A stretch of 64,000 bases of DNA from Candidatus Zixiibacteriota bacterium (GTDB taxonomy: Bacteria; Zixibacteria; MSB-5A5; GN15; JAAZOE01), in assembly GCA_030668485.1 (NCBI GenBank), contig DAOUTW010000001.1, positions 1 through 64,000 on the forward strand. The letters run 5' to 3'. The position numbers and the translations under genes were made by a program. Position 1 is the first letter of the stretch, and each line of letters begins with the position of its first letter. The notes beneath the pieces are model-generated. The model was not told the DNA's origin, did not search any database, and worked only from the letters and a program-made list of their open reading frames with translations. This document shows, piece after piece, positions 1-64,000 of this stretch.

Positions 1-276
1 ACAGGTTTGGGAGAAGTAAAAGACGGGGAAGGGGTATATGGTTTACGGCGCGCCTTCCAGATGGCGGGCGCTCGCACAGTAATTAGCGCCTTATGGCGGG
101 TATCGGATCAGGCGACATCTGAGTTACTCGGCAAATTATACAATGAACAGGGACCATCGATGCCCGATCGTTTTCGCAAAATTCAATTAGAGAAACTTAA
201 AAAGCTGCGCCAGCAAGGTAAGGTCGATCATCCAATCAGTTGGGCCGGATTTATCGCTTCGGGTGACTGGAGGTAG
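1..276 (+). CDS. CHAT-domain protein, C-terminal fragment (5' end outside window)
   Basis: The reading frame is open from base 1, so only the last ~91 residues are present. They carry the typical end of a CHAT (caspase HetF-associated with TPR) peptidase domain: TGLGEVKDGEGVYGLRRAF, then an AGARTVISALW segment and a closing WAGFIASGDW segment. In this family the Cys of the His/Cys dyad lies just before the TGLGE motif, so the catalytic residues would be just outside the window. Full-length CHAT proteins in this kind of genome often carry N-terminal TPR repeats, which cannot be checked here. The gene ends at a TAG, with no intrinsic terminator seen after it. The family call is firm; substrate and role are unknown. 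Confidence 0.85.
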   Translation, partial: TGLGEVKDGEGVYGLRRAFQMAGARTVISALWRVSDQATSELLGKLYNEQGPSMPDRFRKIQLEKLKKLRQQGKVDHPISWAGFIASGDWR

Positions 277-431
277 AATCGCCAACGGCCAAACAAAATG
301 CAAAAATTGGGGCTGAGAGCACCAGCCTCTTTTGCTGTATTTGTTTATCAGATTGTAACTTACGCGGCTGAGTTCACGATCACCCAGTTGCGGAAGTCGT
401 CTCGTAGACCCCACCATTTATCAGAAGGTAC

Positions 432-455
432 TTTTTGGCTGTCGCGTAGATGGCC
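432..455 (+). repeat. Dispersed GGCTGTCGC repeat, core only
   Basis: Reads TTTTTGGCTGTCGCGTAGATGGCC. It matches the minus-strand copy at 28839-28860 almost base for base and the cores at 29224-29244, 43052 onward and 58777-58800. The hairpin that precedes the core in the other copies is not clear here, so this looks like a decayed copy. Confidence 0.6.
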
Positions 456-723
456 TTTTTTTATCTGTATTGAAGCTAACAAATCAGTACAAGGATTTAC
501 TGGGTGAACCGAATTTCTGCACCGATCGGTTTCGATATGATCAGCATTGGTATCGCGCTGCATTATGGCGGATATTTTGGGGCTTCCACGGCTGGATGAA
601 TTTCGCAGCTTTTTGGTATCGGGAATTTCTGTCTGCCCAATAAGCACCATAAGCTGATTCTTATATCCGATTGTAACCGCTGAACCTGTTGGCTAACGGT
701 ATGTATTTCAATTTGCCAAGAAG

Positions 724-742
724 GTTGCTTCTTGGCAGCAAC
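724..742. promoter_or_regulatory. Candidate activator-binding dyad GTTGC-N9-GCAAC upstream of the sigma-54 activator gene
   Basis: An inverted pair GTTGC/GCAAC lies 55 bp before the activator's start codon. The same half-sites recur between the activator and the Hmc-like operon (2189-2256), so this is a plausible autoregulatory site. It overlaps a perfect 9-bp hairpin (715-736), which is an alternative explanation. Confidence 0.4.
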
Positions 743-797
743 ATACTTATAATATCCCGTATGACTGTGGATCCTTGTGTCAGAACCGGGTGAGCGT

Positions 798-2147
798 ATG
801 GACGAAACATCAGAGAATTTAAGATTTTTCAAAGTAATCCTTAGCTCCATCGCCGATGGAGTCTTCACGGTTGACAGTAATCGTACTATTACCAGTTTCA
901 ATCCCGCGGCAGAGAAGATTACCGGTGTGCCGGCAACCAAGGCGATTGGCAGGCGTTGCTTTGAAGTTTTTCATTCCGATATATGTGAACGCGGTTGTTT
1001 TCTGGAGAAAACAATGAAAACCGGCGTGGTCGCCATCGATCAACCGGTTAACATTATTAATAGTTCCGGAGACAAAATCCCAATCAGCATTTCCACCGCG
1101 ATTCTGCGCGATGATAAAGGCAATATCCTTGGGGCGGTTGAAACCTTCCGGGATCTTTCCACCATTGAACATCTGCGCAAGGAGCTGAAAAAAAACTATT
1201 CCTTTGAGGATATCATCTCTAAAAGCCCCTTGATTCATAAGTTGTTTGCCATCCTGCCCGATATAGCTGAAAGCGAATCGACGGTCCTTATTCAAGGTCC
1301 GTCTGGGTCGGGGAAGGAGTTGTTTGCCCGAGCCATTCATAATCTCAGTCCGCGGAAAGAGGGCGGCTACGTTATTATAGATTGCGGCACTCTGCCGACT
1401 CAATTATTCGAATCTGAACTGTTTGGATATATGAAAGGGGCGTTTACTGACGCCAAGCATGACAAGGTCGGCAAGCTGAAAGGCGCGGAGAGGGGGACCG
1501 TTTTTTTTGATGAAATCGGCGAATTGCCTCTGTCCACTCAGGTCAAACTCCTGCGCTTGCTACAGCAGAGAGAATATGAGCCGCTGGGTAGTAATGATTC
1601 CGTTAGCGCTGACATCAGGATCGTTGCCGCGACGAACAAAGACCTCCGCGGCCTTGTGGCCCAGGGGAAGTTTCGTGACGATTTGTATTTCAGGCTGGCC
1701 GTGGTCAAGTTCGACCTTCCTCCCCTTAGGGACCGGCGTGAGGATATCCCATATTTGGTCGAGCACTTTATTCAAAAAAACAACGCCCGCCGTGGGAAAA
1801 ACATAGTCAGCGTTAGCCCTGAAGTTATGGGGATATTGATGCGCTACGATTTTCTGGGGAATGTGCGCGAATTGGAAAATATCATCGAATATGGTTTCGT
1901 TGTATGCCGGGGAAGCATCATCCAAAAAGACCATCTCCCGGTTGAATTGATTAACGTCGCAGGCGATACCGATAGCAGTCGTCAGTCAAATATTACCCCC
2001 GTTACCCAGGCAATTGATGAAGAAAGCCACATCAGAGAGGCGTTGGCAAAATGTGGCAATAACCAAACCAGAGCGGCCAGAGAATTAGGGATGCATCGGA
2101 CAACTCTTTGGCGGAAGATGAAGCAATACGGCATAAATCCAAACTAA
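798..2147 (+). CDS. PAS-domain sigma-54-dependent transcriptional activator
   Basis: A 449-residue enhancer-binding protein. Residues ~9-120 form a PAS domain with an unusual cysteine set (C54, C63, C67) suited to a redox or metal ligand role. Residues ~145-375 form the AAA+ domain, with Walker A GPSGSGKE, the sigma-54 contact loop GAFTDA (consensus GAFTGA) and Walker B FFDEIGE. The C-terminus is a Fis-type helix-turn-helix (TRAARELGMHRTTLWRK). There is no receiver domain, so it probably senses a ligand or redox state directly. I chose ATG 798, preceded by GGTGAG; a GTG at 777 would add seven residues. The next operon has a good sigma-54 promoter and upstream dyads, so this protein is its likely activator. 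The regulatory link is inferred from position and motifs. Confidence 0.9.
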   Translation: MDETSENLRFFKVILSSIADGVFTVDSNRTITSFNPAAEKITGVPATKAIGRRCFEVFHSDICERGCFLEKTMKTGVVAIDQPVNIINSSGDKIPISISTAILRDDKGNILGAVETFRDLSTIEHLRKELKKNYSFEDIISKSPLIHKLFAILPDIAESESTVLIQGPSGSGKELFARAIHNLSPRKEGGYVIIDCGTLPTQLFESELFGYMKGAFTDAKHDKVGKLKGAERGTVFFDEIGELPLSTQVKLLRLLQQREYEPLGSNDSVSADIRIVAATNKDLRGLVAQGKFRDDLYFRLAVVKFDLPPLRDRREDIPYLVEHFIQKNNARRGKNIVSVSPEVMGILMRYDFLGNVRELENIIEYGFVVCRGSIIQKDHLPVELINVAGDTDSSRQSNITPVTQAIDEESHIREALAKCGNNQTRAARELGMHRTTLWRKMKQYGINPN

Positions 2148-2188
2148 TTACCATCGATTTCAAGACTTCAGTCACTCTTTAAAATATT

Positions 2189-2256
2189 GTTGCAACAAAC
2201 GCCAATGCAACCCTTTAAGTGTTGCGTGCAATGTTTTATGTTGCGGTCTATGCAAC
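2189..2256. promoter_or_regulatory. Cluster of GTTGC/GCAAC dyads, candidate upstream activating sequences
   Basis: The block holds GTTGCAAC (2189-2196), TGCAAC (2206-2211), GTTGCGTGCAAT (2221-2232) and GTTGC-N7-GCAAC (2240-2256). It lies roughly 95-160 bp before the transcription start predicted from the sigma-54 promoter at 2324-2339, a normal distance for enhancer-binding proteins. The Fis-type activator encoded at 798-2147 is the obvious candidate ligand. Confidence 0.6.
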
Positions 2257-2323
2257 GGTATGGATTCTCATAAATCCTATTAACAGTCTTGTTGATAACA
2301 ACTTATGCCTGGTTAATCATTTG

Positions 2324-2339
2324 TGGCATGGTTAATGCT
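2324..2339 (+). promoter_or_regulatory. Sigma-54 (-24/-12) promoter of the Hmc-like operon
   Basis: TGGCATGGTTAATGCT matches the consensus TGGCAYRNNNNTTGCW at every fixed position except one (A for T at the start of the -12 box), with correct spacing of GG (2325-2326) and GC (2337-2338). Predicted transcription start is about 2350, just before the GGAGG at 2352-2356 and the start codon at 2359. Confidence 0.75.
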
Positions 2340-2358
2340 ATTGTTGCGGTTGGAGGAT

Positions 2359-3120
2359 ATGTTGAAAGTAGCCATTCCGCTATATGGGGACGATATTGCA
2401 CCCTGCTTTGAGGCCGCCAGTAATTTTATCATTGCTACGGTTAATGACAGCAGTGAGGTATCGGTAACTATTGCTCAATGCCATGAGGCGGAGGGGGTAG
2501 GCAGAATCCGGTTTATCCGGGATAATGGCGTCGGAACCCTCATTTGCAACGGCATAAAGGACTTCTACCGTGGCATGTTGCAGGCGGATGGTGTCGTGGT
2601 GATCTCGAATCTTGGTTATCCCGCCCGCGAGGCATTGAATTTGTATATAAACGGTAAATTCGGCGATCGTCCGGGAAAAATAATTCCCTCCGACTATGCC
2701 TGCGGCATTCTTTTGGATGACTTGCTTTGCTGGACCAAAGACATTTTTGAAAACAGCGGTTACCAGGTCAAATGCGGAGGCGACGCGGGTCCCTTTCCGA
2801 TCGATTTGACAGCCGAAATCGCCTGCCCGGCTTGCCACAATCCGATCCGAGTAGCAATTTGTTGTGGTGCCCACATGTATCGGCCGGATAAGGAAATCCA
2901 GGAATTTTATCATGTTGCCGGATCGGATTATCACGCCCGGATTTATGTTCACCCCGAGAGCTCCGAGATGAGTACCTGCTGTCATGAATTCGGAATAGAA
3001 CTCCTCGATCCATATACCGACCCGATCACAAATCGGAAACTGTTCGCATCAGGTATTCCCTTATTGCAAAATGTCATCCGGGGACATGAAAAAGCCGCCG
3101 GATCAAAACAAAGAAAATGA
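2359..3120 (+). CDS. NifX-like (dinitrogenase cofactor family) protein with cysteine-rich C-terminal domain
   Basis: A 253-residue protein. Residues 1-~120 resemble the NifX/NifB C-terminal family that binds Fe-Mo-type clusters (starts MLKVAIPLYGDDIAPCF; a glycine-rich turn and a GVVVISNLG strand follow). The second half is different: it holds CPAC, ICC and TCC motifs plus further Cys and His residues, a likely metal or cluster site I cannot assign. An upstream GTG (2323) is excluded because it lies within the sigma-54 promoter. ATG 2359 is close behind its GGAGG, and TTG 2362 is an alternative. It is first in the operon feeding the Hmc-like complex, so a role in sensing or maturing its clusters is plausible but inferred. 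Confidence 0.65.
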   Translation: MLKVAIPLYGDDIAPCFEAASNFIIATVNDSSEVSVTIAQCHEAEGVGRIRFIRDNGVGTLICNGIKDFYRGMLQADGVVVISNLGYPAREALNLYINGKFGDRPGKIIPSDYACGILLDDLLCWTKDIFENSGYQVKCGGDAGPFPIDLTAEIACPACHNPIRVAICCGAHMYRPDKEIQEFYHVAGSDYHARIYVHPESSEMSTCCHEFGIELLDPYTDPITNRKLFASGIPLLQNVIRGHEKAAGSKQRK

Positions 3121-3157
3121 AATTACATTAGCGTTTTTGAAGATAGATGGAGATCAG

Positions 3158-4633
3158 ATGAAAACAGCCCAAATTACACCGGAGGAGCGAGAACGGGCCT
3201 TTGCGTCAGCAAAAAAACCGGAGGTAATTGATAAGCAAAAGCTGAAGGTTCGATATCATGTCGAAGATTACAATGTTGCCGATCGACCGCGCCAGTTTCT
3301 CGAAGCCTTTTCCGCTATTCTTAAACATTCCAATTACCGGATGGCGCTGGATCATTTCATCAGAATGAGCGCCAAGTGCTCTCGATGTGCCACGACCTGT
3401 CAGGTCTATCAGGCGACCGGTGATCCCAAGGACATCCCATGTTTCAGATCGGAATTATTGTTAAGTGTTTACCGCCGTCACTTTACCCTTGGCGGTATGC
3501 TCAAGGGAAGGCTGTTGGGCAATGGTTATCTGACGGATGAGAAGATCGAAGAGATGGCGGAATCATTCTGGAATTGTACCGCCTGCCGGCGATGTACCAT
3601 GGAATGTCCCTCAGGTATCGATCATGGCCTGGTCACTCACCTTGGCCGGTATATCCTGTCGGAATTGGGAATAGCTCCGCGGGCTCTGGTGGTTAGTACG
3701 CGGGAGCAGCTTGAAGGAGCAACCGGTAACACCTCAGCTATTCCGGTACCCGCCTTGATCGACACGCTTGAATTTCTCGAAGAAGATATCAAAGAAGAAC
3801 TGTCGGTCGAAGTCAAATTCCCCATGGATGTCGAAAACGCTGAATATGTTTTCTTTCCGGCAGTCAGCGACTTTTTGATGGAAGCCGAAACCCTGATGGG
3901 GATTGTGGCCGTCTTTACTGTCACCGGCGATTCGTGGACGACCGGTACCGGCTATTTTGACGGTATCAACTATGGCCTGTTTTACAGTGATCGCATGCTG
4001 GAGCGGGTAGTCAAAAAAGTTGATGCCGAAACCAGGCGTTTGAAGGGAAAAAAGATTTTGATTGGCGAGTGCGGCCATGCTTCTCGTTCAGCCAAATACT
4101 ATATCCCTGTCTACTGCGGAGGTGATAAGGCCTTACCGGTTATCAACATCATGGAATATACGCATAGGGTATGGAAAGAAGGTCGCCTGAAACTTGATCC
4201 CAATGCCATAATGGAACCGGTGGCCTATCATGATCCCTGTAACATCGCCCGCCAGAAATGGATTATCGAAAAGCCACGAGAATTACTAAAGGCCTTCTGC
4301 CCCAATTATGTGGAAATGACCCCCAATAGAGATCAGAATGTCTGTTGCGGTGGTGGCGGCGGGACTGTTTCCATCGATGAGGTCAGGGCATACCGTACAG
4401 GCGTCGGCGGCAAGCTCAAGGCCGATCAGATCCGGGCCAGCGGCTGCAAATATCTGGTGGCGCCATGTGCCAACTGCAAAAAGCAATTACGTGAACTGGT
4501 CGAGGATCAGGGCATTGATGTCGAGGTGGTTGGCCTGCACGATTTGATATATAAGGCGATTATCTGGGATGAGAAGTTCAAAGTCTCCTCTTCCCCGGCA
4601 GAAGAAATCCCGCAGAAACAGGAGGATAAATAG
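3158..4633 (+). CDS. HmcF/HdrD-like Fe-S oxidoreductase subunit
   Basis: A 491-residue cytoplasmic protein. The N-terminal third has two ferredoxin-type cysteine clusters: CSRCATTCQ with a later C, and CTACRRCTMECP, which suit two [4Fe-4S] centres. The C-terminal half has two CCG-type cysteine modules: a degenerate one near residue 300, and an intact HDPC...CCGGGGG...CANCKKQ set, as in heterodisulfide reductase HdrD, HmcF, TmcB and DsrK. Such subunits take electrons from, or pass them to, cytoplasmic thiol/disulfide carriers across a membrane complex. ATG 3158 is preceded by GGAG with 6-nt spacing; an upstream start at 3071 would overlap the previous gene. The next gene follows after 3 bp. 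The actual substrate is unknown. Confidence 0.85.
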   Translation: MKTAQITPEERERAFASAKKPEVIDKQKLKVRYHVEDYNVADRPRQFLEAFSAILKHSNYRMALDHFIRMSAKCSRCATTCQVYQATGDPKDIPCFRSELLLSVYRRHFTLGGMLKGRLLGNGYLTDEKIEEMAESFWNCTACRRCTMECPSGIDHGLVTHLGRYILSELGIAPRALVVSTREQLEGATGNTSAIPVPALIDTLEFLEEDIKEELSVEVKFPMDVENAEYVFFPAVSDFLMEAETLMGIVAVFTVTGDSWTTGTGYFDGINYGLFYSDRMLERVVKKVDAETRRLKGKKILIGECGHASRSAKYYIPVYCGGDKALPVINIMEYTHRVWKEGRLKLDPNAIMEPVAYHDPCNIARQKWIIEKPRELLKAFCPNYVEMTPNRDQNVCCGGGGGTVSIDEVRAYRTGVGGKLKADQIRASGCKYLVAPCANCKKQLRELVEDQGIDVEVVGLHDLIYKAIIWDEKFKVSSSPAEEIPQKQEDK

Positions 4634-4636
4634 ACT

Positions 4637-5341
4637 ATGGATGCTTTGCTCGACTTCGCTCGCGGACCCCTATTTCGATTTTCGTTCGCGATTCTGGTTT
4701 TGGGCTTATTGCGGATTCTTATCCTTGATATTTGGGGGATTATTGAAGCTCTCCGGAAAACGGATGATAAAAAGATACCATGGAAATTGGTCAGTATCCG
4801 CACCCTGGAATGGTTTGTACCTGTCAGGAAGGTTTTTAGCAACCGTCCGATTTATAGCAGCCTTTCGATTCTGTTTCATGTCGGCCTGCTGCTTGTTCCC
4901 ATTTTTCTATATGCGCATATCAGTCTATGGAAGGGTACCGTGGGCTTTGGCTGGCCGGCACTCCCGAAATTATGGGCTGATATTCTCACCCTTCTGGCAA
5001 TAGGGACCGCCCTGGCGCTGTTTACAGGGCGAATCATCAGTAAAACATCGAGTTTTCTCAGCCGCAAGCAGGATTATCTGTGGCCGTTGATACTCGTGAT
5101 TCCATTCCTGACCGGTTTCATTTGCGCCAATGCGGGTGTCTCTCCGGTATTGTACCGCATCTGTATGCTGACTCATATCCTCTCCGCAGAAATAATATTC
5201 GTACTCATTCCTTTCACCAAAATTGCCCACTGTATCATAATGCCACTGTCGCAACTGGTGGCGACAATAGCCTGGAAATTCCCGCCGGAAACGGATGAAG
5301 CCGTCTGTACCACCTTGAATAAGAAAGGAGCCCCGGTGTGA
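4637..5341 (+). CDS. HmcE/NarI-like membrane subunit
   Basis: A 234-residue hydrophobic protein with about five transmembrane helices (around residues 12-36, 74-94, 112-131, 148-168 and 178-207). Histidines at the second helix (LFHVG), the fourth-fifth helix (LTHIL) and the last helix (AHCI) are candidate b-heme ligands, as in HmcE, TmcC and the NarI gamma family. It would link the cytoplasmic Fe-S subunit to quinones or to the NrfD partner. Gene order matches hmc/tmc operons. It overlaps the next gene by 4 bp (GTGA), indicating translational coupling. Confidence 0.75.
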   Translation: MDALLDFARGPLFRFSFAILVLGLLRILILDIWGIIEALRKTDDKKIPWKLVSIRTLEWFVPVRKVFSNRPIYSSLSILFHVGLLLVPIFLYAHISLWKGTVGFGWPALPKLWADILTLLAIGTALALFTGRIISKTSSFLSRKQDYLWPLILVIPFLTGFICANAGVSPVLYRICMLTHILSAEIIFVLIPFTKIAHCIIMPLSQLVATIAWKFPPETDEAVCTTLNKKGAPV

Positions 5342-6093
5342 GCAAAGCGATTCTGACTGACATAACAAAATGTATCGGTTGTCTTGAGTGTGTGAAAGTC
5401 TGCAAGAATACCTATGGCCTCGAATATGACGTCCCTCGCACCTGGCAAAAGAACGACGGACTTTCGGCCCAAAACTGGACAGCGGTGCTGCAGAAGCCGG
5501 GAAAGAAGTATATTCGAAAGCAATGTCGCCATTGTCTCGAACCGGCCTGCGTTACCGTCTGTCCGGTTGGGGCCTTGCACAAAACTGCGGAAGGTGCCGT
5601 TATGTATGACAGCGATAAATGCCTGGGCTGTCGATATTGCATGATGGCCTGCCCCTACGGCATTCCTCGTTACGATTGGGACAAGCCGGTTCCCTACATA
5701 CGAAAATGCATCATGTGCTATCCGAAGATCAAGAACGGCGAACAGCCGGCCTGTACCGCGGCCTGTCCCACCGAAGCAACCATTTTTGGCGAACGCGATG
5801 CCTTGATAGCGGAAGCCCATAAACGGATCAAAGAAACCCCGGGGAAGTACATCGACAAAGTATGGGGCGAGCATGAGATCGGCGGAACCTCGGTTCTGTA
5901 CCTGAGCGATATTGATCTGGGCTTTTTATCATATCAACCGCATCTGGGCAATACGCCTTTGCCGAACAGAACCGAGCCGGCTATGAAAGCAGTCCCTATC
6001 GCCTTCGCCGGGATGGGAGGGTTGATGTACGGCCTTAATTGGATCATTCGTCGCCGTATGGATAAGCAGGGAAAAAAGGAAAACGAGGAATAA
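5338..6093 (+). CDS. HmcB-like four-cluster ferredoxin subunit
   Basis: A 251-residue electron-transfer protein with four ferredoxin cysteine groups: CIGCLECVKVC, CRHCLEPACVTVC, CLGCRYCMMAC and a split CIMC...CTAAC group, the pattern of the NrfC/HmcB/DmsB family with four [4Fe-4S] clusters. A hydrophobic stretch near the C-terminus (AFAGMGGLMYGLNWII) followed by basic residues looks like a membrane anchor, as in HmcB. No signal peptide is visible, although this family often carries a Tat signal and faces the periplasm, so its side is uncertain. The GTG start is fixed by the 4-bp overlap with the preceding gene and an AAAGGAG upstream. The next gene starts 3 bp after the stop. Confidence 0.85.
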   Translation: MSKAILTDITKCIGCLECVKVCKNTYGLEYDVPRTWQKNDGLSAQNWTAVLQKPGKKYIRKQCRHCLEPACVTVCPVGALHKTAEGAVMYDSDKCLGCRYCMMACPYGIPRYDWDKPVPYIRKCIMCYPKIKNGEQPACTAACPTEATIFGERDALIAEAHKRIKETPGKYIDKVWGEHEIGGTSVLYLSDIDLGFLSYQPHLGNTPLPNRTEPAMKAVPIAFAGMGGLMYGLNWIIRRRMDKQGKKENEE

Positions 6094-6096
6094 TCG

Positions 6097-7965
6097 ATGA
6101 ATAGAGTTCAAAATACCAAACTGGTACTCTGGCTGATTGCCGGCTTTGCCGCCGCCGTCGGTATCACCCGTTTTGTGTTTGGTCTCGGGGTGACGACAAA
6201 TTTGACCGATGCCACACCCTGGGGGTTGTGGATCGGTTTTGATGTCATGGGCGGTGTGGCGCTCGCGTCGGGGGGATTTGTCCTGACCGCTATCGTCTAT
6301 ATAATGAAACGCGAAAAATATCACGGATTGGTCCGACCGGCCGTCCTGACCGCTTTTCTCGGATACATAGCGGTCGTCCTCGGATTGCTTTTTGACCTGG
6401 GTCTGCCCTGGAATATCTGGCATATGATGATTTATTGGAATCCGCATTCACCGCTGTTTGAGGTTGGATGGTGTGTGATGCTGTATACGACTGTTTTGTT
6501 GCTTGAATTCAGTCCGGTTCCGCTGGAGTCAACCAGTCGATACGCCCGGGTTCGCACCTTTCTTTTGAAATTCCGTTTCCCATTTGTGATGCTGGGCATC
6601 ATGCTCTCAACTCTCCATCAATCATCCCTGGGTTCCCTGTTCCTGATCATGCCGTTTAAGCTGCACCCGCTCTGGTATTCTAATATTCTACCGATTCATT
6701 TCTTCCTCTCAGCAATTGCCCTCGGATTAATGATGGTTTCGCTGGAAAGCCTCGTTTCCCACTGGCTCTACCGTCGTAAGGCAGCCACGCACCTTGTCGC
6801 CGGACTGGGTAAAGCAGCCGTCTGGGTTCTCTCGGTTTATCTCGTTGTGAAACTGCTCGATATTGCCATCTCCGGAAAGTTTGGCCTGATTTTCGATGGC
6901 AGTTGGGAGAGCTTCTTGTTTATCGCCGAGCTTTTGATTTCGATCATAATTCCCCTTCTCATTTTCGCTGTTCCCAAAAGCCGCAACAGCCTGGCCGGGC
7001 AGGGAATCGGATCGTTCATGGTCGTCTTTGGCTTGGTCTTCAATCGGATCAACGTTGGCGGCCTGACTATGCTGCGGGCCACTGGTGACGTGTATATCCC
7101 TTCATGGACGGAATTTGCCATCAGCGCCGGAGTTGTTTCGACCGCTGCCCTGGTATTCCTTTTTGCCGTGGAGAAATTTAATATTTGGGAGAAGCGGCCG
7201 ATTGATCCCCAGACTTTGCCCGATACCATGCCGAGTTTTGATCGTGCCTCTGAAGTGTGGCTGGGAGTCCCGGCGGTTGCCGCACGGACAAAATACTCGC
7301 TGGCCTTTATACTGAGTCTGTCAATCGGATTTGCGATAATGCCCGGAAGTAAAATTCAAAGCCAGGGTGTTGCAGAGGTTACGGCGCAGAAGGCCCGTGG
7401 GGGGGACGTCCTTTTCATCGATGGCAATCGCGACGGTTATGGGGTGATGTTCAAGCATACCGATCATACTAAGCGTTTGGAGAATGCCCAATCGTGCGTT
7501 AAATGCCACCATATGAATAAACCTCTGGATCAACAGAGCGGATGTTATGAATGCCATCGCGATATGTACTCTTCCAGCGATGTCTTTAATCATGACTGGC
7601 ATTCGGATTATTCGGGGTCCAATATCGCCTGCGGCCAATGTCATTCGGCGGGAGAAGAGCGCCGGGCGGAATCCGCGAAAAAATGCGATGCCTGCCATAC
7701 CGATCTGATCCCGGAAGGGACGCTTATAGAAGTCAAAAGCAATATGGCATCTTCATATACCGATGCCATGCACAGCATGTGCCTGGATTGCCATACTCAG
7801 AAAGCTCCGGAAGTGGCGGAGCGGATAAATCTGACGTTATGCACCACCTGCCATGAAGCGGCGCCTCCTGACTATCTCAAGAGTGAGGTCGGCGAGTCAC
7901 TTCGAGGCCCGTATTTTAACCATGTCGTTATTCCCGGTTTGCCGGAAAGGACGGAAGGGGATTGA
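6097..7965 (+). CDS. NrfD-family membrane subunit fused to a hexaheme cytochrome c domain
   Basis: A 622-residue fusion. Residues 1-~380 are an NrfD/HmcC/PsrC-type quinone-interacting integral membrane protein with about ten helices. An extra helix near residue 400-418 (SLAFILSLSIGFAIMP) leads to a C-terminal domain with six CXXCH heme sites: CVKCH, CYECH, CGQCH, CDACH, CLDCH and CTTCH. Extra histidines (HTDHT, NHDWH, MHSM, NHVV) could be distal ligands, as in class III cytochromes. In Hmc and Tmc complexes the multiheme cytochrome (HmcA, TmcA) is a separate gene; here it is covalently attached and would lie in the periplasm. This gives one polypeptide carrying electrons between periplasmic carriers and quinone. 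Last redox gene of the operon. Confidence 0.9.
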   Translation: MNRVQNTKLVLWLIAGFAAAVGITRFVFGLGVTTNLTDATPWGLWIGFDVMGGVALASGGFVLTAIVYIMKREKYHGLVRPAVLTAFLGYIAVVLGLLFDLGLPWNIWHMMIYWNPHSPLFEVGWCVMLYTTVLLLEFSPVPLESTSRYARVRTFLLKFRFPFVMLGIMLSTLHQSSLGSLFLIMPFKLHPLWYSNILPIHFFLSAIALGLMMVSLESLVSHWLYRRKAATHLVAGLGKAAVWVLSVYLVVKLLDIAISGKFGLIFDGSWESFLFIAELLISIIIPLLIFAVPKSRNSLAGQGIGSFMVVFGLVFNRINVGGLTMLRATGDVYIPSWTEFAISAGVVSTAALVFLFAVEKFNIWEKRPIDPQTLPDTMPSFDRASEVWLGVPAVAARTKYSLAFILSLSIGFAIMPGSKIQSQGVAEVTAQKARGGDVLFIDGNRDGYGVMFKHTDHTKRLENAQSCVKCHHMNKPLDQQSGCYECHRDMYSSSDVFNHDWHSDYSGSNIACGQCHSAGEERRAESAKKCDACHTDLIPEGTLIEVKSNMASSYTDAMHSMCLDCHTQKAPEVAERINLTLCTTCHEAAPPDYLKSEVGESLRGPYFNHVVIPGLPERTEGD

Positions 7966-7972
7966 TGAGTTT

Positions 7973-8395
7973 ATGAGTGCGAAGATTCTGATTATCGACG
8001 ATGAGCCGGATGTGGTCACTTATATGGTAGCGGTGCTCAAGTCGAATGGGTTTACCCCTTCATCGACAACGGACCCCAACCTCGGTCTGAAGATGGCGGC
8101 CGAGGTCCGGCCTGATTTGATATGCCTGGATATTATGATGCCAGAAAAATCCGGCATATCGATTTACACTAAACTAAAGAAGGACCGCTTACTCGGCAGT
8201 ATCCCGGTGCTGATTGTCAGTGGTGTCAGCCGGCAGGGCGAGTTTGATTTTCGCTCGTTTGTTTCCGACACGTCCATTCCTCCCCCGGAGGGTTATCTGG
8301 AGAAGCCAATTGTAATCGATCAGTATCTGCAGCTTATCCGTGATTTGACTTCTACGAATCTGTCGCTCAAGCGAGGAAAGGCGACTGATGCCTGA
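7973..8395 (+). CDS. Single-domain response regulator (receiver only)
   Basis: A 140-residue CheY-like receiver without an output domain. Acidic pair IDDE, phospho-acceptor Asp in ICLDIMMP, Ser in IVSG and Lys in LEKP are all present, so it should be phosphorylatable. ATG 7973 is chosen because the protein then begins at the first receiver strand (AKILIIDDEPD); it lies 8 bp after the NrfD-cytochrome stop. It overlaps the histidine kinase gene by 8 bp, pointing to a dedicated pair co-transcribed with the redox operon. Output is presumably by protein-protein contact. Confidence 0.85.
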   Translation: MSAKILIIDDEPDVVTYMVAVLKSNGFTPSSTTDPNLGLKMAAEVRPDLICLDIMMPEKSGISIYTKLKKDRLLGSIPVLIVSGVSRQGEFDFRSFVSDTSIPPPEGYLEKPIVIDQYLQLIRDLTSTNLSLKRGKATDA

Positions 8396-9866
8396 TATGA
8401 GCAAAAAAAACCCAACATCACGGGAAAGCTGGATTCGCAACCGAATGTTCCATAAAGTGCCGTTTAATGTTGCCGTCATTGATCGCGATTATAATATCGT
8501 CGATGCCAACGAAAGATTCGCTGAACACTTTGGCGAATGGCGGGGAAAGAAATGTTATGCGGCTTACAAAAAATTGAAGGAGCCCTGCGCTCAATGCAAT
8601 TCTCTTAAAGTGTTCGAAGACGGCAAGACCCGAGTGATTGACGAAGTGGGAATCGATCTGCATGGCCGACAGACGCATTATGTTGTCCATATCGCTCCCC
8701 TGCGTCGGGCGCCCGATGATCCCATCGAATACGTGTTGGAAATGTCATCCGAAGTCACGGAAACGAAGCGATGGCAGCAGGAATACCAGATCTTGTTTGA
8801 TCGGGTGCCGTGTTATATCACCGTTATCGATGAAAACTATCGCATCGTAAGGGCGAATGAGAGTTTCCGGGAAAACTTCGGCGACGTAATAGGGCAGAAT
8901 TGTTACAAAGTATACAAACGCAGAAACACCAAATGTCCCCATTGCCCGGCCGCAAGGACATTTAAAAATGGTGGGGTTTATAACTCGACCCAGCACGGTA
9001 TCGACAAAAAGGGCCAGGATATAACTTATCGCGTAACGACTTCTCCGTTGACCCGCGGCGGTGAGAAGGTAGCTCATGTGATCGAAATCTCGACCGACCT
9101 GACCGACATTAAGAAACTGGAGCAGGATGTTATCGAGGCCGAACGGTTGGGAGCCGTTGGTCAAACCGTGGCCGGATTGGCGCACAGTATAAAAAATATT
9201 CTAATGGGTCTGGAGGGCGGAAAATATATTGTTAGCGTCGGCTTGCAGAAGGATGATAAAGAAATGATAAACCAGGGATGGGAGATGTTGGAGAGAAACT
9301 TCGATAAGACAACCACCCTCGTTAAAGATTTTCTGAGCTTTTCCAAAGGACGTCTTCCTGAACTGCAAATGGTCAATCCCAATGATCTGGCCCGCGAAAT
9401 TGTCGATCTATATCGAGATACCTGCGCTCAATCTGGCATTAAACTCACGGCTGACCTGGTCCCAACAATCAAAAAAGCGCCCCTTGACCCGGATGGTATT
9501 CACACCTGCCTGACGAACCTGGTGTCGAATGCGATCGATGCCTGCCAGATGGGCGAGCAAAAGGGAACCGAGGTGATGATCAGGGTCAGAGAAGTGCGAG
9601 GGAAGCTGGTTTTTGAAGTTGCCGATAATGGCAGCGGTATCGACTATGAAATAAAGCAAAAGATTTTTACGACTTTCTTCACCACCAAAGGTGGCATGGG
9701 AACCGGGCTTGGTCTTCTGACTACCCGCAAAATCGTTCAGGAACACGGTGGAAAGATAATTGTGGAATCCAAGAAAGGCCAGGGTGCTCGATTTCGGATG
9801 GAATTTCCTCGCAGCCGACTCCTGACCCTTTTCGAAAATGCGGGCAACCATGAGAACAAAAATTAA
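8388..9866 (+). CDS. PAS-PAS sensor histidine kinase, soluble
   Basis: A 492-residue kinase with no membrane segment. Two PAS domains (about residues 20-125 and 140-240) each carry the same cysteine pattern: one Cys after the core (KCYAAY; NCYKVY) and a later C-x2-C (PCAQC; KCPHC), suggesting paired metal, heme or redox sites. The H-box is LAHSIKN (His phosphorylation site), followed by HATPase motifs LTNLVSNAIDAC, VADNGSG and GTGLGLLT. ATG 8388 has GAGGAAAGG upstream. Flanked by two stand-alone receivers, it is the natural phosphodonor for both. Location after the Hmc-like complex suggests it reads redox state. Confidence 0.88.
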   Translation: MPDMSKKNPTSRESWIRNRMFHKVPFNVAVIDRDYNIVDANERFAEHFGEWRGKKCYAAYKKLKEPCAQCNSLKVFEDGKTRVIDEVGIDLHGRQTHYVVHIAPLRRAPDDPIEYVLEMSSEVTETKRWQQEYQILFDRVPCYITVIDENYRIVRANESFRENFGDVIGQNCYKVYKRRNTKCPHCPAARTFKNGGVYNSTQHGIDKKGQDITYRVTTSPLTRGGEKVAHVIEISTDLTDIKKLEQDVIEAERLGAVGQTVAGLAHSIKNILMGLEGGKYIVSVGLQKDDKEMINQGWEMLERNFDKTTTLVKDFLSFSKGRLPELQMVNPNDLAREIVDLYRDTCAQSGIKLTADLVPTIKKAPLDPDGIHTCLTNLVSNAIDACQMGEQKGTEVMIRVREVRGKLVFEVADNGSGIDYEIKQKIFTTFFTTKGGMGTGLGLLTTRKIVQEHGGKIIVESKKGQGARFRMEFPRSRLLTLFENAGNHENKN

Positions 9867-9886
9867 AAGAAATAAAGGAGCCTGAT

Positions 9887-10408
9887 ATGGCACAGCCTGT
9901 CGGCAAGACAGTTCTGGTAGTGGACGATGAAGCGGATGTCAGGAATTATCTGAAGGCTGCATTGGTGGAAGCCGGCTTTGACGTCGTTACTGCAGATAAT
10001 GGATTTGAGGCGCTGGACGCTGTTGACAAGCAAATCCCCGATCTCATATCGCTCGATCTCGTAATGCCGCGAAAATCCGGAGTGAAGTTTTATCGGGAGC
10101 TTGCCAAAAACAGCGCCTGGTCAAAAATTCCAATCATCATCGTCACCGGTCACGCCCGTGATGATTTGGGGAAAGCCGATCTCAAAGAATTGACTATGTC
10201 GGGTCCCGGAATTTATCTCGAAAAACCGGTCAAGCCGAATAATTACATCGCGGCCATAAAGAAGACCCTGGGGATGGATACGACTCAAGAAGAAAAGACC
10301 GCTGCCGAAAAAATTGAACTGCAGAATGAATTGAAAAATTTGATAGATGATGCCGATCCGGATATGCTGCGCAGGCTTAAAAAGGATATCCAAAACAAGA
10401 GTGATTAG
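9887..10408 (+). CDS. Receiver protein with short C-terminal extension
   Basis: A 173-residue response regulator. Receiver residues 1-~125 contain VVDDE, the acceptor Asp in ISLDLVMP, Thr in IVTGH and Lys in YLEKPV. Then follows a ~45-residue charged, probably helical tail (EEKTAAEKIELQNELKNL) of unknown function. A clear AAAGGAG precedes ATG 9887, 20 bp after the kinase stop. It is the last gene of the redox and signalling run; a short dyad without a U-tract (10448-10466) follows. Confidence 0.85.
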   Translation: MAQPVGKTVLVVDDEADVRNYLKAALVEAGFDVVTADNGFEALDAVDKQIPDLISLDLVMPRKSGVKFYRELAKNSAWSKIPIIIVTGHARDDLGKADLKELTMSGPGIYLEKPVKPNNYIAAIKKTLGMDTTQEEKTAAEKIELQNELKNLIDDADPDMLRRLKKDIQNKSD

Positions 10409-10510
10409 CGGCTCGGCAGGCTGTTATGGTAGCAAGGATCGACCAGGAGCACCGGAAATAGGTGCTTCGTAGTCCGAATGTATAATCAAATACTCGGCAT
10501 GAGCCGGACC

Positions 10511-12049
10511 CTACTTGCGCCGGGCACGTTTCTTCCGCAGGGAGCCTTGGCCTACCGATCTCTTTTTGGCGGGCCAATTTTTTTTAAAGTTTAACCAGAA
10601 AGAGGATTCATCGGAATCATGTTTATTGACATCGGCCGGTTGTGAATCTTGAGATTTCGAATTCTTACGTCTTGATCCCCGCCAATTCGCATCTTTTTTC
10701 TTTATATCTCTCCGTTTTGAATCCCTCAGCGTCATACCAAATTTCTTGGGATCACTTTTTTTGAAGTCCTGACGTTTTGATGAGCGGTCTTTTGAAGAGT
10801 TTCGCTTCGAGGGTTTAACATCTTCTAAAGGTTCGCTATCCGGATCCAATTTACGAGCTTCTTTCAACAGGCGGCTCTCCGAAGGCAGAATCGGTAGCGC
10901 TGAAATCGCCATCTTGGCTTTCATGAATCTTTCAAGATTTCGGATCGATCCTTGTTGCTCGGTAGTAGCATAAGAAATAGCATGACCGGTTTTTCCGGCG
11001 CGACCGGTGCGGCCGATACGGTGCACATAATCTTCTGAATTAGCCGGCATATCATAGTTGACCACCAGTTCAATGCCTGAAACATCGATCCCCCGGGCGG
11101 CAACATCGGTTGCTATGAGGACCTGATATTTCCCTCCTTTAAATCCATCCAGAGCATTGCGCCTTTGTCCCAGACTTCGATTGGAATGAATTTCAGCCGC
11201 GGCAAACCCCATATTTTTTACTTTGACGGTTAATTTACTGGCCATCCGTTTTGTTCGAGTAAAAACCAGTACCGGGCCGGTATACTGTTTTAGCTGGACC
11301 GCCAGAAGCCGTTTCTTATCATGATTTTTGATAAAAAACATTTCATGACTAATCTCGGAAGGTGATGCGCCGGAACGATCAACTTCAATGCGGGTCGGAT
11401 ATCTCATAAGTTTTTCGGCTATGGCTTCAATTGCCTTCGGCATGGTTGCCGAGAACAGCATTGTCTGACGTGTATCGGGAATCGATTGCATTATTTCTTT
11501 GATGTCGGGTATGAACCCCATATCAAGCATCCGATCGGCTTCATCTAATACGAAAACCTCAATATTGGAAAGGTCGACGGTTCTTCTTTCAAGATGATCC
11601 TTGAGTCGTCCCGGGGTGGCAATAATAACTCGAGGATTTTTCTTGAGGGTATTCCGCTGCAGAGACATCGAGGCCCCGCCGATCAAAACCACCGAACGAA
11701 GATTCATGGAACGGCACAATGCCTGAAGCGCTTCATCCACTTGAAGGGCCAGTTCACGAGTCGGGACCAAAACGAGGCCGGAACCTCTTTTCATTTTGGC
11801 CAAACGTTGCAACATCGGAATCCCAAACGCCAGAGTCTTGCCGGAGCCGGTCTGGGCGAGGGCGACGATATCATCTCCGTGAATACCAACCGGTATCGCT
11901 TCTTTTTGAACCGGAGTCGGATTCTTGAAATTAAGTCGACTGACCTCTTTTATTAAACTCGGAGCAATATCCAGATTATAAAATCCGTTGTCCGCGCGTC
12001 TGGGAGTCCTGTCACTTCTTCCGCTAATTCTTTTTTGTGAAGTAATCAT
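10511..12049 (-). CDS. rhlE: DEAD-box RNA helicase, RhlE-like
   Basis: A 512-residue ATP-dependent RNA helicase. Motifs in order: Q motif (NFKNPTPVQ), Walker A (AQTGSGKT), DEAD (VLDEADRMLDMGF), SAT and HRIGRTGR. The RhlE group is the closest match by overall length and layout. The last ~110 residues are a low-complexity lysine/arginine/serine tail (SKRR, KKKD, RRKNSKSQ), typical of RNA-binding extensions. It overlaps the stop of typA by 4 bp (ATGA), so it is translationally coupled to typA; the pairing fits ribosome assembly or stress functions. The subgroup name is less certain than the family. Confidence 0.88.
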   Translation of the reverse strand: MITSQKRISGRSDRTPRRADNGFYNLDIAPSLIKEVSRLNFKNPTPVQKEAIPVGIHGDDIVALAQTGSGKTLAFGIPMLQRLAKMKRGSGLVLVPTRELALQVDEALQALCRSMNLRSVVLIGGASMSLQRNTLKKNPRVIIATPGRLKDHLERRTVDLSNIEVFVLDEADRMLDMGFIPDIKEIMQSIPDTRQTMLFSATMPKAIEAIAEKLMRYPTRIEVDRSGASPSEISHEMFFIKNHDKKRLLAVQLKQYTGPVLVFTRTKRMASKLTVKVKNMGFAAAEIHSNRSLGQRRNALDGFKGGKYQVLIATDVAARGIDVSGIELVVNYDMPANSEDYVHRIGRTGRAGKTGHAISYATTEQQGSIRNLERFMKAKMAISALPILPSESRLLKEARKLDPDSEPLEDVKPSKRNSSKDRSSKRQDFKKSDPKKFGMTLRDSKRRDIKKKDANWRGSRRKNSKSQDSQPADVNKHDSDESSFWLNFKKNWPAKKRSVGQGSLRKKRARRK

Positions 12050-13959
12050 GCTGAGGCTCTTGATTGTAAGTCATTTAATCCTTCATCCGAGGATATCTGT
12101 TTTCTCTCAGCACGTCTTCGGGCATCGATATCCAAAATTGCTTTTCTAATCCGAATGAATTTTGGAGTCACTTCGGCCAGTTCATCGTCTCTGATCCACT
12201 CCATCGCCTCCTCCAATGTCATCTTGCGAGGGACATTAAGTTTGACACCAATGTCCTTTGTTGACGACCGATGGTTGGTCAGATTTTTTCGTTTGGTCGG
12301 GTTGCAAGTCATATCCATAGTTCTTGCATTTTCGCCGACAATCTGACCGTTATAGATTCTTTCTGTCGGCTCAACAAAAACGACCGATCGCTCTTGAAGC
12401 CCTTCCAAAGCATAGGCCGTGGCAATACCGGTTTCGATACTGACGACCGAACCTTTGCTTCTGGACACAATATCACCGCGCCACGAACCATAACCGACAA
12501 AACGGGAGGCCATAATTCCGAGACCACGCGTGTCGGTTAAAAACTCCGATCGGTATCCGATTAATCCTCGGGTAGGGATCTCAAACTCAATACGGACAGT
12601 ATTGGTACCGGCGTTTTCCACCGATGTCAACTCACCTTTACGTTTGGCAAGTTTTTCAATGACGATTCCCTGATGATCTTCAGGGACATCGATAACAAGA
12701 TGCTCGATAGGTTCCAATATATTGCCGTTTTCATCGAGACGTGTGATCACTTCCGGGCGGGAAATACAAAACTCCAGTCCTTCACGACGCATTTCTTCAA
12801 TTAAAATAGCTAAATGAAGTTCTCCTCGTCCCGAAACAATCACCCCATCGGAGCGACCGATATCTGCCATTCTGAGAGCAACATTTACACGAAGTTCTCT
12901 TGTGAGTCGTTCCTTTAACTGACGGAGCATAATCGCTTTGCCATCCTGTCCTGAGAATGGTCCGTTGTTGACCAAAAATAGCATTGAAAGAGTCGGCTCT
13001 TCGATCTCAAGAGGTTTTAAGGCCTCATTAGTATTTTCATTTTTCGAAAAAGTATCGCCAATGCCGATCTCCGGAGGTCCGGCTATCCAGACGATATCAC
13101 CGGCGGAAATCTCATCGGTGTCAACCCTGGTCAGGCCGCGAGTAATCCACATATGGGTACTCTTAACTTTCGAAAAAGAATCTAACTCCCAACCTTTATC
13201 CTGAGAAAACGGATCTTTCAGCTTGGTAACCAAACGGGTGAATTCTTCACCCTTTTTAAGAGTACCCCGGAGAACTCGTCCCGATCCGATTTGACCGATA
13301 TAATCATTCCAGTCAAGGGAACTGACCTGCATTAAGAAATCGCCATCCTGGCTGACTTGAGGAGGAACAACTTCGTCAATGATGGTCTTAAAGAGGGCGT
13401 CCATCCCTTGATGTTCTTCTTTGTCCAAATCGTTGACAAACCATCCATCAAGGCCGGAACCGTAGAGTACCGGAAAATGAGCCTGTTCATCGGTGGCGCC
13501 TAATTCTATAAAGAGGTCAAAGGTCTTATTCAGGGAATAATCCGGGCGGGCGCTAGGGCGGTCGACTTTATTGATGACGACAATCGGACGAAGCCCAAGC
13601 TTTAAGGCTCGCATGAGCACATAGCGGGTCTGAGGCATCGGCCCTTCATTGGCATCGACCAACAGTAAAACCGAGTCGACCATAGAGAGTACCCGTTCCA
13701 CTTCACCGGAGAAATCGGCATGACCGGGGGTATCTATAATATTTATCAGGTAATCATTCCATGATACGGTACAATGTTTTGAACGAATAGTTATACCGCG
13801 TTCCCGCTCCAATACATTGTTGTCCATGAGCCGTTCGGCAACTTTTTGGTTTTTGCGGAAAGTCCGGGTGGCCTTAAATACTGAATCTATAAGCGTCGTT
13901 TTGCCATGATCAATATGGGCAACGATAGCAAGGTTTCGGATATGAGCAATATCAGCCAT
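12046..13959 (-). CDS. typA: Ribosome-associated GTPase TypA/BipA
   Basis: A 637-residue translational GTPase. G1 AHIDHGKTT, G2 ERERGITI, G3 DTPGHADF and G4 NKVDRPSARPD are intact. Elongation-factor-like domains follow, then the TypA-specific C-terminal region, with the RGLIGYRSEFLTDTRG segment. Slightly longer than the usual ~600-615 residues, mainly through a short C-terminal extension. TypA binds the ribosome at the EF-G site and helps large-subunit assembly at low temperature or under stress. A promoter and an intrinsic terminator lie in its 5' leader. First gene of the typA-rhlE operon. Confidence 0.95.
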   Translation of the reverse strand: MADIAHIRNLAIVAHIDHGKTTLIDSVFKATRTFRKNQKVAERLMDNNVLERERGITIRSKHCTVSWNDYLINIIDTPGHADFSGEVERVLSMVDSVLLLVDANEGPMPQTRYVLMRALKLGLRPIVVINKVDRPSARPDYSLNKTFDLFIELGATDEQAHFPVLYGSGLDGWFVNDLDKEEHQGMDALFKTIIDEVVPPQVSQDGDFLMQVSSLDWNDYIGQIGSGRVLRGTLKKGEEFTRLVTKLKDPFSQDKGWELDSFSKVKSTHMWITRGLTRVDTDEISAGDIVWIAGPPEIGIGDTFSKNENTNEALKPLEIEEPTLSMLFLVNNGPFSGQDGKAIMLRQLKERLTRELRVNVALRMADIGRSDGVIVSGRGELHLAILIEEMRREGLEFCISRPEVITRLDENGNILEPIEHLVIDVPEDHQGIVIEKLAKRKGELTSVENAGTNTVRIEFEIPTRGLIGYRSEFLTDTRGLGIMASRFVGYGSWRGDIVSRSKGSVVSIETGIATAYALEGLQERSVVFVEPTERIYNGQIVGENARTMDMTCNPTKRKNLTNHRSSTKDIGVKLNVPRKMTLEEAMEWIRDDELAEVTPKFIRIRKAILDIDARRRAERKQISSDEGLNDLQSRASA

Positions 13960-14058
13960 CAGTCAGTACACCTTACACCTTTCAAAAGCAGAAATATCTG
14001 CGTAGTCACATATTTCAACAAATCCTGCCGATTAAGCTTTCAGGGAATAATCACGCAG

Positions 14059-14090
14059 AAAAAATCCGAACAGATCTTGCTCTGTTCGGA
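14059..14090 (-). terminator. Intrinsic terminator in the typA leader (possible attenuator)
   Basis: Perfect 10-bp inverted repeat TCCGAACAGA/TCTGTTCGGA (14065-14074, 14081-14090; 6-nt loop) followed on the minus strand by U6 (14059-14064). It sits between the predicted typA promoter and the typA start codon 100 nt downstream, so it would end transcripts before typA unless read through. It could also stop transcription from the two-component operon ending at 14472. Confidence 0.75.
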
Positions 14091-14109
14091 GAACTATAAC
14101 AACCCGATA

Positions 14110-14137
14110 AGTATAAGGTTCAATCTTATTTTGTCAA
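14110..14137 (-). promoter_or_regulatory. Sigma-70-type promoter upstream of typA
   Basis: On the minus strand, TTGACA (14132-14137), a 16-bp spacer and TATACT (14110-14115). Predicted start near 14103, immediately before the leader terminator. Confidence 0.65.
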
Positions 14138-14471
14138 TGAATATCTTCCCTATTTGGAGCAGAACCGGATTTTAGCGGTATTTTCCATTGATCCTGCCCA
14201 TTTATCAGTAATATATTTAGATATACAATAAAAAGGCTCTCCCGGTTGGACGAATTTCACAACTTTTGGGTAACGTGAGAATTTCACCTTACTATGTGTA
14301 GACATCCCTGTTTACTCGCTCTTGATTTCCTTCCGCCGACTTCCGTCGATTAAAATTCCAATTCAATCAGCCTCGGCAAAGACCAGGCACAATCACTTAT
14401 AACACATAGCCCTGTCAGGGATCGTATGCCAAAACCATAATGTATACTTTTTCAGATTTATCTATCCGGCA

Positions 14472-15824
14472 TTAACGGTCAGGTGCTATGCCATACTTTT
14501 TCATGCGGTAGACCAGGACATGCCGGGGGATGTTTATATATTTGGCGGCTTTGGTGCGGTTCCATCCGCATCTGTCCAAAGCATCGGTTATCAGGTTTTT
14601 TTCCGCTTCCTGATATGTCATATGCTCACTTGACGGGTTATCGAACATTTCCTTGATTAAGGGATCAGGTTTACCAAAATCCTCAGGAAGATCACCGGGG
14701 GTAAGTTCATCCGCTTTTCTTAAAATCGTCATACGCTCGATGAGATTCTCCAGCTCTCGGATATTTCCGGGCCATTTATACGCCATTAGTTTGTCCATCA
14801 ACTTTGAAGATACCGATATGCTAGATTCCTTCCCGAATTTATGTATAAACTCCTTTATCAGAATCGGGATATCTTCGGTTCTCCGGCGCAGGCTGGGGAG
14901 GGTAATCGGGATGACGTTTAATCGGTAGAATAAATCCTCTCGAAAATCGCCGGAGAATACTCGCTCTTTAAGGCTAACGTTGGTGGTGGCGATAATGCGG
15001 GCATCTATTTCCCTTTTCATTTCCGATCCAACCGGTTCGATCACCCTCTCCTGCAAAACCCGCAGAAGTTTGGCCTGAAGATCGGAAGCCAGCTCGCTTA
15101 CTTCATCCAAAAGGAGGGTGCCGCCATCGGCCAATTCAAACTTACCCTTCTTGTCTTTCACCGCTCCGGTGAAAGCTCCCTTGACATGGCCAAAAAGCTC
15201 CGATTCCAAGAGATCTTTTGGTATCGCAGCGCAGTTGACAGCAATAAGTTCCCCTTCGGATCGCGTGCTGTGGTGATGTATAGTCCGGGCCACGAGTTCC
15301 TTTCCCGTTCCGGATTCGCCGATGAGTAAAACCGTGGCATCGGTGGCGGCTATCTTTTTAATTGTCGCCATCATGTCCCTGAAAGGCGAGGATGTTCCGA
15401 CCAGCGAGGGGGTCCGTTTATTTTCATGAAGTTGCTTTTTTAGAAGTTTGTTTTCGTGCTCCAGCCTTCTAAATTCCAGAGCCTTTTCGATGGCGATGAA
15501 AAGTTCTTCATCTTCAAACGGTTTGGTGATATAATCGAAAGCGCCAAGCTTTACCGCCTCTACCGCCTGAGACACGGTACCATGCGCCGTTATGAGAATA
15601 ATTTTGAGGTCGGGCTGAACCGCCCTCGATTGTTTTAGAAGCTCAATACCGTCTAATATCGGCATTCGAATATCGGCCAGGAGAAGATCGAACCTGTTTT
15701 TACGGAGGGAATCCATGGCCTGTTGGCCATCCTCAACAGCCGTAACATCAAATCCCTCTTTCCCCAGTTTAAACTGGATTACCCTGCGCACCGATTTATC
15801 ATCATCTGCCAACAAAATCTTCAT
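14472..15824 (-). CDS. NtrC-family sigma-54-dependent response regulator
   Basis: A 450-residue regulator of the ZraR/HydG/AtoC layout. The receiver (residues 1-~120) has ADDD, acceptor Asp in LLADIRMP, Thr in LITAHG and Lys in ITKPF. The AAA+ domain has Walker A GESGTGKE, an intact GAFTGA loop and Walker B LLLDEVSE. The C-terminal Fis-type HTH is [18 protein letters not shown]. It is encoded 8 bp after the histidine kinase and divergently from a CusCBA-like efflux operon, so control of metal efflux is the likely job. A sigma-54 promoter before the kinase gene suggests autoregulation. Confidence 0.9.
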
Positions 15825-15832
15825 ACATTCCT

Positions 15833-16876
15833 CTAAACTAACGGTAATGAAACCACGATTTTGGTACCTTGTCCCGGTTGACTCTCAACTTCTATGTTTC
15901 CATCATGGCTTTCGACGATAGCCTTTACGATGGCCAGGCCGAGACCTATACCCGATGCTTTGGTCGTATAAAACGGCTCAAATATTCTATCGACATCAGC
16001 CTCTTCAACCCCTTCTCCTGAATCTTTTATCGTAAGTATCGCGGTCGAGGTATTCCGTTTTTCGAGCCATACTTCGATGATAGATTCGGGCTTAGAGACC
16101 TGAATTGCATTCAGCAAAAGATTAAGCATCATTTCATGTAACTTTTCCTTATCACCATGAATAATAATCCGATCCTCTATGTCCTTTTGAATAGTAACAC
16201 CCAGTTTTAGAGCGTGGGCTTCCACCGATTTTGTGGTTGTCGGGATCAATTCTGAAAGATCCAATCTTTCCAGCTTCGTTTCCTTCGGTCGGGCAAAATT
16301 AAGAAACTCGGTGATGGTTCCGTCCATTCGTTTTATTTCGCTGAATAAAATTCCCCTGAACTCCTCTTTATCATCCGGTGAAGTATTTTCATCGCTGATT
16401 ATTTCAAGAGCCCCCTTGATGGATGCCAATGGATTTTTGATCTCATGGGCCACTCCGGCCGCAATCTGACCGACAATCGATAATTGATGAGAACGCTCCA
16501 ATTGAATTCTCATCTCTTCCTGCTTCTTTCGGGCCAGAAGCTGGCGGTCGATCAAAGCGCCGCTCAAAATAGCGATGGCAAAATAGAAAATGATTTCTAC
16601 AATCTCTCCGACCAAATCATGCGCCCCCGAAACCCGGACAAAGACATAAGGCAGCACCAGGAGCGAAATGATAGAGGCGGCATAAACCCCGCCCCTCAAG
16701 CCAAACCACGAGGCGGCCATGACGATCGGTATATAACAGAAGCGACCGTGGATGGCATGAATCCAATGAGCCTGGCCGAAGATCGGCTCCAAAATTAAGC
16801 CATAATGGATCCCGAGAGTTAGAGTAATCAGCCCTCCCAGAATTGCCGTCTTATATTTGGTTTGAAGAGTTTTCAC
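15833..16876 (-). CDS. Membrane sensor histidine kinase
   Basis: A 347-residue kinase. The N-terminal ~115 residues form about four transmembrane helices (GGLITLTLGIHYGLIL; IPIVMAASWFGL; YAASIISLLVLPYVFV; IIFYFAIAILSGALI) with very short loops, so sensing is probably within the membrane rather than by a large periplasmic domain. Then come the H-box GVAHEIKNPL and HATPase motifs LLNAIQVS, IKDSGEGV and GIGLGLAI. GTG 16876 follows AAAAGGTGAT at good spacing; GTG 16885 would add three residues but lies within that ribosome site. Partner of the NtrC-type regulator. The lack of a periplasmic metal-binding loop is unlike ZraS or CusS. Confidence 0.85.
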   Translation of the reverse strand: MKTLQTKYKTAILGGLITLTLGIHYGLILEPIFGQAHWIHAIHGRFCYIPIVMAASWFGLRGGVYAASIISLLVLPYVFVRVSGAHDLVGEIVEIIFYFAIAILSGALIDRQLLARKKQEEMRIQLERSHQLSIVGQIAAGVAHEIKNPLASIKGALEIISDENTSPDDKEEFRGILFSEIKRMDGTITEFLNFARPKETKLERLDLSELIPTTTKSVEAHALKLGVTIQKDIEDRIIIHGDKEKLHEMMLNLLLNAIQVSKPESIIEVWLEKRNTSTAILTIKDSGEGVEEADVDRIFEPFYTTKASGIGLGLAIVKAIVESHDGNIEVESQPGQGTKIVVSLPLV

Positions 16877-16901
16877 CAGTATCACCTTTTACAATCTGAA
16901 A

Positions 16902-16917
16902 AGCAATCGTTGTGCCG
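16902..16917 (-). promoter_or_regulatory. Sigma-54 promoter of the kinase/regulator operon
   Basis: Minus-strand CGGCACAACGATTGCT matches TGGCAYRNNNNTTGCW at all fixed positions but the first. The -12 GC lies at 16903-16904, placing the start about ten bases before the AAAAGGTG ribosome site. Confidence 0.7.
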
Positions 16918-17036
16918 TTTTCTCTGACGAAATTTTAATCCATTTATTTACAACAGGTTACTTTGATAATATCGGAAGAAAAATAAATAAATTCCTCTTT
17001 TGTGTACATATTATACGTTTAATTTGTAGAAAAACG

Positions 17037-17074
17037 AACAATATTCTCCAATAAATAACAATATTCTTCAATAA
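17037..17074. promoter_or_regulatory. Pair of 18-bp direct repeats, candidate activator sites
   Basis: AACAATATTCTCCAATAA (17037-17054) and AACAATATTCTTCAATAA (17057-17074) differ at one base and repeat with a 20-bp period. Each holds a TATT-N4-AATA dyad. They lie 61-98 bp before the plus-strand sigma-54-like site and 120-157 bp before the minus-strand sigma-54 promoter, so they could serve both. Confidence 0.5.
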
Positions 17075-17134
17075 TGTCTGTCAAGGAGATCGGGAGATGT
17101 GGTAAGTTGTTGTTAATGAGTGGATTATATTTTT

Positions 17135-17150
17135 GGGCACCCTTTTTGTT
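17135..17150 (+). promoter_or_regulatory. Weak sigma-54-like promoter before the efflux operon
   Basis: GGGCACCCTTTTTGTT keeps the GG and TTG elements at correct spacing but has GT instead of GC at -12 and G at the first position. Start codon of the efflux gene is at 17185. Confidence 0.35.
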
Positions 17151-17184
17151 TAACTGTGTTGTAATGAAAATAGGAAACCATAAC

Positions 17185-18585
17185 ATGTTGACGCCAAGTA
17201 TGACAAAAAGCAATAGCATTCAATTTAGATCAAAATTGCTCACCATATTTCTCCTGGCTTCTTTGACCTTTGTCTCGTCCAGGGCGACCGAGTGGGGATT
17301 GGGCGATGCAAAAAAGGTTGCCGATTCTCTGGCGAACGGATTCCGGGTCTCGGAAAATGAATCGATAGAGCTCAATCCCTCAGCCGGACTCGGGGATTAT
17401 CTGAGGTATGCCGCCTTGAACAGCCCGTCTTTAAAGGCGGCTTTCCATGATTGGAAAGCTGCATTGGAAAAGACCGGGTACGCCGGAGCGATGCCGGACC
17501 CGATGTTGAGCTATGGTTATTTTATAGAAAATGTGGAAACTCGCGTCGGTCCACAGGAACACCGCCTCAGTCTAAAGCAAGCTTACCCGTGGTTTGGGAC
17601 ATTAGGCGCCAGGAAGGATATAGCGTGGGAGGCCGCCAATGCCGTATTGGGTAAATATCAATCCGAAAAGTTGCGTCTGTTCTATCAGGTAAAAGCGATC
17701 TATTACAATCTTTACTATCTTGGCCGTGAAATCGCCCTGACCCGTGAAAACATGGAATTGCTGTTTTTCTGGGAATCGGTAGTCAGGACAAAATACAAAG
17801 TCGCACTCAGACAGCATCCGGATGTTATCAAGGTCCAGGTCGAATTGGGGAAACTCGAGGACAGGCTGGCCAGCCTTGAGGCGATGGTGGAGCCGGTTGC
17901 CGCTCGCCTGCGGGCGGTCCTGAATATCGATGAAAACATCGTGATCGGTTTGCCCGAAGAGATCGTAATAAATGAGCAGGCGATAAACCATGACTCTCTT
18001 CTTGCCAGGGTCGTTGCTGATAATCCGGATTTAATTGTGCTGGGGCATCTTATTGATAAGGAGCGGGCGGGAGTATCACTGGCCCAAAAGGAAAACTGGC
18101 CGAATTTTACGTTCGGCGTCGATTACATCAGGACCGGAGAAGCTATAAATCCGCTTCTGGCAGAGAGCGGAAAAGATCCGTGGATGGTTAGTGTCGGAAT
18201 TAATCTGCCCATTTGGCTGGGCAAGAACAAATCAAAAAAGCAAGAGGCGCAAGCGCGATATCGATCGGCCGAATACAGGCATATTGACGCAAAGAACCGC
18301 GCCATCGCCGTGACCGAGAAAGTGCTCTTCGAGTATGATGATGCCATGAGAAAAATCAGCCTGTATCGCGATGGTTTACTGCCCAAAGCTGAACAATCGT
18401 TAAACGCCAATTATACGGCTTATCAAGCAGGTGAAGCTGATTTTCTGAGCATTCTTGACGCTCAGCGCCTGCTGTTGGATTTCGAGTTGAAATTGGAAAA
18501 GGCGATGGTTGATTTGGCGACGAAAAGAGCTGAACTTGAAATGATAACCGGACATGAAATAGAGACAGATGGCAACAAGGAATAA
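17185..18585 (+). CDS. TolC/CusC-like outer membrane efflux channel
   Basis: A 466-residue outer membrane factor. An N-terminal signal peptide (KLLTIFLLASLTFVSSRA) is followed by two internally related OEP halves rich in long helices and alternating strands. The second ends with a typical SLNANYTAYQAGEADFLSIL segment near the tip region and a coiled-coil closing helix. It would form the trimeric outer duct for the adaptor and RND pump encoded next (18-bp and 4-bp gaps). ATG 17185 is preceded by AGGAAA; ATG 17200 is also possible, and the upstream frame to 17074 overlaps the regulatory repeats. Metal specificity is taken from the neighbours. Confidence 0.85.
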   Translation: MLTPSMTKSNSIQFRSKLLTIFLLASLTFVSSRATEWGLGDAKKVADSLANGFRVSENESIELNPSAGLGDYLRYAALNSPSLKAAFHDWKAALEKTGYAGAMPDPMLSYGYFIENVETRVGPQEHRLSLKQAYPWFGTLGARKDIAWEAANAVLGKYQSEKLRLFYQVKAIYYNLYYLGREIALTRENMELLFFWESVVRTKYKVALRQHPDVIKVQVELGKLEDRLASLEAMVEPVAARLRAVLNIDENIVIGLPEEIVINEQAINHDSLLARVVADNPDLIVLGHLIDKERAGVSLAQKENWPNFTFGVDYIRTGEAINPLLAESGKDPWMVSVGINLPIWLGKNKSKKQEAQARYRSAEYRHIDAKNRAIAVTEKVLFEYDDAMRKISLYRDGLLPKAEQSLNANYTAYQAGEADFLSILDAQRLLLDFELKLEKAMVDLATKRAELEMITGHEIETDGNKE

Positions 18586-18602
18586 TCAGAAGGAAAATTG
18601 CC

Positions 18603-20663
18603 ATGAATAAAAAGGCAAAGACTGGAATGGTTCTGAAAAAGATGTTACCCGACCGGGGTCCCGCTGTTGTCGGTGTTGTTATCGTCGCGATTGTGGCGTT
18701 TTCCCTTGGCCTTCTCCTGTCCGGGGGAGGTTCTTCTCCGAGCGGAACGGCAAGTCATGAACATGCGGAAAAAGGTCAGGCGGCGCCGACAACCTGGACT
18801 TGCTCCATGCACCCTCAAATCAAATTGCCCAAGGCGGGCAAGTGCCCGCTCTGTTTTATGGATCTTATCCCACTCGAATCAGGTGGCGGCGATGAACTCG
18901 ATCCGAACCAGATTCGAATGTCGGAGACGGCCAAGCAGTTGGCAAGTATCCAGGTTACTCCGGTGAGGCGTGCTTTCGGCGAGGCCGAAATAAGAATGGT
19001 TGGAAGGATCGCTTACGATGAGACCAAAATGGCATACATCACCGCCTGGGTTCCCGGACGCCTCGACAGGCTTTATGCCGATTTCACCGGAATCAGGGTT
19101 TCCAAGGGTGATCACCTGGTCAGTATATATTCGCCGGAGCTTCTGGCTGCTCAGGAGGAATTGCTTCAGGCGCGTTCCGCTGTTGCGGCTCTATTGAATG
19201 CCAGCAGTCGGGTTTTGAAAACCACAGCTAATGCCACTCTTGAAGCTTCCCGCGAGAAGTTGCGCCTGTATGGACTCAAGGTGGAACAGATTGATGAGAT
19301 CGAATCTACGCGACAAACAACCGATCATCTAACGATATATTCCCCGATCGGGGGAGTGGTAATACACAAGAACGCTTTGGAGGGGATGTATGTCTCCACC
19401 GGCACCCAGATTTATACGATCTCCGATTTATCGAAACTCTGGGCGGTTTTTGAGGCATATGAATCCGATCTTCCCTGGCTTCGCTATGGTCAACAGGTTT
19501 CATTTACCTCGCTGTCGTTCCCGGGTGAGACTTTTGAGGCCATTATAAGTTTTATCGACCCTGTCGTCGATCCCAAGACTCGCACTATACAAGTTCGCGC
19601 GATCGTAGATAATCCTGACCATAGACTCAAACCTGACATGTTTGTCCGTGCCATAATTGAGTCACGCATCGACGACAAGGGAAAGGTTATTGACGAAAAT
19701 CTGGCCGGGAAATGGATCAGCCCCATGCATCCGGAAATCGTAAAAGACCATCCCGGTAGCTGCGATGTATGCGGTATGCCCCTGGTCAAAGCCGAATCAC
19801 TTGGTTATGCGAGTCGTCGGGGATCGGATGAAAATGCTCCCCTGGTCATTCCGATTACGGCGCCGATGATTACCGGGAAACGGGCTGTCGTTTATGTAGA
19901 GATACCCAATGACGAAGGACCGCTCTTTGAAGGACGCGAAATCGAATTGGGACCTCGGGCAGGAGATTTTTACATTGTCAAATCCGGTCTTGAGGAAGGC
20001 GAGTTGGTTGTCACCAACGGTACTTTCAAGATCGACAGCGAACTTCAAATTCAGGCCAAGCCCAGTATGATGTCTCCCGAGGGCGGCGCGAGCATGGCCG
20101 GCCATCAGCACGGACAACCGGGATCGACCGAAGGAGCTTCATCGACGGCATCATCTGCGTACAAGGCAGGGACAACCGAACGTATGGCGGTTTCCGATGA
20201 TGCTCTGGCCGCTTTGTCGCCGGTTTATGATGCCTATTTTGAGACTCAGATGGCGCTGGCGGATGACAACCTGGAGACAACGACCGCAGCCTATGACATG
20301 CTTACCAATCGCCTGGACAAGGTTGATATGTCCCGGTTCACAGGCAAGGCTCACGACCGGTGGATGATAGCTTCAAAAAAACTAAGAACACAGGCGTCGA
20401 AGGGGAAATCGGCAAAAGATATTGCCGCCGCCCGTGACGTTTTCTTTCATCTTTCCAATGCGATAATCGAATTGCACGACACCTTCGGACACGCCATGGA
20501 TCATGACTATTTTCTCACGTTCTGCCCGATGGCACGAAACAATAAAGGCGCCTTTTGGCTTCAGACGGTTGACACCGTATACAATTCATTTTATGGCGCG
20601 TCGATGCTGAGATGTGGGGCGATTAAGAAGACGCTCACGTCCGGAAACACGGGAACGGAGTAA
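18603..20663 (+). CDS. CusB-like periplasmic adaptor with two heavy-metal-binding modules and a DUF3347-type tail
   Basis: A 686-residue membrane-fusion protein. One N-terminal transmembrane helix is followed by a heavy-metal-binding module (CSMHPQI...GKCPLCFMDL), then barrel-sandwich and hairpin domains. A second, internal module follows (SPMHPEI...GSCDVCGMPL) with its first Cys replaced by Ser, then a C-terminal region resembling DUF3347 (LSPVYDAYFETQMALADD...FCPMARNN). His- and Met-rich linkers fit copper/silver-type ligands. It would deliver metal to the RND pump and join it to the outer membrane channel. Two metal modules plus DUF3347 in one adaptor is a large version of the family. Substrate metal not proven. 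Confidence 0.88.
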   Translation: MNKKAKTGMVLKKMLPDRGPAVVGVVIVAIVAFSLGLLLSGGGSSPSGTASHEHAEKGQAAPTTWTCSMHPQIKLPKAGKCPLCFMDLIPLESGGGDELDPNQIRMSETAKQLASIQVTPVRRAFGEAEIRMVGRIAYDETKMAYITAWVPGRLDRLYADFTGIRVSKGDHLVSIYSPELLAAQEELLQARSAVAALLNASSRVLKTTANATLEASREKLRLYGLKVEQIDEIESTRQTTDHLTIYSPIGGVVIHKNALEGMYVSTGTQIYTISDLSKLWAVFEAYESDLPWLRYGQQVSFTSLSFPGETFEAIISFIDPVVDPKTRTIQVRAIVDNPDHRLKPDMFVRAIIESRIDDKGKVIDENLAGKWISPMHPEIVKDHPGSCDVCGMPLVKAESLGYASRRGSDENAPLVIPITAPMITGKRAVVYVEIPNDEGPLFEGREIELGPRAGDFYIVKSGLEEGELVVTNGTFKIDSELQIQAKPSMMSPEGGASMAGHQHGQPGSTEGASSTASSAYKAGTTERMAVSDDALAALSPVYDAYFETQMALADDNLETTTAAYDMLTNRLDKVDMSRFTGKAHDRWMIASKKLRTQASKGKSAKDIAAARDVFFHLSNAIIELHDTFGHAMDHDYFLTFCPMARNNKGAFWLQTVDTVYNSFYGASMLRCGAIKKTLTSGNTGTE

Positions 20664-20666
20664 GAT

Positions 20667-23600
20667 ATGGCAACTCAGCATCAGCCTCCGGGAAGCCAAA
20701 AACTTTCGCTACTCGACCGGATAATATACTATTGTCTCGATAACAAGCTGGTAATAGGTCTCATCACACTGGTGATAATCGGATGGGGGATAATGACCGC
20801 TCCATTCGACTGGAATCTGGGTGGTTTGCCGAGAAATCCGGTACCGGTAGATGCCATCCCCGATATTGGCGAAAACCAACAGATAGTGTTTACCGAGTGG
20901 ATGGGACGTTCCCCGCAGGATGTAGAAGACCAGATCACGTATCCCTTAACAGTCTCGCTTCTCGGCATTCCGGGAGTCAAGACTATCCGAAGTTATTCGT
21001 TCTTCGGATTTTCTACGATCTATGTGATTTTCAAGGATGATGTCGAGTTCTACTGGTCACGTTCTCGGGTGTTGGAAAAACTCAATTCGCTTCCATCGGG
21101 AACGGTCCCGCAAGGGGTTCAGCCGGCTCTCGGTCCCGATGCCACCGCCCTGGGACAGATCTTCTGGTACACTCTTGAGGGTCATGATGAAGAGGGGAAT
21201 CCCACCGGAGGGTGGGACCTGCATGAGTTGCGGTCGATCCAGGACTGGACGGTTCGATATGCTCTGCAGTCGGCCGACGGGGTGTCGGAAGTGGCTTCGG
21301 TGGGCGGATTCGTTCAGGAATATCAGATCGATGTGAATCCTGAGGCCATGCGAGCCCATGGGGTGTCGCTGGCAGATGTTTTTAACAGCGTCAGGATGTC
21401 CAATGTTGATGTGGGGGCCCGCACGATAGAGATAAACAAAGTGGAATACGTTATCCGGGGGTTGGGTTTCATAGAGAATATCTCGGATATAGAAAATACG
21501 GTCGTCAGCCAGACCAACAATATACCGTTGCGAATCCGCGATGTGGCCACCGTTTCGCTGGGACCGGCGCTCCGGCGCGGCGCTCTTGATAAAGGCGGAG
21601 CAGAAGTCGTGGGTGGGGTGGTGGTCGTGAGGTATGGTGAAAACCCGCTGGCGACGATCAAGAATGTTAAGAAAAAAATCGACGAAATTTCTCCGGGCTT
21701 GCCCAAAAAGACTCTTCCCGATGGCAGAACATCTCAGGTAACAATCGTTCCCTTCTATGACCGGACGGGGTTGATTTACGAAACGCTCGGCACGCTCAAC
21801 ACGGCTCTCATCGACGAAATCCTTGTCACCATCATCGTGGTCATTATTATGGTGATGCACCTCCGGAGTTCGATGCTGATATCCGGATTGTTGCCGCTGA
21901 CGGTCCTGATGGTATTTATTGCCATGAAATCATTCAAGGTGGACGCCAATATTGTGGCTCTTTCCGGGATCGCTATCGCTATCGGCACGATTGTTGATAT
22001 GGGGATTGTGATTTGTGAAAATATTTTAAAACACCTGGATATCGCTCCACCGGATGCCAATCGCAAGGAAGTTATCTTCCGTGCCGCATCGGAAGTCGGC
22101 AGTGCGGTGCTTACGGCGGTCTCAACAACGGTGGTATCGTTTTTGCCGGTATTTACAATGGAGGCGGCGGAAGGGAAGCTGTTCAAGCCATTGGCCTATA
22201 CCAAGACATTCGCTATCCTGGCGTCGGTGATAGTCGCGTTGACTATAATCCCACCCTTCGCACATCTTTTATTTACCAAAGGGTCCAATATTGCGCGGTC
22301 GCGAAAGGTGTGGTCGGTCGGTTTGGTATTTGCCGGGGTGGTGGCCTTCTTCTGGTCTTTCTGGTTCACCGGTCTGGCATTGTTGCTGGTGGCTGCCTAT
22401 GCTCATTTCAAAAGATATCTTCCGTCAGCTATCAGGGACAGGATACCGCGCTATTTTAATTATATTCTCGTCCTAATTGTCGCCTCATTACTTTCCGCCC
22501 ACTGGATGCCTCTTGGAATTTCCGCGGGCGGGATTATGAATTTTATTTTCGTGATTGTTCTGCTGGGCGGGATACTCCTGATTTTTCAGCTATTTATTCG
22601 GGCCTATGAACCTATCCTGCGCTGGTGTCTGGAGCATAAGCGGTTGTTTCTGCTATTTCCAACATTGTTGGTCTTGCTGGGACTGACCATCTGGTTGGGC
22701 TTCGACAGCATATTCGGATTCATGCCCTCCTGGATTCGATCTACTTCGCCTTACGTGGCCTTAAATCATAAATTTCCGGGTCTGGGCAAGGAATTTATGC
22801 CTGACCTTGATGAAGGTTCTTATTTATACATGCCGACAACCATGCCGCATGCCTCGATCGGCGAGGCCCTCGATGTTTTGCAATTGCAGGATAAGGCCTT
22901 CAGCAGTATTCCGGAAATTGAATCGGTGGTCGGTAAACTCGGACGCGCCGAATCACCTCTCGATCCGGCTCCGATTTCAATGATTGAGACAATAATCAAT
23001 TACAAATCTGAATATATAACCGACCGATCCGGCAAGCGCTTAAAGTTTGAGTATAACACCGACAAGAAAGAGTTTGCCCGCGATGAAAATGATCAGCTTA
23101 TACCCGATGACGATGGTAAACCGTATCGGCAGTGGCGCGATCATATCAATAGCCCGGACGATATATGGGATGAAATCGTCAAAGCCGGAAAACTGATAGG
23201 GACCACCTCGGCTCCAAAACTTCAGCCTATCGCAGCCAGGCTCGTGATGCTGCAATCCGGGATGCGGGCGCCGATGGGAGTGAAAGTTAAAGGACCCGAC
23301 CTGGAGACTATCGACCGAGTCGGGCTGGATATTGAACGTCTCTTAAAGGAAGTCCCCTCGGTAGAACCGACGGCGGTGATTGCCGACCGTATCGTCGGTA
23401 AACCGTATCTGGAGATCGATATCGACCGGGAAGCAATCGCCCGGTATGGCATCCATATTAGGCAGGTTCAGGATATTATTGAGGTTGCCGTCGGTGGGAA
23501 ACGACTTACAACCACGGTCGAAGGCCGGGAGCGTTACCCGGTTAGAGTCCGGTATCAGCGCGAACTTCGCAATACAATTGAAGAATTGGGAAAAATTCTG

Positions 23601-24458
23601 ATCCCTGCGCACGGGGGAGCGCAGATTCCATTAATAGAGTTGGCTGAGATTAGATTTGTTCGCGGACCGATGGTCATTAAGGCCGAAGATACTTTCCTGA
23701 CAGGTTATGTCATCTTCGATAAAAAGGACGGGTATGCGGAGGTTAATGTAGTAGAAGACGCTCAAAACTACCTGAAAGAAAAGATTGACAGCGGGGAACT
23801 CGAAATCCCTGCCGGCGCCAGTTATTCCTTCGCCGGGAGCTATGAGAACCAGGTACGGTCGGAAAAAAGGCTCATGGTGGTTCTCCCTCTGGCATTAGTA
23901 ATCATTTTTCTGATCCTCTATACTCAGTTCAAGCAGGTGCCGACGACACTTCTGGTTTTCTCAGGGATTTTCGTAGCCTGGTCCGGCGGCTTTTTGATGC
24001 TCTGGCTGTATGGTCAGGGCTGGTTTTTGGATTTCACCATCTTTGGCGAAAGCATGCGGGAATTATTCCAGGTCCGGACATACAATCTGTCGGTTGCCGT
24101 CTGGGTCGGTTTCCTCGCATTATTCGGTATCGCCACGGATGATGGAGTCATTATCTCGACCTATCTCAAGCAGGTTTTCGACCGGGTGAAACCATCCACG
24201 ATTCAGGAAGCACGCGAGGCCACAATTGAGGCGGGTAAACGACGCATAAGACCGGCTCTCATGACAGTTGCCACAACGATTCTGGCTTTGATTCCGGTGC
24301 TTACTTCTACCGGACGGGGATCTGATATCATGGTGCCGATGGCCATCCCATCGTTCGGCGGGATGACGGTCGTGCTCATAACCGTCTTTACGGTGCCGAC
24401 GTTGTACTGCGCTCTGGCCGAATCTCGGATAAATCGCCGGTCGAAGAAAAAAGGATGA
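20667..24458 (+). CDS. CusA-like heavy-metal RND efflux pump
   Basis: A 1263-residue inner membrane transporter of the HME-RND group. It has the usual start (first helix, PVDAIPDIGENQQIVFTEW), the proton-relay helix with Asp (AIAIGTIVDMGIVICEN), the second porter start (KEFMPDLDEGSYLYMPTTMP) and the C-terminal helix set with GIATDDGVIISTY. It is about 200 residues longer than CusA. Most of the excess is an insert with several extra hydrophobic segments between the two repeats (around residues 545-700) and a hydrophilic insert near residues 780-830. Third gene of the operon. Confidence 0.93.
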   Translation: MATQHQPPGSQKLSLLDRIIYYCLDNKLVIGLITLVIIGWGIMTAPFDWNLGGLPRNPVPVDAIPDIGENQQIVFTEWMGRSPQDVEDQITYPLTVSLLGIPGVKTIRSYSFFGFSTIYVIFKDDVEFYWSRSRVLEKLNSLPSGTVPQGVQPALGPDATALGQIFWYTLEGHDEEGNPTGGWDLHELRSIQDWTVRYALQSADGVSEVASVGGFVQEYQIDVNPEAMRAHGVSLADVFNSVRMSNVDVGARTIEINKVEYVIRGLGFIENISDIENTVVSQTNNIPLRIRDVATVSLGPALRRGALDKGGAEVVGGVVVVRYGENPLATIKNVKKKIDEISPGLPKKTLPDGRTSQVTIVPFYDRTGLIYETLGTLNTALIDEILVTIIVVIIMVMHLRSSMLISGLLPLTVLMVFIAMKSFKVDANIVALSGIAIAIGTIVDMGIVICENILKHLDIAPPDANRKEVIFRAASEVGSAVLTAVSTTVVSFLPVFTMEAAEGKLFKPLAYTKTFAILASVIVALTIIPPFAHLLFTKGSNIARSRKVWSVGLVFAGVVAFFWSFWFTGLALLLVAAYAHFKRYLPSAIRDRIPRYFNYILVLIVASLLSAHWMPLGISAGGIMNFIFVIVLLGGILLIFQLFIRAYEPILRWCLEHKRLFLLFPTLLVLLGLTIWLGFDSIFGFMPSWIRSTSPYVALNHKFPGLGKEFMPDLDEGSYLYMPTTMPHASIGEALDVLQLQDKAFSSIPEIESVVGKLGRAESPLDPAPISMIETIINYKSEYITDRSGKRLKFEYNTDKKEFARDENDQLIPDDDGKPYRQWRDHINSPDDIWDEIVKAGKLIGTTSAPKLQPIAARLVMLQSGMRAPMGVKVKGPDLETIDRVGLDIERLLKEVPSVEPTAVIADRIVGKPYLEIDIDREAIARYGIHIRQVQDIIEVAVGGKRLTTTVEGRERYPVRVRYQRELRNTIEELGKILIPAHGGAQIPLIELAEIRFVRGPMVIKAEDTFLTGYVIFDKKDGYAEVNVVEDAQNYLKEKIDSGELEIPAGASYSFAGSYENQVRSEKRLMVVLPLALVIIFLILYTQFKQVPTTLLVFSGIFVAWSGGFLMLWLYGQGWFLDFTIFGESMRELFQVRTYNLSVAVWVGFLALFGIATDDGVIISTYLKQVFDRVKPSTIQEAREATIEAGKRRIRPALMTVATTILALIPVLTSTGRGSDIMVPMAIPSFGGMTVVLITVFTVPTLYCALAESRINRRSKKKG

Positions 24459-24590
24459 TGAATTAGAAAATGGTGATTGGGGGGGATTCAATTCACATTC
24501 CCGGTGAGTTCCATTGGAATAATGAACTTGACAGCGGAATATGAATACGCCATCGGGATGTATGCCAACCACTTTTACATACACCCGGCA

Positions 24591-24863
24591 TCATTTTATG
24601 TCGTATAGTGGGTTGTCGCTCTTGGGGTTGAAGGGAATTTGGCTTTGGTCCCTCGTTTTTAAAGAATTTTCTTTTTCCTCCTCGGCTTTTTGGACTTTGC
24701 GATGGTATTGGATCCGGTAAAGTGTTCTCAATGCGCGAGATAACTCCCGATTAAGGTGCAATTCACAGCGCAGCAGGTTGGTCGCGATATTTTCAGTCGG
24801 TATGGCATTGTTACCGACACAGATTGTTCGGGTACGTTCCAAATCTTCCGGGGTTGGTGTCAC
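24591..24863 (-). CDS. Small conserved-looking hypothetical protein
   Basis: A 90-residue frame starting at GTG with no clear ribosome site. The middle segment (TNLLRCELHLNRELSRALRTLYRIQ) resembles a short helix-forming motif I have seen in small hypothetical proteins of Planctomycetes and FCB bacteria, often near mobile DNA; this is recollection, not a search. The tail is charged (AEEEKENSLK). It may be a remnant. Confidence 0.35.
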   Translation of the reverse strand: MTPTPEDLERTRTICVGNNAIPTENIATNLLRCELHLNRELSRALRTLYRIQYHRKVQKAEEEKENSLKTRDQSQIPFNPKSDNPLYDIK

Positions 24864-25004
24864 AATAGACAGAACTTTTAGGTTCGAGTTTTGTCTAGTT
24901 TATCCCCTTTGACTGTCAAGAACTCAGAACTTTTGAAATAATTTTTCTTACTAAATTGTTGTGTCTTTTGGCAGCAACTATGGGAGTTCTCCTTCCGACA
25001 ATCC

Positions 25005-26552
25005 CTATTCTTCCTTTCCTTTAATCAAATCAGTGGTCCAAGATATTAAATCTTTGATGTCTGGAAGCATCGGGCCCTGTACTCGCTCTTCGGCCTCCAG
25101 TAAAAGCTGAATACTATTCTCCAGATAAGAGAAGGATTTAAATATCTGATTACGAATGTCATCATAATTCTTTCTAATAACATTATCATAAGCGTTGCGA
25201 TTCGGGAAGTGCCTATAAATCCATCCGCGTCCCTCTTTAAACCAATAGCGAAACTCATCCTGGTTCTCAATACGCGACCTCGCGGACTCTTCCATTTCTA
25301 ATAATAGTTTGGTATCTTCAGAAATCTGGCCCTTGTCAATTCGTAGAATTAATTCTCGAACTCTACCTAAGGGACCGGATTTTGTCCTCTTAAAGTTTAG
25401 CTTATGAATTGTGTCGGACCAATCGTCAATTGCTTTCTTGACTTTCAATACATTGTCTTTTGCATACTTCGCTATGGCCGCCGGATCATCGGGATATTTC
25501 AAGAGCAGAAGGGTTTTAAGGTAATGATAGTGCGGACTACGCGCCGTCGAGAATATCCGTCGCGCTCTCACATCCGTAAAATTAAAAATATCGTCCTCTT
25601 CCAACTTGGGATTATCCATCAGAGGGTCCATTGACCAGCCAATATTCGCGAACTCGTTTAATGGCATTCCGCTACTCAGAATTGGCATGTATGTAAACCG
25701 TTTTTGACTATGAGCAAGATCATTAAGTGCGAGAGATAACTGATAACTCCTCGCATCGACTGAATTATTGAAACTTCGACCCGCCCGGGCCTTCTCTAGC
25801 TTTCTTAGAACATTATAATATTGTTCATTGTATTGATTCAATTTTACTGCCCCTTTACCGAGCACTTCCCTTATTTCCTCATCGATTGGCCTCACATCCC
25901 CATCTCTGATCAAGTCGAAAAGAGCTCTTGCCGGGTTCTTGGGACTTGCCTGAGAAGAGGTCGATTTGATTAGTGATAAGAACGAAGATAGGGGAAGCGC
26001 ATCACTAAATTCTTCAATCAATGGAACAGGCAGTTCATCCAATTCCTCTAAACCTTCACTACCCTTAATTGATGGATTAGAGAGTAATTCTTCAAGTTCA
26101 GAATAGTTTTCATAATTCTTGCAGGATCGGTAAAATCGTCTCAAAAAGGACAGCACTTCTAAGACGGTGGTCGGCAATACGTTGTAACAAGTATTCTTCC
26201 GGTCATGATGCAATATTGAAAAACGGACAATCTTGGACCATGTTCTGGATGGAGACGGATTGCTATATGAATAAATCTCTGAAAGGTCAAGAGATGAGTT
26301 GAATTGTAAATTGGATCGATAGGTGGAATCTATATAAATGAGCTGAAGTGCCTGAGATAAATCGAGTAAGGTTCGAAATAATACATTTATAATATCAGGG
26401 CTCAGAAAAATCGCGTTTTCAATGCTTTCCATGTAGGTTAGGACACCGGGAATTGTTTTATCATCAGTCTTTGCATCCTTAAGGATGTCCTCTATTCTAA
26501 CGTGCGTACGGAGAATCGCGGCAAATAATTCCCTATATTTATGGGAGGTCAT
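25005..26552 (-). CDS. Unrecognised protein, second gene of an accessory two-gene operon
   Basis: A 515-residue soluble, mostly helical protein that I do not recognise. There is no signal peptide or membrane helix. Residues ~270-310 (SFNNSVDARSYQLSLALND, then a PILSSGMPL strand) faintly recall the D-A-x-x-L...SS pattern of PIN-like nucleases; I give this little weight. The C-terminal ~60 residues are rich in charged helices. It starts with a good AAAGGAG and overlaps the upstream gene by 4 bp (ATGA), so the two products are probably made together and may form a membrane-anchored complex. Codon use is visibly AT-richer than in flanking genes, suggesting acquisition. Confidence 0.7.
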   Translation of the reverse strand: MTSHKYRELFAAILRTHVRIEDILKDAKTDDKTIPGVLTYMESIENAIFLSPDIINVLFRTLLDLSQALQLIYIDSTYRSNLQFNSSLDLSEIYSYSNPSPSRTWSKIVRFSILHHDRKNTCYNVLPTTVLEVLSFLRRFYRSCKNYENYSELEELLSNPSIKGSEGLEELDELPVPLIEEFSDALPLSSFLSLIKSTSSQASPKNPARALFDLIRDGDVRPIDEEIREVLGKGAVKLNQYNEQYYNVLRKLEKARAGRSFNNSVDARSYQLSLALNDLAHSQKRFTYMPILSSGMPLNEFANIGWSMDPLMDNPKLEEDDIFNFTDVRARRIFSTARSPHYHYLKTLLLLKYPDDPAAIAKYAKDNVLKVKKAIDDWSDTIHKLNFKRTKSGPLGRVRELILRIDKGQISEDTKLLLEMEESARSRIENQDEFRYWFKEGRGWIYRHFPNRNAYDNVIRKNYDDIRNQIFKSFSYLENSIQLLLEAEERVQGPMLPDIKDLISWTTDLIKGKEE

Positions 26553-27679
26553 TTTTGTTCTCCTTTATGTATACTCATCAAATTCCCTTCCTCGGTATAT
26601 GCATCTTTCCAGAACACGTGCGATTCTGTAGATCCGGGCGAATGTAAAATGAAGGAAGTCTTTTTTGCTGAGCGGACCTCCATGAAATTACTTACGTCAA
26701 GGCATCGAGTGGCAATCGGTCCATTGTAATCTGTATCACATGGCCAAATGTTGCACGCAACCATCCTATTTCTAATGGCCCCTATATCCAGATAGACTTC
26801 TTCAGATCCAAAAGCTATCCGGATTTTGGCGATAATACGCTCATTGTCTTGGAAGGCACGACGAAACCTCTCAAGGATTATGGTGTCGGTCAATTGCTGG
26901 CGCTTTTCCGATGTTAAAATCGCAAACTCGAGTAAACGGGAACGCTTCCTTTTATCAGTGGGAAGACAAGGTAGATATTTATATTCAAGGTGGCGTGCAA
27001 TTTCTCTAAGCCGAGCAGTATTCTTGACGACTGGGTGAACCATGCTGTCGACGTAAAACAAACATTCACCAAGAAATGCAGAAGTTGACATTTGTATTCC
27101 TATGAATTTAGCGTCTAATTCCAATGGCAACATAATGCATAAGATACCCAGAATAGTATAGAATGTGAATACCGCTGAAAACACATACCCAAAGGCATTA
27201 GCTGTTGGGCCACTTGGTGAGAATGCTGCCATCGCGGCGATTACTGGTGAGAGAATAATAATTATAAAACTGAATCTGAGCATGATAGGGACTGTGATCT
27301 TGGCCGTAAAAAAACCTCTCTTCGAAATAGCATAGAGCTTATAGTATTCAGCAAGAATAGAAATTAAGCAATATTGGATTATACTTATTATGATTATAGG
27401 AATCCCCCATTCCGAAATTTGGGAGAGAGGGTGAGGTATTAGTTTAGAAACTCCGATTAATACCGGAACTGCAAACACGAGAGCATTAAACTCATAATAC
27501 GCCTGCGCCGGGGCTTGCCAAATATTTGGAGTTTCGCCAAGAGTTAGGTAGTTGGAACGCAATTTTTTGAAACGATAATATACTGGCATGAGTAATACGG
27601 GAAAGAGGAGTGCAAAAGCGGCCAGAATGACATGCAGCACGTTATCATTTAGGGAATTATCATTTATGAAACCTTCCAT
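26549..27679 (-). CDS. Unrecognised membrane protein, first gene of an accessory two-gene operon
   Basis: A 376-residue protein with five to six predicted transmembrane helices in the first ~190 residues (VILAAFALLFPVLLMPVYY; ALVFAVPVLIGVSKLI; IPIIIISIIQYCLISILA; FSFIIIILSPVIAAMAAF; FGYVFSAVFTFYTILGILCI) and a soluble C-terminal half with conserved-looking charged helices. No family recognised. AAGGAG precedes ATG 27679 and a strong sigma-70 promoter lies 75-103 bp upstream. Partner of the 515-residue protein. Membrane protein plus large cytosolic partner in an AT-rich patch is a layout seen in defence or stress modules, but there is no direct evidence for that. Confidence 0.7.
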   Translation of the reverse strand: MEGFINDNSLNDNVLHVILAAFALLFPVLLMPVYYRFKKLRSNYLTLGETPNIWQAPAQAYYEFNALVFAVPVLIGVSKLIPHPLSQISEWGIPIIIISIIQYCLISILAEYYKLYAISKRGFFTAKITVPIMLRFSFIIIILSPVIAAMAAFSPSGPTANAFGYVFSAVFTFYTILGILCIMLPLELDAKFIGIQMSTSAFLGECLFYVDSMVHPVVKNTARLREIARHLEYKYLPCLPTDKRKRSRLLEFAILTSEKRQQLTDTIILERFRRAFQDNERIIAKIRIAFGSEEVYLDIGAIRNRMVACNIWPCDTDYNGPIATRCLDVSNFMEVRSAKKTSFILHSPGSTESHVFWKDAYTEEGNLMSIHKGEQK

Positions 27680-27753
27680 GGTTGGCTCCTTAAAAAATAG
27701 AATGGCAACTGGTGTCGCGAACCCAAAAAGATTAATGCCCGTGAGTTTGTTGA

Positions 27754-27782
27754 ATAATAAAAGAACAAAGTTGTGTTGTCAA
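27754..27782 (-). promoter_or_regulatory. Sigma-70 promoter of the accessory two-gene operon
   Basis: Minus-strand TTGACA (27777-27782), 17-bp spacer, TATTAT (27754-27759). Predicted start near 27747 gives a leader of about 68 nt before ATG 27679. Confidence 0.7.
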
Positions 27783-27823
27783 TAGATATCTTATGAGAGC
27801 CCGGTTTTGGTTGTGTCAAGGCT

Positions 27824-27933
27824 ATTGTGTAAATTCGGTCATGGGCATATCCTCCTTTCAAATTCACTAATTGGAAATGCCCATTTTATTTACTCAAAAT
27901 CACCGGAAATTTGAACACAAGAATTTACACAAT
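27824..27933. repeat. Nested inverted repeat, MITE-like or regulatory
   Basis: Outer perfect 13-bp arms ATTGTGTAAATTC (27824-27836) and its complement (27921-27933). Inside are perfect 8-bp arms ATGGGCAT (27841-27848) and ATGCCCAT (27877-27884), and an imperfect 9-bp inner pair (27857-27865, 27869-27877). On the minus strand the stem contains AAAGGAGG plus ATG and a short frame of eight codons. Confidence 0.6.
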
Positions 27934-28213
27934 CCCAGTTTTTGCAACGCAATAACAACGGTTGGAGGTTCTGTGTATATGGTTTGTTATTCTGCAAAAG
28001 AACTCCTTATCGCGCCTTGTTATGAAAATTGGAACTTTCCATAGCGTTTTGGCGAATAAAATTCAAAGGCTATTAACCAACCATTGGTAAAAAATGCATT
28101 CGACTGCAGTGCATTTCTATAAATTGGTTGAAGTTTTTTACTTTTGCGAGACTAAAGAAATCCTTAAATTTTGCCGATGGGACTAATGGCTTTATCTTAC
28201 GGAGAAGAGAAAA

Positions 28214-28318
28214 GTGAATATTGAGTCTCGAAATGTCCGGCCAGCTTGGTGGTGGGCACCAGTAATCATCTGTACCATGAGTGTCCTCGGCGCAGTATTG
28301 ACTGCCTTATTGAAGTAG
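28214..28318 (+). CDS. Putative 34-residue single-helix membrane microprotein
   Basis: A GTG start with GGAG 9 nt upstream (28201-28204) opens a 34-codon frame: a short polar N-terminus, WWWAP, then a continuous hydrophobic helix (VIICTMSVLGAVLTALL) and a terminal lysine. The composition is what a tiny membrane protein would show. There is no homologue I recognise and codon statistics cannot decide at this length. A competing 12-codon ATG frame overlaps the ribosome site. Confidence 0.3.
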   Translation: MNIESRNVRPAWWWAPVIICTMSVLGAVLTALLK

Positions 28319-28642
28319 GGCGTTGAACATCTAAGTTTTGCCTACATCGACTGATAATTACGCGTTCGCTAATTGGCTGGTTGTGGCAGGTATAAACTGT
28401 TTAAATGCTTGAAATTTATGGGCCTTCAGATATCAAGACGATCCCGGTCTTCTTTCCTACAATAAGTTATCACTCCCGGTTTATCTCAAGAACAAATTGT
28501 TACTCTCGAATAGTCTTCAGCCTCTGAGAATAGAATATGCTCCTCCTCAAACCTCTCCGTACTCCATTTTCCATCTCCCCAGCGTGGCTTTAACTCATCG
28601 TAGGGAGTCTGGGATATGATATAGGAATCGAGCGAAATGTCC

Positions 28643-28821
28643 TTGCCGGGTGCCAGGGACCATAACTTGCCGGGTGCCCCACAGCTTGGCTGTGGGTTCT
28701 CCGTAATTCTGTCACGGTGGCGATGCCAGAAGATGCCTCTCCTGTGACGAACATATTTGTGTGGCTGGTGTACGTCCCCGTGCACCAGCAGATTGGCGGG
28801 TGGCCGCGACCCTGATCGCGG
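28643..28821. repeat. Cluster of hairpins and a short direct repeat
   Basis: CTTGCCGGGTGCC occurs twice (28643-28655, 28666-28678). Hairpins: CCCACAGC-TTG-GCTGTGGG (28678-28696), GCTGGTGTAC with GTGCACCAGC (28764-28789, one G-T pair) and CCGCGA-N6-TCGCGG (28804-28821). Spaced regularly in non-coding DNA; likely a structured intergenic element. Confidence 0.5.
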
Positions 28822-28838
28822 TTCACAGTCGATACTTT

Positions 28839-28878
28839 AAGGTCATCTACGCGACAGCCTAAGTGTGGCTTTTGCCAC
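28839..28878 (-). repeat. Dispersed GGCTGTCGC repeat with hairpin
   Basis: Read on the minus strand: hairpin GTGGC-AAAA-GCCAC, a short linker, then GGCTGTCGCGTAGATGACC. Same order as the copies at 29206, 43037 and 58762, but a different stem sequence. Confidence 0.65.
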
Positions 28879-29008
28879 CCCTGCCTACAAAAACAACATA
28901 GAATCGCTGTTAATCCCGAGGCCGTCATATTAAGTGAACATGAAATAATAAGGATACTATGCTATGCGCAAACATGGAAGAACTCAAGACCATCCGTCAA
29001 TAAAAGCC

Positions 29009-29046
29009 GGATCATTCTGGCGACAGTCAAAAAGTGGCTCTGCCAC
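29009..29046 (-). repeat. Dispersed GGCTGTCGC repeat with hairpin, diverged
   Basis: Minus strand: hairpin GTGGC-AGA-GCCAC followed by TTTTTGACTGTCGCCAGAAT and GATCC. Core has a few substitutions relative to the other copies. Confidence 0.6.
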
Positions 29047-29205
29047 CTGCCGGCATGTAAAAATGACGAAACAAAGCCAAGTTATCGTGGAACGGCAACG
29101 ACTTACTGTTTTTGCCTATCCCAATCTAAGCCATTTTAAGCCAACTTTTGTGCATAAAAACGGCTTTTTGGTAACATTTCGGGGTTATTTACGCGGTGGC
29201 AGGAG

Positions 29206-29244
29206 CCGCCAAAAGGCGGTTTATGGCTGTCGCGAGGATGGACC
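29206..29244 (+). repeat. Dispersed GGCTGTCGC repeat with hairpin
   Basis: Hairpin CCGCC-AAAA-GGCGG (29206-29219), then TTTATGGCTGTCGCGAGGAT and GGACC. The stem differs from other copies while loop and core are kept. Confidence 0.65.
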
Positions 29245-29612
29245 ACAAGTCGCCGGGAGGATATTCGTCAATGATAAATAAGAGCGGAGGGAAAATAATA
29301 TCAGATACGGGTCGCTGCAAATCAGGCCCGGTTTTTGCGCTACAATTCCCAGAAAAAACAGAACCCGTTCTCTTTGACCGACTTTCGGGAACAGGAGAAA
29401 AGGTCGATTTCGGCTCTTTGTTGATCAGGGTGATCGAAAATTGCATTGAATTGCAGCTATGGTTGAAGGCATATGCAATATTCGATGACCATAGAGAAGG
29501 TCTTGCAGCAGGTTTCTTCTCTCGATCAACCTGGATTCGACCGCGGATGATACTTTGAATCGGCATTTCGTTAGCGACAAAGGCGAATTGCCGGGAGCCA
29601 CCAGAGGTTTAT

Positions 29613-30569
29613 ATGGCAAAGATAATGTTACTAATCATTGGATGTTTGGTCCTGCTGGCCGGCGTTGCGCTGTCCCAGGAGGTTGTCATCACCGGTTTCC
29701 CCAGGGGAGTCGGCGGCAGTGTCAACCCTGATATAATCAAGCCTTATTATACGGAGTTGAAAGCGATATCCGATACCCTGCAGAAGTACCCATCGGTCCG
29801 GGCGGTTATTACCGGCGGCGCCGACGGCGAAAAATATCGGGTCAATAACGATGCCAAGAACCCCAGTCTGGCTCTGGGTCGCGCCCATATGCTGCGCAAT
29901 TTCATGATTAATGAATTCGCGGTCGATTCGACCCGGCTTATCGTTCAATCGAAAAATGTGGCATCGATCGGCGCCCGTCATCGCTATGCCGCCATCAGGA
30001 TTGAATGGGAAATATCCGATTTGGATAGGCGTCTCCATGTGGTCGAAAGCCGGCCACCGGTAGAGAAACATTTTACCGAAGTGAGAGAAATTGTCAGCGA
30101 TTTCAATGAATTTCTGGGATTGCAGTTTAATCTCGGTTTTTCCTCATCCCCCTTCGGCGGTATCCCGATTGCGGCCAGTTCGGTAACGTGGAAAAGAATC
30201 ATCTATGTTGAGGGTATTGTCGGCCACACCTTTTGGGATAACAATTTCCTCTTCGACAACGAAAATTTGGATACCAAGCGCCGCCTTGTCGGCGCGCATA
30301 TGATAGTCTATCCATACCAGGATCTTCCGGTCGGTATCCTGGGCGGATGGTTACGGGTCGAGGAGATTTCTCAAAAATACTATGAGTATGTGAAAATGTC
30401 CGAAGGTCCGGTGTTTGGCCTGCGGGCATCTCTCTTTGATCATGTTTCTCTTACCGGAGTTTACAATCCATCCAAACACCGTCGTGCCGGCAGCGATCTT
30501 TCCCATGCAAAAAACAATCAGTTTCTGGTTTACCTAACGGCCTATATTGCAACCGGAGGCGAAAAATGA
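29613..30569 (+). CDS. OmpA-domain outer membrane protein
   Basis: A 318-residue exported protein with a signal peptide (IMLLIIGCLVLLAGVALS). Residues ~25-135 resemble the peptidoglycan-binding OmpA C-terminal fold: a helix with ELKAISDTLQKYP, a strand with VRAVITGGAD, then ALGRAHMLRNFMI and RHRYAAIRIEW. The rest (~160-318) has alternating hydrophobic strands ending in an aromatic-rich stretch, suggesting a small barrel. The order, OmpA domain first, is the reverse of OmpA. GAGG precedes ATG 29613. It overlaps the lipoprotein gene by 4 bp, so the two are probably a surface pair. Exact function unknown. Confidence 0.7.
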   Translation: MAKIMLLIIGCLVLLAGVALSQEVVITGFPRGVGGSVNPDIIKPYYTELKAISDTLQKYPSVRAVITGGADGEKYRVNNDAKNPSLALGRAHMLRNFMINEFAVDSTRLIVQSKNVASIGARHRYAAIRIEWEISDLDRRLHVVESRPPVEKHFTEVREIVSDFNEFLGLQFNLGFSSSPFGGIPIAASSVTWKRIIYVEGIVGHTFWDNNFLFDNENLDTKRRLVGAHMIVYPYQDLPVGILGGWLRVEEISQKYYEYVKMSEGPVFGLRASLFDHVSLTGVYNPSKHRRAGSDLSHAKNNQFLVYLTAYIATGGEK

Positions 30570-31153
30570 AAAAACTCATAATATTTGCCGTCTGGGCCTC
30601 CATTTTCATCGGGGTGCAATTCTTCGTTAATTGCTCAAACCCCCTCGAAACCACCAGGTCGAATAACCATGACCCGATCAATCCAGTGTACGAAGTCGAT
30701 ACGATCTATAGTACGGACACTATCCTGGTAATTGATAGCACCGGTTATGTCGATACCGTTTTTGTGTTCGATACGACCTTTTTCTCAGATACGATTTTCG
30801 TTTTCGATACCCTGGTATTAGTCGATACCCTTGTGATTTATGAGCCCGATTCAAGTGGAACCAGGACGGTCTGCTCCCGGATCGGATCGAATCAGCACGA
30901 GATTGTCTGGATGTTCCGAAACGAGGCAGGTCCGCACCTCCTGGAGTTTACTGCATTGGTGGAGAAAGAACACCCGGCCCAGGTATTTGGAGTGTTTGTT
31001 GATGGTGAGGAGATTGAATGGAAACCGGTAAACAGCCCGGATATGACCACTGAGATTTACCTCGAGCAAAATGCGACAATTATGATTTTGCCCAAAAAAC
31101 CGCCGGCTTTCGGTCATTCTGTCGATATTTGCCTGACGATGAGTCCTCTATAG
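30566..31153 (+). CDS. Lipoprotein with aspartate-threonine repeat stalk
   Basis: A 195-residue protein with a lipoprotein signal (hydrophobic stretch ending QFFVNC, Cys22). Residues ~42-95 form a repetitive strand-like stalk with D-T every seven or so residues (VDTIYSTDTILVIDSTGY, VDTVFVFDT, SDTIFVFDT, VDTLVIY). The remaining ~95 residues are a small globular domain with one pair of cysteines. Translationally coupled to the OmpA-like gene. A hairpin terminator follows at 31189-31215. The repeat probably acts as a spacer holding the head domain away from the membrane; no partner known. Confidence 0.7.
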   Translation: MKKLIIFAVWASIFIGVQFFVNCSNPLETTRSNNHDPINPVYEVDTIYSTDTILVIDSTGYVDTVFVFDTTFFSDTIFVFDTLVLVDTLVIYEPDSSGTRTVCSRIGSNQHEIVWMFRNEAGPHLLEFTALVEKEHPAQVFGVFVDGEEIEWKPVNSPDMTTEIYLEQNATIMILPKKPPAFGHSVDICLTMSPL

Positions 31154-31188
31154 ATGCAAGCCGGTTACCGTTGACGACCAAAGATTAT

Positions 31189-31215
31189 TGATGCGGCCCT
31201 CCAAAGGCCGCATCA
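31189..31215 (+). terminator. Intrinsic terminator after the OmpA-like/lipoprotein pair
   Basis: Perfect 10-bp inverted repeat TGATGCGGCC/GGCCGCATCA with 7-nt loop, followed by a short ATTTTC tract; 36 bp after the lipoprotein stop. Confidence 0.6.
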
Positions 31216-31367
31216 TGATTTTCTCCAAATCTGTATATCTTAATAACCTTCCCATTTAATAGTCCCCGCTTGATTTTCATCCCGGAATCGCTTATTATGC
31301 ATTCTTGTTTAAGCAAAAAGGATAATCCTCGGTTTAACCAGCTTAAGGTTTTATGAAGGAGCTGTAC

Positions 31368-33158
31368 ATGAACAAAAACAGCAGGCTGGCGGTTTTTGTC
31401 TGCGCCGTAGCGGTGCTTGTCGCCGCGGTTCCGGCTGCCGCCCAGAATATCGATGCCACGGAATACTGGCTCGACAACGGCATGCAGGTTCTGATGGTTG
31501 AGCGCCATGAATCTCCGACAATCATGGCTTCGATTATTGCCCGGGTCGGTTCATCGAACGAGACGACCGGTATCACCGGAATTTCCCATCTTTTTGAGCA
31601 TATGATGTTCAAGGGAACCGAGACGATCGGGACCAAAGATATAAAACGCGATCGCGAGATCATGGCTCAACTCGATTCCCTCCGGGGATTGATGAGAGAC
31701 GAAGAACGTGTCATGCGCACTGATTTGCGGCGTGGAAAAATAACAGATATGCTGGATCCGGAATCCAAAACTCCGCGCTACAGGGAAATCGAGGCGATTT
31801 TCGACAGCCTGGTTCTCGAACAACGGGAACTGATCATCAAGGATCAGCTCGATGAATTGTACAGCAAAAACGGCGGCTTTTTCCTCAACGCCTTTACCTC
31901 GGAAGATATGACCGGATATTTTGTCCGTCTTCCGAAAAACAAAATCGAATTGTATATGTGGTTGGAATCGGATCGCTTCAATAATCCTGTTTTCCGGGAG
32001 TTCTATTCCGAGCGAAATGTCGTCCGCGAGGAACGCCGGCTGGGTGTCGAGTCGACCCCGACCGGCCTAATCGGAGAGGATTTCCAGTCGATGTTCTGGA
32101 AATCATCATCGTATCATTGGAGTGTCATTGGCTGGCCTTCAGATCTTTACAGCATCACTCGCGAGCAAGCCAATGCCTATTACGATACCTACTATGCGCC
32201 GAATAATCTAACCATGATTTTGGTCGGCGATCTCGAACCGGATAAGATGATCAAAATGGTTCGGGAGTATTTCGAGCGCCTGCCGCATGGCGAGGTTGAC
32301 CCACCCGAGGTCGTTACACTGGAAGAAAAACAGTATGGCGAGAAACGATTAATCGCCAGCGCAGAAACCAATCCGCAGAGCGAAATCTGGTATCATACCG
32401 TCGCTTGGAAAAATGCCGACAGTTATCCGTTGGAAATCCTGGCCGGAGTCATGGGCGGTAAAACCGGACGATTGTATAAAAAACTGGTGGAAGAAAAAGG
32501 TATTGCCAAAAGCTCATCGAGCGGTGGAGGGCGGATGTTCGGCGGCGACGGAGTGGCAGTACAAGCCTCGCAGGATTCCCGTAGATACGCCGGGGCCTTC
32601 CAGATATCCGCCGAAGGAGTTGCTGGTGCCGAAGCCGAACAACTGGAACAGGGGATGTACGAAGTCATCGAGAATTTGAAGAAAAATCCTGTACCCGATG
32701 AGGAATTGCAGAAGGTCAAAAACCAGTTGCGAGTGCAGAAAATCAGATTTATGGATCTTATGTCGGGGATGGGTATCTTGTTCGTCCTGGGTAGTAATGC
32801 CGCCAAGGGCGATTGGACTGAGGCCAACAACAATTCGGATATGTGCGATCTGGTGACAGCCGAAGATGTCCAGCGTGTGGCCAATACCTATTTCACCGAT
32901 GATCAGCGCAATGTCCTGATCATTAACAGCAAGGCTACGGCAGATGATGAAGGCGGCGAGGCGATGGATCCGCAAATGGCACAGATTGTGCAGATGATTA
33001 AGGGATCTAAAGACGCCGGCCGGTTGGAGCAGATGATCGGGATGTTTTCGGCACAGCTTGATCAAATAGAAGATCCCAAAGAAAAAAAGAAAATGGAAAA
33101 GATGTTAAAAATAGCCAGTGAACGACTCAAAGAACTCAAAGCGGCCGACGACAAATAG
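31368..33158 (+). CDS. M16 family zinc peptidase, catalytic subunit, exported
   Basis: A 596-residue exported insulinase-family peptidase. Signal peptide VFVCAVAVLVAAVPAAAQ. The inverted zinc motif HLFEH and the downstream glutamate in NVVREERRLG are intact, so this is the active partner. ATG 31368 has AAGGAG upstream. The C-terminal ~100 residues are rich in charge (KEKKKMEKMLK) beyond the normal domain. Encoded 24 bp before a second M16 protein that lacks the zinc motif. Such pairs form heterodimers in which one subunit cleaves peptides and the other shapes the chamber. Expected in the periplasm. Confidence 0.92.
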   Translation: MNKNSRLAVFVCAVAVLVAAVPAAAQNIDATEYWLDNGMQVLMVERHESPTIMASIIARVGSSNETTGITGISHLFEHMMFKGTETIGTKDIKRDREIMAQLDSLRGLMRDEERVMRTDLRRGKITDMLDPESKTPRYREIEAIFDSLVLEQRELIIKDQLDELYSKNGGFFLNAFTSEDMTGYFVRLPKNKIELYMWLESDRFNNPVFREFYSERNVVREERRLGVESTPTGLIGEDFQSMFWKSSSYHWSVIGWPSDLYSITREQANAYYDTYYAPNNLTMILVGDLEPDKMIKMVREYFERLPHGEVDPPEVVTLEEKQYGEKRLIASAETNPQSEIWYHTVAWKNADSYPLEILAGVMGGKTGRLYKKLVEEKGIAKSSSSGGGRMFGGDGVAVQASQDSRRYAGAFQISAEGVAGAEAEQLEQGMYEVIENLKKNPVPDEELQKVKNQLRVQKIRFMDLMSGMGILFVLGSNAAKGDWTEANNNSDMCDLVTAEDVQRVANTYFTDDQRNVLIINSKATADDEGGEAMDPQMAQIVQMIKGSKDAGRLEQMIGMFSAQLDQIEDPKEKKKMEKMLKIASERLKELKAADDK

Positions 33159-33182
33159 GCCTGCGCCAAAGGAGAAACGAAC

Positions 33183-34691
33183 ATGAAGAAATCATCATTT
33201 TTACCGTCTGGTAGGCTGGTGGCTTTTGTGACGATTCTGGCGTCGGCGATGATGCTGGTTTGGTCCGCCGCTGTGGTGGCGGATGATATCGTCGACCATC
33301 CTGATAAATTGAAATTCAAGGAACTGAAATACGATCCACCTCATCCGAAAGATTTCCGGCATACATTGAACTGCGGAGCGACCGCTTATATCGCGGAAAA
33401 TCCGGAATTACCGATTTTTGATCTGTCGATTATAATCCGTACCGGCTCGATGTATGAGCCGTTGGAAAAGGCCGGGCTGGCTGCCATGACCGGCTACCTA
33501 ATGCGGAACGGCGGCGTCGAGGGAATAGGCGCTAAGGAAATCGATGAAAGGCTTGCCTATCTCGCCAGTGAAATTTCAGTCAACGTCGGCGGATCACAGG
33601 GCAGCGCCGGATTGTTTTGCTTATCTAAAGATATCGATGAAGGTCTGGATCTGCTGTCAAAAATACTGCGCTATCCGGTTTTCGATCAGGAAGCCTTGGA
33701 CCGTTATCGCACCGATGTCCTGTCGGACCTGGGGCAGCGCAATTCCTCCACCCGCGCCATCGAATCGCGCGAGTGGAATTTTTTGATGTATGGCGATCAC
33801 CCTTCCACTATGCGATACCGCCGGACGGAAGAGTCGGTTAATTCAATCACCCGCGAAGATATGATTGCTTTTCACAAGAAGTACTTCTTCCCCGGGAATT
33901 TTGTTTTTGCCGTATCAGGTGATTTTAAAACTGATGATATTCTGGCCAAGCTAAATGAGATGCTCGACGGCTGGCCGGATCAGCAACTGAATCTCCCCAC
34001 AGTACCGGATCAGATTCCCGATCCGAAACCGGGAGTATATATGATCAAAAAGGAGGATGTCAATCAGTCGCGTATAACCTTAGGGCATATCGGTGTCAAG
34101 CGGGACATCCCCGATATATATGCGCTGCGAGTTATGAACGACATCCTTGGCGGTGGCGGATTCACTTCGCGAATCGTCCGCCGTGTTCGTTCCGATGAAG
34201 GCCTGGCTTATAGCACCGGCAGTGCTTTTGATCGTCCGGTTCTATTCCCCGGCCCTTTTCTAGCGTGGTTCCAGACCAAGCATGCCACGGCAGCTTTCGG
34301 AACCAGGTTGATCGTTGACGAGATCAATCGTATTCGCAACGAGAAATGCGACGCGGAGATTGTTGAAAATGCCAAGGCCGGTTTTATCGGCAACCTGGTT
34401 AATCCGTTCAGCAGTAAAAACGACGTCGTCAACACTTTTGCCGATGACGATTATACGGGACGGCCGGATGATTACTGGCAGAAATATACCGAGAGGGTGG
34501 AAGCAGTGACGCCGGATGATGTCCTGGCGGCAGCCAAAAAATATCTCCATCCGGATAAATTGGTTTATCTGGTAGTCGGTGATCCAGAGGCGGTGGAACA
34601 AGGATCGGATAAACATGATGACAAATTTTCCGACATGGGAGAGGTTACCATCCTGCCTCTTCGCGATCCGATGACCCTCGAAATCAAATAA
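33183..34691 (+). CDS. M16 family peptidase homologue, non-catalytic subunit, exported
   Basis: A 502-residue exported protein with a signal peptide (AFVTILASAMMLVWSAAVVA). At the position of HXXEH it reads AAMTGYLMRNG, so no zinc site. It keeps the substrate-side features of inactive partners: a glycine-rich GGGGFTSRIVRRVR and an Arg/Tyr segment (SDEGLAYSTG). GGAGAAACG precedes ATG 33183. It should pair with the catalytic subunit encoded just upstream. A strong bidirectional terminator follows. Confidence 0.9.
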   Translation: MKKSSFLPSGRLVAFVTILASAMMLVWSAAVVADDIVDHPDKLKFKELKYDPPHPKDFRHTLNCGATAYIAENPELPIFDLSIIIRTGSMYEPLEKAGLAAMTGYLMRNGGVEGIGAKEIDERLAYLASEISVNVGGSQGSAGLFCLSKDIDEGLDLLSKILRYPVFDQEALDRYRTDVLSDLGQRNSSTRAIESREWNFLMYGDHPSTMRYRRTEESVNSITREDMIAFHKKYFFPGNFVFAVSGDFKTDDILAKLNEMLDGWPDQQLNLPTVPDQIPDPKPGVYMIKKEDVNQSRITLGHIGVKRDIPDIYALRVMNDILGGGGFTSRIVRRVRSDEGLAYSTGSAFDRPVLFPGPFLAWFQTKHATAAFGTRLIVDEINRIRNEKCDAEIVENAKAGFIGNLVNPFSSKNDVVNTFADDDYTGRPDDYWQKYTERVEAVTPDDVLAAAKKYLHPDKLVYLVVGDPEAVEQGSDKHDDKFSDMGEVTILPLRDPMTLEIK

Positions 34692-34713
34692 TCGCTATTA
34701 AAAATAGTAAATG

Positions 34714-34744
34714 AAAAAGGCCCTCTCTGCCGAGGGCCTTTTTT
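34714..34744. terminator. Bidirectional intrinsic terminator
   Basis: AAAAAGGCCCTC (34714-34725), a 6-nt loop, GAGGGCCTTTTTT (34732-34744). It serves the M16 operon on the plus strand and the converging DUF523 gene on the minus strand. Confidence 0.9.
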
Positions 34745-34763
34745 GTCTCGGTAGCTGCATCCA

Positions 34764-35738
34764 TTAAACATGGTTGCGCAGCATCAATTCCTTCGGATGC
34801 GGATTTAAATAAATCTGATCCCGGATGTATGTCACCTCATACTTGTTCGCAAAATATTTAATCAAAGTCTGCGGAACCACCAACGGGGTCTGCCCTTTAT
34901 GGTAAGTGGAGATCGCCTGATGAATATCCTTTTTTTCCATTTCGGTTGCCTGTTTCATCAGGGATCTGGAGATATGCTGAAGAACATGGACATTTTTTCT
35001 GACGGTCGATAAATATTTCAGAGTCTGCATCATCAACGCGCGATATTTCTTCCTGAACCATGCCGGGGTTTCTTTATCAATGGCACCGACGAGTTGCTCC
35101 ATCCGGCGATAATACTGCGGATTGTGAGCCAGCAATAAATATTTGTGCCTGGTGTGGAATTCCACCATCCGGCGTCGGTTGAAGGGCTGCGCAAAAAGTT
35201 CCTGCAGCCGTTGGTAGGCAAAAACCCGCACGATAAAATTCTCCCGATGTGGATGATTGTCGAGGCTGCCTTCTGATGTGATAGGAAGGTCCGGAAATTT
35301 ATCCATCAAAGTACGGGCAAAGAGGCCGCGTCCTTTTTTCTCAGCCGTTCCCGGCTTTGCAAAGACTTTGACACGTTCCATGCCGCACGAAGGTGAATTA
35401 TCCTTGAGGATGAATCCGCTCAAAGTTGAAATATCAGCCTGTCGGACCCGCCTTTTGGTGTACCGGTTCATTCGCTTTGTCCAATCAGCGCCGGTTTTAT
35501 TACCAATCATTCGAGGATTCTCAATATCTTCAATCAGGCTGACCGCCTCCCGGGGGACTCCCATTCCGACTTCAAATTCCGGACATACCGGGATAAAGTG
35601 GAAATACTCTCCGAGGACATCGGTGGCATATCGGCACCGTTTATGATCGGCATCGAAACGAACCTTGCGCCCTGTCAGGCAGGAACTGATACCGACATTT
35701 ATTATTCTACCGCTTTTTATCTTCGGCTTTGCTTTCAT
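34764..35738 (-). CDS. DUF523-DUF1722 protein (YbgA-like)
   Basis: A 324-residue protein with two known but uncharacterised domains. Residues ~15-160 are DUF523, marked by an early SSCLTGRKVRFD, a PVCPE motif and an NSPSCG motif, whose cysteines could hold a cluster. Residues ~190-310 are DUF1722 (FHTRHKYLLLAHNP, YHKGQTPLVVPQTLIKY). The combination occurs in many bacteria, and recent work links DUF523/DUF1722 proteins to sulfur chemistry of nucleotides; I treat that as tentative. ATG 35738 is chosen for the GGAG just upstream; an outer TTG at 35753 lies before it. Stands alone. Confidence 0.85.
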   Translation of the reverse strand: MKAKPKIKSGRIINVGISSCLTGRKVRFDADHKRCRYATDVLGEYFHFIPVCPEFEVGMGVPREAVSLIEDIENPRMIGNKTGADWTKRMNRYTKRRVRQADISTLSGFILKDNSPSCGMERVKVFAKPGTAEKKGRGLFARTLMDKFPDLPITSEGSLDNHPHRENFIVRVFAYQRLQELFAQPFNRRRMVEFHTRHKYLLLAHNPQYYRRMEQLVGAIDKETPAWFRKKYRALMMQTLKYLSTVRKNVHVLQHISRSLMKQATEMEKKDIHQAISTYHKGQTPLVVPQTLIKYFANKYEVTYIRDQIYLNPHPKELMLRNHV

Positions 35739-36415
35739 ATTTCTCCAGCACAATCAACCTGGGTGTCAATCCTATAAAGTGGACCGCCGAGTATAAACAT
35801 TGCATGGGATTGAGCATAAAGCAAGGCTCAATTAACATCCGTTCAGCAATTACGACTCATAACATAGAGCGCCGAACTGCTCCGAATATAATAATTATGA
35901 AGAAGACATTATTTCTGGAAAAAACACTTGACAGGCCGCAAGAAAAGACTAAATTTGCCGATCACATCGGGATATGTCCAGGTAAGAATCGATAAACTCA
36001 GGCCCGGCTATGTGCCTGCAAACCACAAACCCAATTAAGGAAAAGAGGATAGTCATGGTCCGTCGTATTGAATTCAATAATCGCAGTCAAAATTTAAGTG
36101 GGAGTTCTATGAATTACTTAAGCAAACCGAAGCGAACACGCTGCGGGCACGAATGCGGTAGTGAGTAGGAAGAGCGGAAGGTGCGATTCACCGGTTACCA
36201 CGTAATCGGCGTGGCAGTTTATCACGATTCCCTATCGGCAATTATGTTCTTCCTTTCATAACCGTTTCATTCCCCACAGCAAAGACAATCATCTGATGCC
36301 CTGTTGAGGCCTGATCGGCGTTTTATTAACGCCTTCAATGTCATCATAGGGACCGAAGATTGTGAATTACGATTCAGCGGTTTAAATCCTAACAGGAAAG
36401 AAAGAACTGAAGGTT
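35739..36415. other. Intergenic region with a possible small gene
   Basis: Apart from a 37-codon frame with a ribosome site (36055-36168), no gene is visible. Two hairpins lie downstream of that frame: CCACG-N7-CGTGG near 36198 and GGCGTT-N5-AACGCC near 36317. Confidence 0.5.
36055..36168 (+). CDS. Putative 37-residue basic protein with a Cys-His motif
   Basis: ATG 36055 follows AAGGAAAAGAGGAT, a good ribosome site. The frame is polar and basic (MVRRIEFNNRSQ, YLSKPKRTR) and ends in RCGHECGSE, a compact C-x2-H/C group. No homologue recognised; it may be a small nucleic-acid or metal-binding protein, or chance. It is too short for composition to decide. Confidence 0.3.
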   Translation: MVRRIEFNNRSQNLSGSSMNYLSKPKRTRCGHECGSE

Positions 36416-37393
36416 ATGAACAGAATCAATTTCTACTTGGTCAATGAACCGTATGGCGAGTTTTCCAACTTTGCGCCTTATGCCATCCGGTTGAAAGATA
36501 AAACCTGGCCGACGGTGGAGCATTATTATCAGGCTCAGAAATTCGCCGGACAGCCGGACGAAGAACAGATCCGCCATGCCCGGTCGGCCAAACATGCCGC
36601 TCGGATGGGGCGGGATCGCAAGCGCACTATGCGTAATAAATGGGATTGTTATCGCGACGAGGTGATGCTGGGAGCTGTGAAAGCGAAGTTCGCCCAGCAC
36701 CCGGATCTTGAAAGACTGCTTTTGTCGACCGGCAAACTTCAGTTGGTGGAACATACGCGCCATGATTCATACTGGGGCGATGGCGGAAACGGCAGCGGCA
36801 GAAATATGCTTGGCCGATATCTTATGAGAGTGCGTCGGGAGATTCGAGATAATTACCGGGGGCAGATGCTCGATAATGGCCGGATTGAGGATATCGAAGC
36901 CTGGGTCGATTATCGACCTGATGATCCGCAAGGTTTGTCGGCCCTGGGCGAAACCTATCTGGAAAACGGCCATCTCGATGATGCCGAGGACTGCTTCCGG
37001 TTGCTGGTGAGGATCAGGCCCGATCATGGGCGCTATCGTCTCAAGCTTTCGGAAGCCGCGGCGGCTCGGGGTAAATGGCGGCCGGCCATCTACCATGCCC
37101 TTCGGGCAATTAAACTTGATCGCGATCTGGATGGCGCCTATGCCTGCATGGGATTGGCCTTGCTCAATATAAGGCGCTATGAAGATGCGGTATGGATGCT
37201 GAGGATGGCTTTGAAAAAGACCGAATCGAAAGGCGAGTACCACACCTGGATCGCTCAAGCATACGAGGCTCTGGGAAATTACGGCCGGGCCGACCAGCAT
37301 TATCGGATGGCGTATCACATCGAATATCCAAACGATTCGGGCGGATTCGATGAAGATATCGATAATAACGATGAAAACTGGATGTTGCGTTGA
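36416..37393 (+). CDS. NADAR-domain protein fused to TPR repeats
   Basis: A 325-residue fusion. Residues 1-~143 form a NADAR (YbiA-like) domain, shown by GEFSNFAPYAIRLK, TWPTVEHYYQAQKF and HDSYWGDGGNGSGRNMLG. NADAR enzymes are N-glycosidases acting on riboflavin intermediates or on ADP-ribose attached to nucleobases. Residues ~155-310 are tetratricopeptide repeats (DPQGLSALGETYLENGHLDD; an AYACMGLALLNIRRYEDAV unit; an HTWIAQAYEALGNYGRAD unit). The TPR part probably targets the enzyme to a partner. Single gene with its own leader. Confidence 0.85.
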   Translation: MNRINFYLVNEPYGEFSNFAPYAIRLKDKTWPTVEHYYQAQKFAGQPDEEQIRHARSAKHAARMGRDRKRTMRNKWDCYRDEVMLGAVKAKFAQHPDLERLLLSTGKLQLVEHTRHDSYWGDGGNGSGRNMLGRYLMRVRREIRDNYRGQMLDNGRIEDIEAWVDYRPDDPQGLSALGETYLENGHLDDAEDCFRLLVRIRPDHGRYRLKLSEAAAARGKWRPAIYHALRAIKLDRDLDGAYACMGLALLNIRRYEDAVWMLRMALKKTESKGEYHTWIAQAYEALGNYGRADQHYRMAYHIEYPNDSGGFDEDIDNNDENWMLR

Positions 37394-37488
37394 TAAAAAG
37401 TGAAAGGAACTGGAGATGAATTATGTTATATTTAACATAGATGGATATCCGGACGTCATATAAGTATTGGGAGGTCACGAGGAGGCCT

Positions 37489-40404
37489 ATGCGTTACTTT
37501 CTTTTGATCGCATTCATAGCTCTGGCCATAAACGGCGCCGCCGGGGCGGGAGATCTATATCAGGTAACAGTTGCGAGCGAAGCGGAGGCAGAAATCCTCC
37601 GTTCACTCGCAACGGAAACGGTGATGAGGCTCAATGACGGTTATTTGGTAATTGTCGATCCGGCAGCAGCGGAAATCCTCGAAACCGATATATTGACGGC
37701 TGAAATGCTGGCAGAGAATATCGAAATAGATCAAATCGCCGTTGATCGCAGACGCGACCGAACTAATCTCGAAAATTATTCTCAGATTTTCGTGCAGGAT
37801 AATCTGCGGCTGTACCGGGTCGATCCACATGCCTGGGATAAAGGAGCGTTTGGTCTCGATCTGGTGCCGATCCGGGCCGTTAAAATGCCAATTGAGTACC
37901 ATCATCCGAAATTATATAACGCACGTTTTGATCCGGCCTGGCTTGGGCTTGATTCACTAATCTCTCTGGTCGATCAGGATTCGGTTGAGGCCTACCTGTA
38001 TCGGCTGGAGGCGTTTGAGACCCGTCTGACCGGCACCGATTCATGCAATGCCGCCCGCGACTGGATCGCTGCCAAGTTTGCCTCCTTCGGCTATGATTCC
38101 GTAGTGATCGATCCCTTTATCGGATCGCAGCTCTGGGATCGCATCCCGGTTCAGAGCTATAATGTTATCTGTACCAAACCGGGGTCTCGATACCCCGATC
38201 GCCAGATAATCGTCGGAGCCCATTTCGATGCGGTACCCTATTGCCCCGGAGCCGATGACAATGGTACCGGCACCTCCGGAGTTCTGGAAATTGCAAGAGT
38301 ACTCAAGGACATAGAAACCGAAATGACCTTTATCTTTATCGCCTTCGACTCCGAAGAATCATGGATGTGGGGATCCTATGATTATGCCGATTCGGTGGCG
38401 GCATTAGGTAAAAATATTATCTATATGCAAAATCTGGATATGATCGGACATTATACCAACAGCGATCAGGCCGATCTCTACTATGGTCCCGAGGTGGCCT
38501 ATTCGGCCTTATGGCGTGATCTGGCCGGTCCGTTGGTTGGCATCGAGGGCCATCTGTCGGGATACACCGCCTCCGATCACACACCATTTATGGATAATGG
38601 ATATGATGTCACTTTTGTCCAGGAGTTTTTCTTCTCCAGCCATTATCATCAGTCATCCGATAGTACCACCTATATCGATTTCGAATATATGACCCGAATG
38701 ATCAAAGCGTCCCTTGCAACCGTGTATACGGTTAATTACGTCCCGGCCCCGGTCAAGCTCATCTCCGTCATCGATGTCGGCGACGGACAGTCTTTGCAAC
38801 TATCCTGGGAACCGGGTGATCCCGAACAGGTCGATCATTATGTTCTTTACTATGGTCCCGATCCGTTGACACCGGCCGATTCGATTAACGTCGCCAATGA
38901 CAGCAGCCGGTACACTGTCGACAGCCTGGATGAGGGAGTTGAATATTATCTGCATATAATTCCGTATGATACTGCTGGAAATGCCGCCTTGGCTTATGAC
39001 CAATTATCCGGGATACCATATTCGATGCCTATTCCGCCGCTAAGTGTGCAGGCTCGTCCGATTATCGACGGTGTCTTGTTGACCTGGAGCGGAGTAACCA
39101 GAGAACTTGATTTTGACCACTTCCAAATTATACGCGACAATCTGCTGCTGCCCGGCTTTATTACTGATACCGTCTATAATGACTGGGGACCGGGCCTCGG
39201 CAGCGATTTGCACGATTACTGGATTTTAGCGGTCGATACCGACGGCAACATCTCCGATACCACCGGAATAGAACCGGTCACATCCCGGGTGGCCACCCTC
39301 CGTCCCGGGTGGGTTCTGGCAATCAACCGTTCCGGCAGCAATTCCGCCGCGATGGTTGATCCTGCCGTAACCGGAGAATTCATCAGGGAGTCGCTTGAGG
39401 GGCTGTCATATGATTATATTTCCGATTCTTCCGCATCCAATCCCGACCGGGCCGATCTCCTGGATCTGGTAAATTATGAATTAATTGTCATAGGCGCCGA
39501 ATCGGCGCGACAGGATGATATCGCCAATCCGCCCGCATTCGGCGGGATCCTTGAAGATATCGGCTATTATCTTTCCATGGGGGGCAAAGCGGTCATTTTT
39601 GGACGATGGGGCAATATTTCCGCCAACGATTCCACCGTGGATTCGGTCTATTATGCATCGGGTGCGTCCGATGGGGGATACTCCGATTATTTCAATATCG
39701 ATTACCGCGTGATTCCAAAGTCCTATTTGAATCCGAGCGAGATGGTTCTTGAATCCGATTTAATCGGGGCTCATAGCCAGTCTCCGGAATATCCCGAACT
39801 GGTTTGGGATTCCCTGGCTGCCATCAATCATTTTATTAACTTCGGAAATATAACCGGTATTCCATGCCCGAATTTCTCGATGTTGCAGGGAACGAACTAT
39901 GAGGTTCTCTATACTTATAATTCCGCCACGGATTCAGCGCTAACAGAGGGGAAGCCGGTGGCGTGGCGCAGCGCCGGGGGCCTGTATGAATATGTCTTCT
40001 TTGATATTCCGCTCTCGTTTATGAAGCGAAACGTTGCCATCGATGCCCTGAGGCAGGCGGTAGGGGACATGGGAATTATCTCCGATGTCGATGAATATTC
40101 CGATATGGCGCCTTTACCTCATAAATTCGATTTATCGCAGAATTACCCCAATCCGTTCAATCCGAACACTATAATTGAATTCTATAATCCTCAGCAGAGA
40201 CCGGCAGAAGTGATCCTTGAGGTATTCAATATTCTCGGTCAGAAAATCAGAATGCTATATAATGAAGCTGCCCCGCCCGGATGGAACCGAATTGAATGGG
40301 ATGGTTGTGACCATGCCGGAGAAGATGTCGCTAGCGGCATCTACTTCTATCGTTTCAAAGCCGGCGACCAAGCCGAAACCAGAAAAATGCTTCTACTGAG
40401 GTAA
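37489..40404 (+). CDS. Secreted M28 metallopeptidase with C-terminal sorting domain
   Basis: A 971-residue exported aminopeptidase-like protein. Signal peptide YFLLIAFIALAINGAAGA. The M28 catalytic domain (residues ~180-425) shows its five zinc-ligand groups in order: GAHFDAVP, GADDNGTG, FDSEES, NLDMIG and SDHTPF. Then come fibronectin-III-like domains, a glutamine-amidotransferase-like or CARDB-type stretch, and a final FlgD-Ig-like sorting domain with NYPNPFNPN and GIYFYRFKAG, as used for surface export in FCB bacteria. ATG 37489 has GAGGAGG upstream; the frame opening at 37441 has none. Expected at the cell surface or outside, degrading peptides. Confidence 0.9.
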   Translation: MRYFLLIAFIALAINGAAGAGDLYQVTVASEAEAEILRSLATETVMRLNDGYLVIVDPAAAEILETDILTAEMLAENIEIDQIAVDRRRDRTNLENYSQIFVQDNLRLYRVDPHAWDKGAFGLDLVPIRAVKMPIEYHHPKLYNARFDPAWLGLDSLISLVDQDSVEAYLYRLEAFETRLTGTDSCNAARDWIAAKFASFGYDSVVIDPFIGSQLWDRIPVQSYNVICTKPGSRYPDRQIIVGAHFDAVPYCPGADDNGTGTSGVLEIARVLKDIETEMTFIFIAFDSEESWMWGSYDYADSVAALGKNIIYMQNLDMIGHYTNSDQADLYYGPEVAYSALWRDLAGPLVGIEGHLSGYTASDHTPFMDNGYDVTFVQEFFFSSHYHQSSDSTTYIDFEYMTRMIKASLATVYTVNYVPAPVKLISVIDVGDGQSLQLSWEPGDPEQVDHYVLYYGPDPLTPADSINVANDSSRYTVDSLDEGVEYYLHIIPYDTAGNAALAYDQLSGIPYSMPIPPLSVQARPIIDGVLLTWSGVTRELDFDHFQIIRDNLLLPGFITDTVYNDWGPGLGSDLHDYWILAVDTDGNISDTTGIEPVTSRVATLRPGWVLAINRSGSNSAAMVDPAVTGEFIRESLEGLSYDYISDSSASNPDRADLLDLVNYELIVIGAESARQDDIANPPAFGGILEDIGYYLSMGGKAVIFGRWGNISANDSTVDSVYYASGASDGGYSDYFNIDYRVIPKSYLNPSEMVLESDLIGAHSQSPEYPELVWDSLAAINHFINFGNITGIPCPNFSMLQGTNYEVLYTYNSATDSALTEGKPVAWRSAGGLYEYVFFDIPLSFMKRNVAIDALRQAVGDMGIISDVDEYSDMAPLPHKFDLSQNYPNPFNPNTIIEFYNPQQRPAEVILEVFNILGQKIRMLYNEAAPPGWNRIEWDGCDHAGEDVASGIYFYRFKAGDQAETRKMLLLR

Positions 40405-40451
40405 TTTTAGTCCAAAAAAAACAAAAAAAGACTTGCTTTTCGGAAACAAAA

Positions 40452-40475
40452 AAACGTTATTCGCACATAACGTTT
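40452..40475. promoter_or_regulatory. Palindromic operator upstream of the TetR gene
   Basis: Perfect 9-bp arms AAACGTTAT/ATAACGTTT separated by 6 bp, 16 bp before the TetR start codon. A possible -35 (TTGCTT, 40433-40438) lies just upstream, so a bound repressor would cover the -10 region. Typical of TetR autoregulation. Confidence 0.7.
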
Positions 40476-40491
40476 ACTCGTTTGAGGGAAG

Positions 40492-41070
40492 ATGAATCAA
40501 AAAGAGGTTGAAATTATCAATGCGGCTAAGGTACTGTTCGGGCAGTTCGGGCTCAAGAAAATTACCACCGATGATATTGCCCGGGAGGCCCGAATATCGA
40601 AGGCGACAATTTATAAATACTATAAAAACAAAGATCAAATTTTTGATGAAGTGGTTGAGCGGGAAGCGGATCAACTGTTGCAGGAGATAAAAGACGCGGT
40701 CGAGAAAGCCCCCACCGTAAAATTGAAATTTAAGGCTCACCTGTTTACCAGGATGGAAAAAATCGGCGACTTTGTCAATTTCTACCGCGTTACCAGGGAA
40801 AGTTGGGGTGATTTCTGGCCCCATATAGCCAACGTTCGGCAGCGATTTCTCAGAGGTGAGGCCGAGATAGTAAAGGATATTCTCAAACTGGGGATCCAAA
40901 CCGACCAGCTCAGGGTTAAAAATGTTGACCTTGCCTCATATATTATGGTAGTTGGTTTGGCCTCGCTTGAGTATAATTGGGTACTTGAAGACACCGGTGT
41001 CTCTTTATCCCGATATGTTGACACTATGCTGGAAATGATAACCGAGGGAATAAAAAGAGGTGACAATTGA
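40492..41070 (+). CDS. TetR-family transcriptional regulator
   Basis: A 192-residue regulator. The N-terminal helix-turn-helix is typical (KKITTDDIAREARISKATIYKYYKNKDQIF); the C-terminal ligand domain is all-helical and not assignable to a subgroup. A GAGGGAAG precedes ATG 40492. A 24-bp palindrome overlaps its promoter. Its stop codon overlaps the TTG start of the next gene, so it most likely controls itself and that gene. Confidence 0.9.
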   Translation: MNQKEVEIINAAKVLFGQFGLKKITTDDIAREARISKATIYKYYKNKDQIFDEVVEREADQLLQEIKDAVEKAPTVKLKFKAHLFTRMEKIGDFVNFYRVTRESWGDFWPHIANVRQRFLRGEAEIVKDILKLGIQTDQLRVKNVDLASYIMVVGLASLEYNWVLEDTGVSLSRYVDTMLEMITEGIKRGDN

Positions 41071-42935
41071 CTCAGAATAGTAGAAATGCAGGGAAGGAAG
41101 CCGATCATTCTCTTCAGGAACCCCGGCTCAGTTCCCCGGCGATCCCCCACACCTTTCATATTCCTGTCATGGGTACCGGATTCACCATCGATACCCCGTT
41201 AAAAGTTGCCAGATATGGCATTTCATCGGTAATAACGATCGGCGATGATATTCTTACAGAACAGATGCGAAAATTTCACAGTGAAAAAAATGGCATCGAA
41301 TATAAAGAAATACCGGCCAAAAGCGATGATGCGCGGGCGCGGCGGATAGCGGCTTATCTCAACCTGCTGAATACGCTGGTAGAGAAGCAAATCGAGGAGG
41401 TTAGAGCGGAGTCCTTTTCTCCGGGGAGCGATCTTACTCGTTACTTTGAAATGCTTCCGGATGCACCTCTTAAAAAGAAATACCTGAAAATGCTGAAGAT
41501 GGGCGAATCGAAGGAAAAAACAAAGCTACAGGACACGCTTCGAGGTTTTGTCGTACCCGGAAATATCGACGTCAATATTATGACCAAGGTTGACGGTGAT
41601 CGTTATTGCGACGGCGTCAAAATGCCTCCGGAAGAGGCGGTGGCGATGTCGGCATTGCGTGGTTTCGCCAATAGCCGGTTGCGCTCATCACTGGTCCTCT
41701 CGGCGGGATTGAATCGACGACTCTTCGGGTATATTGCCAATTTTGGAGACTTTTTTCCCGAAGGGAATGGACTTCCAAAAAAGAAACTGATACTCAAAGT
41801 GAGTGATTTTCGCTCGGCCCTGATTCAGGGCAAGATGCTGACAGCGCTCGGCTTATGGGTTTCCGAATACCGCATTGAATCGGGCGTCAACTGCGGCGGT
41901 CATGCTTTTACCGCCAAAGGTTATCTGATGGGTCCGATTCTGGAAGAATTCAAACGGCAAAAAGAGGAACTGATCGAGCAATTGTTTGCTCGCTATCGTA
42001 AGGCTCTGACTCGACGCGGACTCCAATTGGATCAGCCCGCTCCGGGATTGCGTGTCACCGTCCAGGGCGGCATCGGCACCGTCGAAGAAGACCGGTTTCT
42101 TCTGAAGCACTATAATGTAGACGGCACCGGATGGGGAACACCATTTCTACTAGTTCCCGAGGCGACTAATGTCGATGATGACCATCTGAAAAAACTGGCC
42201 CAGGCATCGAAACGGGACGTTTATCTCAGCGACAGTTCTCCGTTGGGTGTCCCCTTTTGGAACCTGCGAACCTCGGACAGCGAGAAAACCAGATTGGCTC
42301 GTATCCAGGCCGACAAGCCCGGCAGCCCATGTCCCAAAGGTTATTTGGGATTCGATACTGAATTTGGCGGCGCGCCTGCCTGCTATGCCTCGCGCCGATA
42401 TCAGAAAAATAAATTGAAAAGTCTGGCCTCCGAAAAATCATCCGATCTGTTGACCGAGCAAAAGAAAAATGTTTTGATCAAAACATGTCTGTGTCTCGAT
42501 CTGGCTGCTGGAGTATTACGCAAAACGGGAATCGATTCCGGGGCACAAACTGCCGTTTGTTGCGGACCGAGTATAGCCGATTTTAACCAGATCGTATCTC
42601 TGGATAAAATGATCGACCACATTTACGGTCGCTTGTCGCTTCTTAAGGAAGGGGACCGGCCGCATATGTTTATCCGCGAAATAAGCCTGTATATTGACTA
42701 TATGAAGCAGGAATTGGAAAAATCTTCGATCGGCATTATCGACCGCTCGGCCAAATATTTTTCCGAATTCAAACGCAACCTCAATGACGGAATAGCATAC
42801 TACCGTACCCTGGCCGATGAATTCGGACGGAAGCAGCGTAAGCGTTTCCTGGAGGAATTGGAGGATCTGACCGACGAAATTAATCGGATTTTATCGGATT
42901 CTTCAACCGTTTTTGCCATTGAGGGCACCGCCTAG
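41067..42935 (+). CDS. Conserved protein of unknown function, possibly a flavin-type TIM barrel
   Basis: A 622-residue protein translated from TTG 41067, overlapping the TetR stop. I recall long homologues annotated hypothetical or nitronate-monooxygenase-like in Bacteroidetes and related phyla. Features: an N-terminal PVMGTGFTIDTPLKVARYGI that resembles the opening of such barrels, a GGIGTVEED stretch with a following GTGWGTPFLLVPE strand that could bind a phosphate, and scattered cysteines (NCGGH; two CPKG/PACY groups; CLCLDL; VCCGPS). The C-terminal ~120 residues are helical. No signal peptide. Probable cytoplasmic enzyme controlled by the TetR protein; reaction unknown. Confidence 0.65.
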   Translation: MTQNSRNAGKEADHSLQEPRLSSPAIPHTFHIPVMGTGFTIDTPLKVARYGISSVITIGDDILTEQMRKFHSEKNGIEYKEIPAKSDDARARRIAAYLNLLNTLVEKQIEEVRAESFSPGSDLTRYFEMLPDAPLKKKYLKMLKMGESKEKTKLQDTLRGFVVPGNIDVNIMTKVDGDRYCDGVKMPPEEAVAMSALRGFANSRLRSSLVLSAGLNRRLFGYIANFGDFFPEGNGLPKKKLILKVSDFRSALIQGKMLTALGLWVSEYRIESGVNCGGHAFTAKGYLMGPILEEFKRQKEELIEQLFARYRKALTRRGLQLDQPAPGLRVTVQGGIGTVEEDRFLLKHYNVDGTGWGTPFLLVPEATNVDDDHLKKLAQASKRDVYLSDSSPLGVPFWNLRTSDSEKTRLARIQADKPGSPCPKGYLGFDTEFGGAPACYASRRYQKNKLKSLASEKSSDLLTEQKKNVLIKTCLCLDLAAGVLRKTGIDSGAQTAVCCGPSIADFNQIVSLDKMIDHIYGRLSLLKEGDRPHMFIREISLYIDYMKQELEKSSIGIIDRSAKYFSEFKRNLNDGIAYYRTLADEFGRKQRKRFLEELEDLTDEINRILSDSSTVFAIEGTA

Positions 42936-43624
42936 TTCCACCTGTTGACACCCCGGTGGTTCAATACAGGCATCCCTGGTTTTCAAATCAGTCAGGCCAA
43001 TCGGCACTCCCCGATTGAATAACTGCATCTTTCCCCGCCAGTAATAACTGGTTTTCTGCTGTCGTCAGGATGATCAGAATCTCTACTTCAAAATAGAAGT
43101 TCTATATTTGTCCCAACTTCTCCACTTGCAAAAGCAAGTCTTTGGCTGTCGTCAGGATGACCAGAATCTCTACTTCAAAATAGAAATTCTATACTTGTCC
43201 CAACTTCTCCGCTTGCAAAAGCAAGTCTTTGGCTGTCGTCAGGATGACCAGAATCTCTACTTCAGAATAGAAGTTCTATATTTGTCCCAACTTCTCCACT
43301 TGCAAAAGCAAGTTTTTGGCTGTCGTCAGGATGACCAGAATCTCTACTTCAGAATAGAAGTTCTATATTTGTCCCAACTTCTCCACTTGCAAAAGCAAGT
43401 TTTTGGCTGTCGCCAGGATGACCAGAATCTCTACTTCAAAATAGAAGTTCTATACTTGTCCCAACTTCTCCGCTTGCAAAAGCAAGTCTTTGGCTGTCGC
43501 CAGGATGACCAGAATCTCTACTTCAAAATAGAAGTTCTATACTTGTCCCAGCTTCTCCAGTATATAGAATGCAAAATACAATCATCAGGTCATTGGGGTA
43601 CCGTTTAATAATAGGGAGAAGATC
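42936..43624. other. Intergenic region filled by a tandem repeat array
   Basis: A hairpin CAATCGG-N6-CCGATTG (42998-43017) follows the preceding gene; the array occupies 43037-43558. No gene. Confidence 0.6.
43037..43558 (+). repeat. Six tandem copies of an 87-bp hairpin repeat
   Basis: Units begin at 43037, 43124, 43211, 43298, 43385 and 43472, exactly 87 bp apart. Each has a hairpin (CCAGT-AATA-ACTGG in the first; ACTTGC or GCTTGC-AAAA-GCAAGT in the others), the core TTTGGCTGTCG(T/C)CAGGATG, a CTTC...GAAG dyad and a pyrimidine-rich CCCAACTTCTCC. Since 87 is a multiple of three the array stays open as a 166-codon frame, which I regard as an artefact. One diverged single unit exists at 58762-58848. 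Confidence 0.9.
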
Positions 43625-43879
43625 ATGTCGGATTCTGATTTGAGGCAGGAGCTTGATAATGCCCTGGGCGGTATCCGGTCGCTGCAAAGTCGAATCGGTG
43701 AATTGGAACGGCAGGCCGGGCAGATCGGAATTATAACAGAAACCGCGTTACTCAGCAGCAGTTTCATGAAGCGGGCCTTTGCCGTCTGGGGACATAATTT
43801 TGTCGCCGCTTTGATTATTTCTATCCCGTTCTGGTTTTTGGCTCTGATCATTATCATTATTGGCGGAAGTCTGAGGTAA
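43625..43879 (+). CDS. Small membrane protein with coiled-coil N-terminus
   Basis: An 84-residue protein. Residues 1-~40 form an amphipathic coiled coil (LRQELDNALGGIRSLQSRI); residues ~55-80 form one strong transmembrane helix (FVAALIISIPFWFLALIIII). A GGGAGAAG precedes ATG 43625. No family recognised. It is likely an inner membrane protein with a short cytosolic coiled coil that could self-associate. Confidence 0.65.
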   Translation: MSDSDLRQELDNALGGIRSLQSRIGELERQAGQIGIITETALLSSSFMKRAFAVWGHNFVAALIISIPFWFLALIIIIIGGSLR

Positions 43880-44390
43880 TCACTCGGCACAGCAGTTCGG
43901 ATTGACCAAAAAACTAGTTGAAGCCGGGACGGAAGTCGCATTACAATTCGGTTTAGTCGAATGATTAATCATAAGCAGTCAGTGATGTGACTGCGGTGAA
44001 AATATCATATCGATCGGCTCACAATCAGGATTATCGCTTATGACAGTATTTTAGCCCCAAGACGACTCGATAAGTCATATTATGGTAGTTTTTATCTATC
44101 TCTTAACACGGGGACTGGCGTGAAAGCGTAATTCGTTGATAATTAACATAATAGGGGGATTTTGAGGTTGCCATCCAGAATACCGGATAAATTATATCCA
44201 TAATATGATCGGAAATCGACATTTTTTGCTTGCTCAATTCGATTATCTCGTTATATTTTAACAAACTACGACATATCCACTGCTTTGACGATGAAAAAAA
44301 ATCGCCTCAAATTTACACCATAAAGAGGCGCGAAATCTTTATAGAAACTGAGATCGAAAATATGTAATCATTGCTATATGGGGGAAGACG
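43880..44390. other. Long leader region of the giant secreted-protein gene
   Basis: AT-rich, no gene. A CGCCTC/GAGGCG hairpin (about 44303-44330) lies 60 bp before the start codon. No clear promoter could be fixed. Confidence 0.5.
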
Positions 44391-47300
44391 ATGTTAAGGT
44401 TCCGCCAAACATTATCATCGCGGATGAATCCACGATCCGTTGCGGTGATAATAACGCTATCGGCGTTGGCATTTTTAGGAAGTGCATTCGCGACTCCGGC
44501 CAATGCTGCTGAAGTATTCACCGACAAGCTTGATTATCCACCCGGCGACAATGTAATCATCACCGGTATTGATTTCAATACCTCTGAAACGGTAACCGTG
44601 CGGATTACTCATTTGGATGGGGGAACTCCTGCCACCAGTGATTATGATCCCTGGGATGTGATAGCCAACAGCTTCGGGAATTTTGAGACAATCTGGGTCG
44701 TGCCCGAAGATGCCGTAGGAGAAACATTATTGGTTACGGCAACCGGGCTGACCAGTGGATTGATTGCGACGACCACTTTCACCGATGCTACCACACTTCT
44801 CTATCTTACCTACGATAATCCGATTTGTACCAGCGCGACTTCTACGGTTTGTGCCATTCTTCTGGAAAAATGCACCGGCAGCACAACAACTCCGTTGCCC
44901 AACCGCCCCATCCTCTTTTTCATTGCCGAGGGTAATTGCGGCGTCGATGTGGGACAAGCGGCTTTGGATACAGTTTATACCGATGCCAATGGTGAGGCAT
45001 GTTCCAATCTTCCATTCCCGGATTCGGCCGGTTTGTACAGTATCAGAGCTAAATTTCTTGGCGAGGCTGTACCGGGCCATAGTGATCCTCCCAATAGTGC
45101 CTGTGATCCCGAGGCAAGAAGGCAATTGTCGGCTTCCAATGCCTGTGAGGAGGTCACGATTTCACCGAGCGCCTGTAATCAACCGCCGGTGGCGACCTGC
45201 CCCGGTGATACCAGTATTTTCCTCTGCACTCTGGGCGAAGTCTGCATCGATGGTTTCTTATGCACAGACCCTGACGGCAACCTGGAATCTTGCGATGTTT
45301 CCCTGGGAACTCTGAGCGGCGGAAGCGTTTGCTTCACGCCGACCGGCGCCGGAGTGTATACGATTACACTCGTGGCGACTGATTCGGCCGGCGCGGCCGA
45401 TACCTGCCAAACTAATGTCACAATTACTCTCAATGCCGACCCGGTTTGCAATCTTCCGGCCAACGGTGCCTATTTCGTTTGCGGTGATACGACATTCACT
45501 TTCCCCGTGTCGGCCACTGACAGCGACGGTAACCTGACCGGTTGCAGCATGACCAGCGGCCCCGGAACTTTCGACGGCAGTAATTGGATCTTTACGACGA
45601 CCGGAGCGGGCGTATATAGCGCAACCTTTGAATGTGCCGATGATTGCGGTGCTACCTGTGGCGGAACGGTTAGCATCACGGTTAATTATAATGCGGCTCC
45701 GGTTGCAGTTTGCCCCGGCGATACGACTATTTTTGTTTGCGACCTTTCACCCCTGACTCTATCGGGATTCACCTGCACCGATGTTGATGCCAATCTGACC
45801 ACCTGCGCCGTGGACAATGGAACCCTGTCCGGCGATCAGGTGACATTCACTCCGGTACCGGGCGTCAATACAATAGCACTCACAGCGACCGACGTCTGCG
45901 GAGCGACCGATAATTGTCAGACCAGTGTGACGGTTGTCGTCAATACTGCTCCCGTGGCAACCTGCCCCGGCGATACGAGCATATTCGTCTGCGATCTGTC
46001 GCCGATCACATTATCCGGATTCACCTGCACCGATGTCGATGCTAACTTGGCAACCTGCGCTGTTGATAACGGAACCTTATCCGGCGATCAGGTCACGTTC
46101 ACTCCGGTAGCGGGCGTCAACACCATCACCCTCACAGCGACCGATGCCTGCGGAGCGACCGACAATTGTCAGACTACAGTAACAATAACCGTTAACAGTC
46201 CGCCGGTTTGTAACTTCCCGCCATCGCAAACTTTCTTCGTCAGCGGTGACACTACTCTGACTTTCCCGATTTCGGCCACCGACCCCGACGGCAACCTTGT
46301 CGGATGTACCAAAACCAGCGGTGACGGAACCTTTGACGGCAGTACCTGGACTATTACCACGACCGGTCCGGGAACCTATACGGCTACCTTCGAGTGCGAA
46401 GATGCCTGTGGTGAAATCTGTGGCGGCGAAGCCAGTGGCGGTGTTATCTCGATGGTAATAACCTATAACCGGCCACCGGTAGCGAGTTGTCCCGGCAACC
46501 AGAGTCTCTTTGTCTGCGATCTGTCCCCGATCACTATCGGCACCTTCAGTTGCATTGACCCTGACGATAATCTTCTGTCATGCACCGTTGATAACGGGAC
46601 CCTTACCGGTGATCAGGTTATCTTTACGCCGGTAGTAGGTGTCAATACCATTACCCTCATTGCGCTGGATGATGCCGGCGCGGCTGACACATGTCAGACC
46701 CAGATTACGATAACTCTCAATAGCGACCCGGTTGCATCATGTCCGGGTGATACCACCATATTTGTCTGTGATCTTTCACCACTCACGCTTCCCGGATTCG
46801 TTTGCAGCGATGTCGACGGCAACCTGGCGTCTTGCAACGCTACCGGAGGCACGCTTAGCGGTGATCAGATCACGTTTACCCCGATAGTCGGTGTCAATAC
46901 CATTACCCTCACAGCCACCGACTCTTGCGAAGCGACCGATAATTGCCAGACCATTGTTACAATCGTTCTCAATACTCCGCCGGTGGCGACCTGTCCCGGC
47001 GATACCACCATATTTGTTTGTGATCTGGCGCCTTTGACGCTCTCTGGATTCTCATGCTATGATTCCGATGATAACCTGACCTCATGCGATGCTTCGACCG
47101 GAACCTATTCAGGCGGACAGGTTACGTTCACTCCGGTAGCTGGCGCCAACACTATTACACTCACAGCGACCGATGCCTGCAGCGCCACCGATGATTGTCA
47201 AACCAATGTAACAATCATCCTCAACGGCCCGCCGGTGGCAAATTGTCCCGGCGATACGGCGGTTACATTTACTTGCGAGGCGTCAGAGATCTGTTATGGT

Positions 47301-50300
47301 TCGGGGTTCACTTCGAGTGATCCGGACAATAACATCGTTAGCGAAACGGTCAGTCATGGCACCTTGAACGCCGGAGCGGTTTGCTTTACGCCCGATACTG
47401 CCGGCGTCTACTCAATCATTTATACCGTTACCGATGCCTGTGACGAAGTCGATGCCTGCACATCACTCGTCACGGTCAGTTATGTTAACGAAGCCCCGGT
47501 GGCAAGCTGTCACGGCGATACGACGATATTTGTCTGCGATCTGTCTCCGATTACATTATCCGGATTCACCTGCACTGATGTTGATGATAATCTGACGTCC
47601 TGTGCCGTGGACATTGGAACACTCACCGGCGATCAGGTCACCTTTACGCCGGTAGCCGGGGCTAATATCATTTCTCTGACTGCGACCGATGCCTGCGGCC
47701 TGACAGACGATTGCCAGACAACGGTGACGGTGGTGCTGAACCAGCTTCCATATGTAAATGTTGAGGTACCTGAGGATGATTCGGTCTTCTTGAATACCGC
47801 AATAGAATTATGCTATACGGTGGGTTATGGCGATCCGGATTACCCGCAATACCAGGGCGAGCCTGTGGCTGAATTGATAAGCGGGCTCGGGACTTTGGTT
47901 GATCACCAACTATGCTTTACTCCGATCGACGGTGTCGATACCTGCTACTGGTTTATAATTCAGGTCTATGATTCCTGCTGCGCAGGCCCGGGATACCCCA
48001 CTGCTGAGCCGTCGCTCGATACGAGTGTTGTGGATTCTTTCTGCGTAACGGTCACCTTCAATGATTCACCGTTGACAGATTGCCCGCCTCCGATTGATAC
48101 TTTTGTGTGCGAGTTGACGCCAATCACCGTATGTGGGTTCGATTGCGCTGACCCTGATGATAATCTGGTCTCGTGCGAAACCAATTATGGGCCTCTCGCG
48201 AGTGGGTGTATTACATTTACGCCGTCCGGAGGTGAGAACTATATTATTCTTACCGCTACCGATGCCGGCGGCATGACAGATATTTGTTCCACACTTGTGG
48301 CCGTAACGCTGAATAGCCCGCCGATAGTCTCCTGTCCCGGCGATACGGCGGTGACGTTTACCTGCGAACCGTCAGAGATATGCTATGGCTCCGGATTCAC
48401 TTCATCCGATCCGGATGACAATATTGTCAGCGAGACGGTCAGTCTTGGAACTCTGGTTGCCGGCGCGGTTTGCTTCACACCCGATACGGCCGGTGTTTAT
48501 AGCATAATCTTTACTGCAACCGACGCCTGCGACGAAATCGATGTCTGCACAACGCTTATAACGGTCTCTTATGTAAACAGCCCGCCGGTGGCCGAATGCC
48601 CGCCTGCGATTGATACCTTTATGTGTGCCATTGCGCCGATCACAGTCAGCGGTTTTACCTGTAGCGACCCCGATTACAATCTGCTGTCATGCGAAACCGT
48701 CCCCGGTCCGCTGACCGGCGGTTCGGTGACCTTCACTCCGGTAGAGGGTGTGAATTATATCGTCCTGACAGCCACTGATGAATGCGGCGAAACCGATATC
48801 TGCACCACTCAAGTGAATGTGACACTCAATCAGGGACCGGATGTGGAATGTCCGGCCAATATTACCTACACCCTCTGTGATCTCGAACAAATCTGCGTCA
48901 GCGGGTTTGTTTGTACCGATCCGAACGATAATCTTCTATCCTGCGAGGTGGTTGGGCATACTCTCGATAACGGTACGGTATGCTTCACTCCGGTCGAGGG
49001 AGAGAATGACCTGATGCTGGTGGCCACCGATGCCTGCGGCATAATCGATTCCTGTCACACCATCGTTACGGTCAATCTGATCCCGGGGCCCTCAATCGAG
49101 GATGTCACGGTTAATACGTCATTATGTGCTGCCGGGGATGTTTGTGTTGATCTCCCGACTGTAACCGGTGGAGCGGCGCCGTTTACCTGGACCTTCGATG
49201 GCGATCTGGTGACCGACGCGATTTGCTTTAATTTTGCCGATGACGATTCCGCTTCCGGACAGTTGATGGTTACCGATAGTTGCGGAAGAAGCGCTACCGC
49301 CACCGTATCAGTCACCGCGACAGTCAATACACCGCCGGTGGCGACAATTGATATCACCAATTCAATATTTGCCTGTGAGCCGGGTTTCGGTGTCAAGTTC
49401 TTAATGACTATCGTTGACCCCGACAATGGTCTCACGGTCACCGCTAATCTGGGTAACTTTGATGGCGCCGATTCGTCGATGAATTATGTCATCAATACCG
49501 CCGGTGAATACTGTGACGTCGTTATCGTCGCCGATAGCTGCGGACTGGCCGACACTCTCAGCTATTGCTTCACGGTAACGTTCAATTCCGATCCCGAGTG
49601 CCCCTTCATTGAGGATCAATTATTCACTCAGTGTGATCCGGAGGGAGTTGTCATTCCTGTCTTTGCCACCGATGTCGATGACAATCTTGTGGATTGCGTC
49701 GTCTCTCAGGGGCCCGGAGAAATGATTGACGGGATGTGGCACTACACGCCATCGGGCGATGAAACGGTCGCGGTTACGATCACCTGCATTGATTTCTGCG
49801 GTGCCTTCTGCGAAACCAGCTTTACGGTCGAGTTCGATATTAATGACGGCCCGATACCCAGTTGCCCGGATAATATGTTCAGAGCCATGTTCGCTCTAAC
49901 GGAAATTTGCGTGGGCGGATTCTCATGTGATGATCCGGATGATAACCTGGTCTCCTGCCGGGTGATTTATAACGAAGCCGAAATCCCGCTGGTCGGTGAC
50001 GAGGTTTGTTTCACACCCGATTGGGGCGATAATGACATCTATCTGATCGCGGAGGATGCCTGCGGTGAAGCCGATACCTGCATGACTACGGTCATGGTAA
50101 CGGAACTATCCAGTTGCCCGATTGTGGTGATCGAGAAAACCCACGGAACGATTCAGGGTCATTATGAGGAAGTTTCGCTGACATATCAGAGCGATCCTGT
50201 CGCCGGTATTCCGGAAATTGGCGGATTCGATTTCCTGATCGCCTATGATGCCTCGGCCCTCACCTTTACCGAGGCAGAGCCCGGTCAGCTTCTCGAAGAC

Positions 50301-51599
50301 TGCGGTTGGGAATACTTTACTTACCGCTATGGTGTCGACGGCAATTGCGGCGATGCTTGCCCGTCGGGACTGTTGCGAATCATTGCGATTGCTGAGACCA
50401 ACAACGGTCCCAACCATCCCCTCTGCTACGGACCGCCCGATGCCGATCCACATCAACTGGCGACATTGACATTCTTCGTCACCAATGACAGGACTTTTGA
50501 ATGTCAGTATACTCCGATCAGATTCTTCTGGGCTGACTGCTCCGACAACGCCGTTTCGAGCATTGATGGTGACAGCCTGATCATCGACAGCAAGATATAT
50601 GACTTCGAAGGCAATCTGATCTGGGAAGAAGACGATGACGATCAATTCCCAGAAGACGAAAGGATACCGTTTGTCGGCGCTCCTGATTTCTGTCTTGAAG
50701 GCGACAAAGTGACGCCGTTCCGATGCCTGGAACTTTATTCGGGTGGCATTGATATCGTTTGTGCCGATTCTATTGACGCTCGCGGTGACATAAATGTTAA
50801 CGGTGTTCCCAACGAGGTTGCTGACGCCGTTATGCTGACCAATTACTTCCTAAACGGACTCAGCGCCTTTGGCAGCCATGTCGAGTCATCGATTGCAGCC
50901 TCCGACGTCAATGCCGACGGAGTTGCTCTCTCGGTCGCTGATCTGGTCTACCTGGTGCGGGTTATTTCCGGCGATGCGCCGCCGTATACCAAGCAGATCC
51001 CGAACAACAACTTCGATGTCACGACCAGCATGGATGATCATAACTTGACGATTAACTACAGTTCGGCTGCCGAGGCAGGTGCCGTCTTGATGGTCTTCGA
51101 TGTCGATGGATTCATTGGCATACCGACAGTCGGAAACGGAGCCGAGGGTATGGATGTCAGTTATAACCTGAGTGATAACCAACTCAGGGTTCTGGTTTAC
51201 AATATCGGCGAAAACTCTATCGCTTCAGGTAACAATGCCTTGGCGATGATTCCCGTAGATGGCCGTATAACTCTGGTTGAAATGGAAGTCGCCGATTATC
51301 ACGGTCGGGTTATGAATGTCAACATTCAAAACCTGCCGGATCGTTTTGAACTTCGCCAGAACTATCCCAACCCGTTCAACCCGACCACCACCATCGAATT
51401 TTCGCTCTCCGCCGAATCGGATTGGACGCTGACGGTATACGATATTCTGGGCCAGGTTGTCGATCGCTGGAACGGTCACGATCAACCGGGTGCTATCCGC
51501 GTTGACTGGGATGCCTCGGACAAAGTCTCGGGAATCTACTTCTACCGGGTTGAGGCTGGAATCTATAATCAGTCGAAGAAGATGATGCTCTTAAAATAA
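44391..51599 (+). CDS. Giant secreted protein: Ig-like repeats, cohesin-like and dockerin-like domains, sorting domain
   Basis: A 2402-residue exported protein. Signal peptide (VAVIITLSALAFLGSAFATPANAA), then an N-terminal Ig-like domain. Residues ~263-1905 hold about 19 tandem repeats of ~80-90 residues. Most are of one type, with openings like PPVATCPGDTTIFVCDLSP, a central DVDDNLTSC and an ending TATDACGATDNCQ. Each carries several cysteines, probably paired as disulfides. Residues ~1905-2080 look like a cohesin-type domain (VSLTYQSDP, IGGFDFLIAYDAS). Residues ~2130-2200 form a dockerin-like pair (DINVNG, SDVNADG). The end has the FCB sorting domain (NYPNPFNPTTTIEFS, GIYFYRVEAG). Ribosome site GGGGAAG. 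Likely a long surface adhesin or scaffold; ligand unknown. Confidence 0.9.
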   Translation: MLRFRQTLSSRMNPRSVAVIITLSALAFLGSAFATPANAAEVFTDKLDYPPGDNVIITGIDFNTSETVTVRITHLDGGTPATSDYDPWDVIANSFGNFETIWVVPEDAVGETLLVTATGLTSGLIATTTFTDATTLLYLTYDNPICTSATSTVCAILLEKCTGSTTTPLPNRPILFFIAEGNCGVDVGQAALDTVYTDANGEACSNLPFPDSAGLYSIRAKFLGEAVPGHSDPPNSACDPEARRQLSASNACEEVTISPSACNQPPVATCPGDTSIFLCTLGEVCIDGFLCTDPDGNLESCDVSLGTLSGGSVCFTPTGAGVYTITLVATDSAGAADTCQTNVTITLNADPVCNLPANGAYFVCGDTTFTFPVSATDSDGNLTGCSMTSGPGTFDGSNWIFTTTGAGVYSATFECADDCGATCGGTVSITVNYNAAPVAVCPGDTTIFVCDLSPLTLSGFTCTDVDANLTTCAVDNGTLSGDQVTFTPVPGVNTIALTATDVCGATDNCQTSVTVVVNTAPVATCPGDTSIFVCDLSPITLSGFTCTDVDANLATCAVDNGTLSGDQVTFTPVAGVNTITLTATDACGATDNCQTTVTITVNSPPVCNFPPSQTFFVSGDTTLTFPISATDPDGNLVGCTKTSGDGTFDGSTWTITTTGPGTYTATFECEDACGEICGGEASGGVISMVITYNRPPVASCPGNQSLFVCDLSPITIGTFSCIDPDDNLLSCTVDNGTLTGDQVIFTPVVGVNTITLIALDDAGAADTCQTQITITLNSDPVASCPGDTTIFVCDLSPLTLPGFVCSDVDGNLASCNATGGTLSGDQITFTPIVGVNTITLTATDSCEATDNCQTIVTIVLNTPPVATCPGDTTIFVCDLAPLTLSGFSCYDSDDNLTSCDASTGTYSGGQVTFTPVAGANTITLTATDACSATDDCQTNVTIILNGPPVANCPGDTAVTFTCEASEICYGSGFTSSDPDNNIVSETVSHGTLNAGAVCFTPDTAGVYSIIYTVTDACDEVDACTSLVTVSYVNEAPVASCHGDTTIFVCDLSPITLSGFTCTDVDDNLTSCAVDIGTLTGDQVTFTPVAGANIISLTATDACGLTDDCQTTVTVVLNQLPYVNVEVPEDDSVFLNTAIELCYTVGYGDPDYPQYQGEPVAELISGLGTLVDHQLCFTPIDGVDTCYWFIIQVYDSCCAGPGYPTAEPSLDTSVVDSFCVTVTFNDSPLTDCPPPIDTFVCELTPITVCGFDCADPDDNLVSCETNYGPLASGCITFTPSGGENYIILTATDAGGMTDICSTLVAVTLNSPPIVSCPGDTAVTFTCEPSEICYGSGFTSSDPDDNIVSETVSLGTLVAGAVCFTPDTAGVYSIIFTATDACDEIDVCTTLITVSYVNSPPVAECPPAIDTFMCAIAPITVSGFTCSDPDYNLLSCETVPGPLTGGSVTFTPVEGVNYIVLTATDECGETDICTTQVNVTLNQGPDVECPANITYTLCDLEQICVSGFVCTDPNDNLLSCEVVGHTLDNGTVCFTPVEGENDLMLVATDACGIIDSCHTIVTVNLIPGPSIEDVTVNTSLCAAGDVCVDLPTVTGGAAPFTWTFDGDLVTDAICFNFADDDSASGQLMVTDSCGRSATATVSVTATVNTPPVATIDITNSIFACEPGFGVKFLMTIVDPDNGLTVTANLGNFDGADSSMNYVINTAGEYCDVVIVADSCGLADTLSYCFTVTFNSDPECPFIEDQLFTQCDPEGVVIPVFATDVDDNLVDCVVSQGPGEMIDGMWHYTPSGDETVAVTITCIDFCGAFCETSFTVEFDINDGPIPSCPDNMFRAMFALTEICVGGFSCDDPDDNLVSCRVIYNEAEIPLVGDEVCFTPDWGDNDIYLIAEDACGEADTCMTTVMVTELSSCPIVVIEKTHGTIQGHYEEVSLTYQSDPVAGIPEIGGFDFLIAYDASALTFTEAEPGQLLEDCGWEYFTYRYGVDGNCGDACPSGLLRIIAIAETNNGPNHPLCYGPPDADPHQLATLTFFVTNDRTFECQYTPIRFFWADCSDNAVSSIDGDSLIIDSKIYDFEGNLIWEEDDDDQFPEDERIPFVGAPDFCLEGDKVTPFRCLELYSGGIDIVCADSIDARGDINVNGVPNEVADAVMLTNYFLNGLSAFGSHVESSIAASDVNADGVALSVADLVYLVRVISGDAPPYTKQIPNNNFDVTTSMDDHNLTINYSSAAEAGAVLMVFDVDGFIGIPTVGNGAEGMDVSYNLSDNQLRVLVYNIGENSIASGNNALAMIPVDGRITLVEMEVADYHGRVMNVNIQNLPDRFELRQNYPNPFNPTTTIEFSLSAESDWTLTVYDILGQVVDRWNGHDQPGAIRVDWDASDKVSGIYFYRVEAGIYNQSKKMMLLK

Positions 51600-51623
51600 T
51601 ACAGTGATTTAGAGTAAAACAAT

Positions 51624-51655
51624 AAAGGCCGATTTTGATATCGGCCTTTTTTTTA
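51624..51655. terminator. Bidirectional intrinsic terminator
   Basis: Perfect 10-bp arms AAAGGCCGAT (51624-51633) and ATCGGCCTTT (51640-51649), followed by a T-run on the plus strand. It sits between the convergent giant gene and the minus-strand ATP-grasp gene. Confidence 0.88.
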
Positions 51656-54637
51656 TCTGTTTTCCTGTGGCTTGATCACAATACCCTGACCGCTGTGGCC
51701 GTTCATCTTTATTGTCAGTGGCGAATCGAAACGAAGGTGACGGGTATATTCCCTTTTCTTGTAAGGCGGTATTTGCTGCAACCAGGCCCAGTCGATAAAC
51801 TCACCGCTTTTTTCGTTATTGACTGTGAAATACCCGATTTGAAAGGCATTGAGGTTCTGGAAGAAATGAGTCCCCTGCGAAGGGGCGACATTCATGTCGT
51901 CAAATCCTGTTTCCAAAATAGTACGCGCCCCCGAAATCTCATCCCACGCAACCGGGATACCGAGCCAGGGATCAGCCGATCCCCAGCGACCGATTCCGAT
52001 TAAAAGATACGGCCGCGATTGCTCGCCTAATTCGAGATTATAAAGCGCCACCTCGCGGGCGATCTCAACCGTCTTGGAACGATCGAATCCCTCCATCTCA
52101 ACCATGACGATATCGTAAATATCATCGATATGCCCATTGCCGAGCACTTTCGAGCTGCGACAGATAAGACGATCCGGCGAGATGTCGTTCAGCATCAAAT
52201 GATCCTGCTCCTGCATTAATACCATCGGCCGTAGTTGCAAGACTCGGAATTCTTTTGGCTGACCGGGAGGCGCCGAGAGGTTGACCGAAAATTCTATTTC
52301 AACCGGGGTGCTCATTCCCCACCGAGCAAGTTCAAGAATACGATCAATTATCTCCGCCAGGGGAAAAGAACCCTGCTTTAGAATAGGCGCAAAACTAACG
52401 ATCCTCAGACCCTGCCGCGAGACGCCGTCATAGATGGCATTGTTTTCGGCCGAATAGGTCGAACCCAGGGCTCCGAGCACACTGTCATTCTCGGCCACGT
52501 CAAGGCCCAACCGCAATATAGCCATCCGATCCCGAGGCGTATGATCGGCATCGGTCGGGCTCATGTCGAGGGCATAAAACTCCCGCTGCGAATAATGAAT
52601 CAGATCCTCGATAGAAGAGTGCTGCACCTGCCTCTTGGGATACCGTGGACAGAATCGGAGCGTCAGTCCGCCCTCTACAACCATAAATCCCAATCCCAGA
52701 GCGGCTGATACGATGCCGTCCTCAGGCTTCATCGGTTTGACCGGATAAAAATTATGCGAACGGGCGACACCGGAAAAGTCCGGGTAAAAACGATTACCAT
52801 GATGGCAACCGATAAGTTTCTGAATCATTACTGCCATTTTTTCTTCTTCCAGCCGGTAGGGCGTCGCTTTGAAATAACTCTTGGCATGGCGAAAGAAAGT
52901 CGAGGCATAAACCCGTTTTACCGCCGCCATCAATTCCTCGAGGCGAACTTCAGGATCTTGATGGTTGTTCGGCAGCATCCTGGTCTCATAAACCCCGGCA
53001 AACGGCTGATACTGTGAGTCTTCAAAAAGGCTGGAAGAACGAACGGCCAGGGGATAGGCAACCACGCCGATGAGTTCACGCAGCCATTCTATCGCGTTTT
53101 CAGGAAGAGGGGCCTCAAGAAATCTCCGGACGATCTCATCGTCATCATCGGAACTGATAGCAAAATCCCCGAGGTCGTTCTGTTCCATGAAATCATCGAA
53201 GGTATCGGTTTCCAGAATGACCGTCGGAGGGACCGAAATACTGATATCTTCAAACTCATCCTGAATTCCGGAAATATTCAAAAGGGTATCCATAAATGCC
53301 AGGCCGCGTCCTTTACCGCCCAGCGATCCGGAACCGAGATGAGTGAACTCGTTCTCGGGGTCATACTCCTTCGGGTCGAAATCGGAAATGATACCCCGGT
53401 GTTGAGCCATCTGATATTCGCGCAAGAATGATATCAGCGCCTTGCGCAATTCGCTGACCGAAGCATAATCGGAAACCTTCTGCGGGCGCAGCATATGCGC
53501 CAGGTAAAACTCCGTGCGGGCTTTTAGCCAGTTGGAAAAGTGATTCCGTTCGGCATGATACAAAAGGCTTTCATCCGGTATCGTCCGGATCTTTTTCCGC
53601 AGTTCACCCAGATCATGAGCCCGGTCGACCTCGGTGCCATCGGGAAGACAGAAGATAAAATCGTCAAAACTGAAATATCTTTTGGTGAATTTGCCGACTT
53701 TGTGCAACAGCCGCGGGGAATCTTTCTTTATGAATGAAACGCCGATATCGTGGGCCACCGCTTCCATCTCAGCATCATTCGATTGCAGAAGTATAGGAAT
53801 GTCGAGATGACTCTTCTTGACATTTTTGGCGAATTCAATGCCCGCCTCAGGATCGGAGACGCCGTTGCGGGGAAATCGAATGTCAGAAATAATCCCCAGA
53901 ATGGTTTCATGATAGGTCTCGAAAAACGACCAGGCTTTCTCATAATTATCGCATAACAGGATCTTCGGACGAGCCCGCATCCGCAGCATCTTGTGAGCCA
54001 GGTTAACCCCTTCCTCGATCACATTCTGAGAATGTCGCATAACCTGAGTGTAGACCAGGGGAAGATATGACGAGTAAAATTTGACACTATCCTCGATCAG
54101 AATAATCGACTGCACTCCGACCAGCTTGGTGTCGCGCTCAATATTGGCCAGGTCCTCGATACATTTGATAATAGCCAGCAGGATTCTGAAATTCCCCTGC
54201 CACATAAAAACCTTATCGAAGCGGGAGAGATCGTGATGTGCCGTCAGATCATTGAGTTCACGATTATCATAGGTGAGAAGCACTAGCGGTTTGGTTATCC
54301 CCGCCTCCCGAACCCGCCGGGCGAATTCGAGAACATGCATATCTTCCAGGTGAAGCGTTGTCAAAATCAGATCGCAGCGACCGTCTTCATTGACAAAATC
54401 GAGCGCTTCGCGGCCGCTTGAAACTCTTCGGATATCGGGCGGATGAGAAAGGTTCAGGCCCATGAATTCGTTTATCAAGAGTTCGTAAAGGCCACCTTCT
54501 TCCCCGAGGATAAACGAATCGTACAGGCTGGAGACCATCAGGATGTCTCTAATCCGAAAACGCATCAATTCATGAAAACTGATGAAGGGGTTAATGTTTC
54601 CGTGATTTAAAAAGATACGACCGTTTTCTTTCGTCAC
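51653..54637 (-). CDS. Receiver-linked PPDK/PEP-synthase-type ATP-grasp protein
   Basis: A 994-residue protein. Residues ~25-160 are a degenerate receiver (acceptor position reads LTTLHL, no Asp). Residues ~175-345 are a second receiver with plausible intact residues (LIEDS, ISDIRFP, LLQSND, IKKDS). Residues ~430-810 are the ATP-grasp domain of pyruvate phosphate dikinase/PEP synthase: GGKGRGLAF, AVRSSSLFEDSQYQPFAG and a closing FRVLQLRP. After it comes a ~170-residue module shared with the two other paralogues here (IGRWGSADPWLGIPV, then SQGTHFFQN). The phosphohistidine domain and PEP-binding barrel are absent, so it cannot run the full PEP-synthase cycle. It may phosphorylate or bind another partner under two-component control. 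Confidence 0.85.
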   Translation of the reverse strand: MTKENGRIFLNHGNINPFISFHELMRFRIRDILMVSSLYDSFILGEEGGLYELLINEFMGLNLSHPPDIRRVSSGREALDFVNEDGRCDLILTTLHLEDMHVLEFARRVREAGITKPLVLLTYDNRELNDLTAHHDLSRFDKVFMWQGNFRILLAIIKCIEDLANIERDTKLVGVQSIILIEDSVKFYSSYLPLVYTQVMRHSQNVIEEGVNLAHKMLRMRARPKILLCDNYEKAWSFFETYHETILGIISDIRFPRNGVSDPEAGIEFAKNVKKSHLDIPILLQSNDAEMEAVAHDIGVSFIKKDSPRLLHKVGKFTKRYFSFDDFIFCLPDGTEVDRAHDLGELRKKIRTIPDESLLYHAERNHFSNWLKARTEFYLAHMLRPQKVSDYASVSELRKALISFLREYQMAQHRGIISDFDPKEYDPENEFTHLGSGSLGGKGRGLAFMDTLLNISGIQDEFEDISISVPPTVILETDTFDDFMEQNDLGDFAISSDDDDEIVRRFLEAPLPENAIEWLRELIGVVAYPLAVRSSSLFEDSQYQPFAGVYETRMLPNNHQDPEVRLEELMAAVKRVYASTFFRHAKSYFKATPYRLEEEKMAVMIQKLIGCHHGNRFYPDFSGVARSHNFYPVKPMKPEDGIVSAALGLGFMVVEGGLTLRFCPRYPKRQVQHSSIEDLIHYSQREFYALDMSPTDADHTPRDRMAILRLGLDVAENDSVLGALGSTYSAENNAIYDGVSRQGLRIVSFAPILKQGSFPLAEIIDRILELARWGMSTPVEIEFSVNLSAPPGQPKEFRVLQLRPMVLMQEQDHLMLNDISPDRLICRSSKVLGNGHIDDIYDIVMVEMEGFDRSKTVEIAREVALYNLELGEQSRPYLLIGIGRWGSADPWLGIPVAWDEISGARTILETGFDDMNVAPSQGTHFFQNLNAFQIGYFTVNNEKSGEFIDWAWLQQIPPYKKREYTRHLRFDSPLTIKMNGHSGQGIVIKPQENR

Positions 54638-54953
54638 TTATCTATCCCGCCGCCGGACGCGCCGCCTAAGCGATATACCGCGGTACCGGCTATGATGAAA
54701 ATGTTATCGGTTTCTTATCTGTCAATATACAACCAAATCTGCCGTATCAGAACCTTATTCTACGCCAAGCCGGTCACGCCGACATCAACGACCCGAAGTA
54801 TCTACAAATTAATTACGGGATGAAATAAAGGGCTAATGGTCCCTTCCTCGCCCCGATTTAATAAATGCCCATACGGAAAAACGGAGCGATTAAAAAACTC
54901 GCTCCGTCTTCCATTTACCAAGGCGAATTGGTAATACTCGGAATAATTCCGGT
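54638..54953. other. Intergenic region between ATP-grasp gene and gdhA
   Basis: Upstream region of the minus-strand ATP-grasp gene plus the gdhA terminator (54877-54907). No gene, and no promoter that I could fix. Confidence 0.5.
54877..54907 (-). terminator. Intrinsic terminator of gdhA
   Basis: Perfect 9-bp arms ACGGAGCGA (54881-54889) and TCGCTCCGT (54899-54907); on the minus strand the stem is followed by UUUU. About 47 bp after the gdhA stop. Confidence 0.8.
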
Positions 54954-56363
<1,410 letters not shown>

Positions 56364-56527
56364 TCACTTGCCCTACAATTCAATCAAAGGTGAAAAAGAT
56401 CAAAGAGGTGCCAAAATCACCTCAAAGTATGGTTCTGATAATGACTTAGAACCAAATTACAGCAACCTATTGATCTTAATATAGATATTATCGGCCATAC
56501 TGCAATAAGTAATACTATGTATTAATA

Positions 56528-56563
56528 AGGGTGATTTACCCTATAAACAAGTATAGTTATACT
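56528..56563. promoter_or_regulatory. Two short dyads between gdhA and the LuxR-type gene
   Basis: AGGGT-N5-ACCCT (56528-56542) and AGTATA-GT-TATACT (56550-56563), in AT-rich DNA just downstream of the LuxR-type gene and upstream of gdhA. Candidate operators; the first could alternatively be a weak terminator stem. Confidence 0.35.
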
Positions 56564-56581
56564 AAATACAGGGGTGGTGAA

Positions 56582-57265
56582 CTACAAATTTATGATTTTA
56601 TTCCTGATGCAATATTTCACCAAGTCTGTCACATTTTTGGCCCGAAGTTTCTTCATTATTGAAGCCCGATGAGTTTCAGCCGTTTTCACGCTGATTTGAA
56701 GGCGGTCGGCCGCCTCCTTGGTGGAAAAACCATCGGCCAATAACCGGCAAAGCTCTTTTTCCCGCCGAGTCATCGGTCCGTCGGATGGGTCGCTGCCAGC
56801 CACCGGGGGATTGATATACCCCATTACCATCTCATGACCGGCCGGACCGGTCAGATAATAATCGCCAACCGCCACCTTACGAATGGCGAAAACAAGTTCC
56901 TTAAAATCACAATTTTGCAGAAGATAAGCACGACCGCCAACGGCAAACGCCTCGCGCATCAGAGATTCGTTATGCCGGGCGGCAAGAAAGACGAAGTCGG
57001 GAGATGGGGCCATTTTCCTCATCCGCGTCGCGGCGCCGATACCGTCGAGGGAAGGCAGATCAATATTCATAATTACCACATCCGGTTTGTTTTTGGCGGC
57101 CAATTCCACCGCCTCAATTCCATCACCGGTTTCGCCGGCAACCAGAATACCCAATTCAGTGGTAAAAAGGGCAATCAGTCCCTGACGTAGAAGTTTCCTC
57201 TCATCGGCAATGATCACTCTGATCTCGCGCAGGTGAGTCGGCTGTATTCCGAATGACTTGGCCAC
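56582..57265 (-). CDS. LuxR/NarL-type regulator with a pseudo-receiver
   Basis: A 227-residue regulator. The receiver (residues ~15-130) keeps its fold motifs (VIIADERKLLRQGL) but the phospho-acceptor is Asn67 (VVIMNIDLP). The conserved Thr/Ser is Ala95 (FLAARH) and the conserved Lys is Gln117 (YLLQNC), so normal phosphorylation is unlikely. The C-terminal LuxR-type HTH is intact (MTRREKELCRLLADGFSTKE, LQISVKTAETHR). It is therefore probably controlled by ligand, protein contact or level. It is divergent from the variant dehydrogenase and upstream of gdhA on the same strand, so control of both is likely. Confidence 0.88.
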   Translation of the reverse strand: MAKSFGIQPTHLREIRVIIADERKLLRQGLIALFTTELGILVAGETGDGIEAVELAAKNKPDVVIMNIDLPSLDGIGAATRMRKMAPSPDFVFLAARHNESLMREAFAVGGRAYLLQNCDFKELVFAIRKVAVGDYYLTGPAGHEMVMGYINPPVAGSDPSDGPMTRREKELCRLLADGFSTKEAADRLQISVKTAETHRASIMKKLRAKNVTDLVKYCIRNKIINL

Positions 57266-57390
57266 TTATACCTCCGCTGGCTTGGGCTCAGGCCAATTAT
57301 AACACATCGGCCGGATAACGGAAACAGTTTCTTTCAACCGCAAAAAGCGGCCTAAATGCCGAATCTTTATTCGATATGCCCGCCTTTGTC

Positions 57391-57419
57391 TTGACAAATC
57401 GAATGGCAGATAATATTGT
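57391..57419 (+). promoter_or_regulatory. Sigma-70-type promoter of the variant dehydrogenase
   Basis: TTGACA (57391-57396), 17-bp spacer, TATTGT (57414-57419); ATG at 57461. The -35 is perfect, the -10 moderate. Confidence 0.55.
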
Positions 57420-57460
57420 TTTCACAAGGACAAATTCGGGGAAAGAGAGAAACTTCGCAT

Positions 57461-58747
57461 ATGGCAAAAAAAACCATAAACCCGTTCGAAATGGCCCAGG
57501 ATCAATTTGATCAAGCGGCCGACATCCTTGAGCTCGATGAGGGGATGCGAGATCTTCTCCGCTATCCGCTCCGCGAATATAACTTTTCCATTCCGGTCCG
57601 AAACGATGATGGCGAAGTCAGGATATTTCGAGGTTTCCGGGTCCAGCACAATGACGCCCGGGGGGCATGCAAAGGCGGCATCCGGTTTCATCCGCTGGTT
57701 TCTATAGACCAGTCGCGTGCTCTGGCGATGTGGATGACCTGGAAATGTGCCGTCGTCGATATCCCCCTTGGTGGCGCTATGGGGGGAGTTGTCTGTGATC
57801 CTCATACCATAAGCGTCCGCGGACTGGAGCAGATTTGCCGCGGCTGGGTGCGCCAGCTTGCCGCCGACATCGGGCCGCTATCTGATATTCCTGAGCCGGA
57901 TATAATGACCACCCCGCAATATATGCTGTGGATGCTCGATGAATATGAAGCTATCCGAGGAGGGAAATTCCCCGGATTCATCACCGGCAAACCGGTTGGG
58001 ATGGGTGGTTCTCTGGGCCGCATCGAGGCGACCGGATTTGGTCTGGTATATATGCTGCGCGAGGCGCTACGACAGATAGATCGAAAACCGAGTGAAATGA
58101 CCGCTGCTGTGCAGGGTTTCGGCAGCGTCGCTCGCCATGCCATCCGTCTTTTCAATCAGATCGGCGGTACCGTCACATGTGTTTCCTGCTGGAATCAGAA
58201 TGACCATACTGCCTACTCGTTTAAAAAAACCGATGGCCTCGATCTAGATACTCTTCTGTCGATAACCGATGATTTTGGCGAAATCGACAAGACAAAGGCT
58301 GTTGATATTGGATGCGAGATTCTTCCCGATGAAGCCTGGCTCGAACAAGAAGTCGATATCCTGATTCCGGCCGCTCTGGAACACCAGATCACCGAGGAAA
58401 ATGTTAGCTGTATCCATAATCGGGTGCGAATCATAGCCGAGGGCGCCAATGGCCCGATTACACCGTCGGCAGACAAGATTATCGCAGGTAAAGACATTCT
58501 GGTTATCCCCGATTTCATAGCCAATGCCGGCGGTGTCATCTGCAGTTATTTCGAAACCGTCCAGAGTAATAACAACCATTACTGGCAAAAAGATGAAGTG
58601 CTGGGAAAACTTGATGTCAAAATGACGTCAGCCTTCCTCGATGTCAACGATATGGCCCACAATCACAATTTGAGCCTGCGAGATGCGGCCCATCTGATCG
58701 GTATCTCCCGAGTGGCACAAGCCTGCCGAGACCGTGGCTGGGCCTGA
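57461..58747 (+). CDS. Glu/Leu-type dehydrogenase homologue lacking the catalytic lysine
   Basis: A 428-residue member of the glutamate/leucine/phenylalanine/valine dehydrogenase family. Substrate-side lysines are retained in KGGIRFHP and MTWKCAVV, and the Asp in SDIPEPDIMTTPQ. The catalytic lysine of GGAKGG is Met107 (GGAMGG; codon ATG at 57779-57781). The Rossmann turn (VQGFGSVARHA) and the C-terminal EGANGP and DFIANAGG segments are otherwise normal. ATG 57461 is preceded by GGGAAAGAGAG. Loss of this lysine should remove or strongly reduce oxidative deamination while leaving substrate and cofactor binding possible. It may be a sensor, a decoy, or a regulator of hexamers with GdhA. Sits between the LuxR-type regulator and the ATP-grasp pair. 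Confidence 0.9.
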   Translation: MAKKTINPFEMAQDQFDQAADILELDEGMRDLLRYPLREYNFSIPVRNDDGEVRIFRGFRVQHNDARGACKGGIRFHPLVSIDQSRALAMWMTWKCAVVDIPLGGAMGGVVCDPHTISVRGLEQICRGWVRQLAADIGPLSDIPEPDIMTTPQYMLWMLDEYEAIRGGKFPGFITGKPVGMGGSLGRIEATGFGLVYMLREALRQIDRKPSEMTAAVQGFGSVARHAIRLFNQIGGTVTCVSCWNQNDHTAYSFKKTDGLDLDTLLSITDDFGEIDKTKAVDIGCEILPDEAWLEQEVDILIPAALEHQITEENVSCIHNRVRIIAEGANGPITPSADKIIAGKDILVIPDFIANAGGVICSYFETVQSNNNHYWQKDEVLGKLDVKMTSAFLDVNDMAHNHNLSLRDAAHLIGISRVAQACRDRGWA

Positions 58748-58761
58748 TCCCGACCGACTAG

Positions 58762-58848
58762 CCAGCAAAAGCTGGATTTTGGCTGTCGCAAGGGCGGTCC
58801 AATTTTATTGCCTGAAAATCAGAGTTCTATGTGTCTCCCAACTCTCCG
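58762..58848 (+). repeat. Single diverged copy of the 87-bp hairpin repeat
   Basis: Hairpin CCAGC-AAAA-GCTGG (58762-58775), core TTTTGGCTGTCGCAAGGGCG (58777 onward), then a diverged downstream part ending CCCAACTCTCCGC. Its length equals one unit of the 43037-43558 array. Lies after the variant dehydrogenase gene. Confidence 0.75.
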
Positions 58849-58898
58849 CTATTTGCTCAACTACGGTACGAATAATCGCAGGTCACCATATATCTTTC

Positions 58899-58964
58899 AC
58901 CCGACAATATGTTGTCGGGTCGCCAATGTAATCATGCGTTTCTCGAAAAAAGAGAATGTTTTTT
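58899..58964 (+). terminator. Hairpin and possible weak terminator after the variant dehydrogenase
   Basis: A perfect 9-bp hairpin ACCCGACAA-TATG-TTGTCGGGT (58899-58920) without U-run, then TTCTC-N7-GAGAA followed by TG and T6 (58940-58964). The second is weak but correctly built. Confidence 0.4.
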
Positions 58965-59017
58965 AGGGGGAAATAGTATAAATTATCTATTGCCGAACAA
59001 CCGATAAGAGATATAGG

Positions 59018-60772
59018 ATGGATGCCAAAAAGATAAAAGTCGACATTGACCGGTTGCCCCGTTTCGATCGAGCATTTTTTAAATCGGATAATGTACTGAC
59101 CTGTCTTGGCACCGGTTCCATCGGCGGCAAAGCCTCCGGTCTGGCCTTTATAAAAGACATTCTTCAAAAGCGGTTCGGCTCCGGAGATTTAGATGGGATT
59201 TCGGTGAATATCCCCCGATTGGCGGTTATCGCCACCGATTATTTCGATTACTTCATGGACAGGAACGACCTCTGCGAAATCGCATACTCCGATGAGAGAG
59301 ACAATCGTATCGCTCATGCTTTCCAGAAAGCGGAGTTGCCGGCTGAATTGGTCGGCGATCTGCGCGCCCTGATAGCATCGGTCCGCACCCCGCTTGCCAT
59401 TCGATCATCGAGCCTGCTGGAGGACGCCATGTACGAACCATTCGCCGGCGTCTACGGAACCAAGATGATCCCCAATAATCAAGCCGATATTGACACCCGT
59501 TTCCGTAAACTGATCGAGGCGATCAAATATGTCTATGCCTCGACCTTTTTTAAAGCGGCCAAAGATTATATGATCGCTACCGGCAAAAAACCGGCCGATG
59601 AAAAAATGGCCGTCATCATTCAGGAAGTTGTCGGTAATCGTTTCGATGATCGCTATTATCCCCATCTCTCGGGCGTTGCCCGATCATACAATTTTTACCC
59701 GACCGGAAAGGCAACCCCGGATAAAGGGGTTGTCGACCTTGCTCTCGGTCTGGGGAAAACGATTGTCGACGGCGGGCTGGTCTGGAATTATTCTCCCGCC
59801 TATCCTCGCGTCGGACCGGTTGTAGGATCGGCATCGGAACTATTAAAAGTATCCCAGACGAAATTTTGGGCAGTCAACATGGGTCGTCCCTCAGAATACG
59901 ATCCGATTCGAGAGGAGGAGTATCTCCTGGAGGGTGAGCTCGGCTGCGCCGAATATGATGGAACATTGAAATATACGGCCTCAACCTACAAGGCCCAGGA
60001 TGACCGGCTGGTGGCCGGAATCGGGCCGGATGGTCCTCGAGTGATGACCTTCGCGCCGATTCTATGCGACCGGGAGGTTCCCCTTAACAATCTTATCCTG
60101 GAATTGCTGAAAATATGCGAAGAAGCGGTGGGCTGTGAAGTCGAAATAGAGTTTGCTGTTACCCTTGATGGTCGTCGCGGAATCCCTGCCCGGTTCGGTT
60201 TTTTGCAAGTGAGACCGATGGTGGTGTCGCATGCGCCGATAGAGGTCAGCTCCGATGAAATGGAGGGGGAGCAGGTTCTGGCCGCCTCAGACAGCGTGAT
60301 GGGTAATGGCATGATCGATTCCATCACCGATGTGGTCTATGTCAGGCCGGATATCTTCGAGGCCAAACACACCCGTGCCATTGCCGACGAGATCGGAACT
60401 TTGAATCGCCGATTTAACGATGATGCGCGCCGCTATCTTCTCATCGGCTTCGGCCGCTGGGGCAGTTCCGACCCATGGCTTGGCATACCGGTCGATTGGA
60501 GTCGGATCTCGAATGCCGGCGTTATAATCGAGGCCACCCTGCCCGATATGGATGTTGACCTGAGTCAGGGGTCACACTTTTTTCATAATATATCCAGTTT
60601 CCAGATTTGCTATTTTATGATCAAGCATTCCGGATCGTTCCGGATCGACTGGGATTGGCTGCAGAATCAGGAGGAGATCTCCGGCAGCCGGTTTGTCAGT
60701 CACAGGCGATTGCCCCGACCGTTGACCGTGAAGGTCGACGGCCGCGAGGGGCGAGGAGTGATATTGAAATGA
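59018..60772 (+). CDS. Short PPDK/PEP-synthase-type ATP-grasp protein
   Basis: A 584-residue protein: the minimal member of the three paralogues. Residues ~30-400 are the ATP-grasp domain (GTGSIGGKASGLAF, AIRSSSLLEDAMYEPFAG and the end FGFLQVRP). Residues ~410-584 are the shared C-terminal module (GFGRWGSSDPWLGIPVDW, SQGSHFFHN). It has no receiver, phosphohistidine domain or PEP barrel. ATG 59018 has only a modest AAGAG/AGG upstream. It overlaps the next gene by 4 bp (ATGA), so the short and the long protein are co-translated and may form a complex. Confidence 0.85.
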   Translation: MDAKKIKVDIDRLPRFDRAFFKSDNVLTCLGTGSIGGKASGLAFIKDILQKRFGSGDLDGISVNIPRLAVIATDYFDYFMDRNDLCEIAYSDERDNRIAHAFQKAELPAELVGDLRALIASVRTPLAIRSSSLLEDAMYEPFAGVYGTKMIPNNQADIDTRFRKLIEAIKYVYASTFFKAAKDYMIATGKKPADEKMAVIIQEVVGNRFDDRYYPHLSGVARSYNFYPTGKATPDKGVVDLALGLGKTIVDGGLVWNYSPAYPRVGPVVGSASELLKVSQTKFWAVNMGRPSEYDPIREEEYLLEGELGCAEYDGTLKYTASTYKAQDDRLVAGIGPDGPRVMTFAPILCDREVPLNNLILELLKICEEAVGCEVEIEFAVTLDGRRGIPARFGFLQVRPMVVSHAPIEVSSDEMEGEQVLAASDSVMGNGMIDSITDVVYVRPDIFEAKHTRAIADEIGTLNRRFNDDARRYLLIGFGRWGSSDPWLGIPVDWSRISNAGVIIEATLPDMDVDLSQGSHFFHNISSFQICYFMIKHSGSFRIDWDWLQNQEEISGSRFVSHRRLPRPLTVKVDGREGRGVILK

Positions 60773-63700
60773 CCGATCCCAAACAATCGATGAACAAGTT
60801 GATTGCTTCATTGCAAGAAAGAGCCAAAGAGCTCAATTGCCTCTATCAAATCGATGACATCCTGAAAGATCTGGACGAGCCGCTCGACTCGGTTTTCTCT
60901 CGGATTATCGAGGCTATCCCTCCGGGATGGCAATACCCGGAGGTCTGCCAGGCGAAAATAGTCTATGACAATAAAGAATATAAATCGCCCGGTTTGACTG
61001 AGACGGAGTGGGTTCAAAAAGCTGACTTCATTATTGACGGTCGTGCCATCGGCACCATAAGTATCTATTATACGCAGGAGATGCCGGCTGAAGACGATGG
61101 CCCGTTCCTCAAAGAAGAAGCGAAACTGATCAACACTCTTGCCAAGCGTATCAGCGATCGAATTCAACATCGCATGATCCGGCAGATGGCCAAGGAACTG
61201 GAAACCACTTCTCGCGATGCCGGTGCCAAGGATCAGGAAGAGTGGACCGTTGTTCTCAAAATGCTTCGAATGACGGACCAGAATCTGTATAACAATATTG
61301 CCCGCAAAATGCTGAATTACCTATGTTGGAACGGCGTCCCCGAGGCTGAGAAATACATGCAGTCATTGTCCTCTCAAATGGATAGTACGGTCAACAGAGA
61401 AGAGGATGATTGGAATCGACCCCGCCGCAGGCATGACCGTGAATCCGAATTTGATGTTGGTGGGGCTGCCTTCAAAATCGCTGCCGACCATCTTGGCGAT
61501 AATGAAATTTTGGAATTGATCCAGAGGTGGATTCAGGAAGACAAAATGAGTTTTCTGGTCCAGGTGGTCAACCGCAACCTTACCCTGACCGAAGTAGCCG
61601 ACGCCATCAGGCGTTACCATCACCTGCTACATAATGAATCGGAAGTTTATTCTCCCAATCGCGTCGGGATCCATGTCTCCCTGATACGTCGTTTCCTTTC
61701 CGATCAGCTTTCGTACCTCGCCACTGCCAAGGATTTTGTCGAAGTCGACGATTTCTATGATCTCCTGGAAAAGATGATCTTTACTACCGAAAGCCATGGC
61801 AAACTTGGTGGCAAAAGTGCCGGTTTGTTTTTGGCTTCACAGGTTTTGAAAAAGGACGTAGCAGATTCCGATCTCCTGGATCATGTGAAAATTCCCAAAA
61901 CCTGGCATTTAACCTCGGATGTCCTGCTCCATTTCATGCACCACAACAACTTCGACGATGTTGTGGAACAAAAATACAAAGGTATCGACCGCGTTCGTCT
62001 TGAATATCCCCATATCGAACAGAGCTTCAAAAGCGCCCAATTTCCGGCCGATATTATCAAAGGGCTCTCGATGGCGCTCGATGATTTCGATGATTGCCCG
62101 ATCATCGTCCGCAGTTCCAGCCTTCTCGAAGACCGTGCCGGGTCGTCTTTCTCCGGAAAATACAAAAGTCTTTTTCTGGCCAATCAAGGCGGAAAACAGG
62201 AACGTCTCGACGCCCTGATGGATGCGATAGCGGAGGTTTATGCTTCCACCTTCGGGCCCGATCCGATCGAATACCGCACCGAACGCGGGCTGATTGATTT
62301 CGGGGAAGAGATGGGAATCATGATTCAGGAAGTCGTCGGCAGCAAGGTGGGAAAATACTTCCTGCCGTCATTTGCTGGAGTAGCTTTCAGCAAAAACGAA
62401 TTCCGCTGGTCGCCGACCATCAAACGCGAAGACGGCCTCATCCGCCTTGTACCGGGATTGGGAACGCGAGCCGTAGACCGCCTCAGCGACGATTATCCGG
62501 TTATGTTTGCGCCGGGACAGCCTGGGATGAGAGTCAATGTTACCCCGGATGAGGTGATGCGTTACTCGCCCAAACGAATCGATGTGATCAACCTCAAGAA
62601 AAATTGCTTTGAAACGATTTCCCTCAATGATTTCGTCAAGGAAGTGAAATTCCAGCTTCCCGGAATCAAAGATATCGTGTCTATTTTCAAGGATGGCCAT
62701 CTACATAAACCGGCCGGACTCAGTATCGACTTCGATAACGACAAACTTGTCGCAACTTTTGAAGGCCTGATGTCAAGCGCTACGTTTGTAAAACGTATGA
62801 AGAAGATCCTGAAAACTTTGGAGGAAATCCTCGGCTATTCCGTCGATCTCGAATTCGCCTCCGACGGAAAAGATATCTACCTCCTGCAATGCCGTCCCCA
62901 GAGTCATTCGGGTGAGAGTCTGCCGTCTCCGATCCCCAAAGACCTGCCGGAAAAGCAGATTCTCTTTTCGGCCAATCGCTTCATATCGAACGGGCGTGTC
63001 CCCGATATCACTCATATCGTTTATGTCGATCCGACCGAGTATACCGATCTGAATGATCAGAGCATGATGATCAAAGTTGGTCGAGCCGTGGGAAAATTGA
63101 ACAAGATCCTGCCCAAGCATCAATTTGTTCTGATGGGACCGGGACGATGGGGCAGCAGGGGAGATATCAGGCTGGGCGTCAATGTCACTTATGCGGATAT
63201 CAACAATGCCGCCATGTTGATCGAGATGGCCTTCAAAAAAGGTGATTATTCGCCCGACCTTTCATTCGGCACTCATTTCTTTCAGGATCTGGTCGAGGCC
63301 AATATCCGGTATTTACCACTGTATCCCGATGATGACGACGTCATTTTCAATGAACGTTTTTTAAACCGGTCTCGGAATATCCTGGCCGAGGTTCTGCCCG
63401 AATACGAATCATTATCGGGAATTATACGGCTGATCGATGTCCCGAAGAACAGCGATGATCAGGTGCTGCGAATCCTGATGAACGCCGATCTCGACGATGC
63501 GATCGGTTATCTGGCAGCACCGCGGTCCGAGGCGGAGCCGGTCTCGGTTGTCGATGAGCATGAACCGTACAAGGAGAACTACTGGCACTGGCGGTTGCAG
63601 GCGGCCAAGGTGATCGCAAGCTGCCTCGACCTGAATCGTTTCGGGGTTGCCGGTCTCTATGTTTTCGGAAGTACCAAGAATGCTACCGCCGGCCCCGGAA

Positions 63701-63963
63701 GCGATATTGATTTGCTGGTGCATTTTCGGGGATCGGCCGTTCAACTCGAAAATCTGACCTACTGGTTCGAGGGGTGGAGCCTCAGCTTGGGCGAAGTTAA
63801 TTATCTCCGGACCGGATATAAATCCGATGGCCTGCTCGATGTCCATATTATTACTGACAAGGATATTGCCGAGAAGTCGAGCTATGCGGTCAAAATAGGC
63901 GCCCCGACCGACGCCGCCAGACCGCTGGCTCTGGGTAATGGAAATGATGTCGATTCAGATTAA
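60769..63963 (+). CDS. PPDK-type ATP-grasp protein with sensory N-terminus and nucleotidyltransferase C-terminus
   Basis: A 1064-residue protein. Residues ~1-135 look like a GAF-type sensory domain (ELNCLYQIDDILKDL opening, then PPGWQYPEVCQAKIVY), followed by a helical region to ~330. Residues ~340-720 are the ATP-grasp domain (GKLGGKSAGLFLA, VRSSSLLEDRAGSSFSG, DIYLLQCRP). The shared module (GPGRWGSRGDIRLGVNV, FGTHFFQDL) follows at ~780-890. The last ~80 residues contain a MNT-like nucleotidyltransferase motif (VFGSTKNATAGPGSDIDLLV). ATG 60769 overlaps the preceding stop and is preceded by GAGGAG; the outer frame to 60607 lies within the preceding gene. It could modify a protein or nucleotide target in response to an internal signal. 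Ends 37 bp before the window edge. Confidence 0.85.
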   Translation: MTDPKQSMNKLIASLQERAKELNCLYQIDDILKDLDEPLDSVFSRIIEAIPPGWQYPEVCQAKIVYDNKEYKSPGLTETEWVQKADFIIDGRAIGTISIYYTQEMPAEDDGPFLKEEAKLINTLAKRISDRIQHRMIRQMAKELETTSRDAGAKDQEEWTVVLKMLRMTDQNLYNNIARKMLNYLCWNGVPEAEKYMQSLSSQMDSTVNREEDDWNRPRRRHDRESEFDVGGAAFKIAADHLGDNEILELIQRWIQEDKMSFLVQVVNRNLTLTEVADAIRRYHHLLHNESEVYSPNRVGIHVSLIRRFLSDQLSYLATAKDFVEVDDFYDLLEKMIFTTESHGKLGGKSAGLFLASQVLKKDVADSDLLDHVKIPKTWHLTSDVLLHFMHHNNFDDVVEQKYKGIDRVRLEYPHIEQSFKSAQFPADIIKGLSMALDDFDDCPIIVRSSSLLEDRAGSSFSGKYKSLFLANQGGKQERLDALMDAIAEVYASTFGPDPIEYRTERGLIDFGEEMGIMIQEVVGSKVGKYFLPSFAGVAFSKNEFRWSPTIKREDGLIRLVPGLGTRAVDRLSDDYPVMFAPGQPGMRVNVTPDEVMRYSPKRIDVINLKKNCFETISLNDFVKEVKFQLPGIKDIVSIFKDGHLHKPAGLSIDFDNDKLVATFEGLMSSATFVKRMKKILKTLEEILGYSVDLEFASDGKDIYLLQCRPQSHSGESLPSPIPKDLPEKQILFSANRFISNGRVPDITHIVYVDPTEYTDLNDQSMMIKVGRAVGKLNKILPKHQFVLMGPGRWGSRGDIRLGVNVTYADINNAAMLIEMAFKKGDYSPDLSFGTHFFQDLVEANIRYLPLYPDDDDVIFNERFLNRSRNILAEVLPEYESLSGIIRLIDVPKNSDDQVLRILMNADLDDAIGYLAAPRSEAEPVSVVDEHEPYKENYWHWRLQAAKVIASCLDLNRFGVAGLYVFGSTKNATAGPGSDIDLLVHFRGSAVQLENLTYWFEGWSLSLGEVNYLRTGYKSDGLLDVHIITDKDIAEKSSYAVKIGAPTDAARPLALGNGNDVDSD

Positions 63964-64000
63964 TTGACGTTCCGCCTTTTCGGGGCGGTCAAGGTCGAAT

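Follow-up and report, generated by a model that had tools for sequence, protein, structure and literature searches.

Several described complexes share parts with the operon analyzed here. Hmc (HmcABCDEF) of Desulfovibrio comprises an NrfD protein (HmcC), a ferredoxin (HmcB), a NarI-like cytochrome b (HmcE), a CCG protein (HmcF) and a multiheme cytochrome of the class III type, HmcA, which is encoded separately and carries 16 hemes. DsrMKJOP combines a diheme cytochrome b (M) and a CCG protein (K) with a three-heme cytochrome c (J), a ferredoxin (O) and an NrfD protein (P), and QrcABCD brings together a hexaheme cytochrome (QrcA), a ferredoxin, an NrfD protein (QrcD) and a molybdopterin-like subunit (QrcB). 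Tmc contains a CCG protein (TmcB), a cytochrome b (TmcC) and a class III-type cytochrome and is not known to have an NrfD protein or an HmcB-type ferredoxin. The classical Hmc and Tmc complexes fill a niche in Desulfovibrio similar to the one proposed below. Outside Desulfobacterota, most of what is known of sulfite and sulfate reduction comes from metagenomes. A survey covering the evolution of Dsr on a large scale (PMC10504309) lists Hmc, Tmc and Ohc as relatives that its searches have to distinguish. Our searches of open-access papers brought up no description of an NrfD-hexaheme cytochrome fusion.

The window analyzed is a stretch of 64,000 nucleotides from a bacterium placed in Zixiibacteriota by its relatives, and the features described below all lie on its forward strand. 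The core of the operon consists of four genes, namely those of a DsrK/HmcF-like cytoplasmic CCG Fe-S protein (3071-4633; DsrK model NF045796, PF02754), a TmcC/HmcE-like membrane cytochrome b of 234 aa (4637-5341; NF045723), an HmcB/HybA-like ferredoxin of 251 aa (5338-6093; NF045715, matched from model position 36) and, only 3 bases after the ferredoxin stop, an NrfD-hexaheme cytochrome c fusion of 622 aa (6097-7965; HmcC-like, NF045714). The CCG protein bears the conserved cluster motif (C390, C425C426G and C466xxC469), and the four conserved His residues of the cytochrome b (81, 94, 180 and 198) fit two b hemes. The core order, with the fusion last, was fixed in almost every locus for which the flanks were examined. 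In the relatives, the core is often preceded by a sigma-54 activator and a FeMo-Co-domain protein and followed by a response regulator, a kinase and a second response regulator. The counterparts in the window are a PAS/sigma-54 activator (777-2147; PF00158), a Nitro_FeMo-Co-domain protein (2323-3120; PF02579), a response regulator receiver protein directly 3' of the fusion (7973-8395; PF00072), a PAS histidine kinase (8388-9866; PF02518 and PF08448) and another response regulator receiver protein (9887-10408; PF00072). The Nitro_FeMo-Co-domain protein, which is kept in the operon of many relatives, also gave a weak zinc-ribbon match. In a second subfamily of the fusion (658-682 aa), the four-gene core mostly stands alone, and one locus of this subfamily (L113) also has the regulators.

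We compared each subunit with the NCBIfam models of the known complexes. The scores stayed below the cut-offs for Hmc (HmcC, 307.7 against 550 bits; HmcB, 241.1 against 420; HmcE, 105.4 against 275; HmcF, 207.4 against 750; HmcA, 30.2 against 400), for Tmc (TmcB, 212.9 against 735; TmcC, 118.9 against 240), for Dsr (DsrK, 290.1 against 400; DsrO, 101.1 against 200; no match to DsrP or DsrM) and for Qrc (QrcD, 117.2 against 570, with no molybdopterin-like, QrcB-type subunit in the operon). Thus, the complex is related to these systems and is a member of none of them as defined. With Hmc it shares the NrfD, ferredoxin, NarI-like b and CCG proteins as well as a multiheme class III-type cytochrome, and of all models HmcC scored highest with the fusion and HmcB with the ferredoxin. 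In contrast to Hmc with its separate HmcA, six hemes are here fused to NrfD, no HmcD-like gene lies between those of the subunits, and the ferredoxin lacks a Tat signal. Counterparts of all five DsrMKJOP proteins are recognizable, DsrK is the best model for the CCG protein, and both complexes co-occur with dsrAB and dsrC; nevertheless, the equivalents of J and P are joined in a single polypeptide, which has six hemes where J has three, the operon does not adjoin dsrAB, and separate DsrM, DsrO and DsrP sequences scored above their cut-offs in the same genome. The likeness to Qrc lies in the combination of a hexaheme cytochrome, a ferredoxin and NrfD and in the retained Tyr/Ser and acidic residues of the quinone site, whereas QrcA and QrcD are separate proteins and the b-heme and CCG subunits are additional here. 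Tmc contributes homologues of TmcB and TmcC and a cytochrome of the same class. The suggestion of the earlier note that the fusion could define a new type of complex thus holds insofar as the locus lies outside the curated Hmc, Tmc, Dsr and Qrc models, but we regard it rather as a compact variant of Hmc/DsrMKJOP. Altogether, with a probability of roughly 0.68, the four proteins make up a complex for electron transfer across the membrane that is compact, related to Hmc and DsrMKJOP, and used mainly by sulfite/sulfate reducers outside the classical Desulfobacterota models.

The fusion is encoded by an ORF with an ATG start and 622 codons in a single frame without interruption. The NrfD domain, with ten transmembrane helices, as fits a family of 8-10 helices in two bundles, occupies residues 1-368 (6097-7200): PF03916 matched residues 36-318 (53.7 bits; cut-off, 25.8), and the HmcC model aligned to residues 10-368, followed by the HybB model with 270.6 bits and, more weakly, QrcD. 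The six-heme c-type domain (class III/c7-like; PF02085/PF14522) spans residues 435-600 (7399-7896), and PF02085 matched residues 496-586 (46.1 bits; cut-off, 22.9). Six CXXCH motifs start at residues 467, 483, 512, 530, 562 and 582, namely CVKCH, with H472 right after it (7495-7509), CYECH (7543-7557), CGQCH (7630-7644), CDACH (7684-7698), CLDCH (7780-7794) and CTTCH (7840-7854). When residues 420-622 were shuffled 20,000 times, at most two CXXCH motifs appeared per shuffle, and all six motifs were kept in 47 of the 47 aligned relatives. The claim of the earlier note that an NrfD protein is covalently joined to a six-heme cytochrome was borne out by these data. Besides the histidines of these motifs, the conserved His residues of the heme domain are 454, 472, 499, 502 and 559, invariant in the 47 relatives, and 457, found in at least 90% of them. 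Their number equals that of the hemes, so that each heme would have one of the six as a likely second ligand. A sequence search of the PDB with the fusion retrieved weak cytochrome matches only. We also considered whether translation could begin internally and yield the cytochrome by itself; there are in-frame candidates, such as the ATG of residue 378, but that position has no majority residue among the relatives, and the idea was rejected.

AlphaFold, run with the 47 relatives (mean pLDDT of 76), predicted the ten NrfD helices and an eleventh helix at residues 392-414 (7270-7338) with a pLDDT of 86-96. The hydropathy peak of the joining helix (residues 402-420) and a conserved junction (W388-L-G-x-P...Y-S-L-x-F) coincide with this region, in agreement with the earlier proposal that an extra transmembrane helix links NrfD to the hemes. 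In Foldseek, the NrfD part matched ActC/ActF of alternative complex III. Across the fusion family, Lys and Arg amount to 23.0 per protein in the inside loops versus 2.7 in the outside loops, which fits a topology with the N-terminus and the end of TM10 inside and helix 11 crossing to the periplasm. With both of these ends inside, helix 11 would bring the hemes to the periplasm, and the attachment of c-type hemes must occur in that compartment. The fusion would then hold the cytochrome at the membrane in a 1:1 ratio and stand in for cytochromes that, like DsrJ or QrcA, are separate and anchored.

The chain could alternatively be a polyprotein that is made as one piece and cut by signal peptidase at the end of helix 11, so that the mature NrfD and cytochrome are not fused. 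There is precedent in FbcH of Bradyrhizobium, a cytochrome b/c1 precursor cleaved into separate subunits. Helix 11 resembles an internal signal sequence, with basic residues (R397 and K399) ahead of about 16 hydrophobic ones, and small residues stand at the candidate -3 and -1 positions (G411 in 40 and A413 in 37 of the 47 relatives). Nevertheless, five of the 47 have M or L at position 413, so that a cleavage site would not be universal, the helix is predicted at high confidence, and the conserved residues behind it (S422, G424 and A433-R-G-G) fit a structural junction. We consider cleavage unlikely on balance. The fixed stoichiometry claimed by the earlier note accordingly stands at translation, whereas after export G411 and A413 would allow the cut. 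For structural work, the fusion is of use as an NrfD-cytochrome that occurs naturally as a single chain.

Calisto and Pereira (PMC8076601) listed 25 residues of the quinone site and proton path in HybB of E. coli. The NrfD domain in the window keeps 20 of these 25, including D49, D100, S118, E122, Y68, Y90, Y130, E137, E144, H174, S176, S177, E278 and R317, and has K for R265 and D for E268. At the level of sequence, the parts of the complex preferred here are an NrfD menaquinone module with a predicted periplasmic hexaheme cytochrome on helix 11, a four-cluster ferredoxin, a diheme b protein and a DsrK-type CCG protein. We propose that periplasmic low-potential cytochromes would deliver electrons to the hexaheme domain, from which the ferredoxin would hand them on to menaquinone at a site of NrfD on the periplasmic side, the reduction drawing protons from the cytoplasm as in Qrc. 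Menaquinol would in turn supply the CCG protein and the hemes of the cytochrome b with electrons, and the CCG protein may reduce a cytoplasmic disulfide or a DsrC-type trisulfide, DsrC being suggested by co-occurrence. For the first half of this route, from cytochrome to menaquinone, Qrc is the experimental model. Electrons might also run in the reverse direction; we infer the direction, the partner and the side of the ferredoxin alike. The earlier note had envisaged a direct electron path between the hemes and the quinone site, which we find unsupported because a four-cluster ferredoxin is encoded next door, and in the known relatives the ferredoxin sits between cytochrome and quinone. The complex would be a simple candidate electron path for energy coupling in little-known sulfite/sulfate reducers.

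The distribution of dsr genes ties the fusion to sulfur metabolism. Among the genomes of the window's phylum, dsrB was found in 33 of the 36 with the main fused type versus 17 of the 94 others (Fisher p=5e-15, counted by genome and by genus and not on a tree), and DsrC in 35 of the 36. When any fused type is considered, 27 of 30 genera include a fused genome with dsrB. Outside the phylum, 48 genomes were reached via named loci, of which 42 possess dsrB above the cut-off and 46 DsrC. From this co-occurrence, most carriers use the complex as part of their dissimilatory sulfur metabolism, and it provides a conserved, easily recognised marker accompanying dsrAB/dsrC in about ten phyla. The genome of the window encodes dsrAB, dsrC, DsrM, DsrO and DsrP on a contig different from that of the operon (C57; L140), with dsrA a fragment that is cut at the stretch end and scores below the full-length cut-off, and the organism likely has a dissimilatory sulfite/sulfate metabolism. 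We also considered the complex as a replacement of DsrMKJOP and rejected this, as the genome encodes its own DsrMKJOP and the complex would work beside it, not instead of it. Since DsrMKJOP is present and the dsr genes are not adjacent to the fusion operon, a role of the complex toward DsrC would be partly redundant.

The complex might instead act more generally as a menaquinol:cytochrome c oxidoreductase, in electron transfer of the extracellular or syntrophic kind, its link to Dsr reflecting merely a shared anaerobic lifestyle. NrfD/FeS/multiheme modules have been proposed for such a role elsewhere (PMC7327174), and in a few genomes with the fusion no dsrB was detected, namely in G051, which is 95% complete, and in some non-Zixibacterial genomes. 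On the other hand, the association with dsrB and DsrC is strong and is absent from the NrfD-only relatives in the same phylum: the genomes with unfused NrfD relatives only had dsrB in 7 of 55, no positive link and indeed an opposite trend. The DsrK-type CCG and b-heme subunits moreover point to a cytoplasmic partner, and we judge the general role improbable. The same genome also has an unfused counterpart on another contig (C83; L119, 4205-7525 on the reverse strand), in which an HmcB/HmcC-type ferredoxin and NrfD likewise adjoin a multiheme cytochrome; unlike in the fusion operon, the cytochrome, with 13 hemes, is a separate gene, the ferredoxin has a Tat signal, and no CCG or b subunit was seen in the stretch examined. 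In related genomes such as G087, G038, G083, G046-G049, G147 and G164, we noticed multi-copy proteins of ~220-250 aa in which two DsrC-like domains stand in tandem; both align to the model only up to about position 101 and so lack the C-terminal arm.

The ferredoxin has 16 conserved Cys residues corresponding to four [4Fe-4S] clusters, a conserved Tyr100 in CxGCRYC and a hydrophobic C-tail, as read from 75 sequences. HmcB and HybA are both made with a Tat signal. In the window, the start codon of the ferredoxin is a GTG that overlaps the preceding stop; the protein has in-frame stops just upstream and no N-terminal extension, and no Tat signal was found on it or on the ferredoxin of any fused-type locus examined (window 5338-6093 and relatives L032-L111). 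Neither this feature nor the link to dissimilatory sulfite reductase figures in the earlier note. By contrast, the unfused C83 ferredoxin (RRDFLKLAG) and DsrO (RRKFLRLTG) of the same genome retain signals of the RRxFLK type. No Tat-bearing partner gene was seen in the operon, and, with the signal likewise lacking, the periplasmic placement of the ferredoxin is uncertain. Gallego-Parrilla et al. (PMC10924467) described signal-less tail-anchored ferredoxins beside a Tat-signal [FeFe] hydrogenase and suggested hitchhiking through Tat. In fold and C-tail, the ferredoxin is of the HybA/HmcB kind, whose members are exported through Tat. The C-tail is homologous to that of HybA, and the conserved Trp/Arg stretch at its end (WIIRRR) speaks for a C-terminus inside and hence the domain outside. 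Tyr100 is equivalent to Y113 of QrcC, a quinone-site tyrosine (PMC13059093), though as evidence on the side of the ferredoxin it is weak because many members of the broader ferredoxin family have it. Taken together, the canonical charge bias of NrfD, the C-tail and the conserved Tyr favour the periplasmic side. When the ferredoxin and the fusion were folded as one read-through chain, the pLDDT was 76.

The ferredoxin could otherwise remain on the cytoplasmic side. The complex could then represent a distinct respiratory class from about ten poorly studied phyla, in which the quinone protein has its six attached hemes in the periplasm and NrfD itself carries electrons across the membrane for DsrC-dependent sulfur respiration. 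The missing signal would suit this arrangement, but the features above point to the opposite side; we regard a cytoplasmic ferredoxin as unlikely and the distinct class as very doubtful. Either way, the Tat-less ferredoxin is a testable puzzle on the assembly of such complexes.

The earlier note had proposed a search for the same fusion in other genomes. Among 133 genomes of the same phylum, the main type was full-length or near-full-length in 36, and all of the 30 same-phylum loci examined (including the window) have one frame and exactly six CXXCH motifs. A wider scan with one genome per species yielded 569 relatives; nearly all of the best 80 of these 569 are fused with six CXXCH motifs, while one (L095) matches on the NrfD side only, and the best 80 belong to Zixiibacteriota, Ignavibacteria/Bacteroidota, Kryptoniota, Calditrichota, LCP-89, Electryoneota, Acidobacteriota, Myxococcota and Omnitrophota MAGs. 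The fusion is carried by at least 75 named MAGs in about ten phyla. That a sequencing or assembly error merged two genes at 6097-7965, the caveat raised at the outset, can practically be dismissed, as the same single-frame, six-CXXCH architecture recurs across these loci and MAGs of differing sources.

We placed 58 NrfD domains in a tree (quick search, SH-aLRT support and no bootstraps). All fused NrfDs, including those of the second subfamily, grouped together in a single clade with an SH-aLRT of 99. As all fused forms make up one clade, a single origin of the fusion with subsequent spread is most likely. One second-subfamily fusion (L112, 15-1887) is split over two overlapping frames and adjoins an intact sister copy (L118); in the tree the split copy was nested inside the fused clade beside the intact copy, and the split is probably a frameshift in that fragmented MAG. 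In other loci (L121, L126, L147, L153-L155 and L158), a signal-less ferredoxin and an NrfD protein occur without a cytochrome and with regulators, as a further NrfD module unlinked to dsr, and several of these loci have a small membrane-anchored neighbour that appeared GcvH-like by eye.
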